DNA from: Dermatemys mawii
Lineage: Eukaryota; Chordata; Testudines; Dermatemydidae
DNA: 64,000 nucleotides
NCBI GenBank assembly: GCA_007922305.1
Contig: ML677343.1
Coordinates: 35,718,774 to 35,782,773, forward strand
Direction of reading: 5' to 3'
Below the pieces are notes generated by a model. The model worked only from the letters and a program-made list of their open reading frames with translations. It made no database searches and had not been told where the DNA came from. Position numbers and translations under genes: made by a program. Below are positions 1 through 64,000 of this stretch, in pieces (positions within the stretch are counted from its first letter, which is position 1; every line of letters starts with the position of its first letter).

Positions 1-335
1 GGGGGCGGGGCGGGGCCGGGCTGTGGGGCCGGGCCGGGCCGAGGGGACTGGGCGGGGCTGTGGGGCCGGGGTCTTGTGCCACGGCCTGCCCAGGTCCCCC
101 CGTGGAGCGAGTGGCCTCCGCCCGGGGTGGCGCTGTGGGGCCCGCGGGGCGAGGCGGCGCGGGGCGGTGGCCCCGGAGGTCGGTGGGGGCCAGGTCCTCG
201 CGGCGCTGCTGGGGGGCCGCAGGGAGAGCGAGCGGCCGGGCCGGGGCCGAGGCTCCGTCACGGGCACGGATCTCTGGCTGGGAGCGAGGAAGCGCTGCCC
301 GGAGCCCCCTGGTCCCTGGGCGATCCGAGTCAACG
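1..335 (+). other. PHLPP2: Putative non-coding first exon of PHLPP2
   Basis: Within the CpG island, CAACG at 331-335 is followed by GTGAGG, a strong consensus 5' splice site. Joined to the acceptor at 13661-13662 it would give a 5' untranslated leader for the PHLPP2 coding start. The left boundary is unknown. Open frames across this GC-rich block start at non-ATG codons or lack any recognisable protein, so I treat it as non-coding. The assignment rests on position and the donor only; transcript data would be needed. Confidence 0.45.
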
Positions 336-450
336 GTGAGGGCCGGGCACTGACGCATCCCCCCACTGCCCGCCCCCATCTCTTCCCCTTCCCGCCGCTC
401 GTCCGCCATCCGCCGATCGCATAGCGGAGCCGTCTGGGCGGTGGGTGCGG
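1..450 (+). promoter_or_regulatory. PHLPP2: CpG-island promoter, probably of PHLPP2
   Basis: The first 450 bases are extremely GC- and CpG-rich, unlike the AT-richer sequence that follows. GC-box (Sp1-type) motifs are visible at the start (GGGGCGGGGCGGGG) and again near 51-59. I see no TATA box, which fits a housekeeping-type CpG-island promoter. The nearest downstream gene on the same strand is PHLPP2, whose start codon lies 13.3 kb away, so this is inferred to be its promoter. The transcription start cannot be fixed, and the island may begin before the window. It could instead serve a divergent neighbour upstream. Confidence 0.6.
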
Positions 451-506
451 GGGTCTAACCAGTCGGCATCCAGTGTCCGTCTCGTGAAGCAGTCCGCAAA
501 TCGCGG

Positions 507-686
507 GGAGGGGGAGCTCAGCGGTTCGAGCAGTGGCCTGCTAAACCCAGCGTTGTGAGTTCAGCCCTTGAGGGGGCTAGTTAGGCATATGGGGCAAAAA
601 TGGGATCGGTCCCGCTTTGAGCGGGGGGTTGGACTAGATGATCTCCTGAGGTCCCTTCCCACCCTGAGAGTCTGTGATTCTATGAA
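507..686 (+). repeat. tRNA-derived SINE of the turtle Cry type with CR1-like tail
   Basis: The left part (GGGGGAGCTCAGCGGTTCGA) resembles a tRNA A-box region, and GAGTTCAGCCC downstream resembles a B box. The right part (GGTTGGACTAGATGATCTCC to TCTGTGATTCTATGA) is the same as the 3' end of the CR1 copies elsewhere in the window. Tails shared with CR1 allow such SINEs to be copied by CR1 machinery. Families with this layout are characteristic of cryptodiran turtles. Confidence 0.85.
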
Positions 687-805
687 ATGCCCAAGGAGTG
701 GAGTATGGAGTATGTGAATTTCTTCCCTAAGAGGGAATCCCAACAGACCTCTAATGAATCAATATGTTGGTTATACTGATTCCCTAATTATACTGTGGTC
801 TAAAG

Positions 806-1028
806 CAGTGGTCCTCAAACTGAGGTGTGCAAACCACAGGAGGTGTGCGAGACCACCCCTGGGGATGCACAAGACCTCAGCGCCATCGCTGAACTCTCGG
901 GCAGGCTATTTTAGTACCGCCGAAATGCCACCGCAGAATGTGGAAACTTTCGCTTTCCGCCGCAGCATTTTGGTGGACGTACCCCAGAGCGAGAAGGGGC
1001 TGCTGAGGAAAAAGTTTGAAGACCCCTG
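806..1028. mobile_element. Non-autonomous hAT element with perfect 8-bp target duplication
   Basis: The terminal inverted repeats are CAGTGGTCCTCAAAC and GTTTGAAGACCCCTG. The element is flanked on both sides by GTCTAAAG (798-805 and 1029-1036), the 8-bp duplication typical of hAT transposons. At 223 bp it encodes nothing and would depend on a transposase supplied elsewhere. Confidence 0.88.
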
Positions 1029-1036
1029 GTCTAAAG

Positions 1037-2117
1037 CTCATGGTGATTACCACAGTATGGACAGGACTTAACTATAATCATGACCTTCACCGTCCCCGGA
1101 GGGATATACAAATCCTCTCCCCGAAAGAATACTTTTCTCTTACTCCCTCTCTTTGGTGTTGTCTGGTTCTGTATTTATTCTAATAGCATCACTGGTGAGC
1201 CTGGCACTTTAGCAAAAATAAAATGGTCCTTGCCGCAAGAAGATTAGTCTGAGTTAAGTCTGAGTTAGAGCGCAGCAAGGGGTGGCAAATTGCAGGGTTG
1301 ACAACTAGGGAGGCATCAGCAAAAGCTTTAGTGTCAGGAAATGAGACATTGGCTTGGGTTGATATGATGCTGTCCTAAGAGTTGAACACTTGACACAGCA
1401 ATGAGAAATAGACACGCTTAAATAGTGAAAACAGAGAGTGGTGAGAGAACAAGATTTGGAAGAAGGGGTTCTTAAGAGCCAAGACTCCTGTGTTCTCTCC
1501 TCAGTTCTAGCACAGGCTTCTCATGTGACCTTGAGTGAGTCACTAGCTTGTTAAAAGTACTTTAAAAATAGTTCCCTTACCTGTGTTCCTAATAACACTT
1601 CCAGCTTGCTTCACACAGGAATCTGTGTTGGGAATGGACGTTTATTTGCAAAGCTAGCAGAATAGCTTGCTTTACTCCTACTGGTACTTGAGATCCAGCA
1701 CCTCTTCCTCCGAGGAGTTGCATACAAATAGGCAATAACAGGACTCCTCAGTGCCTGCTGTGCTGCCCTCCAAATTATCCTCTTTGGTGTCGCAGCTGGG
1801 TCAGTTCTGGCTTGGTGCTGAATGAATGGGATGTAATTTTTACTGTAACTTGTTTTGTCTTTCATATGTCCTCATTAGATACCCATAGTGATGCCTGTGG
1901 CTTAGGAAAAGATGGTTTAGGTGGTGGTTGGACCACTAAGGTCTAACAGCCTCTTTAATTTACTTAAACTATACACAGAAAGTTGAGCTAAAAGAATAAT
2001 GCTTAAGATAACAAAGTCCAGCACTCACAAGTTTAGAAATGTCAGATTTAAAATTGCCTGTACAGGCTTCATTTTGCCTCCTTGTGAGCATATTATTATG
2101 ATAAAGACTTTAATTAC
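1037..2117. other. PHLPP2 intron 1 sequence, mostly unassigned; old MIR-like fragment near 1455-1550
   Basis: No gene is visible. Around 1455-1550 the order of phrases (AAGACTCCTGTGTTCTC, then TGACCTTGAGTGAGTCACTA) matches the 5' and core part of a MIR-type SINE. Elsewhere the sequence looks like unique, AT-rich intron. Confidence 0.45.
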
Positions 2118-2122
2118 ATGAT

Positions 2123-3264
2123 TATCACATTCTGGGGTACAGTCCAGATTAGTGAAGTGTTGTGTGACCACCCCCCATTAGTCTTGGTGGGTGGGGGTGT
2201 CTCACAGTGCTTTGCTGCTGTAGTTTCCAAGATGGACCACTTACAAACAGCATGCAGGCCTGAGTGTCTCTGTATAGTTGCAAGCTTGCCAGCAGCATTC
2301 CAGTTACACTCTGGCTTCCACTTACAGGGTGACCCCAACACACTCTCGGTTCTGGATTTTCCCCAAAAGGTGTGTTCCGTACTGTCCAGCTCTCTCTGGG
2401 AGAGTTCAGATATTAGAGGTCTGTTGCCTCTGTAAGGGGTCAATATACAACAGTTTGGTACTTTAATTGGCATTACCAAACAATTCAGTGTAAACACAAC
2501 ACTGGATTAGTTTTGATTAAAGAATAAAACAAATTTAATTACAAAGTGGTAGATTTTATGTGAGTACAGGTATAAGGTATTAAAGTCAGAAATGGTTACA
2601 AGAGAAAGATGAAATGCTTTCTAGTAGCTGAAACTTAACAAACGAGGCTTGGTTCAAGGTAAAATCCTTACCACATGTTCTTAGCAACAGGGCTGACCAA
2701 ATTCTCAGGTCAGAGCTCCTCCCAAAGTCCAAAGGCTGTTGTCTTAAGTGAAAGAGATAGCAATAGAAAGAGAATACCTGATGTGTTTTTATTTATTTAT
2801 TTATTTATTTTGTCCTTCACTTTTATAGTCCAGTCAACCTTTGAAATGCATTTGCCTGAGGGTTACCCCTAGGTAAAGTGCCTTCCCACTGTGAGGATAG
2901 AGAGTGAAAGAGGTTCCATGTTGTTGCTTGTTAAAATGCAGATTGATTTGTTCCTGCCTTCCTCTGTTGCCAAAGAATGGCCATTTCAACAGTGATTGGC
3001 AATCAACTTTGCTCACACCTGGCTAGAGGCATTAGTGTGTCCTTTGTGATTGAGAAACAGGCTTACTCTCTCCCCAGACTTGTCTGGTAAATACATTTCA
3101 GTCACAATTTCAGCTTATGTTCAAAACTCTTAATACACATGCATTACACAAAAATATTGATCAATATATTATCAGTTTTCAAATGATATCTCACAAGGCA
3201 TATTTTGTACAAAGATTATTACAGTAGTGTGTAGGGTGTGACTGTAGGGGGGCATTCGGTCACA
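2123..3264 (-). repeat. Candidate solo LTR, minus strand, with 5-bp target duplication
   Basis: The block is bounded by ATGAT on both sides (2118-2122 and 3265-3269). Read on the minus strand it begins TGTGACCGAATG and ends AATGTGATA, close to the TG...CA ends of LTRs with one changed base at the far end. There is no coding capacity and no internal region, so it would be a solo LTR left by recombination. The 5-bp duplication fits either a Gypsy-type or an endogenous retroviral LTR; I cannot decide between them. Confidence 0.6.
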
Positions 3265-3278
3265 ATGATCACATACTA

Positions 3279-3302
3279 TATATATAATATATATATATAT
3301 TT
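3279..3302. repeat. (TA)n microsatellite
   Basis: An alternating TATATA run with small interruptions follows the solo LTR. Confidence 0.9.
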
Positions 3303-3594
3303 TACACCACTCTCCACATCTTTTAGGGCACAGGATGCACCTGCTCAGGGGATGACTATGGGGTTACAGTCGTCTGTTATCTAAAGGACCCTGCCTTGTT
3401 TATTGTAGAAGTTGGAAGATGTGTAATGAATGAGGCAAGGAATTGCAAGAGGAGAGATGATGGTTTGGTGGTTAAGAAAAGTGAGTGTTTCCCTGGAGAA
3501 CTGGATTCTAATTCTCTGTACAGAGAGAGTCACTGTACTATTAGTAGAAGTGACAAAGAGTCCTGTGGCACCTTAAAGACTAACTAAAGTATTA

Positions 3595-3632
3595 GAGAAT
3601 AAGCTTTCGTGGGCTAATACCCACTTCGTCGG
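3595..3632 (-). ncRNA. Hammerhead-ribozyme-like motif of a Penelope-like element (left arm)
   Basis: On the minus strand the core reads CCGACGA, then a five-pair stem GTGGG/CCCAC, then GAAA and a short stem III. The canonical core is CTGANGA, so the second position is changed, and stem III has one mismatch. Cleavage activity is doubtful. Confidence 0.55.
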
Positions 3633-3796
3633 ATGCATGCAGGGGAAGTATCCAGGGACAGGGATAAATAGGTAGGCAAGAACCAGGTTGGAGATAACAG
3701 GGTTAGTCCAATGAGGCTGAACCAGCTTGTTATCTCTAATCAGGGAGGGTGAGGTATTCCTCTAGCAACTGAACTGGAGTCTTCCACTGCATGCAT

Positions 3797-3834
3797 CCTA
3801 CGAAGTGGGTATTAGCCCACGAAAGCTTATGCTC
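3797..3834 (+). ncRNA. Hammerhead-ribozyme-like motif of a Penelope-like element (right arm)
   Basis: The core reads CCTACGA, followed by the GTGGG/CCCAC stem, GAAA and a perfect AGC/GCT stem III with loop TTAT ending at C3834. The invariant G of CTGANGA is replaced by T, so this copy is probably inactive although its stems are intact. Confidence 0.55.
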
Positions 3835-3941
3835 TAATACTTTAGTTAGTCTTTAAGGTACCACAGGACTCTTTGTTACTTCTGCAATTCCAGACTAACA
3901 CGGCTACCCCTCTGATCCTCTGATTCTTGTACTATTAGTAG

Positions 3942-4802
3942 TACCAGGAAGGGCAGGAATAGGATTACCCAAAACTAAAGGCCTGCCCTCTCAGCTAAAG
4001 GGGTAGAACCACTGAACCCAGACTACTAGTGATTTCTGGGGACAAAAAGTGAAAACAATAGGGATGGGAGTGAGGTCAAATAACAAGGGATCCAGAGGGG
4101 CACACCGAGCAGAGAGTTGCAGGCATTGCCCACTGTTCCTCAAAGGCATCTAAGGTGGAACTTTGGCTGGAGGTGAGAATGGACAAGGGAACAGAAGTAG
4201 GCCCTAAGTCACAGAGCAATCATGCCGATCTAGATTCTTCCTCCTGGAATGGTGGATGGTCATCTTGGCCAGTGCCAGGAGAAGGTTGACATGAGTCAAT
4301 AATATGCCCTTGTTGCTGTTGCAAAAACTGCTTATTTCCTTTGGAGTTCAGTCCAATACACCTCAAAGGACAGGCATAACTCAGTAGACTTCTGGAAAAA
4401 CAAGATTTATTGCAAGCAATAAGGAGTCAGAAGGGGTTATCACCCAAACAACTGGCTCACCTCAATACATGTGTGAGGATATTTTATACCCCTGTGTTGA
4501 TAAGGGAGGGGGACTTTCAATCCACTTACACAGGTGGGAACACTTAATGGCTATTACATCCATTGTTGGTCTTAATCTATTTCATTTACATGTCTGGTAA
4601 ACAGGAGGTTCAAAACACTTAGGGGTACTCAGACACTATGATGCCTGCACATCTGTGACAGGGTGAATGCAAGTTTAAAATGCATGTTAAACTAGGGGTC
4701 AATAGTACATATACAGGGAGTGAGATTATAAATCTAAGGTTATTTTAAAATCATACTACAACATTCTAAGTTACATTTTCCTAACAATCATTTTATTAAC
4801 AT
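3942..4802. other. Intron 1 sequence; possible degraded minus-strand LTR at about 4330-4670
   Basis: No gene is visible. A segment with a reverse-strand AATAAA (GATTTATTGC) that ends CATCTGTGACA could be a minus-strand LTR, but I find no target duplication or second boundary, so this is only a suggestion. Confidence 0.25.
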
Positions 4803-5413
4803 TGCCAAGAAGGCTGACGGCATTTGGGTTGTATAAGTAGGGGCACTGCCAGCAGATCAAGTGATGTGATTGTTCCCCTCTATTTGACATTGGCGAGGCC
4901 TCATCTGGAGTACTGTGTCCAGTTTTGGGCCCCACACTACAAGAAGGATGTGGACAAATTGGAAAGAGTCCAGCAGAGGGCAACAAAAATGATTAGGGAA
5001 CTGGAGCACATGACTTATGTGGAGAGGCTGAGGGAACTGGGATTTAGTCTGTAGAAGAGAAGAATGAGGGGGGGATTTGGTAGCTTCTTTCAGCTACCTG
5101 AAAGGGGGTTCCAAAGAGGATGGATCTGGACTGTTCTCAGTGGTACCAGATGACAGAACAAGGAGGAATGGTCTCAAGTTGCACTTGGGGCGGTTTAGGT
5201 TGGATCTTAAGAAAAACTTTTTCCCTAGGAGGGTGGTGAAGCACTGGAATGGGTTACTAGGGAGGTGGTAGAATCTCCTTCCTTAGAGGTTTTTAAGGTC
5301 AGGCTTGACAAAGCCCTGGCTGGGATGACTCATTTGTGGGTCGGTCCTGCTTTGAGCAGGGAGTAGAACTAGATGACCTCCTGAGGTCCCATCCAACCCT
5401 GATATTCTGTAAA
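4803..5413 (+). mobile_element. CR1 LINE, 5'-truncated 3' end
   Basis: Broken frames give the CR1 reverse transcriptase C-terminus ([18 protein letters not shown], then [30 protein letters not shown]). It ends with the CR1 3' tail (CTAGATGACCTCCTGAGGTC to GATATTCTGTAA). Stops and small indels show it is dead. Confidence 0.92.
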
Positions 5414-5659
5414 GTCTCACAACTTTGTGGGACCATAGATGGGGTGTGCCAGGAAGAGGGGGAAGTATAGCCAGAACCTAAGTAAGAGGTTCTGGATGGC
5501 TGGAAGAGGGACTGCAATCTGACATGCTCTATGTAGATGTATGTTAGGATTTCCCCCTCACCGTAGGAAGGACAGGTGTTGGGGAAATTCCTGAACTGCT
5601 CCAGGTACAGGCCCATGTTCATGACTCTGTGAAGGAGCCTTCAACAAACATCCCAAGCG

Positions 5660-6040
5660 GGTTGTGGGCCACAGAGTCACAGTGTGATTTTGGGCAACTC
5701 ACTTAAATCAAACTTTTCACAGATGACCGCTAATATTAGTTCCTCATTTTCTGAATGCCTGACTTGAGATGCCAGGGTCTGACTTGCAGAGGTGCTGAGC
5801 ACTCACAGCAGCAACTGAAGTCAGTGAGAGGTGTACTGTGAACATATCATGCTAAGTACTCAAAATCAGGTCCGAGGTATCTAAAATTGGGCACCCAAAA
5901 TCAGTAGACACTTTTGACCTTGATCTCTGTGTGTTATTTCCCCATCCATAAGATGGGGATATTATTATCCCCTCTTCTCATAGGGATGTTGTGAAATAAA
6001 TTAATTGTTTGTGAAGCATTTAAATACTATTGGGATGAGT
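5660..6040 (+). repeat. MIR/CORE-type SINE remnant
   Basis: Ordered landmarks of a CORE-type SINE are visible: GTGATTTTGGGCAACTCACTT on the left, ATTGGGCACCCAAAATCA in the middle, and CCCATCCATAAGATGGGGAT followed by AGGGATGTTGTGAAATAAAT on the right. It is diverged and clearly ancient. Confidence 0.6.
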
Positions 6041-6934
6041 TCCATAGAAAGCCCAGAAGGAAATTAATAATTCTGTCTTCAGACCAGGATTTAAATAGTG
6101 TGCAGTAAACAAGGCATGGAGCCACACACAAAAAGGTGAGAAAACAAAATATTTAATAACTGCCTATTAATTGAGTTGTATCTGTCTTGTGCCCTGAGCG
6201 AGGCTGGAGTCCTGTGGAAATGAATAGTATCATGTAACTGAAGATAGCGTCATAACACATGTGCCCAAGGGAGCCAAACTAGGGCTGCACAGGCCTCCTT
6301 CATTCTGTCATTTCCTAACTTCTGAGTGCTTAACTTTGCAACCCTTACTTACGTTTGTTTAACATTGTGTGTGTGTGCGTAATTTCCTAACTTTTAAAAA
6401 AACAAACCGAAAAAGACCAATTCCATCACGTGACATCACATTGACACATGGGTCATCAGGGTTGAAACCTTTAGATCCACCACAAGGACTTCTGCTAGTT
6501 GAGATAACAGAGTAATCAATAATAATAGGTTGGCATCCTCTGTGTGGACCAGCGCTGGATGGGGGATGAGACGCATAGGGCTTGGCAACACTTGCAGCTG
6601 TAGAGCGCTTTGGGTTAAACCAGCCTTTGGAGAGCGCACCAGGGAAAGCACTCCAGTCTGTCCACACTGACAGCTGCAAGTGCACTGGCATGACCACATT
6701 CGCAGCACTTGAAGCAGCATTGGGAGTGGTGCATTATGGGTAGCTATCCCACAGAGCACCTCTTTCTGTGGCTTGTGGGAATGGGGGTGGGATGCAGGGC
6801 ATTCTGAATCCTGTTCCAGTGCCCTGTGATGCATTGCTTTGCATCCCAGCAATCCCTGTGTTTCTGTCCACATTTGGCGCCATCTTTCAATGGTTTCTGT
6901 GTGGCGTGCTCTGTCTTCCCTTTCGGTCTGTGGG

Positions 6935-8175
6935 GATGGAGCTCGAAGTGCTGAGGAGCATGCTGACGAGTCTTGCCAGCCTGTCTCATTTGGCAGTCAA
7001 GTTACTCCTTAAGATCCAAAGTGACACTGAGGAGTCTGATGATCATACCGTGTTGCATAACGCATACAATGCAAAATTGCTTGTCTCATTCATGGACATG
7101 CTCTCTACTTTGGAATGCTGCTTTTGGGCTCAGGAAACAAGCAGTGAGTGGAGGGATCACATCGTCCTGCAAGTCTGGGATGACGAGCAGTGACTGCAGA
7201 ACTTTTGGATGAGAGAAGCAATTTTTATGGGACTGTGTGCAGAACTCACCCCCACCCTGTGGCAGAAGGACATGAGATTGAGAGCTGCCCTGCTGGTGGA
7301 GAAGCAGGTGGCTATTGCAATCTGGAAGCTGGCAACTCCAGACATTACTGGTCGGTTGCTAACCAGTTTGGAGTGGGAAAGTCGACCATTGGAATTGTGT
7401 TGATGCAAGTTTGCAGGGCCATTAATCACATCCTGCTCAGAAGAACTGTGACTCCAGGTAACGTTCATGACATTGTGGCTGGCTTTGAACAAATGGGTTT
7501 CTCTAACTGTGGAGGGACGATAGATGGGACATGCATTCCTATTCAGGCGCCAGACCACCTAGCAGGAGAGTACGTTAACCGAAAGGGGCATTTCTCCATG
7601 GTTCTCCAGGCGCTTGTGGATCACCGTTGGTGTTTCATTGACATTAGCACAGGCTGTCCCGGAAGGGTGCATGACGTGCGCATCTTTTGGAACACAGGCC
7701 TGTTCAAGAAGCTGCAAGCCAGGACTTTTTTTTTTCAGACCAGAGGGTCACAGTAGGGGAAGTCGAAATGCCTATTGTGATCCTTGGAGACCCCGCTTAC
7801 CCTTTAATGCCATGGCTCATGGAACCCTACACGGGGAGCCTGGACAGCAGCCAGGAATGGTTCAACAACCCGCTGAGCTGGTGCCGAATGAATGTGGAGT
7901 GTGCTTTTGGACATTTGAAGGGCCGCTGGCACTCTATGGGAAGCTGGACTTGGCTGAAGACAGCATCTCTGCGGTTATATCTGCGTGCTGTATCCTCCTT
8001 AATATCTGTGAAGGGGTAGGGTGAAAGTCTCACTCAGGCATGGGCCTTGGAGGTTCAACACCTGGAGGCTGAATTTGCACAGCCAGAGAGCAGGGCTATT
8101 AGAGGGGCCCAGTGTGGGCCTACAAGGATTAGGGATGCGTTGAGGGATCAGTTTGAGGCTGAAAGCCACCGGTAA
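6935..8175 (+). pseudogene. Harbinger transposase (DDE) pseudogene
   Basis: This would be the catalytic nuclease of the element. The sequence runs MELEVLRSMLTSLASLSH, a region rich in acidic residues, MREAIFMGLCAELTPTL, and VANQFGVGKSTIGIVLMQ. The catalytic domain contains GTIDGTCIPI (first Asp), CFIDISTGCPGRVHDVRIF (second acidic site) and NVECAFGHLKGRW (final Glu). Breaks seen directly: an in-frame TGA at about 7192 where Trp is expected, a frame change near 7345, another at the T run about 7727-7736, one near 7935 and one near 8017. The helix-turn-helix and DDE parts are in order, so it decayed in place. Not coding today. Confidence 0.85.
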
Positions 8176-8475
8176 TGTCTGGTGCTCTGCATGGAAGTTA
8201 AGTGCAGTGGCTGTGTTTTTTACAGTGACTTGCAGTGCTTGTTACTTTCCTGGGCTAAGATATGTTTTGCTCTATGCACTAATAAAGTATGTTTTCAAAG
8301 TAAACAATTCCATTTATTGAAAAGAAAATTCATTTATTTGGTTTTTTTCCAAGTAACACAGACAATACCAAAAGGGCAAGGGGGTGGGGTGGAGACCGGT
8401 TCACTCATAGAGCTGAATGTCCTGATTTCATACTCTGTAATTCTGTCTAGAGTGCTGTCCAATGAGTGCTGCCCT

Positions 8476-10100
8476 TCAGGATGGCTGTAAGGCATGTTTA
8501 GGGGGATTGAGTGCAGTGGATAAAGGTTGTAGTTTTCGGGGGTGGGTGGTGAATCTACGGGTAGGAGGCAGCTGAGGGTGGTAAGAACCCGGATGTTGGG
8601 GAAAGTGGGTTGGAGGAGACATGGGGATACAAGGGAAAGAGTCTTGGGACAAGGGCTGCAGGAAGGGGCTGGTGCAGTAGTGCTCTGCCTGCATGGCGAC
8701 AAGCGCCTGGATAGAGTCCGCTTGGCGCTCTATTATGCTAATTAGCCATTCCGTGCTTTGCTGCCAGAGCACTATGTTTTGCTGCTGGCGATCCTCATTC
8801 TTCTGGTGGATCCTCCTTTCACTCTCCATCCACTTCAGTGCCTTTCGATTCTCTTCCACGGACTGCTGCATCACTTGGTGCAGCATGTCATCTTTGCTTT
8901 TACGCGGCCTCTGCCTGAGTCTTCTCAGTCTGTCGGCCGGTGATAAGACTGACAGCTGAGATCTCACGGTTGAACCTATATGGGCAAAATGCAACACTTA
9001 ACAGAAGGCAATCACAGTCCATACGAAACCATACTTTACTGTCCCAAAGCGAGCGCATAGAACCCACAGGAGCCCCAGAAATGGTGAGTAAGCACAGGGT
9101 CCAGGGGGACTGATTGTTTCATGGCTGTACTGTCTTCTGGGTTTCTGTACCTTGGGGAGAGCAAACAGCTGCAAGGGGCACATACACTGAACACTGTCCC
9201 AACATTCTCCACAGGAGTTTGTCCTGGGAGATACCTTGCTGCTGAGGATGACTGGAGAAGCAAGGGAGGGTCTTCTATTACAATGTGGCTTCCGCCCTAG
9301 CCCATATGCAGCTTGCCTGTGTCCAGCAATGGTCCTCCGACCCCTCGTGGCAGAGTGGCGTGGACACGTTAGCCTGACTGGGACAAGAACCATGCTTGCT
9401 CTCCCAATAAACCTGCACAGGCGCATTACCCAAGTTCTGGCTGAGACTTTTGAAGAGATCACTGATGCTGATTACTTCGATGTGATAACCACATCAATGC
9501 GCTATTCTGCATCTAGGTGTGCATGCAGCCCTTACCATCCTCACCCAAAGAGTCTACTCCAAAAAACTTCCTTCCTGAAAAAAAAGCCGCTTATCAGGAA
9601 CCTTCTCTGTTGTCCTGGGTCGAGAAGAGCTCCTGGCTGCATGCCTCAAGGGATTATTCCTGGGATTCCTCAGCACCCTCGGTTGCGCTTTCCTCCTCCT
9701 CTTCCCCCCTTGCTATGCTGGGCGTGGAAGTGTCCATGGTGGTCATTGGAGTGGAGGTGGGATTGCCCCCAAAGTATTGCGTCCATCTCTTTGTAGAATT
9801 TGCAGGTCGTGGGGGCAGCACTGGAGTGGCCGTTTGCCTTGCGGGCTTTGTGGTACACATTCCACAGCTCCTTTACTTTAACCCGACACTGCAACTTGTC
9901 ATGGTCATGGCCCCTTTCCATCATGGCCCTTGGTATCTGCCCGAAGGTATCGTAATTCCTATGGCTGGAACGCAGCTGGGACTGCACAGCTTCCTCCCCG
10001 CAAACACTGATGAGGTCCAGTAAACAGGAAGGGGATTTTCAAAATTCCCAAGGAATTTAAAGGGCGGCTCTGACGGTTGGTCACTTGAGGACAGGGCAGC
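8476..10100 (-). pseudogene. Harbinger Myb/SANT-like protein pseudogene
   Basis: This is the second Harbinger gene, whose product in active elements binds DNA and helps the transposase enter the nucleus. The N-terminal exon region (about 9670-10030, minus strand) shows the Myb/SANT pattern CRVKVKELWNVYHKARKAN followed by TTCKFYKEMDAILWG and an acidic tract. The C-terminal region (8476-8997) contains a coiled-coil-like stretch, VMQQSVEENRKALKWMESER, with QQSTEWLISIIERQADSIQA. Between them, 9000-9650 is intron-like or frame-broken. The acidic region is spread over two overlapping frames, indicating a frameshift. Confidence 0.75.
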
Positions 10101-10439
10101 AGAGTTCAAAAGTGATGACCAGAGTGGCTAGAACAGGCATTATGGGACGCTTCCAGAGGCCAATCGGAGTGCATTGGGTATCCACACTGGCGCTGCGGCG
10201 CTCCAGCGAGAGCACAGCAAACGTTATTACTCTTGGGGAAGTGGAGTACCAGAAGCGCTCCAGCCGCGGAGTCTGAGCGCTCTAAGTGCCTTGCCAGTGT
10301 GGATGGGTAGCAAGATAGAGCGCTCCTGGCGGCTTTATTGCGTTGTAAAGTGCCAGTGTTGTCAAGCCAACACTCTGAGTCAGTGTCAACAGATATTTGC
10401 TGACAGCAGGGGAATGATGTGACTTGGGTGTCTTGGGTT

Positions 10440-11060
10440 TCATTCCAGGCTATGGAGGGAAATGTGCTGTGGTGGGTACAGAGACTTCTTCCCTTTTCCC
10501 CCAAGTTTGACCCCTTTAGTTCTGTCCCTGTCCTGTCTCTTCCCTACCTCAGGCTCCTCGTCCCAGTCTGATCTGCTCCGACTTTTTGTCCAAGTCCTAG
10601 TCTCACTCTCTGAGTCCCAGTCTCCCCATTTCTCTCCACGCTTAGTTCCAGTCTCTCCCCTCTCTGTCTCTTGTTGAGGCACACTCAGTCCATGCCCTGC
10701 GCCTCTGCTCCTGGTCAGATCTGCCTCCTCTCCAGCCACCTACCCCGATTTCCCACCACTGGTTTCTAGTCCATCTCATTGTCCATCCAGCCCCAGTCTC
10801 CTCACTTGCTTGTCTGATCCTAGAGCTTTCCCAAGTTCTTCCTTTCCCCTCACCCTATTGTGTACCACACCGGCTCTCAATCTCACCCTACCCGTCCAAT
10901 CAGTTCCAGCCTCTACTCCCCCTGCTCCCAGTCAATCTGTGTCGTTCCCTACCCCTCCCCCGGTGCCAGTTTCACCAGACATTTTGTCCTAATTTATTCC
11001 TTTCCCTCCCCCCAGTTCAGCTTTTGTCCCCTGTGCATTTGTATCAAACAGCTTCTTCCT
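10440..11060. repeat. Pyrimidine-rich low-complexity block
   Basis: The + strand is dominated by C and T in short irregular phrases such as CCCAGTCTC and CCTGTC. Open frames across it are Ser/Pro-rich and have no recognisable family. I see no gene. Confidence 0.55.
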
Positions 11061-12036
11061 CCATGCTACCTAAATGCCTTCTGGGAGGTCATTGACAGCA
11101 TGGAAGAGACAGGCTCTCTGCTTTCAGTCCTAATATCTGGTGGTCCCACCGCAACCTGAAACAGCTGGTAACTGCCATTGCAGGGGAAAGTTTTGCTTTG
11201 TGCCTGTATTTCTGGGCTGGAGCATTCTCTGTGGGGATGGTGCATGTGCAGTTCAGTCACGTGGAGAAGCTGACGCATGCTTAGTTGCTCTGTGCTGCTG
11301 GAGCATTTGTAGTCTCAAACATGGTCAGTAAGGACAGAATCTTCAGAGATTTTTAGTTACTAAAATCAAAGAAGCCTCCACTGAGTGTGTAAACTGTGAT
11401 TCTTCCCTCCCCTCCTCAAAGCTTATAATTTGGCCTAATTTGGGAAAATTTTAATGGGAATGTTAAAAGGCATATTCCTGACACACAGGCCAGTCAGCCA
11501 GCCCCCCTCGCCTTTTCATGTCCCTGCTCTGAAGCATGGGGCACCAGAACTTTTCAAAGAATTTTTTAACATGGGCAGAACATAAGAATTGCTATACAGT
11601 GTCAGATATTTTTCACTAGCCTTATTCTCAGAAACTGTTTCGCCTGAAATTTTCTAAAAAGAAGTTGAGCTTGAAACAGACACCTGGCTTGGAAAATTAG
11701 AGCCAAAATGGTTAAAATTTGGCAAAGATATAGGCAATTGAAAATATAATATGGGAAATGTGAGGCAACCTTAATAATGTGCAGGGGTGGTAACACTGCC
11801 TATAAATCAGAAAGGTTCTGTTGTTAGGGAATGCAGAAGTTTGGGTTTTCTTACTAATATTTAAGTTGATCACACTGTGCACCACTGAAAACTGCAAGAA
11901 AGATTGTGCTTAGACTACTTGAAAATAAATACAAATAAATTGCTGTCTGGGTTATAACCAAGACAGGAAAGTTTACAGCTCCAAAAGAGAATTTTTGAGC
12001 TTGTGAAAGCAGGAGGGTTGTAGTGAAAGTCCTAGT
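11061..12036. other. Intron 1 sequence, nothing recognised
   Basis: Mixed-composition intron without a convincing gene, SINE or transposon end. Confidence 0.4.
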
Positions 12037-12041
12037 GTAAC

Positions 12042-12720
12042 TGTAGCGGGGTAGCTACCCGCGCCCAGCCAGAAAGGGTTAAAGTCAGCCCTGGGAGAAG
12101 GCTGGGGCTGCAAGTGCAAAGCCCAGGCTGATTAGAAAGCAGGCTCAGCTGGGTGGCCACACCCCAAACAGACCAGCAGGCCCTTATAAAAGGATTGAGA
12201 GGCAAGGGCCCTGAGAGAGGGGGAGGCAGGCCTGACTGCAGGGAAGCTTAAGGTTCCCGAAGTAGAGCAGGGCTGGCGGTAGGCAAGAGGAGCTGGCGGA
12301 ACTCTGGCCTGGAAACCCCCAGGCTGCAGGGCCTAGGAGATGGCCCAACAAGAGGTTCCAGGGGGCAGCCCATGGGTGGTTGTAGAGGCAGCAGGCCTAC
12401 CCTCCTTGCTGGTGATGATTGACAATTATACTGTAGTCTGCCCCAGTGAACAGGGCAAGTGGTGACTGGCAGTTGCCTAGACTGAGGCAAGGTGGGAATA
12501 GTGGGTGAGGGTTCCCCAGGGAGGGGGGACCCAGAGCTAGACTGTGGGGGTACTGCCAGGGTGCAGCACCCCAGGGAAGAGGGCACTGGGGTCCAGGGAG
12601 GAACACAGGGCCAGTGCAAGCGGGACTACAGGCTGCAGAGGGCGCTCCGGATGCCGGAGTGAGCTAATTCCCTAGATGACCAGCGGGACATGCCACAGGG
12701 TGAGTCGCTGCACGCTTACA
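12042..12720 (+). repeat. Solo LTR with TG...CA ends and perfect 5-bp target duplication
   Basis: The block begins TGTAGCGGGG, ends CACGCTTACA and is flanked by GTAAC on both sides (12037-12041 and 12721-12725). A TATA-like CTTATAAAAGG lies near 12183, as expected for an LTR promoter. There is no internal coding region, so it is a solo LTR from a Gypsy-type or retrovirus-type element; no coding sequence remains to tell which. Confidence 0.82.
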
Positions 12721-12875
12721 GTAACCTTAATTGTAATGGTGCTTCTAGGCACATGGCATAACAACTCACTGAAATGTCGGCTTTTATCAAGCTGTTGTAT
12801 TCATACACCAAGAAGTTTCATGACACAGCATTTCTATAGCTGCTATGCCTTGATTACAGTCCATGTTCTCTATGC

Positions 12876-12998
12876 CAGTGGTCTTCAAAGTGGGGTGCGC
12901 AAGGCTCCGGTGTTGCCGCTGATCTCACCCAGGAGACTGCCGAATATGCCGCTGCAGAAATTCATGCAGAAATCCATGTCCCTCCCGAAACTCGGAGC
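12876..12998. mobile_element. hAT terminal fragment
   Basis: CAGTGGTCTTCAAAGTGGGG at 12876 matches the 5' ends of the hAT copies at 806 and 27257. No matching 3' end is found, so it is a one-ended remnant, next to or inside the inverted LTR fragment that follows. Confidence 0.5.
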
Positions 12999-13509
12999 CT
13001 TTTCACCTGGGGTGCTGCCCCCTGGCAATACCCATACACTCTCTCTGGGTCTCCCCTCCCTGGGGAACGCAAAACCCTCTTTCCCCACTTTGCAACATCT
13101 AGGGCTACTCCCAATCATCATCAAGCCCCTGCCCCCTGGGGCAGACTGCAGTGTAAAAGTCAGTCATCATGGGCAAGGGGGTTTTGGACCTGCTGCCTTT
13201 CCATGCAGCCCAGGACCTTTTCAGGTTTTCTTATCAGGGCACAGCCTGGGAGGTTGCCAGGCCTGAGCTCCCAAGCTCAGCCTGCCCCTTCCCCAGCACT
13301 GCTCCACCCTCAGTATCTCCCTCCAGAGCTAGAGGGAGACTGCTCTAGCTTCTGGCCCACAGCCCTCTTATAAGGGCCCTGACTGGGCTGGCCACAGCTG
13401 TGGCTGCTACTCCAATCAGCCTAAGTTTGCTGCTTCCCTGCAGCCACAGCCCTGTCAGGGATTGCGTTTAACCCCTTCAAGGCCAGAGTGGGGTGATCAT
13501 GCTGCTACA
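12999..13509 (-). repeat. Partial LTR, same family as 12042-12720, opposite orientation
   Basis: Read on the minus strand it begins TGTAGCAGCATGATCACC and follows the 12042-12720 LTR through the TATA region (CCCTTATAAGAG) and the GGGGTGCTGC-type phrases in the same order. It stops near 12999, so its 3' end is missing. The pair looks like a fold-back element, but the + copy has its own target duplication, so these are two insertions. Confidence 0.65.
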
Positions 13510-13668
13510 GGGTAATTTGAGGAAGCAGAAGGAGAGGAGGGTGAAGAGTGGAAATTACACCTGGCTGGTCATTGAAGGTATTGGAGAAGGAAAGCAGTGG
13601 GCAGTTTACTGGATTTCAGTCTTAGTGCCAGCAGCTAACTGTCTACTTTTGATGTCCTTTAGAGGAAC

Positions 13669-13904
13669 ATGAAGCGCAATGAGAGCAGAAACTGCATGAA
13701 CAGAAGGAGTTGGTTTGGCTCCCGTGTGAGAGACTGGCTGAAAGAGGATGTTGGGCAAGGCTGTGTATACATTTATGGAGCAGACACTGCAACCTCTTCT
13801 GACCTGCAGTTGGTCCTTTGTACAGTGGATACCCTGGCATCGGAGATCTATGACGGAGAGGATAGGAAGAACCTCTATTTGCAGCTCCATGGAGACCTGG
13901 TCAG
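13669..13904 (+). CDS. PHLPP2: PHLPP2 coding exon 1 (start codon)
   Basis: A pyrimidine-rich acceptor (CTTTTGATGTCCTTTAG) ends at 13662. The ATG at 13669 has A at -3, a favourable Kozak context, and the peptide opens [19 protein letters not shown], matching the known PHLPP2 N-terminus. The exon ends LQLHGDLVR, with AG at 13903-13904 and the donor GTAAGG, leaving a phase-2 end. The stretch [14 protein letters not shown] is short here; human PHLPP2 carries a long Thr/Ser run at this point, so the low-complexity linker is essentially absent. The basic, Arg-rich start has no signal peptide, as expected for a cytosolic or peripheral membrane protein. Confidence 0.93.
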
Positions 13905-16900
13905 GTAAGGACAGAAGGAAAAGGCAAATCCAATTCCAGAAGTGGATGGAGGACAGTGCTTTCTTGCTGTGTGCAAATGGATGTGAATGAAAGTCGGGCT
14001 GATTTGAAGTAGGCAGGTATAGCCTTATGATTAATTTTGGGTGCAAGATGTACTAGGCACTAATAACGGGTTTCTTCTTTGGTGACTATTTAGAGATTAA
14101 TTAAGATGATGACTGGGGAGACATACATAGAGACTTTGAGTTTTATTTGTACAATGTTTAATATAAACAAAATCACAAAACTAGGAAACAAGGAAAAACT
14201 AATAGCTGAATCCGCATCATGTATACTCAGGAATCAGTAGGGCTGTGGATTTCCCTTAAAATGAGATTGTGTTAAGGTTTTCATCATCCTGCCCTCCCGG
14301 GGTCCTGCTGAGCGTCAAGTTTAATTCCCTTAATATGCACCTATTCCTAGTGCATGTGTATTTCTGAGACCATGTTTAATTGAGTCTTGGCTTCTTGTCC
14401 ATTCCTGCTAATCATTTTTGGGGTTCTGGCAATTGTCGTAAGCGTTTGTGCTTGTAGAAGGTTCTCTGTGCAATGCGGTTAGAGAAGTCCAATTAAATAA
14501 AGTGGGAGGAGTGAAAGCTATGTTGGAGGGTAGGGATAGGATACAGAGGGACCTAGACAAATTAGAGGATTGGGCCAAAAGAAACTTGATGAACAAGAAC
14601 AAGTGCAGAGTCCTGCACTTAGGATGGAAGAATCCATGCACTGCTACAGACTAGGGACCGAGTGACTAGGCAGCAGTTCTCCAGAAAAGAACTAGGGGTT
14701 ACAGTGGACGAGAAGCTGGACACGAGTCAACAGTGTGCCCTTGTTGCCAAGAAGGCAAACAGCATTTTGGGCTGTATAAGTAGGGGCATTGCTAGCAGAT
14801 CGAGGGACGTGATCATTCCCCTCTATTCAACATCGGTGAGGCCTCATTTGGAGTACTGTATCCAGTTTTGGGGCCCACACTACAAGAAGGATGTGGAAAA
14901 ATTGGAAAGAGTCCAGAGGAGGACAACAAAAATGATTAGGGGCCTGGAGCACATGACTTATGAGAGGCTGAGGGAACTGGGATTTAGTCTGCAGAAGAGA
15001 AGATTGAGGGGGGATTTGATAGCTGCTTTCAGCTACTTGAAAAGGGGTTCCAAAGAGGATGGATCTAGACTGTTCTCAGTGGTACCAGATGACAGAACAA
15101 GGAGTAACAGTCTCAAGTTGCAGTGGGGGAGGTTTAGGTTGGATATTAGGAAAAACTTTTTCACTAAGAGGGTGGTGAAGCACTGGAATGGGTTCCCGAG
15201 GGAGGTGGTACCTTATAGACAGATTTTTAGGGATCATGAGCTTTCGTGGGCTAAGACCCACTTCATCAGATGAATGTTGTGGAAATCTCCAGCGGCAGGT
15301 ATAAATAGCAGGCAAGAAAGCAAGGTAAATTCAATCGGGGGGGGGGACCCACTTCCAGCCGATGATCTGGAGGTGTGAACACCCAGAGAGGAGAAACTGC
15401 TTTTGTAATTGGTGAGTCATTCACAGTCAATATCGAGTCCAGTCCTGATGGTGTTGAATTTGCAGATGAACTGGAGCCCAGCAGTTTCTCTTTGAAGTCT
15501 GTTCTTGAAGTTTTTTTGCTGAAGGATGGCTGTTCTGTGGTCTGCTATTGTATGTCCAGGCAGGTTGAAGTGTTCTCCTATAGGCTTATCGCTTACCCCA
15601 TAACCTCAGTCGTGCAGAACGCAATGGCATTCACAGCCTTAGAAACAACCCTGACTTTACAATCAAAGAGGCTGATAAAGGAGGCGCTGTTGTCATCATG
15701 AGCAGGTCTGACTACCAAAAGGAGGCTGCCAGACAACTCTCCAATACCAAATTCTACGGGCCGCTTTCCTCAGATCCCACTGAGGAATACGCTAAGAAAC
15801 TGCGCCATCTGCTTAGGACACTCCCTACACAAGCACAGGAATAAATCAACAGACCCTTAGAGCCCCGACCCGGGTTTTTCTATCTACTACCCAAGATCCA
15901 CAAACCTGGAAATCCTGGACGCCCCATCATCTCGGGCATCGGCACTCTCACTGAGGACTATCTGGGTATGTGGACTCTCTACCCAGACCATACGCCACCA
16001 GCACTCCCAGCTATCTCCGTGACACCACCGACTTCCTGAGAAAACTACAATACATTGGTGATCTTCCAGAAAACACCATCCTAACCACCATGGATGTACA
16101 GGCACTTTACACAAACATCCCACACAAAGATGGAATACAAGCTGTCAGGAACAGTATTCCTGATGATGCCACAGCACAACTGGTTGCTGAGCTTTGTGAC
16201 TTTATCCTCTCGCACAGTTGTTTCAAATTTGGTGACAATGTATACCTCCAGACCAGTGGCACCGCTATGGGCACCCGCATGGCCCCACAATATGCCAACA
16301 TATTTATGACTGACCTGGAACAACGCTTCCTCAGGTCTCGCCCACTCACGCCCCTTCTCCACCTATGCTACATTAATGACATCTTCATCATCTGGACCCA
16401 TGGGAAAGAAACTCTGGAAGAATTCCACCACGATTTCAACAGCTTCCACCTTACCATCAACCTCAGCCTGGACCAGTCTACACCAGAGGTCCACTTCCTG
16501 GACACCACAGTACAAATAAGTAACGGTCACATAAACATCATCCTATACCGAAAACCTACCGACCGCTTTGCCTACCTTCATGACTCCAGTTTCCATCCTG
16601 GACACACTACACGCTCCATTGTCTACGGCCAAGCACTGAGGTACAACCACATTTGCTCCAACCCCTCAGACAGAGACCAATGCCTACAAGATCTTCACCA
16701 AGCATTTTTAAAACTGCAGTACCCGCATGAGGAGGTAAGGAAACAGATAAACAGAGCCAGACGTATACCCAGAAGCCTTCTGCTGCAAGACAAACCCAAG
16801 AAAGAAACCAACAGACCACCACTGGCCATCACCTACAGTCCTCAATTAAAACCTCTCCAACACATCATCAGTGATCTACAACCCGTCCTGGACAACGATC

Positions 16901-19900
16901 CCTCACTTTCACAGGCCTTGGGAGGCAGGCCAGTCCTCGCCCACAGACAACCTGCCAACCTCAAGCAGATTCTCACCAGCAACCACACACTGAACCATGG
17001 CAACTCTAACTCAGGAACCAATCCATGCAACAAACCTCGATGCCAACTCTGCCCATATATCTGCACCAGCAACACCATCACAGGACCTAACCGGATCAGC
17101 CACACCATCACTGGTTCATTCACCTGCACTTCTACCAATATAATATATGCCATCATGTGCCAGCAATGCCCCTCTGCTATGTACATCGGCCAAACTGGAC
17201 AATCCCTATGTAAAAGGATAAATGGACACAAATCAGATATTAGGAATGGCAACATACAAAAGCCTGTAGGAAAACACTTCATCCTGCCTGGACATACAAT
17301 CGCAGACCTCAAACCAGCCATGCTTCAGCTAAAAAACTTGAAGTTTTTTTTTCAAAGAGAAATTGCTGAGCTTCAGTTCATCTGCAAATCCGACACCATC
17401 AGGTCTGGACTCAATATTGACTGTGAATGGCTCGCCAATTACAAAAGCAGTTTCTCTTCTCTGGGTGTTCACACCTCCAGATCACCTGCTGGAAGCGGGC
17501 TTCACACACACACCCCCCCGATTGAATTTACCTTGCTTTCTTGCCTACTATTTATACCGGCCTCTGGAGATTTCCACAACATTCATCTGATGAAGTGGGT
17601 CTTAGCCCACGAAAGCTCATGATCCCTAAAATCTGTTAGTCTATAAGGTGCTACAAGACTCTTTGTCGCTTTTGCAAATCCAGACTAACACGGCTACCCC
17701 TCTGATACTAGGGAGGTGGTGGAATCTCCTTCCTTAGAAGTTTTTAAGGTCAGGCTTGACAAAGCCCTGACTGGGATGATTTAATTGGGGTTGGTCTTTC
17801 TTTGAGCAGGGGGTTGGACTATAATCCTATGATAGATAGACTATATATTCTATATAGGCAAATCTTCTGACCCAATATTGGGCCTAATGTGGCTTTATGT
17901 CAACTATTACTACTAGACCTCAAGCTGAATACTAGGCTTCAGACTCACTGCAAGGTCCATTTTTAAAAAATATTTGTGTTTTTATTATTCCTACTTGCAT
18001 CGTAGCTTTAGTTTAATTTGCACTAATTAAACAAGCATCTTAACTTTTTCCAAAATATATGTGATTATATACATAATCACCTGAGCTCAGGTCATGGGTT
18101 AACAATGGAGTTGTATATGGCAGATGGACCTAGTTCTGAGCATATAATGCTGTAATTTATGGACTGAAGCTGTTATGCTCAGACAGGAAACACTCATTGA
18201 TGTTTTGGCTTGGAGAGTTTGACTGGTAATTCCCCTAGAAGCACCTCCTCTATGAAAAGTTTTCTTTGAGTGAGTTAACTTCTGGGAACTTCTAGTTGGA
18301 CATGGAATATGTTTTGGTGTGAGAGATGTCTCTGTTTATAAATGCTGTATCTTTTTCCATATAAAGGGCTAAGTTTTACTCCCAGTATATACTATCTTAA
18401 CACACTATGCTTTAGAAAACTGGCATCCTAAATGATAGTATATTTGTTAGGCAATTTATTCAAATGTACAGTAGTCACCAAAAAAAGACCACAGACGAAA
18501 ACGGCCAGAGTTAAGGTCATGGAAATGTCTAATGTAAATATTCAGAAGTGTAAATTTTCTTGAGAATGAAGGTAACTTAGAGAGATTATACAGTGATCAT
18601 TTCTGTATCTTGACATCTATATTTTGTTAACTGAAATGCTCTTGGTATCATGACTTAGTAACTTTATACGTTAATGCTTTTTCATTGGAGATATCCTTTT
18701 TAAAAAAAATGAATTGCAAAGTATGCTAAGAGTATAAATAGACTTAAACTATAAAGTTTTATGTATAGTAAACTTGGACTTCAGTATATAAAGTGTGCCT
18801 TAGGTCATTATGAGCTGAAGTCTATTTTCAGTGCATAAAGTTTAGTGTGCACAAACTTTAAAAGTTTTTACTGGAGTAAAACTTAATCCATGAAAAGGTC
18901 ATGGATTCCCCATAGCTTTACAAGCCATAGAGTCCTTTTGGATTTAGACTCTCTTCACCGCCAGTGGGTTTTGCATTTCATCGTGTAAACCCGCCACTCC
19001 TTTTTGTGGACAAAGCTAAAACTCGAGTCTCTAATCCACACTTTTTTCAGTAGACCTAACCCGTGTTGTTCTTCTAAGATGCACAGGGAGAGGCATGGCA
19101 CTTTGGAGCACTTCTCCAATTCCTGGTAAAAGTTCCAATACTAGGGCCCTAGACTTCAATGTGTTTGGGAAAGTCATTGACAGATGGGAGGAAAGACTGC
19201 GTGTCCTTTGCATCACCAAGTATTTTTGATAAAGTATTACTTGCATAAAGTATACGCTGAAGTGTTTTCTTCACAGTAAGTTATCGGTGTGTAAAACTGT
19301 GTACTGAATTACTTATTGTATAATAACTTCATGAGCTGAAGGATGCCTGATCCTTCCAATTGCCTCAATCCAAAAGTAAATCTGTGTTCCTTATAGCTCT
19401 GTCCTAGACTCTCAGCATGGATTAACGCTCAAGGTAGCATAGCTCACCCAGCATAGGTTGGGTCTGCTGACCATCTGAGTTCCTGAGATCCCAGATATGG
19501 TTTTATCTAGAGAGAGGTGTGGGAGCATGAAGGAGGAGAGAACTGTGGCATGGCAGCTGATAAAATTTTATGTGAGAGTTTTGCAAGGACCAAACTTCAC
19601 AAAGAAACTTTTCCTGCACAAATTGCTCACTTGGAATGCTTGAAAGACCGGGTCTTGGTGTTTTAAAAGTTTAATAGAAAGTTTTCCTGCTACAGTGTTG
19701 GATTCCCTTTGAGACCTTTTCCACTCAGCTTATCCAGAATACCTTGCTCACTTCTAGGAGAACATTTTATCCAGTTTTCTGGGATCCAAAAAACTCAGTT
19801 TGATTCCAGATTTAGTCACTCAGGTCAGGTTCCTTTATTTGTCGTACAAATGTAGGGGTGGGTACAGTATGTACCATACATCCAGAATTACACAGAAAAA

Positions 19901-22900
19901 CTTCCTTTATATACATTTACATTACATTGCATCACATGTTTTTGAATTGGCTTGGTTACTTTGCAGGAACCAGTCCCTGTGCAACATGCTTTGTCCATGC
20001 ATTGTCCTCACTTGACCTAGTCTTGACCTCATCTCTGCGTTCCAAACTGTTTTGTCCATTGTTAATAAATGGTCCCTCTTATCTTAGCTGGCCCAAACAT
20101 TCTCTTTTTCAACCTCATGATTTGTTTTCCTCCCTAGTTCTGTTGTCCAAGAAATGAGGCCTTCCTCCAGATGTTAATTGTTCGTCAGGCCAGGTCTCCA
20201 CTACATGTTGTCTGCTTACAAATCTTGTGGTTTTGGCATAGAAAGTTTTGCACACTGGAATTCATGATGGAAAACCCACTATCGATGGTGAAAGCTAGTC
20301 AGTTCTTTATGAGATTTGGCATGCATATATAATAGTGTGGAATACAGTTTAAGTAAGGCTCTGGCTATGACATCTTGAAAATGGAGTTTTGTAAAGTTTG
20401 ATCGGTTTCTTCAGATTTCTCAGAAACAACTCTATTCTAGGAAAATGGCAGTTTTTCAAGCCAAAACATTTTATTTGAAAGTTGAAAATTTGTATAAAAA
20501 GAGAACTTATAATAAAAATCTGGCTTCCTCTTCTGTCCTGTAAGCAAGTGCAGTTTCAGTTAATTCAGTGATGTTACACTCACTTTTGCAAGCTCTGGAT
20601 TTGGCTCCCAGATTTTTGTGCTATTGTGCATTGGGTGCTGAGAATACAGAATATGCAGCATAGCTTGAGTTCAGCATATTGATACAGGAAAAGGAAGACA
20701 GTACTAATTGTTCTGTATTGCATCCTAACAGTGAGGTGAATAAGACTAGACTTGTAGTGGAGCTCTCCCTTCACTTAGAGGTTTTTCTTGCTCTGTGTCT
20801 GAGTTGCAGGAACCAGGTATATGTCAGTTACAGTAGGGATATACATTGCTGTTGGCATGGAGCTATGGATGCAGCTGATAAACCAGGCCTGCACAACATG
20901 CACCCCAGGGGCCACATGCAGCCCGCATGGGTTCACTATGCGGCCCGCGGGGGGTGAGTAGGGATAGGGGGAAGCGGATGGTGGCAGGGCGAGGGTGGAG
21001 TTTTTTTGGCCCGCAGCTGGTTTGTTTGCAGTAATAGGGCCCTCGCTGCTTTCCAAGTTGTGCAGAGCTTAGATTGGAAGAGGCTGAAGAGCTCAGACCT
21101 ATACATCTCAGGCCAGGTCTACACTATCCACCTGATCGGTGAGTAGTGATCGATCTATTGGGGATCAATTTATCGCATTTTGTCTTGACACAATAAATTG
21201 ATCCCCGAGCGCTCTCCCCGTTGACTCCGGAACTCCACTGCTGCGAGAGGCAGTAGCAGAGTCGACTGGGGAGCGGTAACAGTCAAGAGAGGCTGGAACA
21301 AAAGTTCAAAAGGGGGATTAAAACACAATGTCTTACAACTGCCCCAACAATGCGTCTTCAAATTCTAACTTTATCAGGGCTCTGGGGCAAAGGGTCTGTG
21401 CTTTTCTCTAGTGCTGGAAGATCACTACAGAACTAAATGCTGAGCCACTAAAGGCAATTTTCCTATAAACTTTTCACCCAATAAACGCAGTTTGTCTTAG
21501 AGTCATAGTGGAAAACCAGCTCAACATGAGCTCATAGTGCATTGTGTTGGCTAAGCAGGGGAATGTTGAGTAGAAGAAGGGAAGCAGTATTAGCTTGGTA
21601 TACAGCACTGGTGAAACCATTGCTGGAACGTACTGTCCTCTTGTGGCCACGCTTCAACAAGGATGTTGAGAAATTAGAAAGGGTTCAGAAAAGTCTTATA
21701 AGAATGATTTGAGGTCTGGTAAACCCATTTTACAGTAAAGACTAAAGAAGCTTAATTTGTTCATTTTAAGAAAAAAAGATTTGAGGCCACTCAATCCTGG
21801 TCTTTAAATACATACACAGGGAGATGATTTCTTATAGTATATGGCTCTTTAACCTGCAGACAAAGTCACAACAGGATCCAAAGGGTTGAGGTTGAAGCTA
21901 TACCGAGTCAGATTAGAAATGAGAACTTTTAAAAGTTAAGATGATTAATCATTGCAACATCTTATCTAAAGATGTGATGGATTCTTCATCATTTGAGGTC
22001 TTTAGATCATGAGTGGTCTCTTTCTGAAAGAGATGCTTTAGCTCAACCAGAAGTTATAGGCTAGTTGCAAAAATTACCATTTGAAATTCTCTAGTCCTGT
22101 GTTATGTGGGAGGTGAGACTAAATTATCTTTATGATCCCTTCTGGCTTTACAATCCATGAAGCTTGTTTTAGACACACACCTTTGTGTGCGCCCCCACGC
22201 CCTTTTCTCTTTATTCAGATTGTTAGTCCTAGCATAGTTCCTGCTGCCTGTTGTAGTTATGGGATGTTTTTTCTTTGGGAACATCCCTCAAGCTCTCTGT
22301 TCTCTAGGAGTGAGAATTCTGCATGGATGTGGGATCATTCGAGAAGGGGGAATGACTTAGCTTGTCACTCTCATTCTCTGAAGAAGTCTTCTCTCATGTG
22401 CTCTCCTGATAGCTGTATTTGGAAGGGAACTTTCTTGTAATGGGCTTTCTTTCATGTTTGTACATGATCTTTTTGAAGCATAATTTTTAAATCCTTTTTT
22501 GATTTGTGACATGCTGGGTTTTTTTTTCCTGAGTGTCTGCTTTCTGCTCAGCCAGAAACTGTCTGAAAGATATGAGTGGCAATCATTAGAATCCTGGGTG
22601 GTGCATGATCACCAGGGTGTGTCTTGTGTGATCCCCTTTCCTTAGTGATCAACAGGTTTAGTACTTGAAGTGTTCATCTATCTGAAACTAGGGATCACAG
22701 GCCCCAGGAATGAGTCCTTGCCAGATGAGATATTCAGAGAAGCAGAAAGACCAATTCATTTCTCATTTTGCACTGTAACTGTCATTTAAAAAAAAATAAA
22801 TTCATTCTTTCATGTCCATACTAAACTCATTTCTTCTTGTGGATTGTGTTACTAGGAGGCTGGAGCCCACAGAGAAACCCCTTCAGATTGTGTATGAGTA

Positions 22901-25900
22901 CTTGGCTGGGCTCGGCTTTGAGGATCTTGTGAGAATACAGGAAGAGGCAGCAAATTCTGATCTCGGCTGCATGATTCGCTTTTACAGTGGTAAGAATTCG
23001 CATACAACAGATCATATCAGATGCCTAGCATGTATCACTAGATACTGCTTTTAGAAATAAGCTGCCAAGGTTACTAAGAGAAAAATTTTACAAATCAGAT
23101 CTTATGTTCTCTCAAGAGAGCATTTGTTACGTGGTTGTGGGATGAAACAGACCCCTAGGGAATGACGTTTTGACTTATATCTTTATTTTTAATATTTGTA
23201 TTACCATAGTGCCACAAAGCTGCACTGCACAAAGCGTTAAACATTTGAAGATGCAATTCCTGCTCTGAAGAGTTTACAATGAAAATGACCCTTGAATCAA
23301 GGGAAAAGAGGGATGCAGCAAAAAACTTGTTTATAGTTTTAAAAAGTGCTAAGTGCCAGCTAACCCTGTCTGACCCCTAAGTCTTCATTAGTCAGCTGAT
23401 ATAAGTGAATCACAGAGGTGAGTCTCAAGGGCTTTGGAGAATGGACAGCATGGTCTTATGGATCACTTGGGGAAGGTGTTGCATACCATAAGGATTAGCC
23501 TGGAAGAAGGCATAGTAGTGTTCATAGAATCATAGCACTGGAAGGGACGTTGAGAGGTCATGTAGTCCAGTCTTCTGCATTCATGGCAGGGCTAAGTATT
23601 ATCTAGACCATCCCAGGGGGTTGGGACCTGAAGAGTTTGCAGTGATATTGCAGTCTCCTTTGGTAAAAAGTGCACATCCACAATTGGTCAGTTCACTCCA
23701 CTGTTTAAAAGTGCTGCTAGATTCCTCCCTGATCGAAATTCTCACATAGCATCATCCCCCAGTAACACTTTCTACCATCTCTCTTTGGCTAGCAGCAGAT
23801 TCCATCTCATTTTGGGAGATGATGATGATCTGGCTTCAGTTATACATGCTTTCATTACCTCTTACTTAGACTACAGCAATGTGCTATACTTGAGCATGAA
23901 GCCATCAGCTCCTACGATCTTTCAGCTAGTACAGAATGCTGCAACACATCTCAGCAATGCAGGCTACTGTAAGCATATCAAATCTGTCCTCCATTCGCTC
24001 TGTGTTGGCTTCCCATAGAATGCTGAGTGAAGTTCAGGTCTCAGTGCTGCTCATCCAGATCCTGAGCTCAGAATAGCTAAAAGACCAGCTGAAGTTCCAG
24101 GATGAAGGCCATGGCTAACTGCACTCTTTGGATGCAATGGAACACTCTGAAAGCTGATGCATGGGGGAGGGGTGTCTCCCCACCAGTGCTATGCCAGCAT
24201 AGGGCTCTGTGTGGCAGGAGAAGAGTGCACTGGGCCCAGCCCATCCTCTCCCCAAGTAGATATTCCAGTAGTCAGGGTGTGAGTACTGGGATGTCCTCTG
24301 CTGCTGTGCCTCCCTCTCTGAGGGAGAGCAGCAAAAAGGGACCTATGTTGCTGCTCCTGGTGGGAGAGAACAGGGCCCCATGCTGAATTTTAAATCCCAG
24401 AACTAAAAATTAATGGTAGCTTAGATACAAGTGATCATGATTTGATCACATTTATAATGTGGAAGCAGAATAAAGTCGAGACCAGTAATGTGTATCATTG
24501 GCAACCATCAATCCAAACTGGATCCATGGTATATGAGTAAGAGTCTAAGAGGTGCCTGATGAATCTGCTTTATATACTTGATGCTTTAATAGAGCCAAAT
24601 TCATGAAGCTGAAAACAAATACAAGCCAAATCAAGTGGGAGGAAAAATTTAATCAGAAAAATATAAATGATGATTGGGAATCATTTAGGAACACCTTATT
24701 TTATGCCCAAAAACACAATTGAGGGAGAAGGGTGTGCTTGCTATAAATCTACCCTGGTTTAGAGGGGAAGTGAAGGCAGCTATTTAAAGAAAAACCATAA
24801 ATGGGAGAAAGGGGAAGTTGATAGTAATGAAAATAAATCAGAAATTAGGAACTGTAGATGATTGATAAAAAGAGCAAAGGGACACAAGGCAAAATCTGTG
24901 ACCACAACATTTAAGGCAATGAGATTTTTAAATATGCTGGGGGGAAAAGATTCCTGCCAATTATATTGGTCCATTACTAGATGGAAATGGTAGACTTATA
25001 AATAATGTGGAAAAGACAGATATGTTCAGTAAATATTTCTGTTCTGTGAGGGAAAAAACTGATGATATCTAAGGCACTACTTAATTCGCAATATTGTGGA
25101 AATTGCCGATCACTCAATATTAGACTTCCAGCACAGATCTGATGCTGAAGTCAGGTGTATGTATTTTAACAGCCCTGCTCATGGAGGTTCTCCAGTTGTC
25201 AGCTGGGGTGGCTGGCTTTTCCAAATTACCACAATTAATAATTAATTACTTTTCTGTGATTTTCCATGTCTTGGCTGCAACTCAGTTGCGGTTTTTTGAC
25301 AGTAATCTAACAATTTAAGTAGGGCATTAATGATATAATCTCATCATATGGTGATAACACACTTCCCCTTCCTTCTACTACTATCTCTGAAGGCTGTTAA
25401 ACAGAAGCTACTGAAGTTAGACATTTTTGAATCCGCTTGTCAAGATAAGTTGCATCCAAGACTTTTAATCAAGATCACTGGACCATTAATGTTGATTTTT
25501 CAGTAAGTCATGGAGCACTGTGGAAGTTCCAGAAAACTTGAAGAAACCTAATGTTATGCCAATTTTTAAAAAAGATAAACAGGATGATCTAGGAAATTGT
25601 AGGCCTGCGGTCAATACCAGGCAAGATTATAGAGTGACTGATATGGGACTTCTTTAATAAAGGATGGTAATGCAGATTGACATGCATTTATGGAAAATGG
25701 ATCCTATCCAACTAACCTGGTATCTTTTTTTGATGGGATTTCAAGTTTGGTTGTTAAAGGTAATAGTGTTGCTGTAATATATTTAATATCTCTAAGACAT
25801 TTTGATTAGAAATAAAATTATATAAAATTAAAGTGACATTAAATGGATTAAAAACTGGCTAACTAGTAGGTCTCAAAATGTAACTGTAAATGAGGAATGA

Positions 25901-28900
25901 TCATCAAGCAGGTGTGTTTCTAATGGGGTCCTGCAAGGATCAGTTTTTGGTCTTTTGCTATTTAACATTTGTTATCAATGACCTGGAAGAAAACAAAATC
26001 ATTACTGATAAAGTTTGCTGATGAGACACAATTTGTGAGGGTTGGTAAATAAGAGGAGGATAGGTCACTGATTCAGAGCAAACTGGATTGCGTGGTAAAC
26101 TGGCTGCTAGCAAATGTGTTTTAATACAGCTAAATGTAGAAACAAAGAATGTAGGCCATGGGGATAGAGTTCCATGGGGGACTATATCCTGGGCAACAGT
26201 GACTCAGAAAAAGATGGTGGGAGTTGTGATAGTCAGCTGAACATGAGCTCCCAATGATTTAGTGGCCGAAAGAGCTAATGCAACCCAGGGATGCATAGAG
26301 GAATCTCGGTTAGGAGTAGAGAGGTTATTTTACTGCTGTATTTGGCACTGGTGTGACCACTGCTGGAATGCTGTGTCCATTTCTAATGCCCAAAACTTAA
26401 GAAGGACATTGATGGATTGGAGAGGTTTAAGAGAAGAGCCACAAGAATGATTAAAAGATTAGAAAACCTACCTTACAGTGATACACAGAGCTCAATGTAT
26501 TTAGTTTAACAAAGAGATGGTGAAGGGGTGACTAAGTATCTGCATGAGGAACAAATATTTAATAATGAGCTCTTCAGTCTAGTAAAGTGTAACTTGATCC
26601 AATCAGAAGCTGACGCTTGACAAATTCAGACTGGACATAAGGTGTAAATTGTTAGCAATAAGGGCAATTAAGCATTGGACCAAATTACCAAGAGTTGTGG
26701 TGAATTCTCCATCGCTGACAATTTTTAAATCACAATGGGATGTTTTCTGAAAGACCTGCTCTAGGAATAATTTTGGAGAAGTGCTATGTCCTGTGCTATA
26801 TAGGAGGTCAGACTTGATTACAGTGGTCTCCTTCTACCCTTGCAATCTATGAATCTAAACATTTCTGGCTGGCAGATTCGTTTTGTTACTACAGCTGCAA
26901 GTGGCAATCAGTATGACGCTGGAGCCCCATGTTAGGTTGTGGCTCAGGCCCTAGATTGTCACAGTCTGGCCCTGTACCTGTAGGGATTAAACCTGGTACC
27001 AATTGTACCTTTTACAGTTTACTCCATAGAACAGGCACATTTTGCTCATGTATTGCAAGAAAAGTTTTAACATGCAGTCCTGAACCTAAGTGAGAATGGG
27101 TTGTTGGAAAGAAAAGTTTGGGAAAGGGGTTTAGGTGTGTGGTACATCTTACTCATATCCTTGTGGTGTAACAGCCTGATTTCTCAGGGAAAGGCTGCTA
27201 TGTAGTTCAGATTTGTAGTGACAGGCTGGTATACTTTGAACTGATACACATTATTTCAGTGGTTCTCAAACCGGGGGTTGTGGGGCGATTCCCGGGAGGT
27301 CAGGAGCTCCATGCTCCACAGAACTGCCGCTGAGCCAAATGCTTCCACCTTTGGTGGCTTTTCAGTGGACACGCTTTCCGCTTCAGAGTGTTCTCCGAAA
27401 AGCCACCAAAGTGAACGTTTCCAGTGTCGGCAGCTTTTCGGCAGACACTGTGGAGCGCACAGCGCGTCCCATGAAAAGCCTCCGAAAGCAGAAACTTGCA
27501 TTTCGGCGGCTTTTTGGCGGACATGCAGGGGTCACGGCTGTGTGGGGGGAGCGGAAAAAGGGCCGCAGATCCCTGAAGTTTGAGAACCACTGCATTATTT
27601 TATTTGTTCGTACAGCGGAACCCCCCAATACCAAAAATATCGATCACGATAAACGCAGGGTCGCGGTATTGCGGAGGTCCGCTGCATCAAAGCAGCACCC
27701 GCTGCTGCCATCGGGAGCCCTGCGCTATAAGCGGATTCACGCTATCGCGGGACGCGGTATTGCGAGGTTCCACTGTACTTCTCTCAGTTAGCGGTCTTCA
27801 GTCTAAAGCAAAAGTCCTGCTAACGCATTAACTAATGTAACCTAACAGACCCTTCCTGCCTATGGGAATCTTGATGTATAGCAGTGGCACTGAAGCATTT
27901 GGCATCTCCTGTTCTGCACTAATGTATAGGAAAGGAGCATGCTGAGCTCTGCTTTGTTCCTCAGCCTGGCCTGTGCTACTGCAGCTGCAGGCACTGTTTG
28001 GTGCTGGAATTTGCCTGCTGCCTTCACTTANNNNNNNNNNCACTTACATTTCTTTCTGCTACAGTGCAGCTCATTAACATCTTAGATTTATAAGCTTTGC
28101 AATGAGGAAATAGAACCTGATCTGTTATGCAGGCTTTCTAAAATTAGTCTGTCCTCCTGTGGTGCTATGCAGTCACATGACACTGGTGAGGAATCTAACT
28201 ATCTTGAGTGATACAGAACCATCATTCCAGGCTGCCACTAACTTGTGGGCTCAAAGGCAAATCAAAAGGAATCTTCAAACACTAAGAATCTGTCAAGCCA
28301 CTTCCCCCGTGCCATCTCCAAAAAGCCTAATTTTGGTTGTGGTAGCAAAGATGAAGAGACTTTGTAACGTACCACAATAAATTAGGTTGTGCTAAGTATC
28401 TTGCAGTTGTTTGATAGGGATGTATAGACTGAAGTGTTACGTGTTGAATCAAACAATTTCCACCATGTCATAGAAACCTAATTGCTACCAATGTTCCCTC
28501 TTATTTTTGACAGGCCGTGTGCACACAAAAATTTCTTCTGTGCAAATTTTTGTGCGTGCAGTGTTTCGCCATGTCTGTGTGCACACAGCTTAGAGGGAAC
28601 AGTGATTGCTACTTGGCTGAATATTGGACCTAATTCTAACTTTTCTTCAGTCAAATAGCTTTTCATTTACCTATCTGCAGCTGAATAGTTAGGAACTGCT
28701 CCTCCCAATAGTCCCTGCAGCATAGATAGAATGGTTGAAGCTTCCATTTCACTGAATGAGGTGGGAAAGACAATGTTATAATACATCTGCACAAAGAAGT
28801 AGAGTTAAGATTACATCTGCAAGCTAAATTCTGGCATTTCTTAATTTTTGAATGCTTGACTTCACAGACTTAATATTGTTTAGCTTGTTTTTGTATAGAT

Positions 28901-31900
28901 TATAGAGATGTTTATCAGAACTGTCTATTGTCTGCAGTGTGTTTCATAAAATGTGACAAATTAACACAATATATCCATAAAATATCCCATGGAGTGTTCT
29001 GTATGAGAGTGACTTTTGGATTTTATTGCCAACACATTGGGACAATAGTTAGAAATAATGCATATGATGCTCATTTACTGACTTGTCTTTTTTGTCATTA
29101 GCTGAGTAACTTTCCCAATTGGCATTCGGGTAACCAGATAGCAAGTGTGAAAAATTGGGACAAAGGTCGGGGGTAATATATATGGCACAGTCCTGAATAT
29201 TAGGACTGTTGCTATTAAATTGAGACATCTGATCAAGCTAGTTGGCCTATAGTTAGACATTTGGTATGCGTTCATGGCTCATCTAATCCGCAATACCTCT
29301 TGTCAGTGTTGGACTAAAATTCAATACTAATATATTTCTGAAGCTCTTTCTAGAATAGTTTAAATATCTCAAATAATGGGGTTCCTGACAGTTCCTTGGG
29401 AAGAGAGTCTGAGCTCTCACAGCTAAAATGTTTTCTGATAAGCAGCCTAGTGTTACCATTTTGTAACTTCATCCCATAGCTTTTTGTTGCATTCCTTGCA
29501 CTATTCTAACCAGTCCCTCTTGTTCTTCCACTAGTCATCACCGCCTGTGTTCATGCTGGATAGCACCGTAGTGGCCCTGAGCACATTTCCACAAATACTT
29601 GGTTGAACTCGACTGTGTTCGCTTTACACCAATATTCAAATGATTGTTTTATTGGCATGAATGTTTTGTGGAAGGGGCACTTCAAAGTTGAGTGCATGAG
29701 TGTTCTTAGGCAAATATACTTCTTTAAAATTTGTACTTGAATGGCTTGCATATCATACAGCCAAAGAACAGAATCCACATCGTGTGCCTGGTCTGACTCA
29801 CTTGCAACTAATCAATACAGCTGAAACATCATCTTCTTAAAGCTCTTCATTCTGTAGGTTGATAGTAAACATTTTGATAAATAATATTAAGTTGTTTTAA
29901 ATAAATCTGAGGAAACCAGAATTGTTTTGTTAGCAATGAAAGATGCTAAGGTATCAAATTATTCATTACAAATCAGTGAGCTCTAACTCAACCAATTGCG
30001 TACTGTAAGAATTTCTTTCTTCAGAACTTACTCTTGGGATCTTGACTCCTCACCTCTTGTTCTTATCAAATGGGACATGCACTAGTGGATTTTTTATTCA
30101 CCATGGAGTTGCCTCAACAGCTGCCTCTGTCTTCAGTGGGTATGGCTGCAGGGCCACCAGTATGTGCTGTTCCCCTGGTACGTGAGTCAAGTCAGCTTCT
30201 CACCCCCCTCTCAGGGAAAATAGTCCCACTGAATGGAGGTGAGCTCATGAAGACTTTTTTTGTCAATGCAGAGATTACTGGAAATCTCTCTCTCTCTCTC
30301 TCTCTCACACACAGACACACACAGACACACAGACACACACACCCCTACACTTCTATCTCTCTCTCTGTCTTCCTCCCCCCGCCCCTTTGGCCTGAGTACC
30401 AAGGCACCTCCTTACAGCAGCAGCCTTGTCTCATTGTAGATACAACCTAAAACGGCTTCTCCCATCGGTGAAAGTAGTCCTCTTCCCTTAGAGGTGGTAG
30501 CTAGGTTGAAAGAAGAACTTTCTCCACATGGATGTAAGAACTCTTAAAAATGCCAATCAGGTGGTGGATTTTTCACACCCTACATAAACATCTTCAAAGC
30601 TTGTGGGTCACTGAGAAAGGAAGGCAGCGAAGAGACCTGGCAGTTCATAACCACCAGAGTTAGGAGGTCATGGCAGCATTTTATGTAGCAGGCTGTGGCC
30701 ACCAGAGAAGAGGACTGGGAAGAATTCCACACAGCTAAAAGTTTCCAATTGATACCAGTTGCTCGATGTGGAAACTTTGGAAGATACCTCTCAAGATCGA
30801 GCCAATCTAAGGGAACAGAGATGTATGGAACACACATGTCTATAGTAGCTCAGACCAATCTGTAAGAAAATCATGTTTGCCCAAAGTGTTCTCAGCCGTC
30901 CAAGGAGATCCTTCTTGGAGATTTAATAGGCAGAAGAACCAAACCAACATTCTGCAAGGGACACGTGGACAACAGGGACAGTGTGTTGCCTTCCTAGAGC
31001 CAAGACACAAGACCTCACTCTAAGATTGGATAAACTTCTGCAGTCAACAGGCAAGGATCCACTGGTGATGGTTCATATTGGCACTAATGACATTGCATCA
31101 TGGGATATCTCACAGATAGGAGATGACTTTGGGGAACTCAAAACTGTGCTAAAGACAAAGAATGTCCAAACAATTCTTTGAGATCCTTTCTGTCCCATGA
31201 GCAAAGGAAGACAAGATTCTGGAAGTGAACCACTGGCTAGGTAAGTGATGAAGGGTTTTGATTTTGTGGCACACTGTTCACCTTCCTTGGGGAGAGGAGC
31301 TTGTATGTTTTAGATGGCCTCCACCTCAGAAGAAGGCAGGGACAGGGGTTGGGGGGAACAGGCTGGCTAAAATAGTGAAAAAGGGGCTAAATGAATAACA
31401 AAAGGGGAGGGTAAAAAGAGGGAAGATCAGAGGGCTCTGCACAAAATTGAGATGTTGAGAAGATAATCAAGGAACCAAAGAACATAAGGAGAAGAAATAC
31501 TTCACTTGCTTATACATCACTGCTCCAAGCCTCAGTAACAAGAGGAATTGGAATTGCTCGTTCATGGGCATAACTTTGATCTTGTTGATATTACTGAAAC
31601 CTGATTGGATGATTCACCTGACTGGAATGTTAGAGTCAATGGTTATAACCTATTTAAAAGTAATGAGAGAGCAAAAGGGATGGAGGACTGACACTGCCAA
31701 AAAAGACACAAGCTGTTTTCAAAGCAATTACAACTTGCAGGAAAATGATCTTGGATGCTTATAGATCAATGTCCTAACATTATAAAGGATAAGATGGGGT
31801 ATCAGTTGGTGTCTGCTATAGACCACCTGATCACACTGAGGAACGCAATGACCGCCTCTGCCACTGGCCCTGCACTCCTGGCCCGCACTGGCGGGCCGGA

Positions 31901-34900
31901 TAAAAATGGTCATCTCAAATCAGTATGTATTATCTCTGTGTGGGATTGTTCTGAGCGAGTTTCCATAAATATCTAAAAAGGGTCTGAGGCTAACGTGATG
32001 TTGGCAGGGTCAATCTCCTAATGCCGTTAGAATCAGTGTTACTAAATTCACAATGCCTGCTTTAATGAAGGCTTCCTCTTTCCTTTGTTTTCTTCTTCTT
32101 TGTAGGATGAGTGGCTGAATGTTGTTTTGGGTTCCTGGTTTCATGAGATTGTGGGGCAAGAAGAGGCTCACTCAATTTAGCCTCACCTCAGAGATTTTGG
32201 TATAAGTAGGGAATGTAACACAGTGTTTTCTATACAGAGTCCTTCATGCCCAGAAAAGGATGTTCCACTTACATTAGAATTATTTATATCGTTGAACCAT
32301 ATCAGCACAAAACTGGCAAACAGAACTAATATTTCCAGATCTTCAGTGATGTTTGCAAGTCTCCCTTCCTAATTTCTAGATATTGTTTTAAATGTCTTGG
32401 AATATTTTTACTCCTATAATGCAATAGTTTATGTACAACTACTGTGTTTTCGTTTAGCAGATTATCTGAAAGCTGACATATGGGCTATTAAGAAGTTTAC
32501 CCTTTCCAAGATTCTGTATTTATATTCCATGCTTCTGATTGCAATCCCAATTTATGATTTTTTAAAAATTTTAAATCAATAATTTTTCCTGGCAGAAAAG
32601 GCATCCTGCCGGAACATCTGCCACCCTGTAGAATGTGAAAACTACAGATGTCTGTCTTTTCCTAATCTCAAGAACTGTCTGTTGGTTACTTTAAGAGCCT
32701 TCTTAAACTGATATTTTTAAATAAAGAAAAATCAACTTCTTGCAGTGGGCATAGAAGAGCAAAGGTACTCAGATATTATGGTGATGGGCACCGTATAAGT
32801 ATCTATATCAGTGGTTTAACTTTTCCTGTTTACAATGAGTTTTAATGGATGGGCCAAGGCCCAATCCTGTGCACATTAGAAGTACACTATACTGCATGAG
32901 TGATGCTCTTATAAATTCTAACAGCTATCCCTCCGGAACTTGTCAGGATTTTATAAAACAATAATACACATATGTGATACCTCTTTATTTAACATTATTT
33001 TCAGATCTCTACATCATAGACAAGATGTCAAGAGAAATGTTCCATTTTCCAGTACCTATAGATGAAATACTATGCCACACACAAATCAAGGTTTCAATAA
33101 CTTTCAGGCTACTGAAGATGAAAAATGACCCTGCAAAAGGAATTGTGGCCAAAAAAACCCCAAACACACAAAGCATTTTTAAAACTCCCCAAAATGCAAG
33201 AAACACAAATACGAAGAAAGCAGGAGAGAGATCTTGTGGCAGAATTTTACTAGAAAACATGTTTAATTTTAAATTCTTATTGTATCAAAAGACAAACTTA
33301 AAATAGCCTTTCATATGTCTTAGCAAACCAGAATACATTTTTAAGCTCATTTAACTAGAGCTTTAACTGTAACTTTGCTGCATCTTTGATTTCTTTCTCA
33401 GAGGAAAAATTGCTTAACTAATACTAACCCATTAGGCATTTCTGTTATGCTTTTGATGTGCATGGTACTTTACAGACAGCAGTAGGTCTATGCCCCAAAG
33501 AGCTTGCATTCTAAGTTAAACAATGACATATCAAGGAAAAGGATTTTTTTAATACCATCATAGTTTATCTCAGAATATACTGTCGCCCCTTGGTAGTTAG
33601 CAGTATGTGGGGTCCTGCCAAGTTGTTTCTGTTAGGAAGAGAAATTGATGATACAAGTCAGATATTTCTTTGATGCAAAGAATGTACAAAGTTCTGTTTT
33701 TGTGTACACCACAGGAACAAACGTCAGCAGACCAGTTTCCTTGCTCACAAGTTCCAAGCCTGCCTTTTCAGCCAGTCTTATGGCCCAGGGAATTCTGTCT
33801 CTGGTCCCTCTCAAGGCCATGCTCATGTCTGTTTCTCTGGCTTTCTGGTTGCTTTCTTGGGCAGTGGTTTCAGCTATCTCTGTAAAGGAGCTTAATTGCA
33901 TTTCCATTTAGCCTGAATGAAGGATGGCTGGCAAACCCATCAGCTTTAATGATGTGTGATTGTGTGTAGATCAGACACGCTTGACTGCAGCTATTAACAT
34001 CTTGAAGCATAACAATGATAATCATTCATCTCTCTGCAAAATATTTGTAAATATTATTGTATTGTTTATTTCAGGCTGTTTATCCCACAAATGACACTCT
34101 GTTCTCTGTGTACCACTATTTACTCTGTCTTGACTGACTTGTAGTTGTCTGTTTTAATAGCTGAGGTTGTGTGTGGTTTTGTGGTGCTAATTATCCCCAT
34201 AAACTGAAAATGAAGAATCCAGCGAAAAGTAGATGATAAAGTCCCCTTTTCTTTTCAGAAAAGCCACATCAAGTGGAGCAACTAGACCGAATCCTTCTGT
34301 CTGGGGTCTATAATGTGCGCAAAGGGAAGACGCATTTGCACAAGTGGGCAGAACGCTTGGTCGTTCTCTGTGGCACCTGCCTCATCGTATCCTCAGTGAA
34401 GGATTGCCATACAGGAAAGATGCACATTCTGCCTCTTGTTGGAGGGAAGGTGAGGCTCTTGGGCCTAACTGGTTCTTTCTTAGTTTCCTGTAGCTAAGAT
34501 GTGAGAATGAAGGGACCACTGGGATTTATGTTCCCTACAAAAAGTCAGTCTAGCCTCTTGAATGAGTTTCTGTGTTAAGATGTTTGAATACATCTGCCTG
34601 ACTGTCTAGTAAATAAGCAGAGAAGAATCTAGTTTAATAAAACAGTGAAAGGAATGCAGATTCTTTGCCTCAGCCATAAATTACATGATACTTTTACATG
34701 TATTGGTTCTGTCCAGCAATTTACCACGACCCAGAAGTAATTACTTTTTGGATCTGTTCCATAAATGCTGGAACTAGAGGTGCTGGGGATGCTACTATAC
34801 TCCCTGGCTGGAAGTAGTAATAACAAACCAAATACATGGTTTCTACATTTAGCACCCCTGCTGTAAAAATTGTTCCAGAACCACTGGTCTGTTTCAACAG

Positions 34901-37900
34901 AGAGGTTCTGAAAAGGAGTTTTTGCTGTATATCAGCCAGAGGGGACTAACGTGACTGTACTTTGTGGAGTGTTTTGTATTGGTTTTGCGTAACATCCCCA
35001 GCCCCTGCATTTCAGATTGTGTAATTCCTGGAATTTAGACTGGGCTATTTTTGTTCTTATTTCTCCCATTTCAGGTGGAAGAAGTGAAGCGTCGGCAGCA
35101 CTCGCTTGCTTTCAGTTCTGCTGGTGCACAAGCTCAAACCTACCATATTTGCTTTGAAACGCTGGCAGAGTACCAGAGATGGCACCGGCAGGCATCTACG
35201 GTGAGGCCCAATAAGCTGTAGGTGTGGGTGCCCTGATACAGGGGCAAGAGGAAAGAAAGCTTGGAGAATTTTGGAAGAGGCTTACTCTGGAGACATGGCT
35301 TCTGACTCGTGTTCTTAGAGTGGACTGAGATCACCTGAGGGCTTCCTTTGAACTATGACATCTGTGGGGCAGAGGCTACTTAGCCACTGCATTTCTCTCT
35401 GATCTACTGGATGCTTTATTTCAGCATTCCGCCAGGCTGCAGCAGCTAAGAGCTGTAGTTCTGCACTGTCCCACACTGATAGCAGTATTCATATTAACCA
35501 AGCATCTGAAGTTTATTGCGGTCTTCAAAACTAATCCCAGAGACTAACTTCTCTTTCTTCCCAGCTACAGCAGTCTCTAAGTCCTTCCTACTGCCTTGGC
35601 TGCATCCGCCTGAACAATGTGCTAGACTCTGAGAGCCTCTCTGATGGATTTGAGTTAGCACAGAATCCAAATACGACCAGAGGAGGTGGATTCTGTTCAG
35701 GTCCACATGCTTATTCCACAACAGAGCAGAGTCAGAAGGGGATGGCTTCAGTGTTGAGCTTCACTTCAACATCCTATTCCTGTGGCAGGCCTATTAAATC
35801 CTGAAGGGATTGCATTTCTGGCATCATTTTCTCTCCTTGCAAGTAAGGAAGAAGCAGAAAAAATTAGCATGAATCTCACAACTCTGTGCTCTGCCAACCT
35901 GGGTGTCTGATGCCCTCTTCATTGCTGGGTTTTTGGGTATCAGATACTGAAGGTGTATTGATACAGACTCATTTGGTATTGGCTATATCAGACTTGTGTT
36001 TTGTTTTGGGTCTCTTGGCTTCGGTATTTCTGGCATTGGAGAGCTCTGTATCAGGACCTTCAGTACTAGATTCTTTGTCACTGGGCCCATTGGCATTCAC
36101 TGTGTCCTCCATATTAGGTGTGCCATTATCTGGTCTTAGCCACTGACATTGGCTGTTACAGAATCACCTGTTCCTTTTGTTCCAGGCTTTGGTAGTGAGT
36201 CAGGTTCCAGTGGCTCTCACCTTGTCAGCACCTCCTTAGAGTGGCTTTGTCATTATATTCTTCCTGGTCCCCTAGTGGGGAAGCCTATTCTGCTTTTCTG
36301 TTTTTATGTTTCACTGGTGCCACACCTTAATGGAATCAGTCCTGAGACTCGGGAGGTCCTATTGACCGTACCATTGTCTGGGCAAGAGGACTTTGGAGCA
36401 AGGGATCTTGCTGTGAAGCCCAAACTCAATCCTAGATGGCAGTGAGGGAACTAGTGATATACTGGAAATAGTCAGAGAAAAGGATGAAAATTGTTAGAGA
36501 CCTGGAGGCACTCTTACTGATCATTTTTCAGACTATGAGAACCAGGGGGACATTCAATGACAGTGAAAGGTAATAAATTTAAATCTAATCTAAGGAAATG
36601 CATTTTTTGTTTAACCAAAAGCTTACCAGGATTTAACAAAGAGTAGATGTTATACAGGTAGTAAGGACATCCACAGTCACATTAGGTAGGATTAAAAAAA
36701 TGGGATGTAAACCATCAAGCTTCAGTGCATGAGCCAGTCTTTAACTGCCAGGTGATGTTTCTCTGTGGACAGGTTATTGTATAACTGTCCGTTAGAAGGT
36801 TTCTTGCACCTTCATCTGAAACGTATTGTCCACTGTCAAAGATAGGATTCTGGACTAGATTGAGCATTGGTTTGATCCACTATGATGATTCCTATGTACT
36901 ACGGAGCATGTTTATTGGTGATATATGGACTGTGCTAACTTAGGGCTTGGATAATAACAGCTTCTGATGTGAAATACAGGTTAAAAGATGATGTCTTATA
37001 TTTGTTTTGGCTGTATAAAATATCCCATTTCTACATGCTAGATCTTCTTCATGTTTGGCTTGTATTTGTTGTTCTCTGCTTTGCATTGATTGATCTGGAT
37101 GCTAACAAAGGCTTCTTGTGTAAAGCATATGGCTTCCACCATATAGGCCAATGTATACATGTTTTCGCTACTAAAGACTTTGCTCTTATCTAGTATAATA
37201 ATCTGTGAAAATAATGTAGAAACTGCAGCTGATACAGACTGCAGCTGTCTGCCTCTTCAGTTGGCTTCCTGTTTGCTTCCACTGGCAGTTTAAGGCCGAG
37301 GTTGCAATTATCAAGGCAGTTAATAGATTGTTCCTCCAGTGCCAACACGCTCTTACTACATGGACCCATTTGCTGCATCAGTTTAGCTCCTTTCTCCCCC
37401 TCCCTCAAGTCAAATCACCTTAGTTGGTGCTTTCGAATTTCTCTTGCCTTATGGAGTCTGGTTTATTCTCAAATTAACAATTAGCCCACTCTGCTTTTCC
37501 AGCCTCACCAGTTTCTTTTAGACTTTCCAAGTGCTCAGTAGTGTTTTCAGTTGTTTACCAGGGTTTTGCCCTCTCCAGAGCTTCTTGGTCCTTTTATAAT
37601 CCTGTCCCAGCTGAGATTTTCTTCCTGCAAATCTCTCAGCTGAGGGTTTTTTCATAAACCTAGAATCCAAGGCTAGAAGGGAGCATTGAGATCATCTAGT
37701 CTGGCCACCACCTTCCCAGCAGGCTTCTCCTCCCTGTAGGTTCCTTTCCCTGTGCCTGGGAACTGTGGAAAATTGTCTCTGGCCTGATTTAATTGGAGTC
37801 TTCCTAACAGAACACGAGCTGCCCTTATAGCTCTTAGCATGCACTTTCCCCCAGTCACATGACCTTTTTATTCGCTCACTTGAAAAGCAGTTCTGTGAAA

Positions 37901-40900
37901 GGGGACCAGTCTTGAAATGAGTGCATGTGCATCCCAGGACCAGTGCCTTATTACACCCAGCTGCACAACAGACCAAATGTCAATCATTGAACTACCAAGA
38001 GAGTTTTGCTCTGGTGGGACAGTGCAGCTCACAAAGCCCAAAGTGAGGCCCATGAGTGCTGGGGACAGAGTGCTCTGAGTCAAAGAGATATGGCTACAGA
38101 ATGAACTTCCAAAGGAGACTGGTGGTTTGCAGAGTCTGAGCACCTCTAGGAAATACTACAAAACTGTTTTCTTTGATAGTACCTTTCCAGCATAAAAAGA
38201 ATGACATTCACAACACTACAATAAGAAGCATACATAAGAACATTAAAATGGCCATACTGGGTCAGACCAAGGTCCATCTAGTCCAGTATCCTGTCTTCTG
38301 ACAGTGGCCAATGCCAGCTGCTTCAGAGGGAATGAACAGAACAGATAATCAAGTGATCCATGCCCTGTGGCCCATTTGCAGCTTCTGGCAGACAGAGGCT
38401 AGGGACATCATTCCTGCCCATCTTGGCTAATAGTCATTGATGGACCTATTCTCCATGAACTTGTCTAGTTCTTTTTGAACCCTCTTATAGTCTTGGCCTT
38501 CGCAACATCCTCTGGCAAAGAAACCCGACTGGGTACTCACTGTTTCCATTCTGTCTGATGTTGAAGGTGCTCAGATATTATGCTGATAGGCAGCAGCACT
38601 AAAGCCTAAGATAAGTTAGATATTTGTCTCACCTTGGATTTCCCCTACAAATTAGGTTGGCTGGTATTCTGAATCAAAAAATGTATGCAAGTCAGAGCAG
38701 TGCTTTTCCAGTGCCCGTCTCCATGCTTGTTGATGTGCCTGCCGACAGGAATGCACAGTAGCAAGATACAAGGCTGGGATCAAATCCTAACCACCATTTG
38801 TAAACCTGTCCTGGGTGGGCTGAATTTACATCTGATAGATACCTGAGGGGTTTCATTTTCTTGTGCTTTGTTACACTTGTCTGTTTTGTCCTGCCAATAA
38901 ACTTTCATTGGATTGAACTGGAAAGAAAATTGTAAATGTAGCTGTAACTCTGTTGCCCTTTTCTTTTTTTCAGGTGGTGTCTCAGCGACTCAACACAGTT
39001 GATCTGTCTTGTTACAGCCTTGAGGAGGTACCTGAGCATCTCTTCTACAGTCAAGACATCACCTACCTCAACCTGAGACACAACTTTATGCGACTGGATG
39101 GATCAGGGGGTCTTGACTCTCTTTGCAGGTCTGCAGAGAACCATTTTCTATTACATTTTGGGGTTCTGGAATATAAAGTTGGGTGAGGAGGCAGGAGTAT
39201 ACTGAGGGTCCATGGTCCGTGTGGGAAGTTGGCATACTGGTAAGAAATTGGTGTTTAGAGGGATTCTTGTTACCTCAAGGTGATGAAGACTAGGAAATAT
39301 AATTTTTGTCTCCATTGGCTGTTTGACTTCCAGCAATTTACAGTTTGTACAACCTGTCCAGCCACATATTCCTTTCATATTAAGCATGAGGATATGCTAA
39401 TACAGGCCTGCACAACATGCTGGTGATATGCTATTTACATATAGAAGATATAGTGGTGATTATTATGCCATTTGCTAAACAGTCTGGCAGCATTGTTAGG
39501 TATAAGAACAGATGGTGAGGGAGAGTATGGTAAAACAGTCAAGAGTAAAAGTTTGTACTAAGGAATGCCAGTATAAAAGAAGCCTGTTTTAATTAGTATT
39601 TAATGCTGTCACAAATTCAGAACTGGCAGTGTCTGCAAGACTCCAGCTTTACACTGGGAACTTGTGATTATCCATTTACTGGGTAGTGGGAGATGCATGA
39701 TGGATTGTATGCTAGCTACAACTAGCTCCAATAAATAGGAGTGTGTATGGACCAAGTGTTACCAAATGTGCCCGTTACTTTGGGGTATGCTCATTTATTT
39801 GGATTACTCTTCTGGTCTGGGGAAGGGATTCTGTAATTCTATTAATGTGCTGCTTATGTCACTTGTGTTCATATGGAGCTCTACTCCTTCCCTTGCAAGT
39901 CACCTCCCAATGGAACTATCCTGCAGGGCCTGGGTTCCCCAGAGCTGGGTTCCTCCAGCCCTATAACTAGATGAACACACGCATGCACACACACGCACTA
40001 ACAGAATGCAAGTCTGAGTGGACTGGGGCAATCAGCACTCTCCAGCTGATCCCCTTATATGTCTCTGTGCTCAGTGAGCTGGGTTAAACAGCACTTTCAA
40101 GCTGGCCCCTTATGAGCTCCTGATCTCAATGGGCTGAGTTGAGCAGCACTCTCAGCTGCTCCCCCCTCGTGCCCCAAGTTTAACACGTCCCCATCCCACT
40201 TGCACAGTAACCAACTCAATGAGCAAACCCCACAGTACTTTTGGGCATTACAGGGATCTTGTAGCTCAGATAAAAGAAGCGTTGCTGAAGAGTAAGTGGG
40301 GGAAGCTACAGACACAAATGAGTAAAATTCAGAGAGCAAGAGAAAAGCAACCAACTTGTTGCAGGGTACTCAGGGTCCCGTAGAAACAAGGCACACACAC
40401 AGCTGCTGAATACAAGTAGTGAGTTTACTGAAGGCAAAAGTGGCACACCCGCAATGGAGGCTCCCTTCGTTGCTGCCACTGAGACAGGGAAAGCCGTGGG
40501 AACACAGGCAGAAAAATAACAGGAACATTTGCATCTCATGCATACCTCATGAATAACTAATACCTTGTTTCTATCTTATTAGTATTACATAATGCAAGCA
40601 GGTGTCTCATTAGTATTGCACAAGGCAAGCAGGCAATGAGAACCAGTTAACTCCGGCATGTAAAATATGCGATAACAAAACAGCAACCAATAACAGCAGC
40701 ATGACCTATAATAGCCTTTCTTTCCCTGGAGCCGAAAGAGGGGAGCGCTTTTAGGTGCCCATCGTTACAATTTCTTCCTGCCTCCTACACAACTTAAGCA
40801 TAAGGGATATTTATTGGATAATGATAACTACAGAAGGATGGCTAAACAAACATAACAGTTACATTTTAAAGGTTAATACCTGAGAGAGAGAGATCTCACC

Positions 40901-43900
40901 CACCCCATGAGGCTTGAACTTGTCGGGTTTCCCAGGTGATAGTAGAAGTGACGAAAAGTCCTGTGGCACCTTAAAGACTAACTAAAGATAGTAGTAGCTC
41001 AGGGTCCTGAGTGCTGGAGACAGGCAGAGCCTGCAGCATGATCAGCTGCTAGGTGGTGATGGAGTCCCAGTGGAACTGTTGCATAGTTTGGGTTTAAGCA
41101 TCAGAACACTGAGTTGGGCACAGGTAGGGGGTTTTATAGAGAAAATACAAAGGTTCAAGGGAGAACAACAGATTGGTTTATGAGTAAACTGTGGATTTAA
41201 GGGGTTCTTTTAAGATAGACAATAGGAGCTAATCACTCTTGGCTATGGGTGGTGGTTTCTTCAGGGAGCTCACAATGTAACCAGGTTGCTTCAGTATTTT
41301 GGGATATCAGTCAAAGATCTATTACTAGAATTGATCTGATAGGTGCTGAGCTGGGTGTGTGCAGGCGAAGGTTCATTAGCATTTGGAGCAGGGATTCCCA
41401 GAATGCAGTACATCCCTGCTTTTTAGGTCCCAGAGTTCAGTGTGGTTCTCTTTTTTTCATTCTTCATGGTAATTCTTGTCCATCTTCCATGCAAATGCAG
41501 GTAGGGGAGTGGTCTCAGTTCTCCATTCCTTATGCTAATTGAGATGTGTTCATCTTGTCACCCTGTCAGGAGGAGTCTGAGACGTCTCCCAGCGCCCTTC
41601 ATTGTTCTCTGCAAACCTTTTCTCTGATCAGATTTGGTTCAGAGACTGGGCCGGGTGGGGGGGAAGATGTCTTTCATGAGTCAGGCTGGATACTGTGCCC
41701 TGGTTGCCAAAAACACAGAGCTGCCTGGTATCACCAGTTAGACTTAAAAATAAGAAAACTTTAAAAACAAATCCCAAAATAAATCCGACTCTGTTTTAAA
41801 GGATGGAGCAAGGTAATCTTTCTTCCTGCAGGTCTCTGCATTCTTTCACTTGCTAACAAGAGGTTCTGTCAGTCACTTTGTGAAATATTGAAAGCCAACT
41901 GGCATCCTACAACAATATAATCAAATATCTGTGTTCTTGTGGTAGGATTGTCTTGAAAATCTGCAAAAATGCTCCCCTAATTTCTCCGTGTATTTTTAAG
42001 TGCCCATCTCCATGGTATTTTGTCTCCATCCTTCTGCAGAGCAATGAAATATTCAGATGACCATAGGTGAAAGAATATACCTTTACTATGCTCTTTCTGT
42101 GCAGTTTCATCAAGGGCAAGAGTCTAGTTTATTATCCAAGTTCTTCTATTTCTAAGCTTGTTTTGGTTTTCCATCTGCTTAGTTGCTGTGATAGAACAAG
42201 GAGTAATGGTCTCAAGTTGCAGTAGGGAAGGTTTAGGTTGGATATTAAGGAAAAACTTTTTCCCTAGGAGGGTGGTGAAGCACTGGAATGGGTTCCCTAG
42301 GGAGGTGATGGAATCTTCTTCCTTAGAGGTTTTTAAGTTCAGGCTTGACAAAGCCCTGGCTGGGACGATTTAGTTGGGGTTAGCCCTGCTTTAAGCAGGG
42401 ATTGGACTAGATGACCTTCTAAGGTTCCTTCCAGCCTTGATATTCTGTGATTGTGAATAGTAGTTTCTCTTACTGGAAAAACTGTAATGGTTCTTTCAGG
42501 GTCTGTTTTAGTATTTGAAAAGCAAGAAAAGAACTAGAAACCATGACATTAGAATAATGAAACTTCCTGAGCAGCTTTCAAGATGCTGTTTTCCTGGTCC
42601 CTGGATGGGAGCAGCAGCTTGGCAGGGTCCTTAGATTGATTGATTGCCATTGGCTGTGCAATTAAGTCTGCATTCTAGACGTAGGATGCCAAGAACTGGG
42701 CTTCTTGTCTCTCTCCCTGGCAAGTGTTATTTCCCAATGAAGCTGAAACTCCCCAAAGGAAAGGAGTTTAAGGAGACCTGCATTTCACTAGCCAGCAGCC
42801 AATCTGGTATAAATGTGTAAGACTAGTACTATCATGCTCAGGATGCAGCTTAGTGGGCACTGCCACTTTCTGCCTTTTTAAACTGATTTCTCATGCATGG
42901 TCACTAGGTATCCATGTGTCTCAGACCTCAGCCTTGTGAAAGGAGTCCTACACCTTATGGAAGAGGAGTCCTTCGTTTATACCTTGGAGACAGAATGTCG
43001 AGCATGGGAGTCTCTTGTTAGAGGTGGAATGTTTTAAAACTTTAAAGCAGTGTATGTCAAATTCCCAAAGAGTTTTAAAAACAAGATTTAGTAAGAATAG
43101 AGCAAAAATGTCCAAATAAAACAGAAGAAACAGTTTCCATTGTGCATCTATTCTCGTGCTCATCAAGAGCCAAGCTGGGGAGGTACCTCTTCTGCTTAGT
43201 TACAGTAGGGTATTAGCTTTCCATTTCTAGAGTCTCCCTTCTTTTTGCCAGTCTCTCAGGTTCTGTGTTCACCAATGAGAGAGGTGTATTTTTAGCATGT
43301 GTTAGCAGGTAGAGGTAATCTGTGAATAAACCCTGAGGGAGAGCCTAGCCAGCTAATATGTATCAGGTTTACCTTGACCAGCTAACACATATTAGAATTA
43401 CAACAGCCTCATCTACCCTAGAAGCGCATATATGTGGTGGTCTTTGAATGGCCTGTGCAGATTGCCATTTATGGGTTGCATGGTCAGTGCAGTTTGGATG
43501 GTGGAACATTCCTGTAGCAGTGTCCATTAAGTGCTCTCGTATCCCCTCCTGTTTTCCCCTCATTGTTACTGAATGTTCTAAAGACAAGACTGTAAAAGGG
43601 AGCAGAGCACTCCAGCCATCTAAGTTCCTTCCAGTCACAGTTTAGAACAGCAAGATGCCGAGCCTTTGACCGGTTCTTAGTTTATTAAGTTAAAGTTTAG
43701 GCTTAGTTTGATTATTTCATTTATTGTATCCTCTTTCTTGGCGTGGATCTGCAAAGCCCACAAAGGAAGAGGGCAGGATTTAAGAGGAGCATTGCTTGTT
43801 CTAGTGTGTTCGCTGCTTCAGATGCCTATGTTAGTGTCCAGCCTGACTGGGAGAAGGCCATTCTCTATCACACTGTTCCATATGCAGCACCTTCACTTCA

Positions 43901-46900
43901 AGTGCTAGAAAGGCATTAGAAGAGGCTCCAGGACTTGCTGCTATATGTCACAACTACAAGCAGTTAAAGCCTCCAGTTCTAAGCCAATAGCAAGCACAGA
44001 CTGGCTTCAGTCCTCACAGAGCTTAAAAAGCATTCTAAAGTCCATACAAAGTTACCAGCCTCCTCTTTGGGAGCCAAATGTAGAGTCCCAGTCCTGAGGA
44101 ATCCACAGCGATCAGATCTGACCAGCCAGCAGAGCAGGCCCTCAGAAACACACTCCTTTGTTTCCGAACAGTGGCGTAGTAAAGGGGTCTGCATGTGTCA
44201 GCACAGCCAATCCTCTCATTGAGCCACCCTTGATTCTAGTGCAGGGATGGGTAAACTTTTCGGCCTGAGGGCCACACTGGGGTTGGAAAATTATATGGAG
44301 GGTTGGGGAGGGAAGGCTGTGCCTCCCCAAATAGCCTGGCCCCACCCCCATCTGACCCCCTACCACTTCCTGCCCCCTGACTGCCCCTCTCAGAACTCCT
44401 GACCCATCCAAACCCCCTGCTCCTTGCCTCCTGTCCGCCCCCTCCAGAGACCCCTAACCACCCACCAGGACCCCACCCCCTACCGAACCCCCCTGTCCCC
44501 TGACTGCCCTGACCCCTATCCACCCTCCTTCTCTCTGACAGACACCTGGGACTCCCACACCCCATTCTCCACTCCCTGATTGTCCCCTGTAGAGACCCCC
44601 CACCCTCATCCAACCCCTTGGCCCCCAATCTCCTTACCATGAGGCTTCTAGCAGCGTGTTTGGTTCAGCGCGAAGCCAGATATGCTGCCCCCTGGGAGCG
44701 CGCAGCCCTGCCCCCCAGAGCGCTGTGTGCGCAGCAGCATGGGGGCGGGGGAGCGTGTCTGGTTCCACACAGAGCCAAACACTGCCCTGTGGGAGTGTGC
44801 AACCCCGCCCCCCAGAGCTCTGCCCGTGTGACGGCATGGTTCCGGGGGAGGCGCCAGGATAGACCTGACATTTTACTAAATTATTCCCCTCCTCCAAGGC
44901 AGACCAAGTGCACCAGAGAACATTACAGAGATACTAGATACAGATTATATAGACCAGAGGTTCTCAAGTTGGGGGTAGAGTATGGAATATATTTTGAGGG
45001 GATGTGAGGCTTTAAGGGTGAAAAACACTGCACACATTTTACCTACAACAATGAATTAACTAGCAAAACTGATTCCTACAGACATAGCAGATCTTCAGAT
45101 GGCGCTGTGTATTTTGACGGATTTCTGTTAAGCTTACATAGCATTATACAAAGTCGTTGCTATCTGTATGTTAATCCGTTTGCTATGATGCGGTGTGCAT
45201 ATTTGATTGTAAGCATCAACCACAATCACAGTTTGCTTTTGCTCTTATTACAATGGATTGTTGTCCTACTTTTTAATATTTAGTGAGTTCCAAATTTGGG
45301 TTTGTCATTAATCGTGCATAAACTACTACAGGTGCAAAGAAGTGTGGCGTGATCAAATACATTTGAGAACCACTGACATAGACTAAGGCAGGGTGGGCAA
45401 CCTGTGGCTCCGGAGCCACATGCGGCTCTTCAGAAGTTAATATGCAGCTCCTTGGATTGACACTGACTCTGGGCCTGGAGCTGTAGGCGCCAACTTTCCA
45501 ATGTGCCACGGGTGCTCATTGCTCAACCCCTGGCTCTGCTACAGGCCCTGCCTCCACTCCACTCCTTCCTGCCCCCTCCCCTGAGCTTGCAGTGTCCTCT
45601 CTTCTTCCCCTCCAAGCCTCTTGTGTGCCACGAAACAGCTGATTGGGGGGCGGGGGTGCTGATCACCAAGCTGCCAGTGGGTGGTAGGTGCTCAGAGCTG
45701 GGGAGGGGAGCTGATGAGGGGCTGGTCACATATTACTGTGGCTCTTTGGCAATGTACGTTGTTAAATTCTGGCTCCTTCTCAGGCTCAGATTGGCCACCC
45801 TTGGACTAAGAGAATACTCTTACCCACTAGTGTGTTATAATAGAAATGTTGACACTGAGATACAGGCAAGACTAGGACATACCACCATGGGCCAGATGGT
45901 CTTACTTCACCCAGATAGACAAATCTATATTTTAAAAAACCTTCCTCTCTAAGGGGGCAAAGCATCTGTCTACCTTTCCAGTTTCCAGAGAGCTGTCTCC
46001 AAAGCTACGTATTGTCCAAAGAATTCTGAAGTACCTGTTGAACTTCAGGAGATGGATCTGAAGCCAGACATTCAAATGTCACTGGCTGAGAATGTCTGAG
46101 TATCCTCAGCCTTTTGTCCTTTGGAAGTTATGATTCAATTTTACAAATTGATGATTAATTATTATTGTATTATCATAACACCTAACAAAGCATGTTTGCT
46201 AAATACAGTATGTTTATAAAATATTTTCCAGGGAACTACTCCTATCCCTTATGTGAGAGATGCATCAGAGTTCTAAAAGGGGTAATATTCAATTCCCCAG
46301 CCCTAGCAACTACAATCACTTCCAGTGGTTCCCATTCGGGATAGGGAGCTCACTTCAATAACTTGGCTATTCCAGGCCATTGGAATCTCTGGGGAAAGAA
46401 TCCGCATGTTAGTGTCCGTGAACTGAGAGCAATTCAGCAGAGGCTCAAAACCTTTCTCCCACATCTACAAGACAAAGTGGCCCCAAGGGCACTGCAACAG
46501 AAGTGTTCTATGTCAACATGTAAAGAGGAGCTCATTCCAGTCAACTATTCAAAGAAGCTGTGGCATTACAAAACTGGTGCATCCGGCACTTTAATTATCC
46601 TATACTTTTTACATCTTGTGGCAAAGACCTTGCAGGTCATTTGAGCAGTGACACGAAGAGAGCAGCATAAATGGTTACTACAGAACTTTGTAGCAGACAA
46701 AAATTTTCTGTCTCTGAGGGTGTCAAGAGACAAAGACCCGTTTGCAATACGGCCCATGGTTTTGCTCAAGAGCAGGCACAGACAACCAGTCCATATTAGA
46801 TGCACTTCTGCTCGACCAGGGAAGTAGGTCTCTTCTGTGCTTCCCCCCACACCCCAATTTCTTGTCATTCAAAGAATTCTAAAGAAAACACAGGACAAGA

Positions 46901-49900
46901 CCAGAATAATTTTGATTGCCCCAGCCTGAGTGAGTGATTTCCAGGCCTCTTTCAGAATTCTGTGTCTCCCTGTATCCACAAATCTGCTGACCCAGCAGAA
47001 AGGTCAGATATCCACTCAGGTCACATGGTTTTCTGTTGATAGCAGAGAATCATAGAATATCAGGGTTGGAAGGGACCTCAGGAGGTATCTAGTCCAACCC
47101 CCTGCTCAAAGCAGGACTAACCCCACCTAAATCATCCCTGCTAGGGCTTTGTCAAGCCTGACCTTAAAAACCTCTAAGGAAGGAGATTCTACCACTTCCC
47201 TAGGTAACCCATTCCAGAGCTTCACCACCCTCTTAGTGAAAAAGTTTTCCCTAATATCTAACCTAAACCTCACCCTCTGCAACTTGAGACCATTGCTCCT
47301 TGTTCTGTCATCTGATACCACTGAGAACAGTCTAGATCCATCCTCTTTGGAACCCCCTTTCAGGTAGTTGAAAGCAGCTATCAAATCCCCCCTCAGTCTT
47401 CTCTTCTGTAGACTAAACAATCCCAGTTCCCTCAGCCTCTTCTCATAAGTCATGTGCTCCAGGCCCCTAATCATTTTTGTTGCCTTCCTCTGGACTCTTT
47501 CCAATTTCTCCACATCCTTCTTGTAGTGTGGGCCCCAAAACTGGACACAGTACTCCAGATGAGGCCTCACCAATGTCAAATAGAGAGGAACGATCACATC
47601 CCTCGATCTGCTGACAATGCCCCTATTTATACAACCCAAAATGCCGTTAGCCTTCTTGGCAACAAGGGCACACTGTTGTCTCATGTCCAACTTCTCGTCC
47701 ACTGTAACCCCTAGGTCATCTTCTGCAGAACTGCTGCCTAGCCATTCAGTCCCTAGTCTGTAGCAGTGCATGGGATTCTTCCATCCTAAGTGCAGGATTC
47801 TGCACTTGTCCTTGTTGAACCTCATCAGATTTCTTTTGGCCCAATCCTCTAATTTGTCTAGGTCCCTCTGTATCCTATCCCTACCCTCCAGCGTATCTAC
47901 CACTCCTCCCAGTTTGGTGTCATCTGCAAACTTGCTGAGGGTGCAGTCAACGCCATCCTCCAGTTTATTGATAAAAATATTGAATAAAATCGACTCTTGG
48001 GGCACTCCACTTGATACCGGCTGCCAACGAGACATGGAGGCATTGATCACTACCTGTTGAGCCCAACGATCCAGCCCGCTTTCTGTCCACCTTATGGTTC
48101 ATTCATCCAGCCCATACTACTTTAACTTGCTGGCAAGAATACTGTGGGAGACTGTATCAAAAGCTTTTCTAAAGTCAAGGAATAACACATCCACTGCTTT
48201 CCCCTCATCCACAGAGCCAGTTATCTCATCATAGAAGGCTATTAGGTTAGTCAGGCATGACCTGCCCTTGGTGAATCCATGCTGACTGTTCCTGATCACT
48301 TTCCTCCCCTCTAAGTGCTTCAGAATTGATTTCTTGAGGACCTGCTCTATGATTTTTCCAGGGATTGAGGTGAGGCTGACTGACCTGTAGTTCCCCGGAT
48401 CGTCGTCCTTTCCTTTTTTAAAGATGGGCACTACATTAGCCTTTTTCCAGTGATCCGGGACCTCCCTTGATCACAATGAGTTTTCAAAGATAACTCATAT
48501 CTTCATAGGCCAGAGGACTTTGACAGACCTTGAAAAGTTCTCTTCAGACAGTGTCCAACAGATGCTATGAAAACAGTCAATCTGTAGATGCCATTATCTC
48601 AAACGGAAAAGATATTTTCAATTTTGGGCAAATAACCTATATTCAGCATCAGCCTTCATTCCGTCTGTATTGGTGTACTGCTCCATTTGAAATTATAAGG
48701 ACTCTCTAGATCATCTGTCAAAGTGCACTTGGCATCTATTTCTGAACACCACATGCTAATTGATCATTATTTAACCGTGTATTTACCCATGACACAGATA
48801 AGATTTGTGAAGGAACTAATGAATGTTTTCCCTCCAGTCAAAGAATCATTATCAACATGGGACCTCAACCTAGTGTTTATTCAGCTTGTGAAACCTTCCT
48901 TTGAACCTTGGGGAAATGTTCCCTATTTCACTTTTCAGTTAAAATGCCTTTTGTTATAGCAATCACATCTGGTAGAAAAGTAAGTGAAATACAAGCTCTC
49001 ATGGCTGATTTGTCATTCATGGTTTTCCACAAGAATAAAATGGACCTCTATTTCCATCATAGGTGCCGACTCTGTGGGTGCTCTCCAGCCCTGGAGCATC
49101 TCTGGAAAAAAATTAGTGCATGCTTAGCATCCACTGGTAGCCAGCTCTCCTTCCTCCACCTCCAGCACCTCCCATCCATCGGCGGCCCAGCCATTCCACT
49201 GCTCCTCCTCCATCCCGGTGCCTCCCACCCTGCCACAATCAGCTGTTTTGCAGCGTGCAGGAGGGTCTGAGAGGAGGGGGAGGAGCGGGGACAGTGCACG
49301 CTTAGGGGAGGGGGCAGAAAGAGGCAGGGTGGAAGTGGGGACTTGGGAGAAGGGGTGAGAGCCAGGGCAGGAAGAAGTGGGATGGAGTTGGGAAAGGGGA
49401 CAGGTCGGGGTGGGACCTGGGGCAGAGCAGGGGTTTGAGCAACACCTGGGCCCAGAGGAAGCCGGTGCCTACGGTCCTCATCCTAAATTTCTTCCCAAAG
49501 TAGTAATACCATTCCACCACAACCAGGAACGGGAGGGACATGAGAGCACTCCAGTGAGTACTGCTATGAAACATTCTGCCACCAGAATGGCACCAGCTGT
49601 GCAGCCTATGAATGTGAAAATGTAGAGTCCATCTTAAAAGAGCTCCAGTTACAGCAAATAATCTTAATTTAGCAATTCCCTTTTCCTAGTGTGGTACGTG
49701 GCACTCAGAGACAGTGCCGCTGGGTTTCCCCCTTTACAGCCCTGGTTATGCCTTTTGATGTTTCTTTTGATGTGCCTGGTTTACAGCAAACACCTCTTTC
49801 TCTGGGCCTTTCACCAAATTCATACAAAGCCCTACTTAATCTGGTGGCTAAACAGGTTCATTTTCTGCTTTCCTGTCCCCTTTGTCGTTTACAACCCCCA

Positions 49901-52900
49901 AATGGTATGTTGAAAGTAGACTTACTGAAATGAGGACTTTCAACACACATTTAAAATCCTCCACCCCACCCTTCAGATGACACACTCTGTTGCTCAAAGA
50001 AATTATTTTAAATTGCTGATTAATCTCCTGTTCTACTGTTTATAGTCCCTAATCAAAGGTGTTTATGTAGCGGACAGATAATTGTCTGCTTTGCTTCTGA
50101 GTTTAAAGAGATGGGAGTGAATGTAACTGTTAATCTGTCTTCACTAGAAACACTGCAACTGCGTTGCTGCAGCACTTCAGTCTAGACATTCACTGTAGCA
50201 AAGGGAGGGGTTTTCTGGTTGCTGTAGTAAATCTTCTTCCTGACAGGCAATAGCCAGTTCAACCAAAGAATTCTTCTATTGACCTAGAGGTGTCTACCTG
50301 GGTCTAGGTCAGCTTAACTACCTAGCTGTGCCTTTTTCCACACTCCTGAGCAACCAAACTGGGTTGACCTAACTTTTAGACTTCTCTTGTCTTACCCAAT
50401 ATAGAGCAGAAGTAATGTTACGAATAAGGCTGCGATTTAGTCACAGACGTTGCGGAAGTCAAGGAATCTGTGACTTCCAGCGATCTCCATGACTTCAGCC
50501 TGCCGTGATTGGGAGTTGCGGGGTCACCCATCCCCCATTGGACAAGGAGCTGCAAAGCACCCTGCTGCCTCTGGCAGCCCCCGGAGCTCCAAGCCGATGC
50601 AGACGGGAGTACCCCCGAGCTCACGGCTGCTGCAGGCAGTAGGGGTCCCCAGAGCTGCCTGTGGCGGAGGAACCCTGACCCTGCGGCTGTTGCAGGCAGC
50701 GGGAAACTCCACAGTTCCTGGTCGGTGGGGGCCCCTGGATCTACCAGGGGTAAGGGAGCGCCGCAGCTCCCAGCTGCAGCAGATCAACCCCAGAGCTCCC
50801 TGCTGCCATGGGCCCCTGGAGCTGTGAGTGATGGGGTACCCTGCAGCCCACAGCTGCTCCACAGCTTCAGACAGTGTGGGGATCTGCAGATCCCCATTTT
50901 GTCAGGGAGCTTTTTAGGGAAAGTCATGGACAGGTCATGGCTTCCATGAATTTTTCTTTTTTGCTTATGACCTTTTACTAAAAATGTCTGTGACAAAATC
51001 TTAGCGTTAGGTATATATTATTGATGGATTATAGCTTGCTTGGTGCAGGAAATGGCATGCTATAACTGGTTTGAGAAGAGGGGATACCATGTTTAAGAAA
51101 CAACTTGGACTACTTCAGAGAACCTTTGTGTTTGCCCTTGTATGTGTATTTGTCACTAACCACTGTGCTTTATGAATAATTTGTACACTTGACATTTAGG
51201 TTCTCTCAGCTGAAGGGCCTGAACCTGTCCCATAATATGCTGGGGGAGCTTCCTATGTTACTGTGTGAGATCTCCACTCTGACTGAACTCAACATTTCCT
51301 GTAATGGGCTTCATCGCCTGCCAAGCCAGATTGGCAACCTGTTAAAGTGAGTTATGTGACTTTTGTCTTGGCCCTTAAACATCTCTCATCTATGGTTATA
51401 GACTTACCCTATGTCTTGTTTTGAGTGGAAAAAGAGTAAATGCATCATTGGTGAGACAGGTCCTCTTCCTCTGTGACCCTTACTGAGAACGATCGAGATA
51501 CAAAAGGAGCACTTAAAGATGATAAAGTCATTGTGGAGAAACTAAATCAATTCTTTGCTTCAGTCCTTACGGTTGAGGACATTAGGGAGATTCCCAAACC
51601 TGAGCTGTCTTTTGTAAGTGACAAATGTGAGGAATTGTCACAGATTGAAGTGTCACTAGAGGTGGTTTTAGAATTAATTGATAAATTTAACAAGTTACTG
51701 GGACCAGACGGCATTCACCCAAGAGTTCTGAAAGAACTCAAATGTGAAATTGCAGAACTATTAACTATGGTTTGTAACCTGTCCTTTAAATCGACTTCTT
51801 TACCCAGTGACTGGAAGATAGCTAATGTAACGCCGATATTTAAAAAGGGCTCTGGAGGCGATCCTGGCAATTACAGACCAATGTCAATACTGGGCAAATT
51901 AGTTGAAACAATAGTAAAGAATAAAATTGTCAGGCGCATAGAAGAACATAAAGTGTTGGGCAAAAGTCAACATGGTTTCTGTAAAGGGAAATCATATCTT
52001 ACAAATCTGTTAGAGTTCTTTGAAGGAGTCAACAAACACGTGGGCAAGGGGTATCCAGTGGACGTAGTGTACTTAAATTTCCAGAAAGCCTTGACAAGGT
52101 CCCTAACCAAAGGCTCTTACGTAAATTGTTGTCATAGGATAAGAGGGAAGATCCTATCATGGATTGAGAACTAGTTAAAAGACTGTTGAGAACAAAGGGT
52201 AGGAATAAATGGTAAATTTTCAGAATGGAGAGGGGTAACTAGTGGTGTTCCCCAAGGGTCAGTCGTAGAACAAATCCTATTCAACTTATTTGTAAATGAT
52301 TTGGAGGAAGAGGTAAACAGTGAGGTGGCAAAGTTTGCAGATGATACCAAACTGCTCAAAATAGTTTAGACCCAAGCAGACTGTGAAGAACTTCAAAAAG
52401 ATCTCACAAAACTAAGTGATTGGGCAACAAAATGGCAAATTACATTTATCCACATTAAATTTCAAGTACGGCACATTGAAAAAAATAACCTCAACTATAC
52501 ATACAATATGATGGGGGCTAATTTAGCTACAACTAATCAGGAAAAAGATCTTGGAGTCATCATGGATAGTTCTCTAAAGACGTCCATGCAGTGTTTAGCG
52601 GCAGTCAAAGAAGCAAACAGGATGTTAGGAATCATTAAAAAAGGGATAGAGAATTAGACGGAGAATATATTCTTGCCCTTATACAAATCCATGGTGCGCC
52701 CACATCTTGAATACTGCATACAAATGTGGTCTCCTCATCTCAGAAAGGATATACTGGCATTAGAAAAGATTCAGAGAAGGGCAACTAAAATGATTAGGGG
52801 TTTGGAACAGGTCCCATATGCGAAGAGATTAAAGAGGCTAGGACTTTTTAGCTTGGAAAAGAGGAGACTAAGGGGGGATATGATAGAGGTATATAAAATT

Positions 52901-54677
52901 ATGAGTGGTGTGGAGGAAGTGAATAAGGAAAAGTTATTTACTTGTTCCCGTAATAGAAGAACTAGGGGCCACCCAATGAAATTAGTGGGCAGCAGGTTTA
53001 AAACAAATAAAAGGAAGTTGTTCTTCACACAGTGCACAGTCAGCCTGTGGAACTCCCTGCCTGAGGAGGCTGTGAAGGCCAGGACTATAACAGGCTTTAA
53101 AAGAGAACTGGATAAATTCATGAAGGTTAAGTCTGTTAATGGCTATTAGCCAGGCTGGGTAAGGAATGGTGTCCTTAGCCTCTGTTTGTCAGAGGGTGGA
53201 GATGGATGGCAGGAGAGACATCACTTGATCATTACCTGTTAGGTTCACTCACTCCAGAGCTCCTGGCATTGGCCCCTGTCGGTAGACAGGATACTGGGCT
53301 AGATGGACCTTTGGTCTGACCCAGTATGACCGCTCTTACGTTCTTACGTTATGTTCCTCTTTTTGCCTTTGCCTGCCACAGTCTCCAGACCTTATGCCTT
53401 GATGGGAATTTCCTCACATCTTTGCCAGAAGAGATGGGAAACCTGCAGCAGCTCTGCTCCCTTGGGCTTTCCTTCAACAACTTCAGTGAGGTGCCAGTGG
53501 TCTGTGAGAAGCTCACTGCCTTGGACAAACTGGCCATGGCAGGGAACCAGCTGGAAACCCTGAACCTTGGGATGCTGAACAGGATGAGCCACATTAGATA
53601 TGTGGATCTTAGGTAAGTGGATTCTAGCTGCTTGAACATATATCAACCCGAGTATCCTCAACCCCACTTCCAGCAAAGGAAGCTGTACAAATGCTCCAGC
53701 ATGTCTTAGGAGGCATCCTGGGTGGTTGTGTTCTTATTGGTATTTTCAGAGCTTGGGAGATTCCACTTCGGAGGGTATTTAAGAGAGAGGCTGGCCAGGT
53801 GTGCTGTGCCTGAGGTCACTGAGCACTGACCAGTCCTCTGGTGTTAAGTGCTGCTGCTCTGCTACTCCTTAGTAGGCAACTCACTAGCTCTGCTGGCCTT
53901 GCCTCACTTGCTTCTCTGGACATGCTAGTTACTGATTTCTAGCCTGTAAATTCCTGCAGCAATGCTCTGCTTCATCCTTAGAAAGACAGAGTGAGACTTC
54001 TGATCAGTTAAGAGATGAAAATTTTTTAGCTGAATTAACATATATGACAAGGGGCCTCACAGGTTCCTGTGTGACCGCACACAATCCAGCTCTCTGTTCC
54101 AAAACTGGGCCGTTCGTCCGTTAGCCTCTGGAAGCTGCCCTCAACATCTCCTGACAGTTAAAGGTGCTCAGAAACTGAGTAGAGCCAATAATATTTAATG
54201 CAACAATAAAGAGTGGGTGAACAGGCGTAGGGACTGCTTCTGTGTGTACCCCTCCCAGAAAATCCCCCTTCACCAGAAGCCTTCCTCTACCTCAGCCCCC
54301 CAGTCCTCTCGCCTGGGCCAGACTCCCCTATGTCCCTCCTTTCAGTGCAGTCTCCAGCCTGTCTGTTCCCACTTCTCCCTCCTGCCACCATGTCACTCTG
54401 TCCCCCATCTCTCCCCAAAAAACGGTTCAGTGTCCTTTTCTCTGATCCTTTATCTCTTGTCTTCGAGTATTTAGGCTGAACCACCTGAGGAGATTATCTG
54501 TTGACAGCCTGGAGGGGAACAAATCTGTAACCCACATGGATTTGCGAGACAATCAGCTGACTGACCTGGATCTGAGCTTCCTTGGCAGTCTGGAGCAGCT
54601 GCATTGTGAGCGGAATCAGCTGAGGGAACTGACTCTGAGTGGCTTCTCCCTTCGAGCCCTTTATGCCAACACCAACT
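13669..54677 (+). CDS. PHLPP2: PHLPP2, PH domain and leucine-rich repeat protein phosphatase 2 (N-terminal part; eight exons)
   Basis: This is the envelope of eight coding exons whose summed length is 1,423 nt, about 474 codons, all joining in phase. The product is known in mammals as a PP2C-family Ser/Thr phosphatase that dephosphorylates the hydrophobic motif of AKT and also acts on PKC. The window encodes the N-terminal region, a PH domain (exons 3-4) and the first leucine-rich repeats (exons 5-8). Human PHLPP2 is about 1,323 residues, so roughly the last two thirds, including the phosphatase domain and PDZ-binding tail, lie downstream. Assignment to PHLPP2 rather than PHLPP1 rests on close residue-level similarity, for example SSVKDC, SFSSAG-like and [12 protein letters not shown] segments. 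No stop or frameshift interrupts the exons, so the gene looks functional. Confidence 0.95.
13905..14479. other. PHLPP2 intron 2, unassigned sequence
   Basis: Unique-looking AT-rich intron; no gene or repeat recognised. Confidence 0.4.
14480..15209 (+). mobile_element. CR1 LINE, left part of a copy split by a Penelope-like element
   Basis: Reverse transcriptase C-terminal frames ([51 protein letters not shown]) run to GGTTCCCGAGGGAGGTGGT and stop exactly where the Penelope-like element begins. The copy resumes at 17710. Confidence 0.92.
15232..15269 (-). ncRNA. Hammerhead-ribozyme-like motif, inverted 5' arm of the PLE
   Basis: This is the exact reverse complement of the motif at 17587-17624. 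On the minus strand it has CTGATGA, a GTGGG/CCCAC stem, GAAA and a short stem III with one G-A mismatch. Confidence 0.7.
15596..17619 (+). pseudogene. Penelope-like reverse transcriptase / GIY-YIG endonuclease, frameshifted
   Basis: The protein would copy element RNA and nick the target. The N-terminal part (from about 15645) reads [20 protein letters not shown], meets a stop at 15842-15844 (AQE then TAA), continues [19 protein letters not shown], and shifts frame near 15965. From 15970 one long frame of 550 codons carries the remaining RT motifs: [14 protein letters not shown] (first catalytic Asp), [34 protein letters not shown] and [12 protein letters not shown] replaces the usual YIDD, removing one catalytic aspartate. 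The GIY-YIG domain starts at about residue 390 of this frame (IIYAIMCQQ, then MYIGQTGQ). The long second frame suggests recent insertion, but as read the protein is inactive. Confidence 0.9.
17587..17624 (+). ncRNA. Hammerhead-ribozyme-like motif, 3' region of the PLE
   Basis: The conserved core CTGATGA (17587-17593) and GAAA (17611-17614) are both intact and enclose a five-pair stem GTGGG/CCCAC. After GAAA a three-nucleotide stem III (AGC with GAT, one mismatch) ends at C17624, the expected cleavage position. One extra A sits between CTGATGA and the stem, which differs from the strict textbook hammerhead but recurs in all four copies in this window. Minimal hammerheads of this kind are described from Penelope-like elements and are thought to act as dimers. 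Confidence 0.7.
17710..17835 (+). mobile_element. CR1 LINE, right part of the split copy
   Basis: It continues the CR1 3' end (GGAATCTCCTTCCTTAGAAG, CAAAGCCCTGACTGGGATGA, GAGCAGGGGGTTGGACTA) directly from the point where 14480-15209 was interrupted. Confidence 0.9.
17836..20880. other. PHLPP2 intron 2, long AT-rich stretch without recognised genes
   Basis: About 3 kb of AT-rich intron, probably the least repeat-disturbed part of the window. A block at about 19800-20160 (with CCTTTATTTG, a reverse AATAAA) might be an old minus-strand LTR, and GGCCAGGTCTCCACTACA at about 20188 resembles the end of a Harbinger-type MITE. Neither is bounded well enough to call. Confidence 0.4.
20884..21030. mobile_element. 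hAT-type fragment
   Basis: CAGGCCTGCACAACATGCA followed by GGGGCCACATGCAGCCCGCA is a recurrent hAT 5' end. The same 16-nt end (AGGCCTGCACAACATG) recurs alone at 39404-39419. No 3' end is visible. Confidence 0.5.
21113..21285. mobile_element. Harbinger-type MITE, 5' part
   Basis: GGCCAGGTCTACACTATCC is the typical terminal sequence of amniote Harbinger-like MITEs. The segment then contains an internal inverted pair (GGGGATCAATTTAT and ATAAATTGATCCCC). The far end is missing. Confidence 0.6.
21590..22156 (+). mobile_element. Old CR1/L3-like LINE 3' end
   Basis: Diverged frames resemble the RT C-terminus (TTGAGAAATTAGAAAGGGTTC, corresponding to the KLERV motif), and the 3' end reads TGATCCCTTCTGGCTTTACA ATCCATGA-like. 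Many stops; older than the CR1 copies at 4803 and 47048. Confidence 0.7.
22157..22855. other. End of PHLPP2 intron 2, nothing recognised
   Basis: Intron sequence leading to the exon 2 acceptor; an A-rich run precedes the pyrimidine tract. No gene or clear repeat. Confidence 0.4.
22856..22989 (+). CDS. PHLPP2: PHLPP2 coding exon 2
   Basis: The acceptor TTACTAG ends at 22855. The first base completes the split Arg codon AG|G of the previous exon and gives [16 protein letters not shown]. The exon continues through [19 protein letters not shown] and CMIRFYS to a phase-1 end at 22989, followed by GTAAGA. This segment precedes the PH domain and corresponds to the region described as Ras-association-like in PHLPP proteins. 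Length is 134 nt. The split Glu codon G|AA is completed in the next exon, which confirms the boundaries. Confidence 0.94.
23205..23286 (+). repeat. Ancient interspersed repeat fragment
   Basis: The phrase order ACAAAGCGTT, then GATGCAATTCCTGCTCTGAA and GAGTTTACAAT matches two other segments in the window (33455-33520 and 54955-55040) that also end near AAAGAGC(T/C)T. Likely an old LINE or SINE part conserved among amniotes; family not certain. Confidence 0.5.
23526..23640 (-). mobile_element. CR1 3' end fragment, minus strand
   Basis: AGAATCATAGCACTGGAAGG opens the reverse complement of a CR1 3' end (consensus end ATTCTATGATTCT). Only about 115 nt remain. Confidence 0.75.
23641..24389. other. 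PHLPP2 intron 3, probable old LINE fragments
   Basis: The + strand frame near 23785-24018 ([19 protein letters not shown], then [16 protein letters not shown]) resembles the C-terminal RT region of vertebrate L2/Jockey-type LINEs (DYCNALY, LQLVQNAAARL). It is degenerate and short. The remainder shows nothing definite. Confidence 0.5.
24390..26860 (+). mobile_element. Old CR1/L3-like LINE, long degenerate copy
   Basis: Fragments in order: end of the endonuclease ([12 protein letters not shown] near 24432), linker, RT start (about 25430, [15 protein letters not shown]), the motif region around 25690 ([15 protein letters not shown]), a FADE-like box near 26015, the C-terminus near 26340, and a 3' end reading GACTTGATTACAGTGGTCTC CTTCTACCC-like. 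Stops and indels are frequent, so it is ancient. About 2.4 kb is preserved in order. Confidence 0.75.
27257..27592. mobile_element. Non-autonomous hAT element with perfect 8-bp target duplication
   Basis: The terminal inverted repeats are CAGTGGTTCTCAAAC and GTTTGAGAACCACTG. CATTATTT is duplicated on both sides (27249-27256, 27593-27600). The 336-bp interior is GC-rich and non-coding. Confidence 0.93.
27613..27775. mobile_element. Pogo/Tigger-type MITE with TA target duplication
   Basis: The ends are CAGCGGAACCCC and GGTTCCACTG, inside a TA dinucleotide on both sides. The interior alternates GCGGTATTGCGG-like phrases. Tc1/mariner-pogo elements insert at TA. It lies only about 20 bp from the hAT copy before it. 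Confidence 0.7.
28031..28040. other. Assembly gap (10 N)
   Basis: Ten undetermined bases. CACTTA occurs immediately before and immediately after the gap, which suggests the flanking contigs may overlap or the true gap is tiny. Confidence 0.98.
28489..28604. mobile_element. Short hAT-type MITE with perfect 8-bp target duplication
   Basis: The ends are CAATGTTCCCTCT and AGAGGGAACAGTG, flanked by ATTGCTAC on both sides (28481-28488, 28605-28612). The 116-bp interior contains GTGTGCACAC-type phrases near each end, adding to its fold-back character. Confidence 0.9.
29129..29185 (-). mobile_element. Half copy of the GGTGACCAG-type hAT MITE
   Basis: GGTAACCAGATAGCAAGTGT GAAAAATTGGGAC-type sequence is the reverse complement of the 3' half of the intact copy at 57945-58049. 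Confidence 0.6.
29186..30879. other. PHLPP2 intron 3; TC/AC microsatellite at 30283-30365, otherwise unassigned
   Basis: A (TC)n run, then (CA)n with interruptions, then (TC)n again occupies 30283-30365. I recognise no gene around it. Confidence 0.6.
30880..31850 (+). mobile_element. Old CR1/L3-like LINE, ORF1 end and ORF2 start
   Basis: Near 31065 the frame reads [14 protein letters not shown], the GTND motif of the SGNH-type esterase domain found in CR1 ORF1 proteins. Around 31570-31640 the frame [19 protein letters not shown] corresponds to the ITETWxDxxHDW region at the start of the CR1 ORF2 endonuclease. Both parts are in order and on the same strand, with stops between. It is the upstream half of an element; the copy at 24390-26860 preserves the downstream half of a similar family. 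Confidence 0.65.
31851..34258. other. PHLPP2 intron 3, unassigned; ancient repeat fragment at 33455-33520
   Basis: AT-rich intron. At 33455-33520 GCATGGTACTTTACAGACAG followed by CCCCAAAGAGCTTGCATTCT belongs to the same ancient repeat as 23205 and 54955. No gene seen up to the exon 3 acceptor. Confidence 0.45.
34259..34449 (+). CDS. PHLPP2: PHLPP2 coding exon 3 (first half of PH domain)
   Basis: The acceptor CCCCTTTTCTTTTCAG ends at 34258. The translation runs [18 protein letters not shown], then [20 protein letters not shown] and the conserved [20 protein letters not shown], ending in a complete Lys codon before GTGAGG. The [11 protein letters not shown] pattern is the beta-strand core of the PH domain, which in this family helps place the phosphatase at membranes. 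Length is 191 nt with a phase-0 end. Only a 625-nt intron separates it from the other half of the domain. Confidence 0.95.
35075..35200 (+). CDS. PHLPP2: PHLPP2 coding exon 4 (second half of PH domain)
   Basis: The acceptor TTCTCCCATTTCAG ends at 35074. The 42-codon exon reads [17 protein letters not shown], then [20 protein letters not shown] and RQAST, and is followed by GTGAGG. The ETLAEYQRW helix is the C-terminal alpha-helix expected to close a PH domain. Both ends are phase 0, so the exon can be read independently. It is nearly identical in pattern to mammalian PHLPP2. Confidence 0.95.
35201..38233. other. PHLPP2 intron 5 (between coding exons 4 and 5), mostly unassigned
   Basis: No conserved gene is visible. 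A short CR1/L3-like minus-strand 3' end (CTAGAATCCAAGGCTAGAAG, ATCATCTAGTCTGGCC) lies at about 37658-37706. Open frames at 35619-36445 have no recognisable domain and are interrupted. Confidence 0.45.
38234..38522 (-). mobile_element. CR1 LINE 3' end, minus strand
   Basis: TAAGAACATTAAAATGGCCA TACTGGGTCAGACC-like sequence is the reverse complement of the 3' end of the CR1 type found at 51455-53350 and 55148-55922. Confidence 0.88.
38974..39128 (+). CDS. PHLPP2: PHLPP2 coding exon 5 (start of leucine-rich repeats)
   Basis: A long T-rich tract and CAG end at 38973. The exon begins [20 protein letters not shown] and continues [19 protein letters not shown], the first leucine-rich repeats (LxxLxLxxN-type pattern). 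It ends LDSLCR with a split Arg codon. The donor is AG|GTCTGC, weaker than consensus after the +2 position, but the only one that keeps phase with exon 6. Length is 155 nt. The following intron is about 12 kb. Confidence 0.93.
40013..40190. repeat. Three-copy imperfect tandem repeat, unit about 57 nt
   Basis: Successive units share GAGTGGACTGGGG/CAGTGAGCTGGG/AATGGGCTGAG, then CAGCACT(C/T)TC, then AGCTG(A/G/C)(T/C)CCC. The copies are diverged. Confidence 0.6.
40946..40986 (-). mobile_element. 41-nt Penelope-like end insertion with 8-bp target duplication
   Basis: The insert (AAGTGACGAAAAGTCCTGTG to ACTAACTAAA) equals the left end of the short PLE at 3548. It is flanked by GATAGTAG on both sides (40938-40945 and 40987-40994), so it is a complete, very short integration. 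Confidence 0.8.
42190..42455 (+). mobile_element. CR1 LINE 3' end
   Basis: Frame fragments ([20 protein letters not shown]) are followed by the standard 3' end (GGACTAGATGACCTTCTAAG, GATATTCTGTGATT). Confidence 0.9.
42456..44237. other. PHLPP2 intron 6, unassigned
   Basis: No gene or clear repeat boundary recognised. Confidence 0.4.
44238..44870. mobile_element. hAT-type fragment, C-rich interior
   Basis: GCAGGGATGGGTAAACTTTT CGGCC-type sequence is a common hAT 5' end, followed by a C-rich interior with CCCCTGACTGCCC phrases. A matching 3' end is not visible. Confidence 0.6.
44955..45375. mobile_element. Non-autonomous hAT element, 8-bp target duplication (7/8)
   Basis: The ends are CAGAGGTTCTCAAG and ATTTGAGAACCACTG. 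Flanks are ATATAGAC (44947-44954) and ACATAGAC (45376-45383). Confidence 0.85.
45389..45803. mobile_element. Non-autonomous hAT element (GGCTCCGGAGCC type), 8-bp target duplication (7/8)
   Basis: It starts CAGGGTGGGCAACCTGTGGC and ends GATTGGCCACCCTTG. Flanks are GACTAAGG (45381-45388) and GACTAAGA (45804-45811). The left duplication overlaps the right duplication of the preceding hAT, so the two insertions are back to back. Confidence 0.85.
46330..47045 (+). mobile_element. DIRS-like retroelement, RNase H region, degenerate
   Basis: The frame [18 protein letters not shown] then [20 protein letters not shown] matches the DIRS RNase H pattern (xINVLELRAIxxAL...FLPHLxGK). Further frames continue in order ([22 protein letters not shown]). 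Stops abound. The element continues after a CR1 insertion, at 48476. DIRS elements move with a tyrosine recombinase instead of an integrase. Confidence 0.7.
47048..48475 (-). mobile_element. CR1 LINE, 1.4 kb, minus strand, inserted in a DIRS-like element
   Basis: The minus strand encodes most of the RT. Upstream frame (48431-48117): [52 protein letters not shown]. After a frame break near 48060-48115, a 307-codon frame contains [20 protein letters not shown] (the catalytic FADD box) and the C-terminal [18 protein letters not shown]. The 3' end (47048, AGAATCATAGAATATCAGGG) is intact. It is one of the youngest CR1 copies here, 5'-truncated and frameshifted. Confidence 0.93.
48476..49060 (+). 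mobile_element. DIRS-like retroelement, tyrosine recombinase region (first part)
   Basis: Frames in order: [40 protein letters not shown], and after a frame change [20 protein letters not shown], which contains the R-x-x-SE box I of tyrosine recombinases. It breaks off at DLYFH, where a hAT element has inserted. Confidence 0.72.
49060..49474. mobile_element. hAT element interrupting the DIRS recombinase
   Basis: The ends are TAGGTGCCGACTC and GCCGGTGCCTA. Flanking TCCATCA(T) and TCCTCAT resemble an 8-bp duplication with one lost base. Removing it restores the recombinase order DLYFH then PHPKFLPKV. Confidence 0.75.
49475..49935 (+). mobile_element. DIRS-like retroelement, continuation after the hAT
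   Basis: [17 protein letters not shown] resumes the recombinase domain seen before 49060. Beyond about 49625 the later recombinase boxes are not recognisable. Confidence 0.65.
50140..50395. mobile_element. Harbinger-type MITE
   Basis: CACTAGAAACACTGCAACTG at the left, then GAATTCTTCTATTGACCTAG, GTCAGCTTAACTACCTAGCT and the inverted GGTTGACCTAACTTTTAGAC follow the known order of amniote Harbinger MITEs. Confidence 0.6.
50430..51005. mobile_element. DNA-transposon MITE with GTCACAGAC inverted ends
   Basis: The left end GCTGCGATTTAGTCACAGAC is inverted at the right end GTCTGTGACAAAATCTTAGC. The interior is GC-rich with CCCGGAGCTCC phrases. Target duplication unclear. Confidence 0.65.
51200..51346 (+). 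CDS. PHLPP2: PHLPP2 coding exon 6 (leucine-rich repeats)
   Basis: The acceptor GACATTTAG ends at 51199. The exon reads [38 protein letters not shown] and [11 protein letters not shown], two clear leucine-rich repeats, and ends with two bases of a split Asn codon before GTGAGT. The first G completes the Arg codon left by exon 5. Length is 147 nt. A CR1 retrotransposon begins only about 110 nt downstream in the next intron. Confidence 0.95.
51455..53350 (+). mobile_element. CR1 LINE, 1.9 kb, nearly filling PHLPP2 intron 7
   Basis: RT frames in order: [74 protein letters not shown] (about 52338), then [40 protein letters not shown] and the 3' end (GGCTAGATGGACCTTTGGTC to CTTACGTTCTTACGTT). YLNFQ stands where YLDFQ is normal, and stops are present near 52170 and 52368. 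Different CR1 subfamily from 47048-48475. Confidence 0.93.
53382..53612 (+). CDS. PHLPP2: PHLPP2 coding exon 7 (leucine-rich repeats)
   Basis: The acceptor TTTTTGCCTTTGCCTGCCACAG ends at 53381. The first T completes AA|T (Asn), giving [20 protein letters not shown], then further repeats including [29 protein letters not shown] and a final YVDLR. The donor after 53612 is GTAAGT, a perfect consensus. Length is 231 nt. The repeats align without gaps to PHLPP2. The acceptor's upstream sequence is unusual because a CR1 3' end lies about 30 nt before it. Confidence 0.95.
53613..54474. other. PHLPP2 intron 8, unassigned
   Basis: An 862-nt intron between the leucine-rich-repeat exons 7 and 8. CT-rich towards the acceptor (54240-54450). 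No repeat identified. Confidence 0.5.
54475..54677 (+). CDS. PHLPP2: PHLPP2 coding exon 8 (leucine-rich repeats; last exon in window)
   Basis: The acceptor CTTCGAGTATTTAG ends at 54474. The exon completes the split Arg codon and reads [60 protein letters not shown] and ALYANTN, with one base of a further codon (T) before the donor GTATGT. Length is 203 nt, phase-1 end. No later exon of the gene is recognisable before position 64000, so the following intron is at least 9.3 kb. Confidence 0.94.
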
Positions 54678-54954
54678 GTATGTCCATTTTATCTCCTTCA
54701 CCTGCCTGCTCTTGCCCCAGACCCAGGGAGAGCCCTTCTGTCACCCCCACACAGAAACATAGCTGCTCTAAACACAGGTTGGCGGCTCCCTGGAGTTCAG
54801 CCCTACTTTTAGTATCCTGTGGTTGCTCACAGGATAACAGGTTGCTCACTGAAGCTTGTTCTGCATCCTCTGCTCCATCCAGAAAGGGTCTCTCCTCTCA
54901 GTATTAGTATTGCTGATGGTGTAGTATTTTATTTACTTGTATTATGGTAATATT

Positions 54955-55040
54955 CAATCAGATCAACACCCCATTTTACAAAGTGCTTCGCAGACAGAGT
55001 AAGAGACTATCTCTTCCCTAAAGAGCCTGCCGGCTCCGTT
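54955..55040 (+). repeat. Ancient interspersed repeat fragment
   Basis: TTTTACAAAGTGCTTCGCAG followed by CCCTAAAGAGCCTGCC matches the fragments at 23205 and 33455. Confidence 0.5.
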
Positions 55041-55147
55041 AAGGTTATCCAACCAAGTGTTTGTAACAAACAGAAGGAGAGGAGGCTAACAGTAAGTGTC
55101 ATGGGAACATGTGACTGCATGGGCACATGCCCAGCTTTTTGTTTTTA

Positions 55148-55922
55148 GTTCTCTGAAGACGTCCATGCAGTGTGCAGCGGCAGTCAAAAAAGCAAACAGG
55201 ATGTTAGGAATCATTAAAAAAGGGATAGAGAATAAGACTGAGAATATCTTATTGCCATTATACAAATCCATGGTGCGCCCACATCTTGAATACTGCGTAC
55301 AAATGTGGTCTCCTCATCTCAAAAAGCATATACTGGTATTAGAAAAACTTCAAAGAAGGGCAACTAAAATGATTAGGGGTTTGGAACACATCCCACGTGA
55401 GGAGAGAATAAAGAGGCTAGGACTTCTCTTTTCCAAGCTGAGGAGACTAAGGGTGGAGAAAATAGGAGACTAAGGGGGGTATATAAAATTATGAATGGTG
55501 TGGAGAAGGTGAATAAAGAAAAGTTATTTACTTGTTCCCATAATATAAAAGAGCAAAGGGCCACCAAATGAAATTAATGGGCAGCAGGTTTAAAACAAAG
55601 AAAAGGAAGTTCTTCATATACCATACAGTCAACTTGTGGAACTACTTGCCTGAGGAGGTTGTGAAAGGCTAGGACTATAACAGCGTTTAAAAGAGAACTA
55701 GATAAATTCATGGAGTTTAATGGCTATTAGCTAGGCTGGGTAAGGAGTGGTGTCCCTAGCCTGTTTGTCAGAGGTGGAGATGGATGACAAGAAAGATCAC
55801 TTGATGATTACCTGTTAGGTTCACTCCTTCTGGGGCACCTGGCACTGGCCACTGTTAGTAGACAGGATACTGGGCGGGATGGACCTTTGGTCTGACCCAG
55901 TACAGCCTCTCTTATGTTCTTA
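55148..55922 (+). mobile_element. CR1 LINE 3' part (same subfamily as 51455-53350)
   Basis: Frames [40 protein letters not shown] and the 3' end (GGATGGACCTTTGGTCTGAC to TTATGTTCTTA). Frameshifted after about 55420. Confidence 0.92.
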
Positions 55923-56732
55923 GTCATGATTGGAGGTGTCTGCTTTGCCCTGTCAGACTCTCTGTCTCTCCCTTGTGCCTGCAGGGATCCAGTGTCACTG
56001 GCCCCATAGCCATGAAACAAGTCCTTTGTAGCTTTGCTGTCACAGCCCTGTTCCCTTGCTCACCAGCTAGGAGCGTAGGAGCTGTCCTTGGGCAGGAACT
56101 GTTCAGCAGCAGGGTGGCTTACCCAGTGTCTGGGGGCTCGTCATCCTGGTTGGTGTCCTGGCCAGGATGACTGCAGCCTCCCCTGTGCCCTAGTGCCTTT
56201 GGCCCCTCTGCCATGCAGCGAGCCCCCTCCTCTGTGTCAGTGCTGGGAAGGATCACTCTGCAGCTGTGCTGCCAGAAGTGACCTTAATTGCTGCAATCCT
56301 TCTGTGGCCTCACCAAGCCGTGGTTACCACTGCAGCACCCTCATACAGTGACTCCTATGCATGATAAGTTGCCATTGTAACAAGGCAGCTTCCTGAGGCA
56401 CTAATACCTGTCCCATGATTTGAATCTCACCTGCAGCAGTACATTTTCTGGCATTGTGTTTCAGTACTGAGATGGAGAGAGTAATGTGAGAAATTTAAAT
56501 CACATTAAAAGAGCTTCTTGTGGACTTTGGTTACGATCTCTGAACATGCTTAACTGTCCTTAAGCATCTCTCTATATATACAAAAAATGTAGCTTTGGGG
56601 AATTAGCTTCTCAATTTTTTAGTTAGGCTGTGCCTCACTTGCCTGACCTGATGAGCCTTCCACTGAGTACAGCCTCCTGCAGCACGGTGAACCTTCCTGA
56701 CTGATGGAACTGACTGACGTTTCCCTCTGGTA
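55923..56732. other. PHLPP2 intron 9, unassigned
   Basis: Nothing recognised between the CR1 copy and the next hAT. Confidence 0.4.
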
Positions 56733-57475
56733 CTGGGGTGGGCAAACTACGGCCCATAGGCCAGATCCAGCCTGTCAGGGCTCTGGATCCGGCCCATGGA
56801 TTTGCCACCCCCATGGTGCTGTGGCCCCATTCAGCTCTGGGAAGCAGCCGGCACCACGTCTCTGCCACCCCTGGGGGATGGGGAGCAGAGAGCTCTGCAA
56901 GCTGTTCTGGCCTGTGATACCTCCCTTGAAGTTCCCGTGGGCCAGGAACAGGAAACCGCAGCCAAAAGGAGCTTCGGGGGAGGTACCCACAGGCGCTCCA
57001 AGCCCTCTGCTCCCCCTCCCCCAGGGCGGGCAGGGCAGTGGTGCTGGCTGCTTCCTGGAGCTGTGTGAGGCTGGGGCCAAGGCAATGGCAGGCAGGTAGG
57101 GAGCCTTCCCTGGCTCTGCTGCCGCTCCGGAGCCATTTTAGGTAAGCGGTGCTGGGCCAGAGCTCACACCCCAAATTCCCCCGCCCCCCCCCGCACGCCA
57201 ACCCACTGCTCTGAGCCCCCCACACTCCACACCCCTTCCTGCACCACTGCCCTGAGCCCCCCCTTCACTGTGCACCTGAACCTCCTTATCTGAGCCCCCT
57301 TGTACACCTCACACCCCTCCTGTGTCCCTACCCCTTGCCCTGAGCCCCTTCCTGCACACCATACCCTGCCCTCCCTCCCTCAGCCCAACCCCCTGCCCCA
57401 GCCCTACAGTCATGGCCCTGCAAGCAATTTCCTCACCCCGATATGGCCCTTGAGCCAAAAAGTTTACCCACCCCT
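56733..57475. mobile_element. hAT-type element with C-rich interior
   Basis: The left end CTGGGGTGGGCAAACTACGG is inverted at the right end AAGTTTACCCACCCCTA. The interior is GC-rich and non-coding. The two flanks are too different to claim a target duplication. Confidence 0.75.
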
Positions 57476-57944
57476 ATTCTAGTTCATCATGCTTCTCACA
57501 GGGAGAAAAGGAAATGGAAGTGCATTTCAGTAGCATCTTATAATAAGAGTTACAAAAGGAAGGATGTCCATGCAGATTCTCACTTTAGTCTGTGGCATTT
57601 TGCTTGAAGTACAGATGTTGGGGTCATTTTTGAATTGCCATGTTCACTAGCCTTCCATAGCAATCCCTCCTCTGGTGCTTTGATTAAGTGATACATGCCC
57701 TCAAGGTATTATCATTTTTCTGATGTTCCCGTAAGTGAGAACGGTTCTCTTCCTGCCCTTTGTGCTGTACTGCATCATACTAGAGACAAGAATCCTATAA
57801 CCACCGCAGTTGAAATAATAATCTCGTGGAACACCCTCTTAGAGAAATATGTAGTTCTGATACCCGAGAAGAGAAGAACTGCAGCCTGGCTCTTCATGCC
57901 ATGGACTCTTCCTGTCTGCAGATGCAACAAATATCTATCTGGGC

Positions 57945-58049
57945 GAGGGTGACCAGATGTCCCGATGTTTAGGGGTTTTTTTCTTATATAGGATCCTATT
58001 ACCCTCCACCCCATCCCAATTTTTCATATTTGCTGTCTGGTCACCCTGG
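57945..58049. mobile_element. Short hAT MITE (GGTGACCAG type) with 7-bp visible duplication
   Basis: The ends are AGGGTGACCAGATGTCC and TGTCTGGTCACCCT. TCTGGGC flanks it on both sides (57938-57944 and 58050-58056). Confidence 0.8.
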
Positions 58050-58744
58050 TCTGGGCACTAGAGATTTTCCAGCCCTGTCTGGTCATCCTGAAGGGTTTGC
58101 ACTTGATATCTACCATAGTATATTTCTGGGAAACAGTGTTTGTGTCTCTGCTGTTCCCCTTCTAGCAGTCTGGACTCATTACTGTTTGCTTTATTTGATC
58201 AGGTCTGATGACTGTAAATGTTTATCCAGTCCCTAGTCTACTGACCTGCCTAGAAATCTCCCGGTAAGTGGCAACACACAAAAGGATACAAAGTGAAATC
58301 CTGGGGGTCCTGGACCACTTCCTGCAGAGTCTCTGGAATCCAAGTCTTGGGCCTTGTGTATTGAGTGACACAGGAGTGTTTTTCACGGAGCTGTCAAAGG
58401 TCTTTATGTAGTGACTGCCACTGTTAGACAGGATCTGTCTCTTCAAAGACTTCTGCTCTTCTGTCTCTGAAAGGATGCTCGGTTGGGTTTTTCTGTCCAT
58501 TCAGTTGGCTGTTCATTTTAAATGTCACTTTATTTCAGGCCTTTTCCATCCCCAAAACTTGCCTTCAGAAGAGAAATCTTTGTTCCTTAGAGCTCCGCCC
58601 TATAGCATGCCCTTCCCCCATATGCATGTTGGCTTCCATGGGAAATCTAGAGTTCAAGGGGTCAATATAAATGCCAATGCCTGAGTTTTCATGTCTCAGA
58701 AGCTCTCTTTATGTAGGAGGTAAATATGCTTCTGGAGTTAAACA
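58050..58744. other. PHLPP2 intron 9, unassigned
   Basis: No gene or repeat recognised. Confidence 0.4.
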
Positions 58745-59480
58745 CAGAAGTTAAACACAGGAGAGGAAAGTGATCAGGAACAGTCAGCATGGATTCAACA
58801 AGGGCAAGTCATGCCTGACTAACCTAATAGCCTTCTGTGATGAGATAACTGGCTCTGTGGATGGAGGGGAAAGCAGTGGATGTATTATTCCTTGACTTCA
58901 GCAAAACTTTTGATACGGTCTCCCACAGTATTCTTGCCAGCAATTTAAAGTAGTATGGGCTGGATGAATGGACTATAAGGTGGATAGAAAGCTGGCTGCA
59001 TCGTCGGGCTCAATGGGTTGTGATCAATGGCTCCATATCTAGTTGGCAGCCGGTATCAAGCGGAGTGCCCCAAGGGTCAGTCCTGGGGCCTGTTTTATTC
59101 AATATTTTAATCAATGAACTGGAGGATGGCGTTAACTGCACCCTCAGCAAGTTTGCAGATGACACTAAACTGGGAGGAGTGGTAGATATGCTGGAGGGTA
59201 GGGATAGGATACAGAGGAACCTAGACAAAGTAGAGGACTGAGTTGCAGTGGGGAAGGTTTAGGTTGGCTATTAGGGGGAAAAAAATTCACTAGGAGGATG
59301 GTGAAGCACTGGAATGGGTTACTAGTGGGAGGTGGTGGAATCTCCTTCCTTAGAGGTTTTTAAGGTCAGGCTTGACAGAGCCCTGCCTGGGATGATTTAG
59401 TTGAGGATTGGTCCTGCTTTGAGCAGGGGGTTGGACTAGATGACCTCCTGAGGTCCCTTCCAACCATGATATTCTATGAT
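58745..59480 (+). mobile_element. CR1 LINE with internal deletion
   Basis: The RT middle ([30 protein letters not shown] near 59146) stops at LDKVED about 59241 and jumps directly to the 3' end (TTGCAGTGGGGAAGGTTTAG onward), so several hundred bases are missing. Same subfamily as 47048-48475. Confidence 0.92.
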
Positions 59481-59485
59481 TGGAG

Positions 59486-59765
59486 TGGGCTTGTCTGTAC
59501 GGGGAAGTTTTGTCAGTATGGTCGTGTAACTAAACCAGAATGCATACAACTGTAACTGCCTATCAGGGATTTCTCTTCCAGAATGAGTGAGTTTTTTCCT
59601 GTTTACTTTAAACCTCTTCCAAAGCAATATTAGCTATATTGCAAAAAAGGCATTCTGGTAATGGAGTAAGTGTGTCCATATAAAGAGTTATATTGGTATA
59701 ACTGTATCAGTTTAATTCATATTTTAGCTTTTACCAGTATACCTTTCCCATGTAGACAAGCCCTT
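59486..59765. mobile_element. MITE with GGGCTTGTCT inverted ends
   Basis: GGGCTTGTCTGTACGGGGAA at the left is inverted as TTTCCCATGTAGACAAGCCC at the right. The interior contains TTATATTGGTATAACTGTAT, typical of Harbinger-like MITEs. It lies immediately after the CR1 end. Confidence 0.7.
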
Positions 59766-59884
59766 AGTCCCATTTCCAGATGGTATTGGGAGCTCTCAGA
59801 TCATCAGCTGATTTCTCTGAGTTCATGAAGCAATTTCCAGAATGTCCAGATGTTCCTCTTCCAGCCTTCTAGAGGAAATGGAAG

Positions 59885-62130
59885 GGATATAGTTCTTCTT
59901 TGAGTGATAGTCTGTATACATGTTCAACGGTTGATGTTTGGCTGTCCAGTGTGCACACATCTCAACTTTCTATTCTTCTTCAAGATGTGTTGCTCATTTG
60001 TATTCCGCAGTAGGTCTGCGTGCTCGCCACGTGCACCAGTGCCGGAAAGTTTTATTCCCTTAGCAGTACCTGTAGGGGGAGCAGTACCTGTAGGGGGAGC
60101 ACCCCCCACAACCCCTGGAGTGGCGTCGCTTTGGTGCGCTATAAGGAGTGCTGCGTGCTCCCTACCCTCAGACCCTTCTTGCCGCCAGTGAAGGTGCATC
60201 GGAACTTTGCAGCTCCAGCATTGCTGCAGCTCATCCTTAGCGTTTTCTGTCTAGCACCTGTAGCTCTTAGTTTTCTGGTTAGCTTCACCGTTAGTTCAGT
60301 TAGAGTGCCCGGGCCGGGCATGCCCCGAGCCCCTGGTTTTAAGTGGTGTGACACTTGCAGGCATTCTGTGCCGAGGAGTGACGTGCACGCGGACTATTTA
60401 CACTGTTTGGGTGAGACCCATATCAGCGATCGTTGCAAGACCTGCAAGTCGTTCAAACCCCGGACGAAATGATAGAGACATTCGACTCTGGGTCATCTTA
60501 ATGGAGTGAGCGCTGACCCTGACTCCAATACGCCGCTCTGAGTTGGCACCGGGCACTGTGATGTCAGAGTATAGTGATCTGCCAGCGCCTTCGTCCAGTC
60601 AGCACCGCTGTCCGTCCTTGGGGCATAAGGCCTTGAAGATACTCTCAATCGCAGCAGTGCCATGGTGCATCGGGACAGAGTCTAGACCCATGTTGGGCAG
60701 TCCTCGATCCCCTTCGGCCTCCAGGGCTCTGACTCGTGTTGAGAGGAGTAGCCTGGCCACGTCGGCACAGGCCTCTCCAGATGTCCAGATGCCTTCCACA
60801 CCGGAGGCCTTGCAAGCGGCCCAGGATGTCTTGTCCCTGCCGGTACCTGGAGTGCCACCAAGGTCAGTTCCATGCTCCAGAGGCAAGCCACCACTGGGCT
60901 CTCCACAGTTGCTCCCAGAGCGGTACCGGTCGCAACTGAGGGAATGTTCCCGACGCCGTTCACCATCCTGGGCAGAGTCCGCATGGATCACCCTCGATGC
61001 CCGCCAGGCTCTCTGGCTGGGTGCCATCAGCCTGGGACTTCAGGCACTGCTCCACGTCGGGGAGCGCATCCCGATGGGATCGGAGGCGACATCTTCCAAA
61101 ATCCTGGTCCAGAAGGGGTTACCGCAGCTGGTCGCAGCACAGACATAGTTGCTGCTCCCTCTCGGAATCCTGGTCAGTGTCTCCTCCACAGCACCTACTC
61201 CGTAGTCCTGGGTGTTGATTGCTGGCACCATGCCGTCACGGGTCCACCCGTTGGAGTTGGCACCGGAGCAGCAGTTACCACTTGTACCGATTCTCCAGCT
61301 CCAGGTCACGGTCTGGTGGGCGATGTCGCTACCAGCACCACCGCTTCTCCTGGTCTCAGTGCAGTGGGGACTCATTTGTGAGCCAGTCCTTGGCTAGGAG
61401 CCATCCCTCTGTCAGCCAAGCTGGCCAGGCAGAGCTGCCAGGCCCTCAGTGCCGCAGCAGCTGCAGTGGCGCCGGGACAGTGGGGCCACGCTCGGTGGCC
61501 GGGGCCTCAGAGGCACTGTCAGCCTCCCTCTCCAGGTCGACACATAAGATGTCAGTGGGATACTCATCCATGGTGGCATGCCTGGAGGCCGACCAAGTGG
61601 TGGACCCTTTGGAGCCTAGGGACACCCAGAGCTCGGTGCATAGTCTGGAAATATGGTGCTGGTGGGTCCAATTAGAGAATCTCATTCACTTTGAGAGGGG
61701 CTGTGCTGTTCTCTGTTTGCACAGGCTCCTCGTTTCTGACACCAATGAGAACTAAAGCTTGAGAGTCATCAGCTGCGGAATATGTACACAGGCTACCCCT
61801 CACAGAAGAAAAGAAGCTACTTACCTGTACAGTAACAGGCTCTTTGAGATGTGTAGCCTGTATATGTCTTTCATCACCCACTTGCCATCCTCACTACTTC
61901 AGAATCTTCACAAACAGCTAAGAATGGCAAAAGAACTGGATGTTGTTTACACTCTCACCAGAATGCACAAGGATATGAAGGGCACATATGCCACCCCAGC
62001 CAACGCTGCTAACTAGAAAATTTTCTAACACACGAGCACTGGGCATGCAAACACCAGCTGTGGAATATGAAGACAGGCTACATATCTTCAAGAACATCAG
62101 TACTATACATGTAACTAACGTCTTTGTACT
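59885..62130 (+). mobile_element. DIRS-like retroelement, gag-like region joined to a terminal region (internally deleted)
   Basis: A terminal sequence (TTCTTTGAGTGATAGTCTGT) at about 59898 recurs near 61840 (CTCTTTGAGATGTGTAGCCT). Between them lie a gag-like coding region and no RT or recombinase. The 61830 end also appears in inverted form nearby (AGGCTACCCCTCACAGAAGA). Repeats arranged this way fit a DIRS-type element that lost its centre. Family assignment is from recollection of similar turtle elements and is uncertain. Confidence 0.55.
60320..61625 (+). pseudogene. DIRS-like gag/ORF1 remnant with Cys/His cluster
   Basis: The frame from 60320 reads MPRAPGFKWCDTCRHSVPRS, DVHADYLHCLGETHISDRCK and TCKSFKPRTK, then a stop at about 60470. 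The Cys and His spacing (CDTC, H, HC, H, CKTC) looks like a zinc-binding cluster of a nucleic-acid-binding gag-like protein. The downstream frame (60543-61148) is rich in Ser and Pro (SEYSDLPAPSSSQHRCPSLG). Stops and frame changes show it is not functional. The possibility that it belongs to another LTR-type element is open. Confidence 0.5.
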
Positions 62131-62671
62131 TCATATTAAGAGTTCCCCTTCCCAGGAAAGGAGTAAATACTTTGTTTGAAAAGTGCTTTGAATATGTCAG
62201 TTGCTGTACGTGGTCTGGGTGTGATTAGGGCTGAATATTTATTTGTAAAATTTCAAGTAGTCGGACAACCCTGTGTTCCCTCTCTCAGCCAGTTTGTCTG
62301 AGAGGGGGAATTGGTTAACTGAGAGGTCTAATCTAATCGCTGCCTCAATTTCTTAAGGGTTATGGCAAATTTAGCTCCATAGACATTTCCCAGTTCTAAT
62401 TGTTTCACGTCTAGGCTGCAAAGTTCTCAAGTGATACCTTCCTCCATCCCATGCTATCAGAACAACATTCTCTCATTTTGTTAATTTCTACTTTCCCTTA
62501 GTATAGAGGCAGCTGAGAAAAAAAAGAAAGAAAATAGATTTGGCAAGGCTAAATTGATGAGACTGAGACCTATGGTTCATGGCTGTAGTTCCTTGATAGA
62601 AGTAGTCTGCCTGGGTTTTCATGAACATGAAGTAGAACCTGATGCGAGTCAGATTTTAGGACTGATTAGAG
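62131..62671. other. PHLPP2 intron 9, unassigned
   Basis: Unique-looking intron; nothing recognised. Confidence 0.4.
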
Positions 62672-63874
62672 CAGGGGTCTCAAACATGCGGCCCGCTATG
62701 CTTGTGCCCTTCCCTGCGGCCCACCAAGTTCCCCGCGGCCCCTCACTGTCCCCCGAGTTATTTTCTTTCTTTGGCGGCATAGCAGTTTCTGGGAGGGAGG
62801 GGCCATGAGCGATAAGCCACCTGCAGCGGGGGGCTGCAGGGAGCCTGGCGGGCCTCCTCCCCTCTGTGGGAGGATTACTGCTCATGGCCCCTCCATCCCG
62901 GTAACCGCTATGCCGCCAGAGAACCGCCTGGGGGTAGTTAGAGCAGTGGAGAGGAGACGGAGAGCTTAGCGGCCACAGAAAACAACTCAGGGGGAGGAAA
63001 GTTTGGCAGCCGTAATCTTATAGCCACCAAACTTTCCTCACCCCCAGACCCACACCGAGTTGTTTTTCTGTGGCCGCTAAGCTCTCCCCTCCCCCAGCCC
63101 TGCTCTTCCTATGCACAGGCAGTTCTCTGGTGGCTTAGCGGTCTCCGGGATGGAGGGGCCAGGAGTAGTAAGCCTCGTGCACAGGGGAGGTGGGGATTTG
63201 GGAAAGGGGTTGGACTAGCGTGGGAGGGGGAGTTGGGGTGAGAACTTTGGAGGTTTGAAGGGAACAGGAAAGGGATTGGAAGAGATGGAGCAGAAGTGGA
63301 GTGGGGGTGCAGCCCAGTGCAGGGGTGAACTTTAACAGAAGTAAAGAAGTTAATAAAAAAAAGTTAATAAACTTAATAGCATACTATATTACTCTTCATT
63401 TTTTTTTATTTTTGACTATACTTTTGTATCATTGTATGTGTAACACTGAGGCTGAGTTTGAGGCTCAGATTTGTTAGGCGGAGGAATAGTTCACCTCAGG
63501 CAGGGGTCTCAAACATGTGACCCACGGGATTGTTTTCTGCAGCCTGCCAAGCTCCCCGCGCCCCTTCTCTCTCCCAGGTTTATTTCCTGCAGCTGCCAAG
63601 CTCCCCATGCCCCCCTGTCTCCTCCCTGCCTACCTTCAGGCATTTCCCACAGCCAAACAGCTGTTGGTGGTGCTTAGCGCTTTCCAGGAGGGAAGGGAAG
63701 GAGCTGGGGAGCTGTGTGCTTAAGGAGGTGGTGGGACAGGGGTAGGAGCTCATGGAAGGAGTGGAGTGGGGACAGGGCCGGGGGCAGCGAGGGGAACGTG
63801 TCAGTGATGCGGCCATCGGGCCAATGCACTAGTCCTCATGTGGCCTTCGTGGTCATTTGAGTTTGAGACCCCTG
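62672..63874. mobile_element. Compound hAT element with internal palindrome and duplicated 5' end
   Basis: The outer ends are CAGGGGTCTCAAAC (62672) and GTTTGAGACCCCTG (ending 63874). They are flanked by GATTAGAG (62664-62671) and GATTAGAC (63875-63882), a 7/8 match to an 8-bp duplication. A second copy of the 5' end with its following sequence starts at 63501. Between lies a large imperfect palindrome (about 62815-63190). No coding capacity. Confidence 0.8.
62815..63190. repeat. Large imperfect palindrome inside the hAT
   Basis: GAGAGCTTAGCGGCCACAGA then ACAACTC and GAGGAAAGTTTGG on the left are answered by CCAAACTTTCCTC, GAGTTG and TCTGTGGCCGCTAAGCTCTC on the right. The match extends outward through CCCCTCCATCCCGG / CCGGGATGGAGGGG. 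The centre is near 63020. Confidence 0.85.
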
Positions 63875-64000
63875 GATTAGACCCTCTGGTAAGAGGAGTG
63901 GGAGCAAAAGGTTCTTCTGAGGAGGCTTCCTGAAACACACCGGCTTTCCTGTGCTGGTGCTCTGAGAGTGAGTGCAGGTTGCAGTTCCTCTTCTGAATTC

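Follow-up and report, generated by a model that had tools for sequence, protein, structure and literature searches.

An inactive Penelope-like copy in the turtle Dermatemys mawii, apparently written in from both sides of one cut

The window, the whole 64,000-nucleotide stretch of Dermatemys mawii DNA analysed here, contains a Penelope-like element (PLE) of 2500 bp at 15210-17709, lying between two copies of AGGGAGGTGGT. The element is 5'-truncated, its coding region is broken, and an antisense arm precedes its sense body. A second two-armed copy, belonging to a related subfamily, is also present. The features are the following.

3548-3927, no strand assigned: second two-armed copy, related subfamily; left arm without tail, right arm with tail
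15199-15209, no strand assigned: left target site duplication AGGGAGGTGGT, 11 bp; the host repeat runs uninterrupted here in its other copies
15210-15587, minus strand: antisense 5' arm, a copy of 17260-17649; outermost 60 nt of the 3' end missing
15234-15273, minus strand: minimal hammerhead-like motif of the antisense arm; core identical to that of the sense arm
15588-17709, plus strand: sense body, 5'-truncated, coding region broken, from domain matches and mapping
16051-16467, plus strand: reverse transcriptase domain RVT_1, E 1.4e-09, 38.4 bits against a cut-off of 29.6
17140-17265, plus strand: GIY-YIG endonuclease match, Pfam 19.7 bits, below the cut-off of 22.6
17583-17622, plus strand: minimal type I hammerhead-like motif; stem I UCAU/AUGA, stem II GUGGG/CCCAC, helix III absent
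17635-17689, plus strand: predicted stem GTTAGTCT/AGACTAAC of a predicted fold, bracketing the no-tail start site
17674-17709, plus strand: the 'tail', on the right arm; the left arm has none
17710-17720, no strand assigned: right target site duplication AGGGAGGTGGT, 11 bp

Alignment of 15210-15587 with the reverse complement of 17260-17649 gave 343 identical positions in 377 ungapped columns (91%), plus indels. The inverted arm described in an earlier note on this DNA is thus real, with a length of 378 nt in place of the ~385 nt proposed. The arms are not mirror images: the left one lacks the outermost 60 nt and starts at 17649 on the template, 24 nt inside the no-tail site, and the inner ends of the two arms lie 1672 nt apart on the template. 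When the element was excised in silico, the joined flanks (141 bp) matched the host repeat; 36 of the 40 listed matches, the best 40 of 3120 candidates, span all 141 bases, 35 of those without net gap, at 95-97% identity. These uninterrupted copies and the 11-bp target duplication together fix both ends of the element, as the note had proposed from the duplication, and the nesting of the element in a repeat is likewise borne out. From its sequence features we take the host repeat to be a CR1; a Pfam search of the host repeat region 14623-15201 gave no match.

The RVT_1 and the sub-threshold GIY-YIG matches fall in one open stretch, 15955-17622, and no single frame is open across the whole sense body. 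The catalytic motif of the reverse transcriptase reads YIND, where YIDD is expected. A PDB sequence search with 15955-17484 returned nothing at E up to 0.01. PLE hallmarks found here are the reverse transcriptase domain above its cut-off, the optional 3' tail of ~30-40 nt, seen across copies as two 3' ends ~36 nt apart, and the target site duplication, 11 bp in this element. Direct-orientation pLTRs were noted in none of 39 mapped loci, as judged with a reference lacking the full 5' end. The antisense arm had been said to carry part of the GIY-YIG region; it overlaps only the last bases of the Pfam match, together with any part of the domain that lies 3' of the match.

Both arms carry the hammerhead-like core previously pointed out, CTGATGA, GTGGG/CCCAC and GAAA, in identical form. 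PLE hammerheads have been described in PMC7761336 as minimal type I motifs that lack helix III, and the motif here shares the core CUGANGA/GAAA, stem II and the absence of helix III with them; it draws no hammerhead match from Rfam, and its activity is putative. Stem I is present too, and the predicted fold has both stems, with an energy z-score of only -1.79. An Rfam scan of the window at the gathering score gave no match, hammerhead model included, and a scan of the element at E up to 5 gave two matches, neither of them a hammerhead. By the minimal type I pattern in the part of PMC7761336 available, cleavage is predicted after C17618, and not after C17624 as first suggested. Of 40 sense ends, 37 carry CTGATGA, as do 12 of the 14 arms. 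The copy L054, of another subfamily, reads CCGACGA at this position, which shows that subfamilies can differ in the motif. Run-off at a ribozyme cleavage site was considered as the cause of the recurrent short-copy edge at ~618-620 of L054, and was dropped because the L054 motif lies at ~576-608 and the edge falls in a subfamily-variable stretch. According to the accessible text of PMC11167929, insertion in vitro proceeds without need for hammerhead cleavage.

Similarity searches of the same genome gave 39 other copies. Among these 40 mapped copies, an antisense arm reaching the 3' end region was found in 14, the present element included; in six an inverted piece begins at an internal position of the element, and 20 show no arm, two of which (L012 and L032) abut runs of N, where absence of an arm cannot be judged. 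These frequencies are not genome-wide rates, as the copies, here and in the tally given below, were drawn by searches scoring only the best 40 candidates (the best 11 in one); the tallied copies span the family of the present element, the L054 subfamily and older relatives, and all counts come from one genome. The inner junctions vary from copy to copy. A 38-nt pattern across the inversion junction, allowing up to three mismatches, matched the 1.8-Gb genome only at its own locus, so the junction looks private to this insertion and not inherited from a source copy. The breakpoint near 15590, which the note had asked to be looked for in other turtle copies, does not look shared within this genome. 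Some insertions (L055-L059, L011 and L051) consist of little but two short arms, which would be difficult to account for if only one target end had been used. Inside L030, L034 and L049, additional pieces in antisense or sense orientation look like template jumps.

With up to one mismatch allowed, target duplications of 11-16 bp flank 15 of the 16 two-armed copies tested; at the sixteenth, L014, a 12-bp duplication lies beyond an extra fragment of ~55 bp next to the right, no-tail end. A further search gave 16 bp for L049. When exact matches were required, 11 of 14 two-armed copies still had 10 bp or more, and the largest printed control value, which belongs to this search and not to the one-mismatch search, was 9. 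The copy at 3548-3927 is flanked by an exact 14-bp duplication, TGTACTATTAGTAG, at 3534-3547 and 3928-3941. Exact duplications around small or old copies measure 12 bp (L055, L056 and L051), 8 bp (L057), 14 bp (L058 and L011) and 10 bp (L028). For L059 the script matched 7 bp only, and 12 bp with one mismatch were read by eye; around the old two-armed copy in L047 no duplication of at least 6 bp was found.

The outer ends of these copies follow a rule. Sense 3' ends and outer arm ends share two sites, one at ~17673 ('no tail') and one at ~17709 ('tail'): most sense 3' ends fall at ~17662-17678 or ~17704-17710, and the antisense arms end at one of the two sites or short of them. This pattern agrees with the tail known from PLEs, which PMC11167929 traces to two adjacent start sites of reverse transcription. 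Exactly one arm carries the tail in all 36 two-armed copies tallied, and no tail/tail or no-tail/no-tail pair was met among them. One arm ends at the tail site and the other at the no-tail site in 29 pairs; the other seven have one tailed arm and one that ends short of the inner site. The 20 armless copies use either site (12 the inner, seven the outer, one elsewhere), and independent choice would therefore give about half discordant pairs, against all observed. The tally was made up as follows.

Pairs with both sites, read as sequence (21 with the next line): L010, L020, L022, L024, L027, L030, L034, L036, L044, L048, L053
Further pairs read as sequence: window 3548-3927; older copies inside L011, L028, L047, L051; L055-L059
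Pairs from search coordinates only (8), called single insertions from nearness and orientation alone: C30:39067708, C7:40990813, C9:11276062, C20:34135606, C42:43631126, C1:28915116, C30:36085950, C44:14548477
Pairs with one arm short of the inner site: element 15210-17709, L016, L025, L049, L050, C38:4391284, C31:18808993

The arm end of L049, at 17657, passes the no-tail threshold of the script, yet was counted as ending short. A final scan of the window and loci L010-L059, minus L054, added only L047 and L051. The main copy in L051, as cut, has no 3' end, and a small old two-armed copy was found inside the locus; its alignments stop at 17651 and 17689 and are tail-less by themselves, the tail on the right arm being read by eye from the letters up to its 12-bp duplication. 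Excluded from the tally were L014, which is complex, with a tailed left arm and the extra fragment on its right side; C2:9003003, which has the same pieces as C3:9008661 and is likely a duplicate; C41:6681390, which resembles a later, nested insertion flanked by a 9-bp duplication; and a piece in L022 cut by the end of the locus.

This anatomy has published relatives. Inverted 5' pseudo-LTRs, with a tail on one of them, are already part of known PLE anatomy: rotifer Pen2a and other elements with an inverted 5' pLTR, as described in the part of PMC3846280 available, have a head-to-head inverted terminal piece, a short target duplication and an optional tail of ~31 bp on one inverted pLTR, as here, and the rotifer inverted piece is 37 bp shorter than full pLTRs. 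The turtle element differs from Pen2a in that its arm continues into 3' coding sequence and its body is 5'-truncated. In addition, the one-tail exclusivity comes from counting the present copies, and the self-priming account of the rotifer work does not fit them. The Poseidon element of Anolis carolinensis (PAc), in the accessible text of PMC11167929, is alike in combining a reverse transcriptase with GIY-YIG (in the turtle element a sub-threshold match), two adjacent start sites defining a tail, and a hammerhead motif. For PAc, extension of both target strands is documented in vitro; the copy studied here is inactive. The purified Anolis protein cleaves and extends both strands, with internal starts at two adjacent sites and no visible difference between the strands. 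A term search of the text available from that paper found no inverted arms, inverse copies or twin priming, the sole 'inverted' there referring to a blocked 3' base.

Taken with these data, the turtle copies very probably arose by target-primed reverse transcription that began at the two ends of a single staggered cut. There the endonuclease would leave two 3' overhangs of ~11-16 nt, and each overhang may anneal through a few bases to 3' sequence of the element RNA. Extension of one overhang would start at the tail site (~17709), and that of the other at the no-tail site (~17673) or slightly inward of it. Both cDNAs would be antisense to the RNA and attached to opposite sides of the break; joining of their free ends and filling of the gap, presumably in that order and by end joining at the inner junction, would leave an antisense 5' arm and a sense body within one target duplication. 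Priming from two overhangs would account for the arm orientation, the duplication, the shared start sites and the one-tail exclusivity, and it displaces template switching, which the earlier note had put forward, as the main mechanism. The accompanying idea that the arm arises during integration is supported by its recurrence, the single enclosing duplications and the start-site rule. The present element, an inactive copy, was apparently written in from the two sides of a single cut.

In such two-ended priming, both start sites may lie on one RNA molecule, or on two RNAs transcribed from a single source locus, which an asymmetric dimer of the protein would hold. Rare variants common to both arms of one copy number 16 in 14 copies; when arms were re-paired with other copies in 5000 rounds of permutation, the mean was 0.69 and the maximum 6. 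At least one such variant is shared in seven of the 14 pairs, most of them in L034 and L036, and none in the other seven. In several pairs the shared variants lie scattered among unshared ones, less so in L036, where they look partly tract-like; gene conversion between arms could also produce sharing. Partner-distance ranks (rank 1 in seven of 14) were set aside as proof of a common source, since a star phylogeny by itself would give young copies the first rank, and rare shared variants were used instead. The arms of the present element share none of their derived variants (13 and 19, seven of the 19 being one clustered change at 17344-17350) and are 8.7% apart, each of the 39 other copies being closer to the left arm; this element therefore gives no support for one RNA. 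A variant of two-ended priming, in which two RNA molecules are used, one per target end, and an asymmetric enzyme forces different start sites, would equally yield one tail per pair and agrees with the absence of shared variants here, as well as with the dimer predicted for the Anolis PLE protein in the accessible part of PMC11167929. The variants shared in half of the 14 copies would require that the two RNAs come from one source locus or be chosen by cis preference, and we regard this version as a serious possibility, though short of an even chance.

Self-priming, proposed in print for rotifer Penelope (PMC3846280, available in part), would have one cDNA, or an antisense RNA template, fold back and copy itself, yielding an inverted repeat that is arranged head to head and has a palindrome at its junction. 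The inner arm ends of L055, L056 and L057, separated by no more than ~10 nt of template, would suit it. Fold-back also predicts the same outer end on both arms, tail included, which was seen in 0 of the 36 tallied copies, and in 15 longer copies (L014 and L049 left out) the inner ends lie 95 to ~1870 nt apart on the template, so their junctions are not palindromes; this origin is very unlikely. Classical twin priming of the L1 type shares with two-ended priming the use of the second target end as a primer. There the stretch copied from the second primer adjoins the first on a single RNA, and the resulting L1 inversions are not known to duplicate the 3' end. The inverted pieces of L039, L040, L043 and L045, which start at internal template positions, resemble that outcome, whereas in the tallied copies the arm starts at or near the 3' start sites and duplicates the 3' end; in the present element it duplicates 17260-17649, unlike an inverted piece that adjoins the body on the template, and the L1 route is a highly improbable source of such arms. 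Later rearrangement, two independent insertions or an assembly artefact would suit a junction matched once in the genome, but a single duplication at the outer borders encloses both arms and the same anatomy recurs on many contigs with differing junctions and the one-tail rule, which leaves these origins with almost no credibility.

PLE integration and the frequent inverted ends are described as unsettled in the available text of PMC3846280 and PMC11167929. A search of the Penelope literature, mostly outside subscription papers, found no statement of a strict one-tail rule and no common-source test of arms. Two-ended priming can be carried further, tentatively and with rather less than even confidence: PLE integration may be obligately two-ended at its start, with one RNA offering two adjacent start sites, each used once, one per 3' end. 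The 'optional' tail would then record which target end used the outer site, armless copies would be those whose second cDNA was lost or aborted, and the purpose of having two sites in the 3' structure would be to place a pair of reverse transcriptases on a single RNA. Dozens of natural insertions with a one-tail rule and shared variants tie the two-strand extension and the two start sites known in vitro to real insertions. This natural record argues against fold-back self-priming in PLEs, and offers the prediction of one RNA with two starts.

The window holds a second two-armed Penelope-like element (PLE), which belongs to a related subfamily:

3534-3941, duplication included: second two-armed PLE, related subfamily

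This copy matches L054, a locus of the related subfamily in the same genome, at 92-94%. Its duplication is 14 bp long and, as in other two-armed copies, the tail is present on exactly one arm. A short antisense piece at 40946-40982 also matches the PLE 3' end (84%). In the right arm of the main element (15210-17709), seven adjoining substitutions at 17344-17350 have led to a T run, which sits within a small inverted repeat (CTTGAA..TTCAAAG). The cluster looks like a single templated or slippage event.

Inverted 5' pieces at the PLE loci L039, L040, L043, and L045 start at internal template positions, and in this they resemble twin priming of L1. In locus L014 (5413-5490), an additional antisense element fragment of ~55 bp separates the no-tail end from the target duplication. 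On another contig (G000:C41:6679521-6681700, search coordinates only), a ~90-bp PLE 3' end appears to lie antisense inside another PLE with a 9-bp duplication, as if inserted into that element.

Among the matches listed in the genome search are long PLE copies with 86% identity to the main element. At the 3' end of one of them, L054, CCGACGA replaces the hammerhead core CTGATGA. The copies of this group score almost equally, which suggests a younger PLE subfamily.
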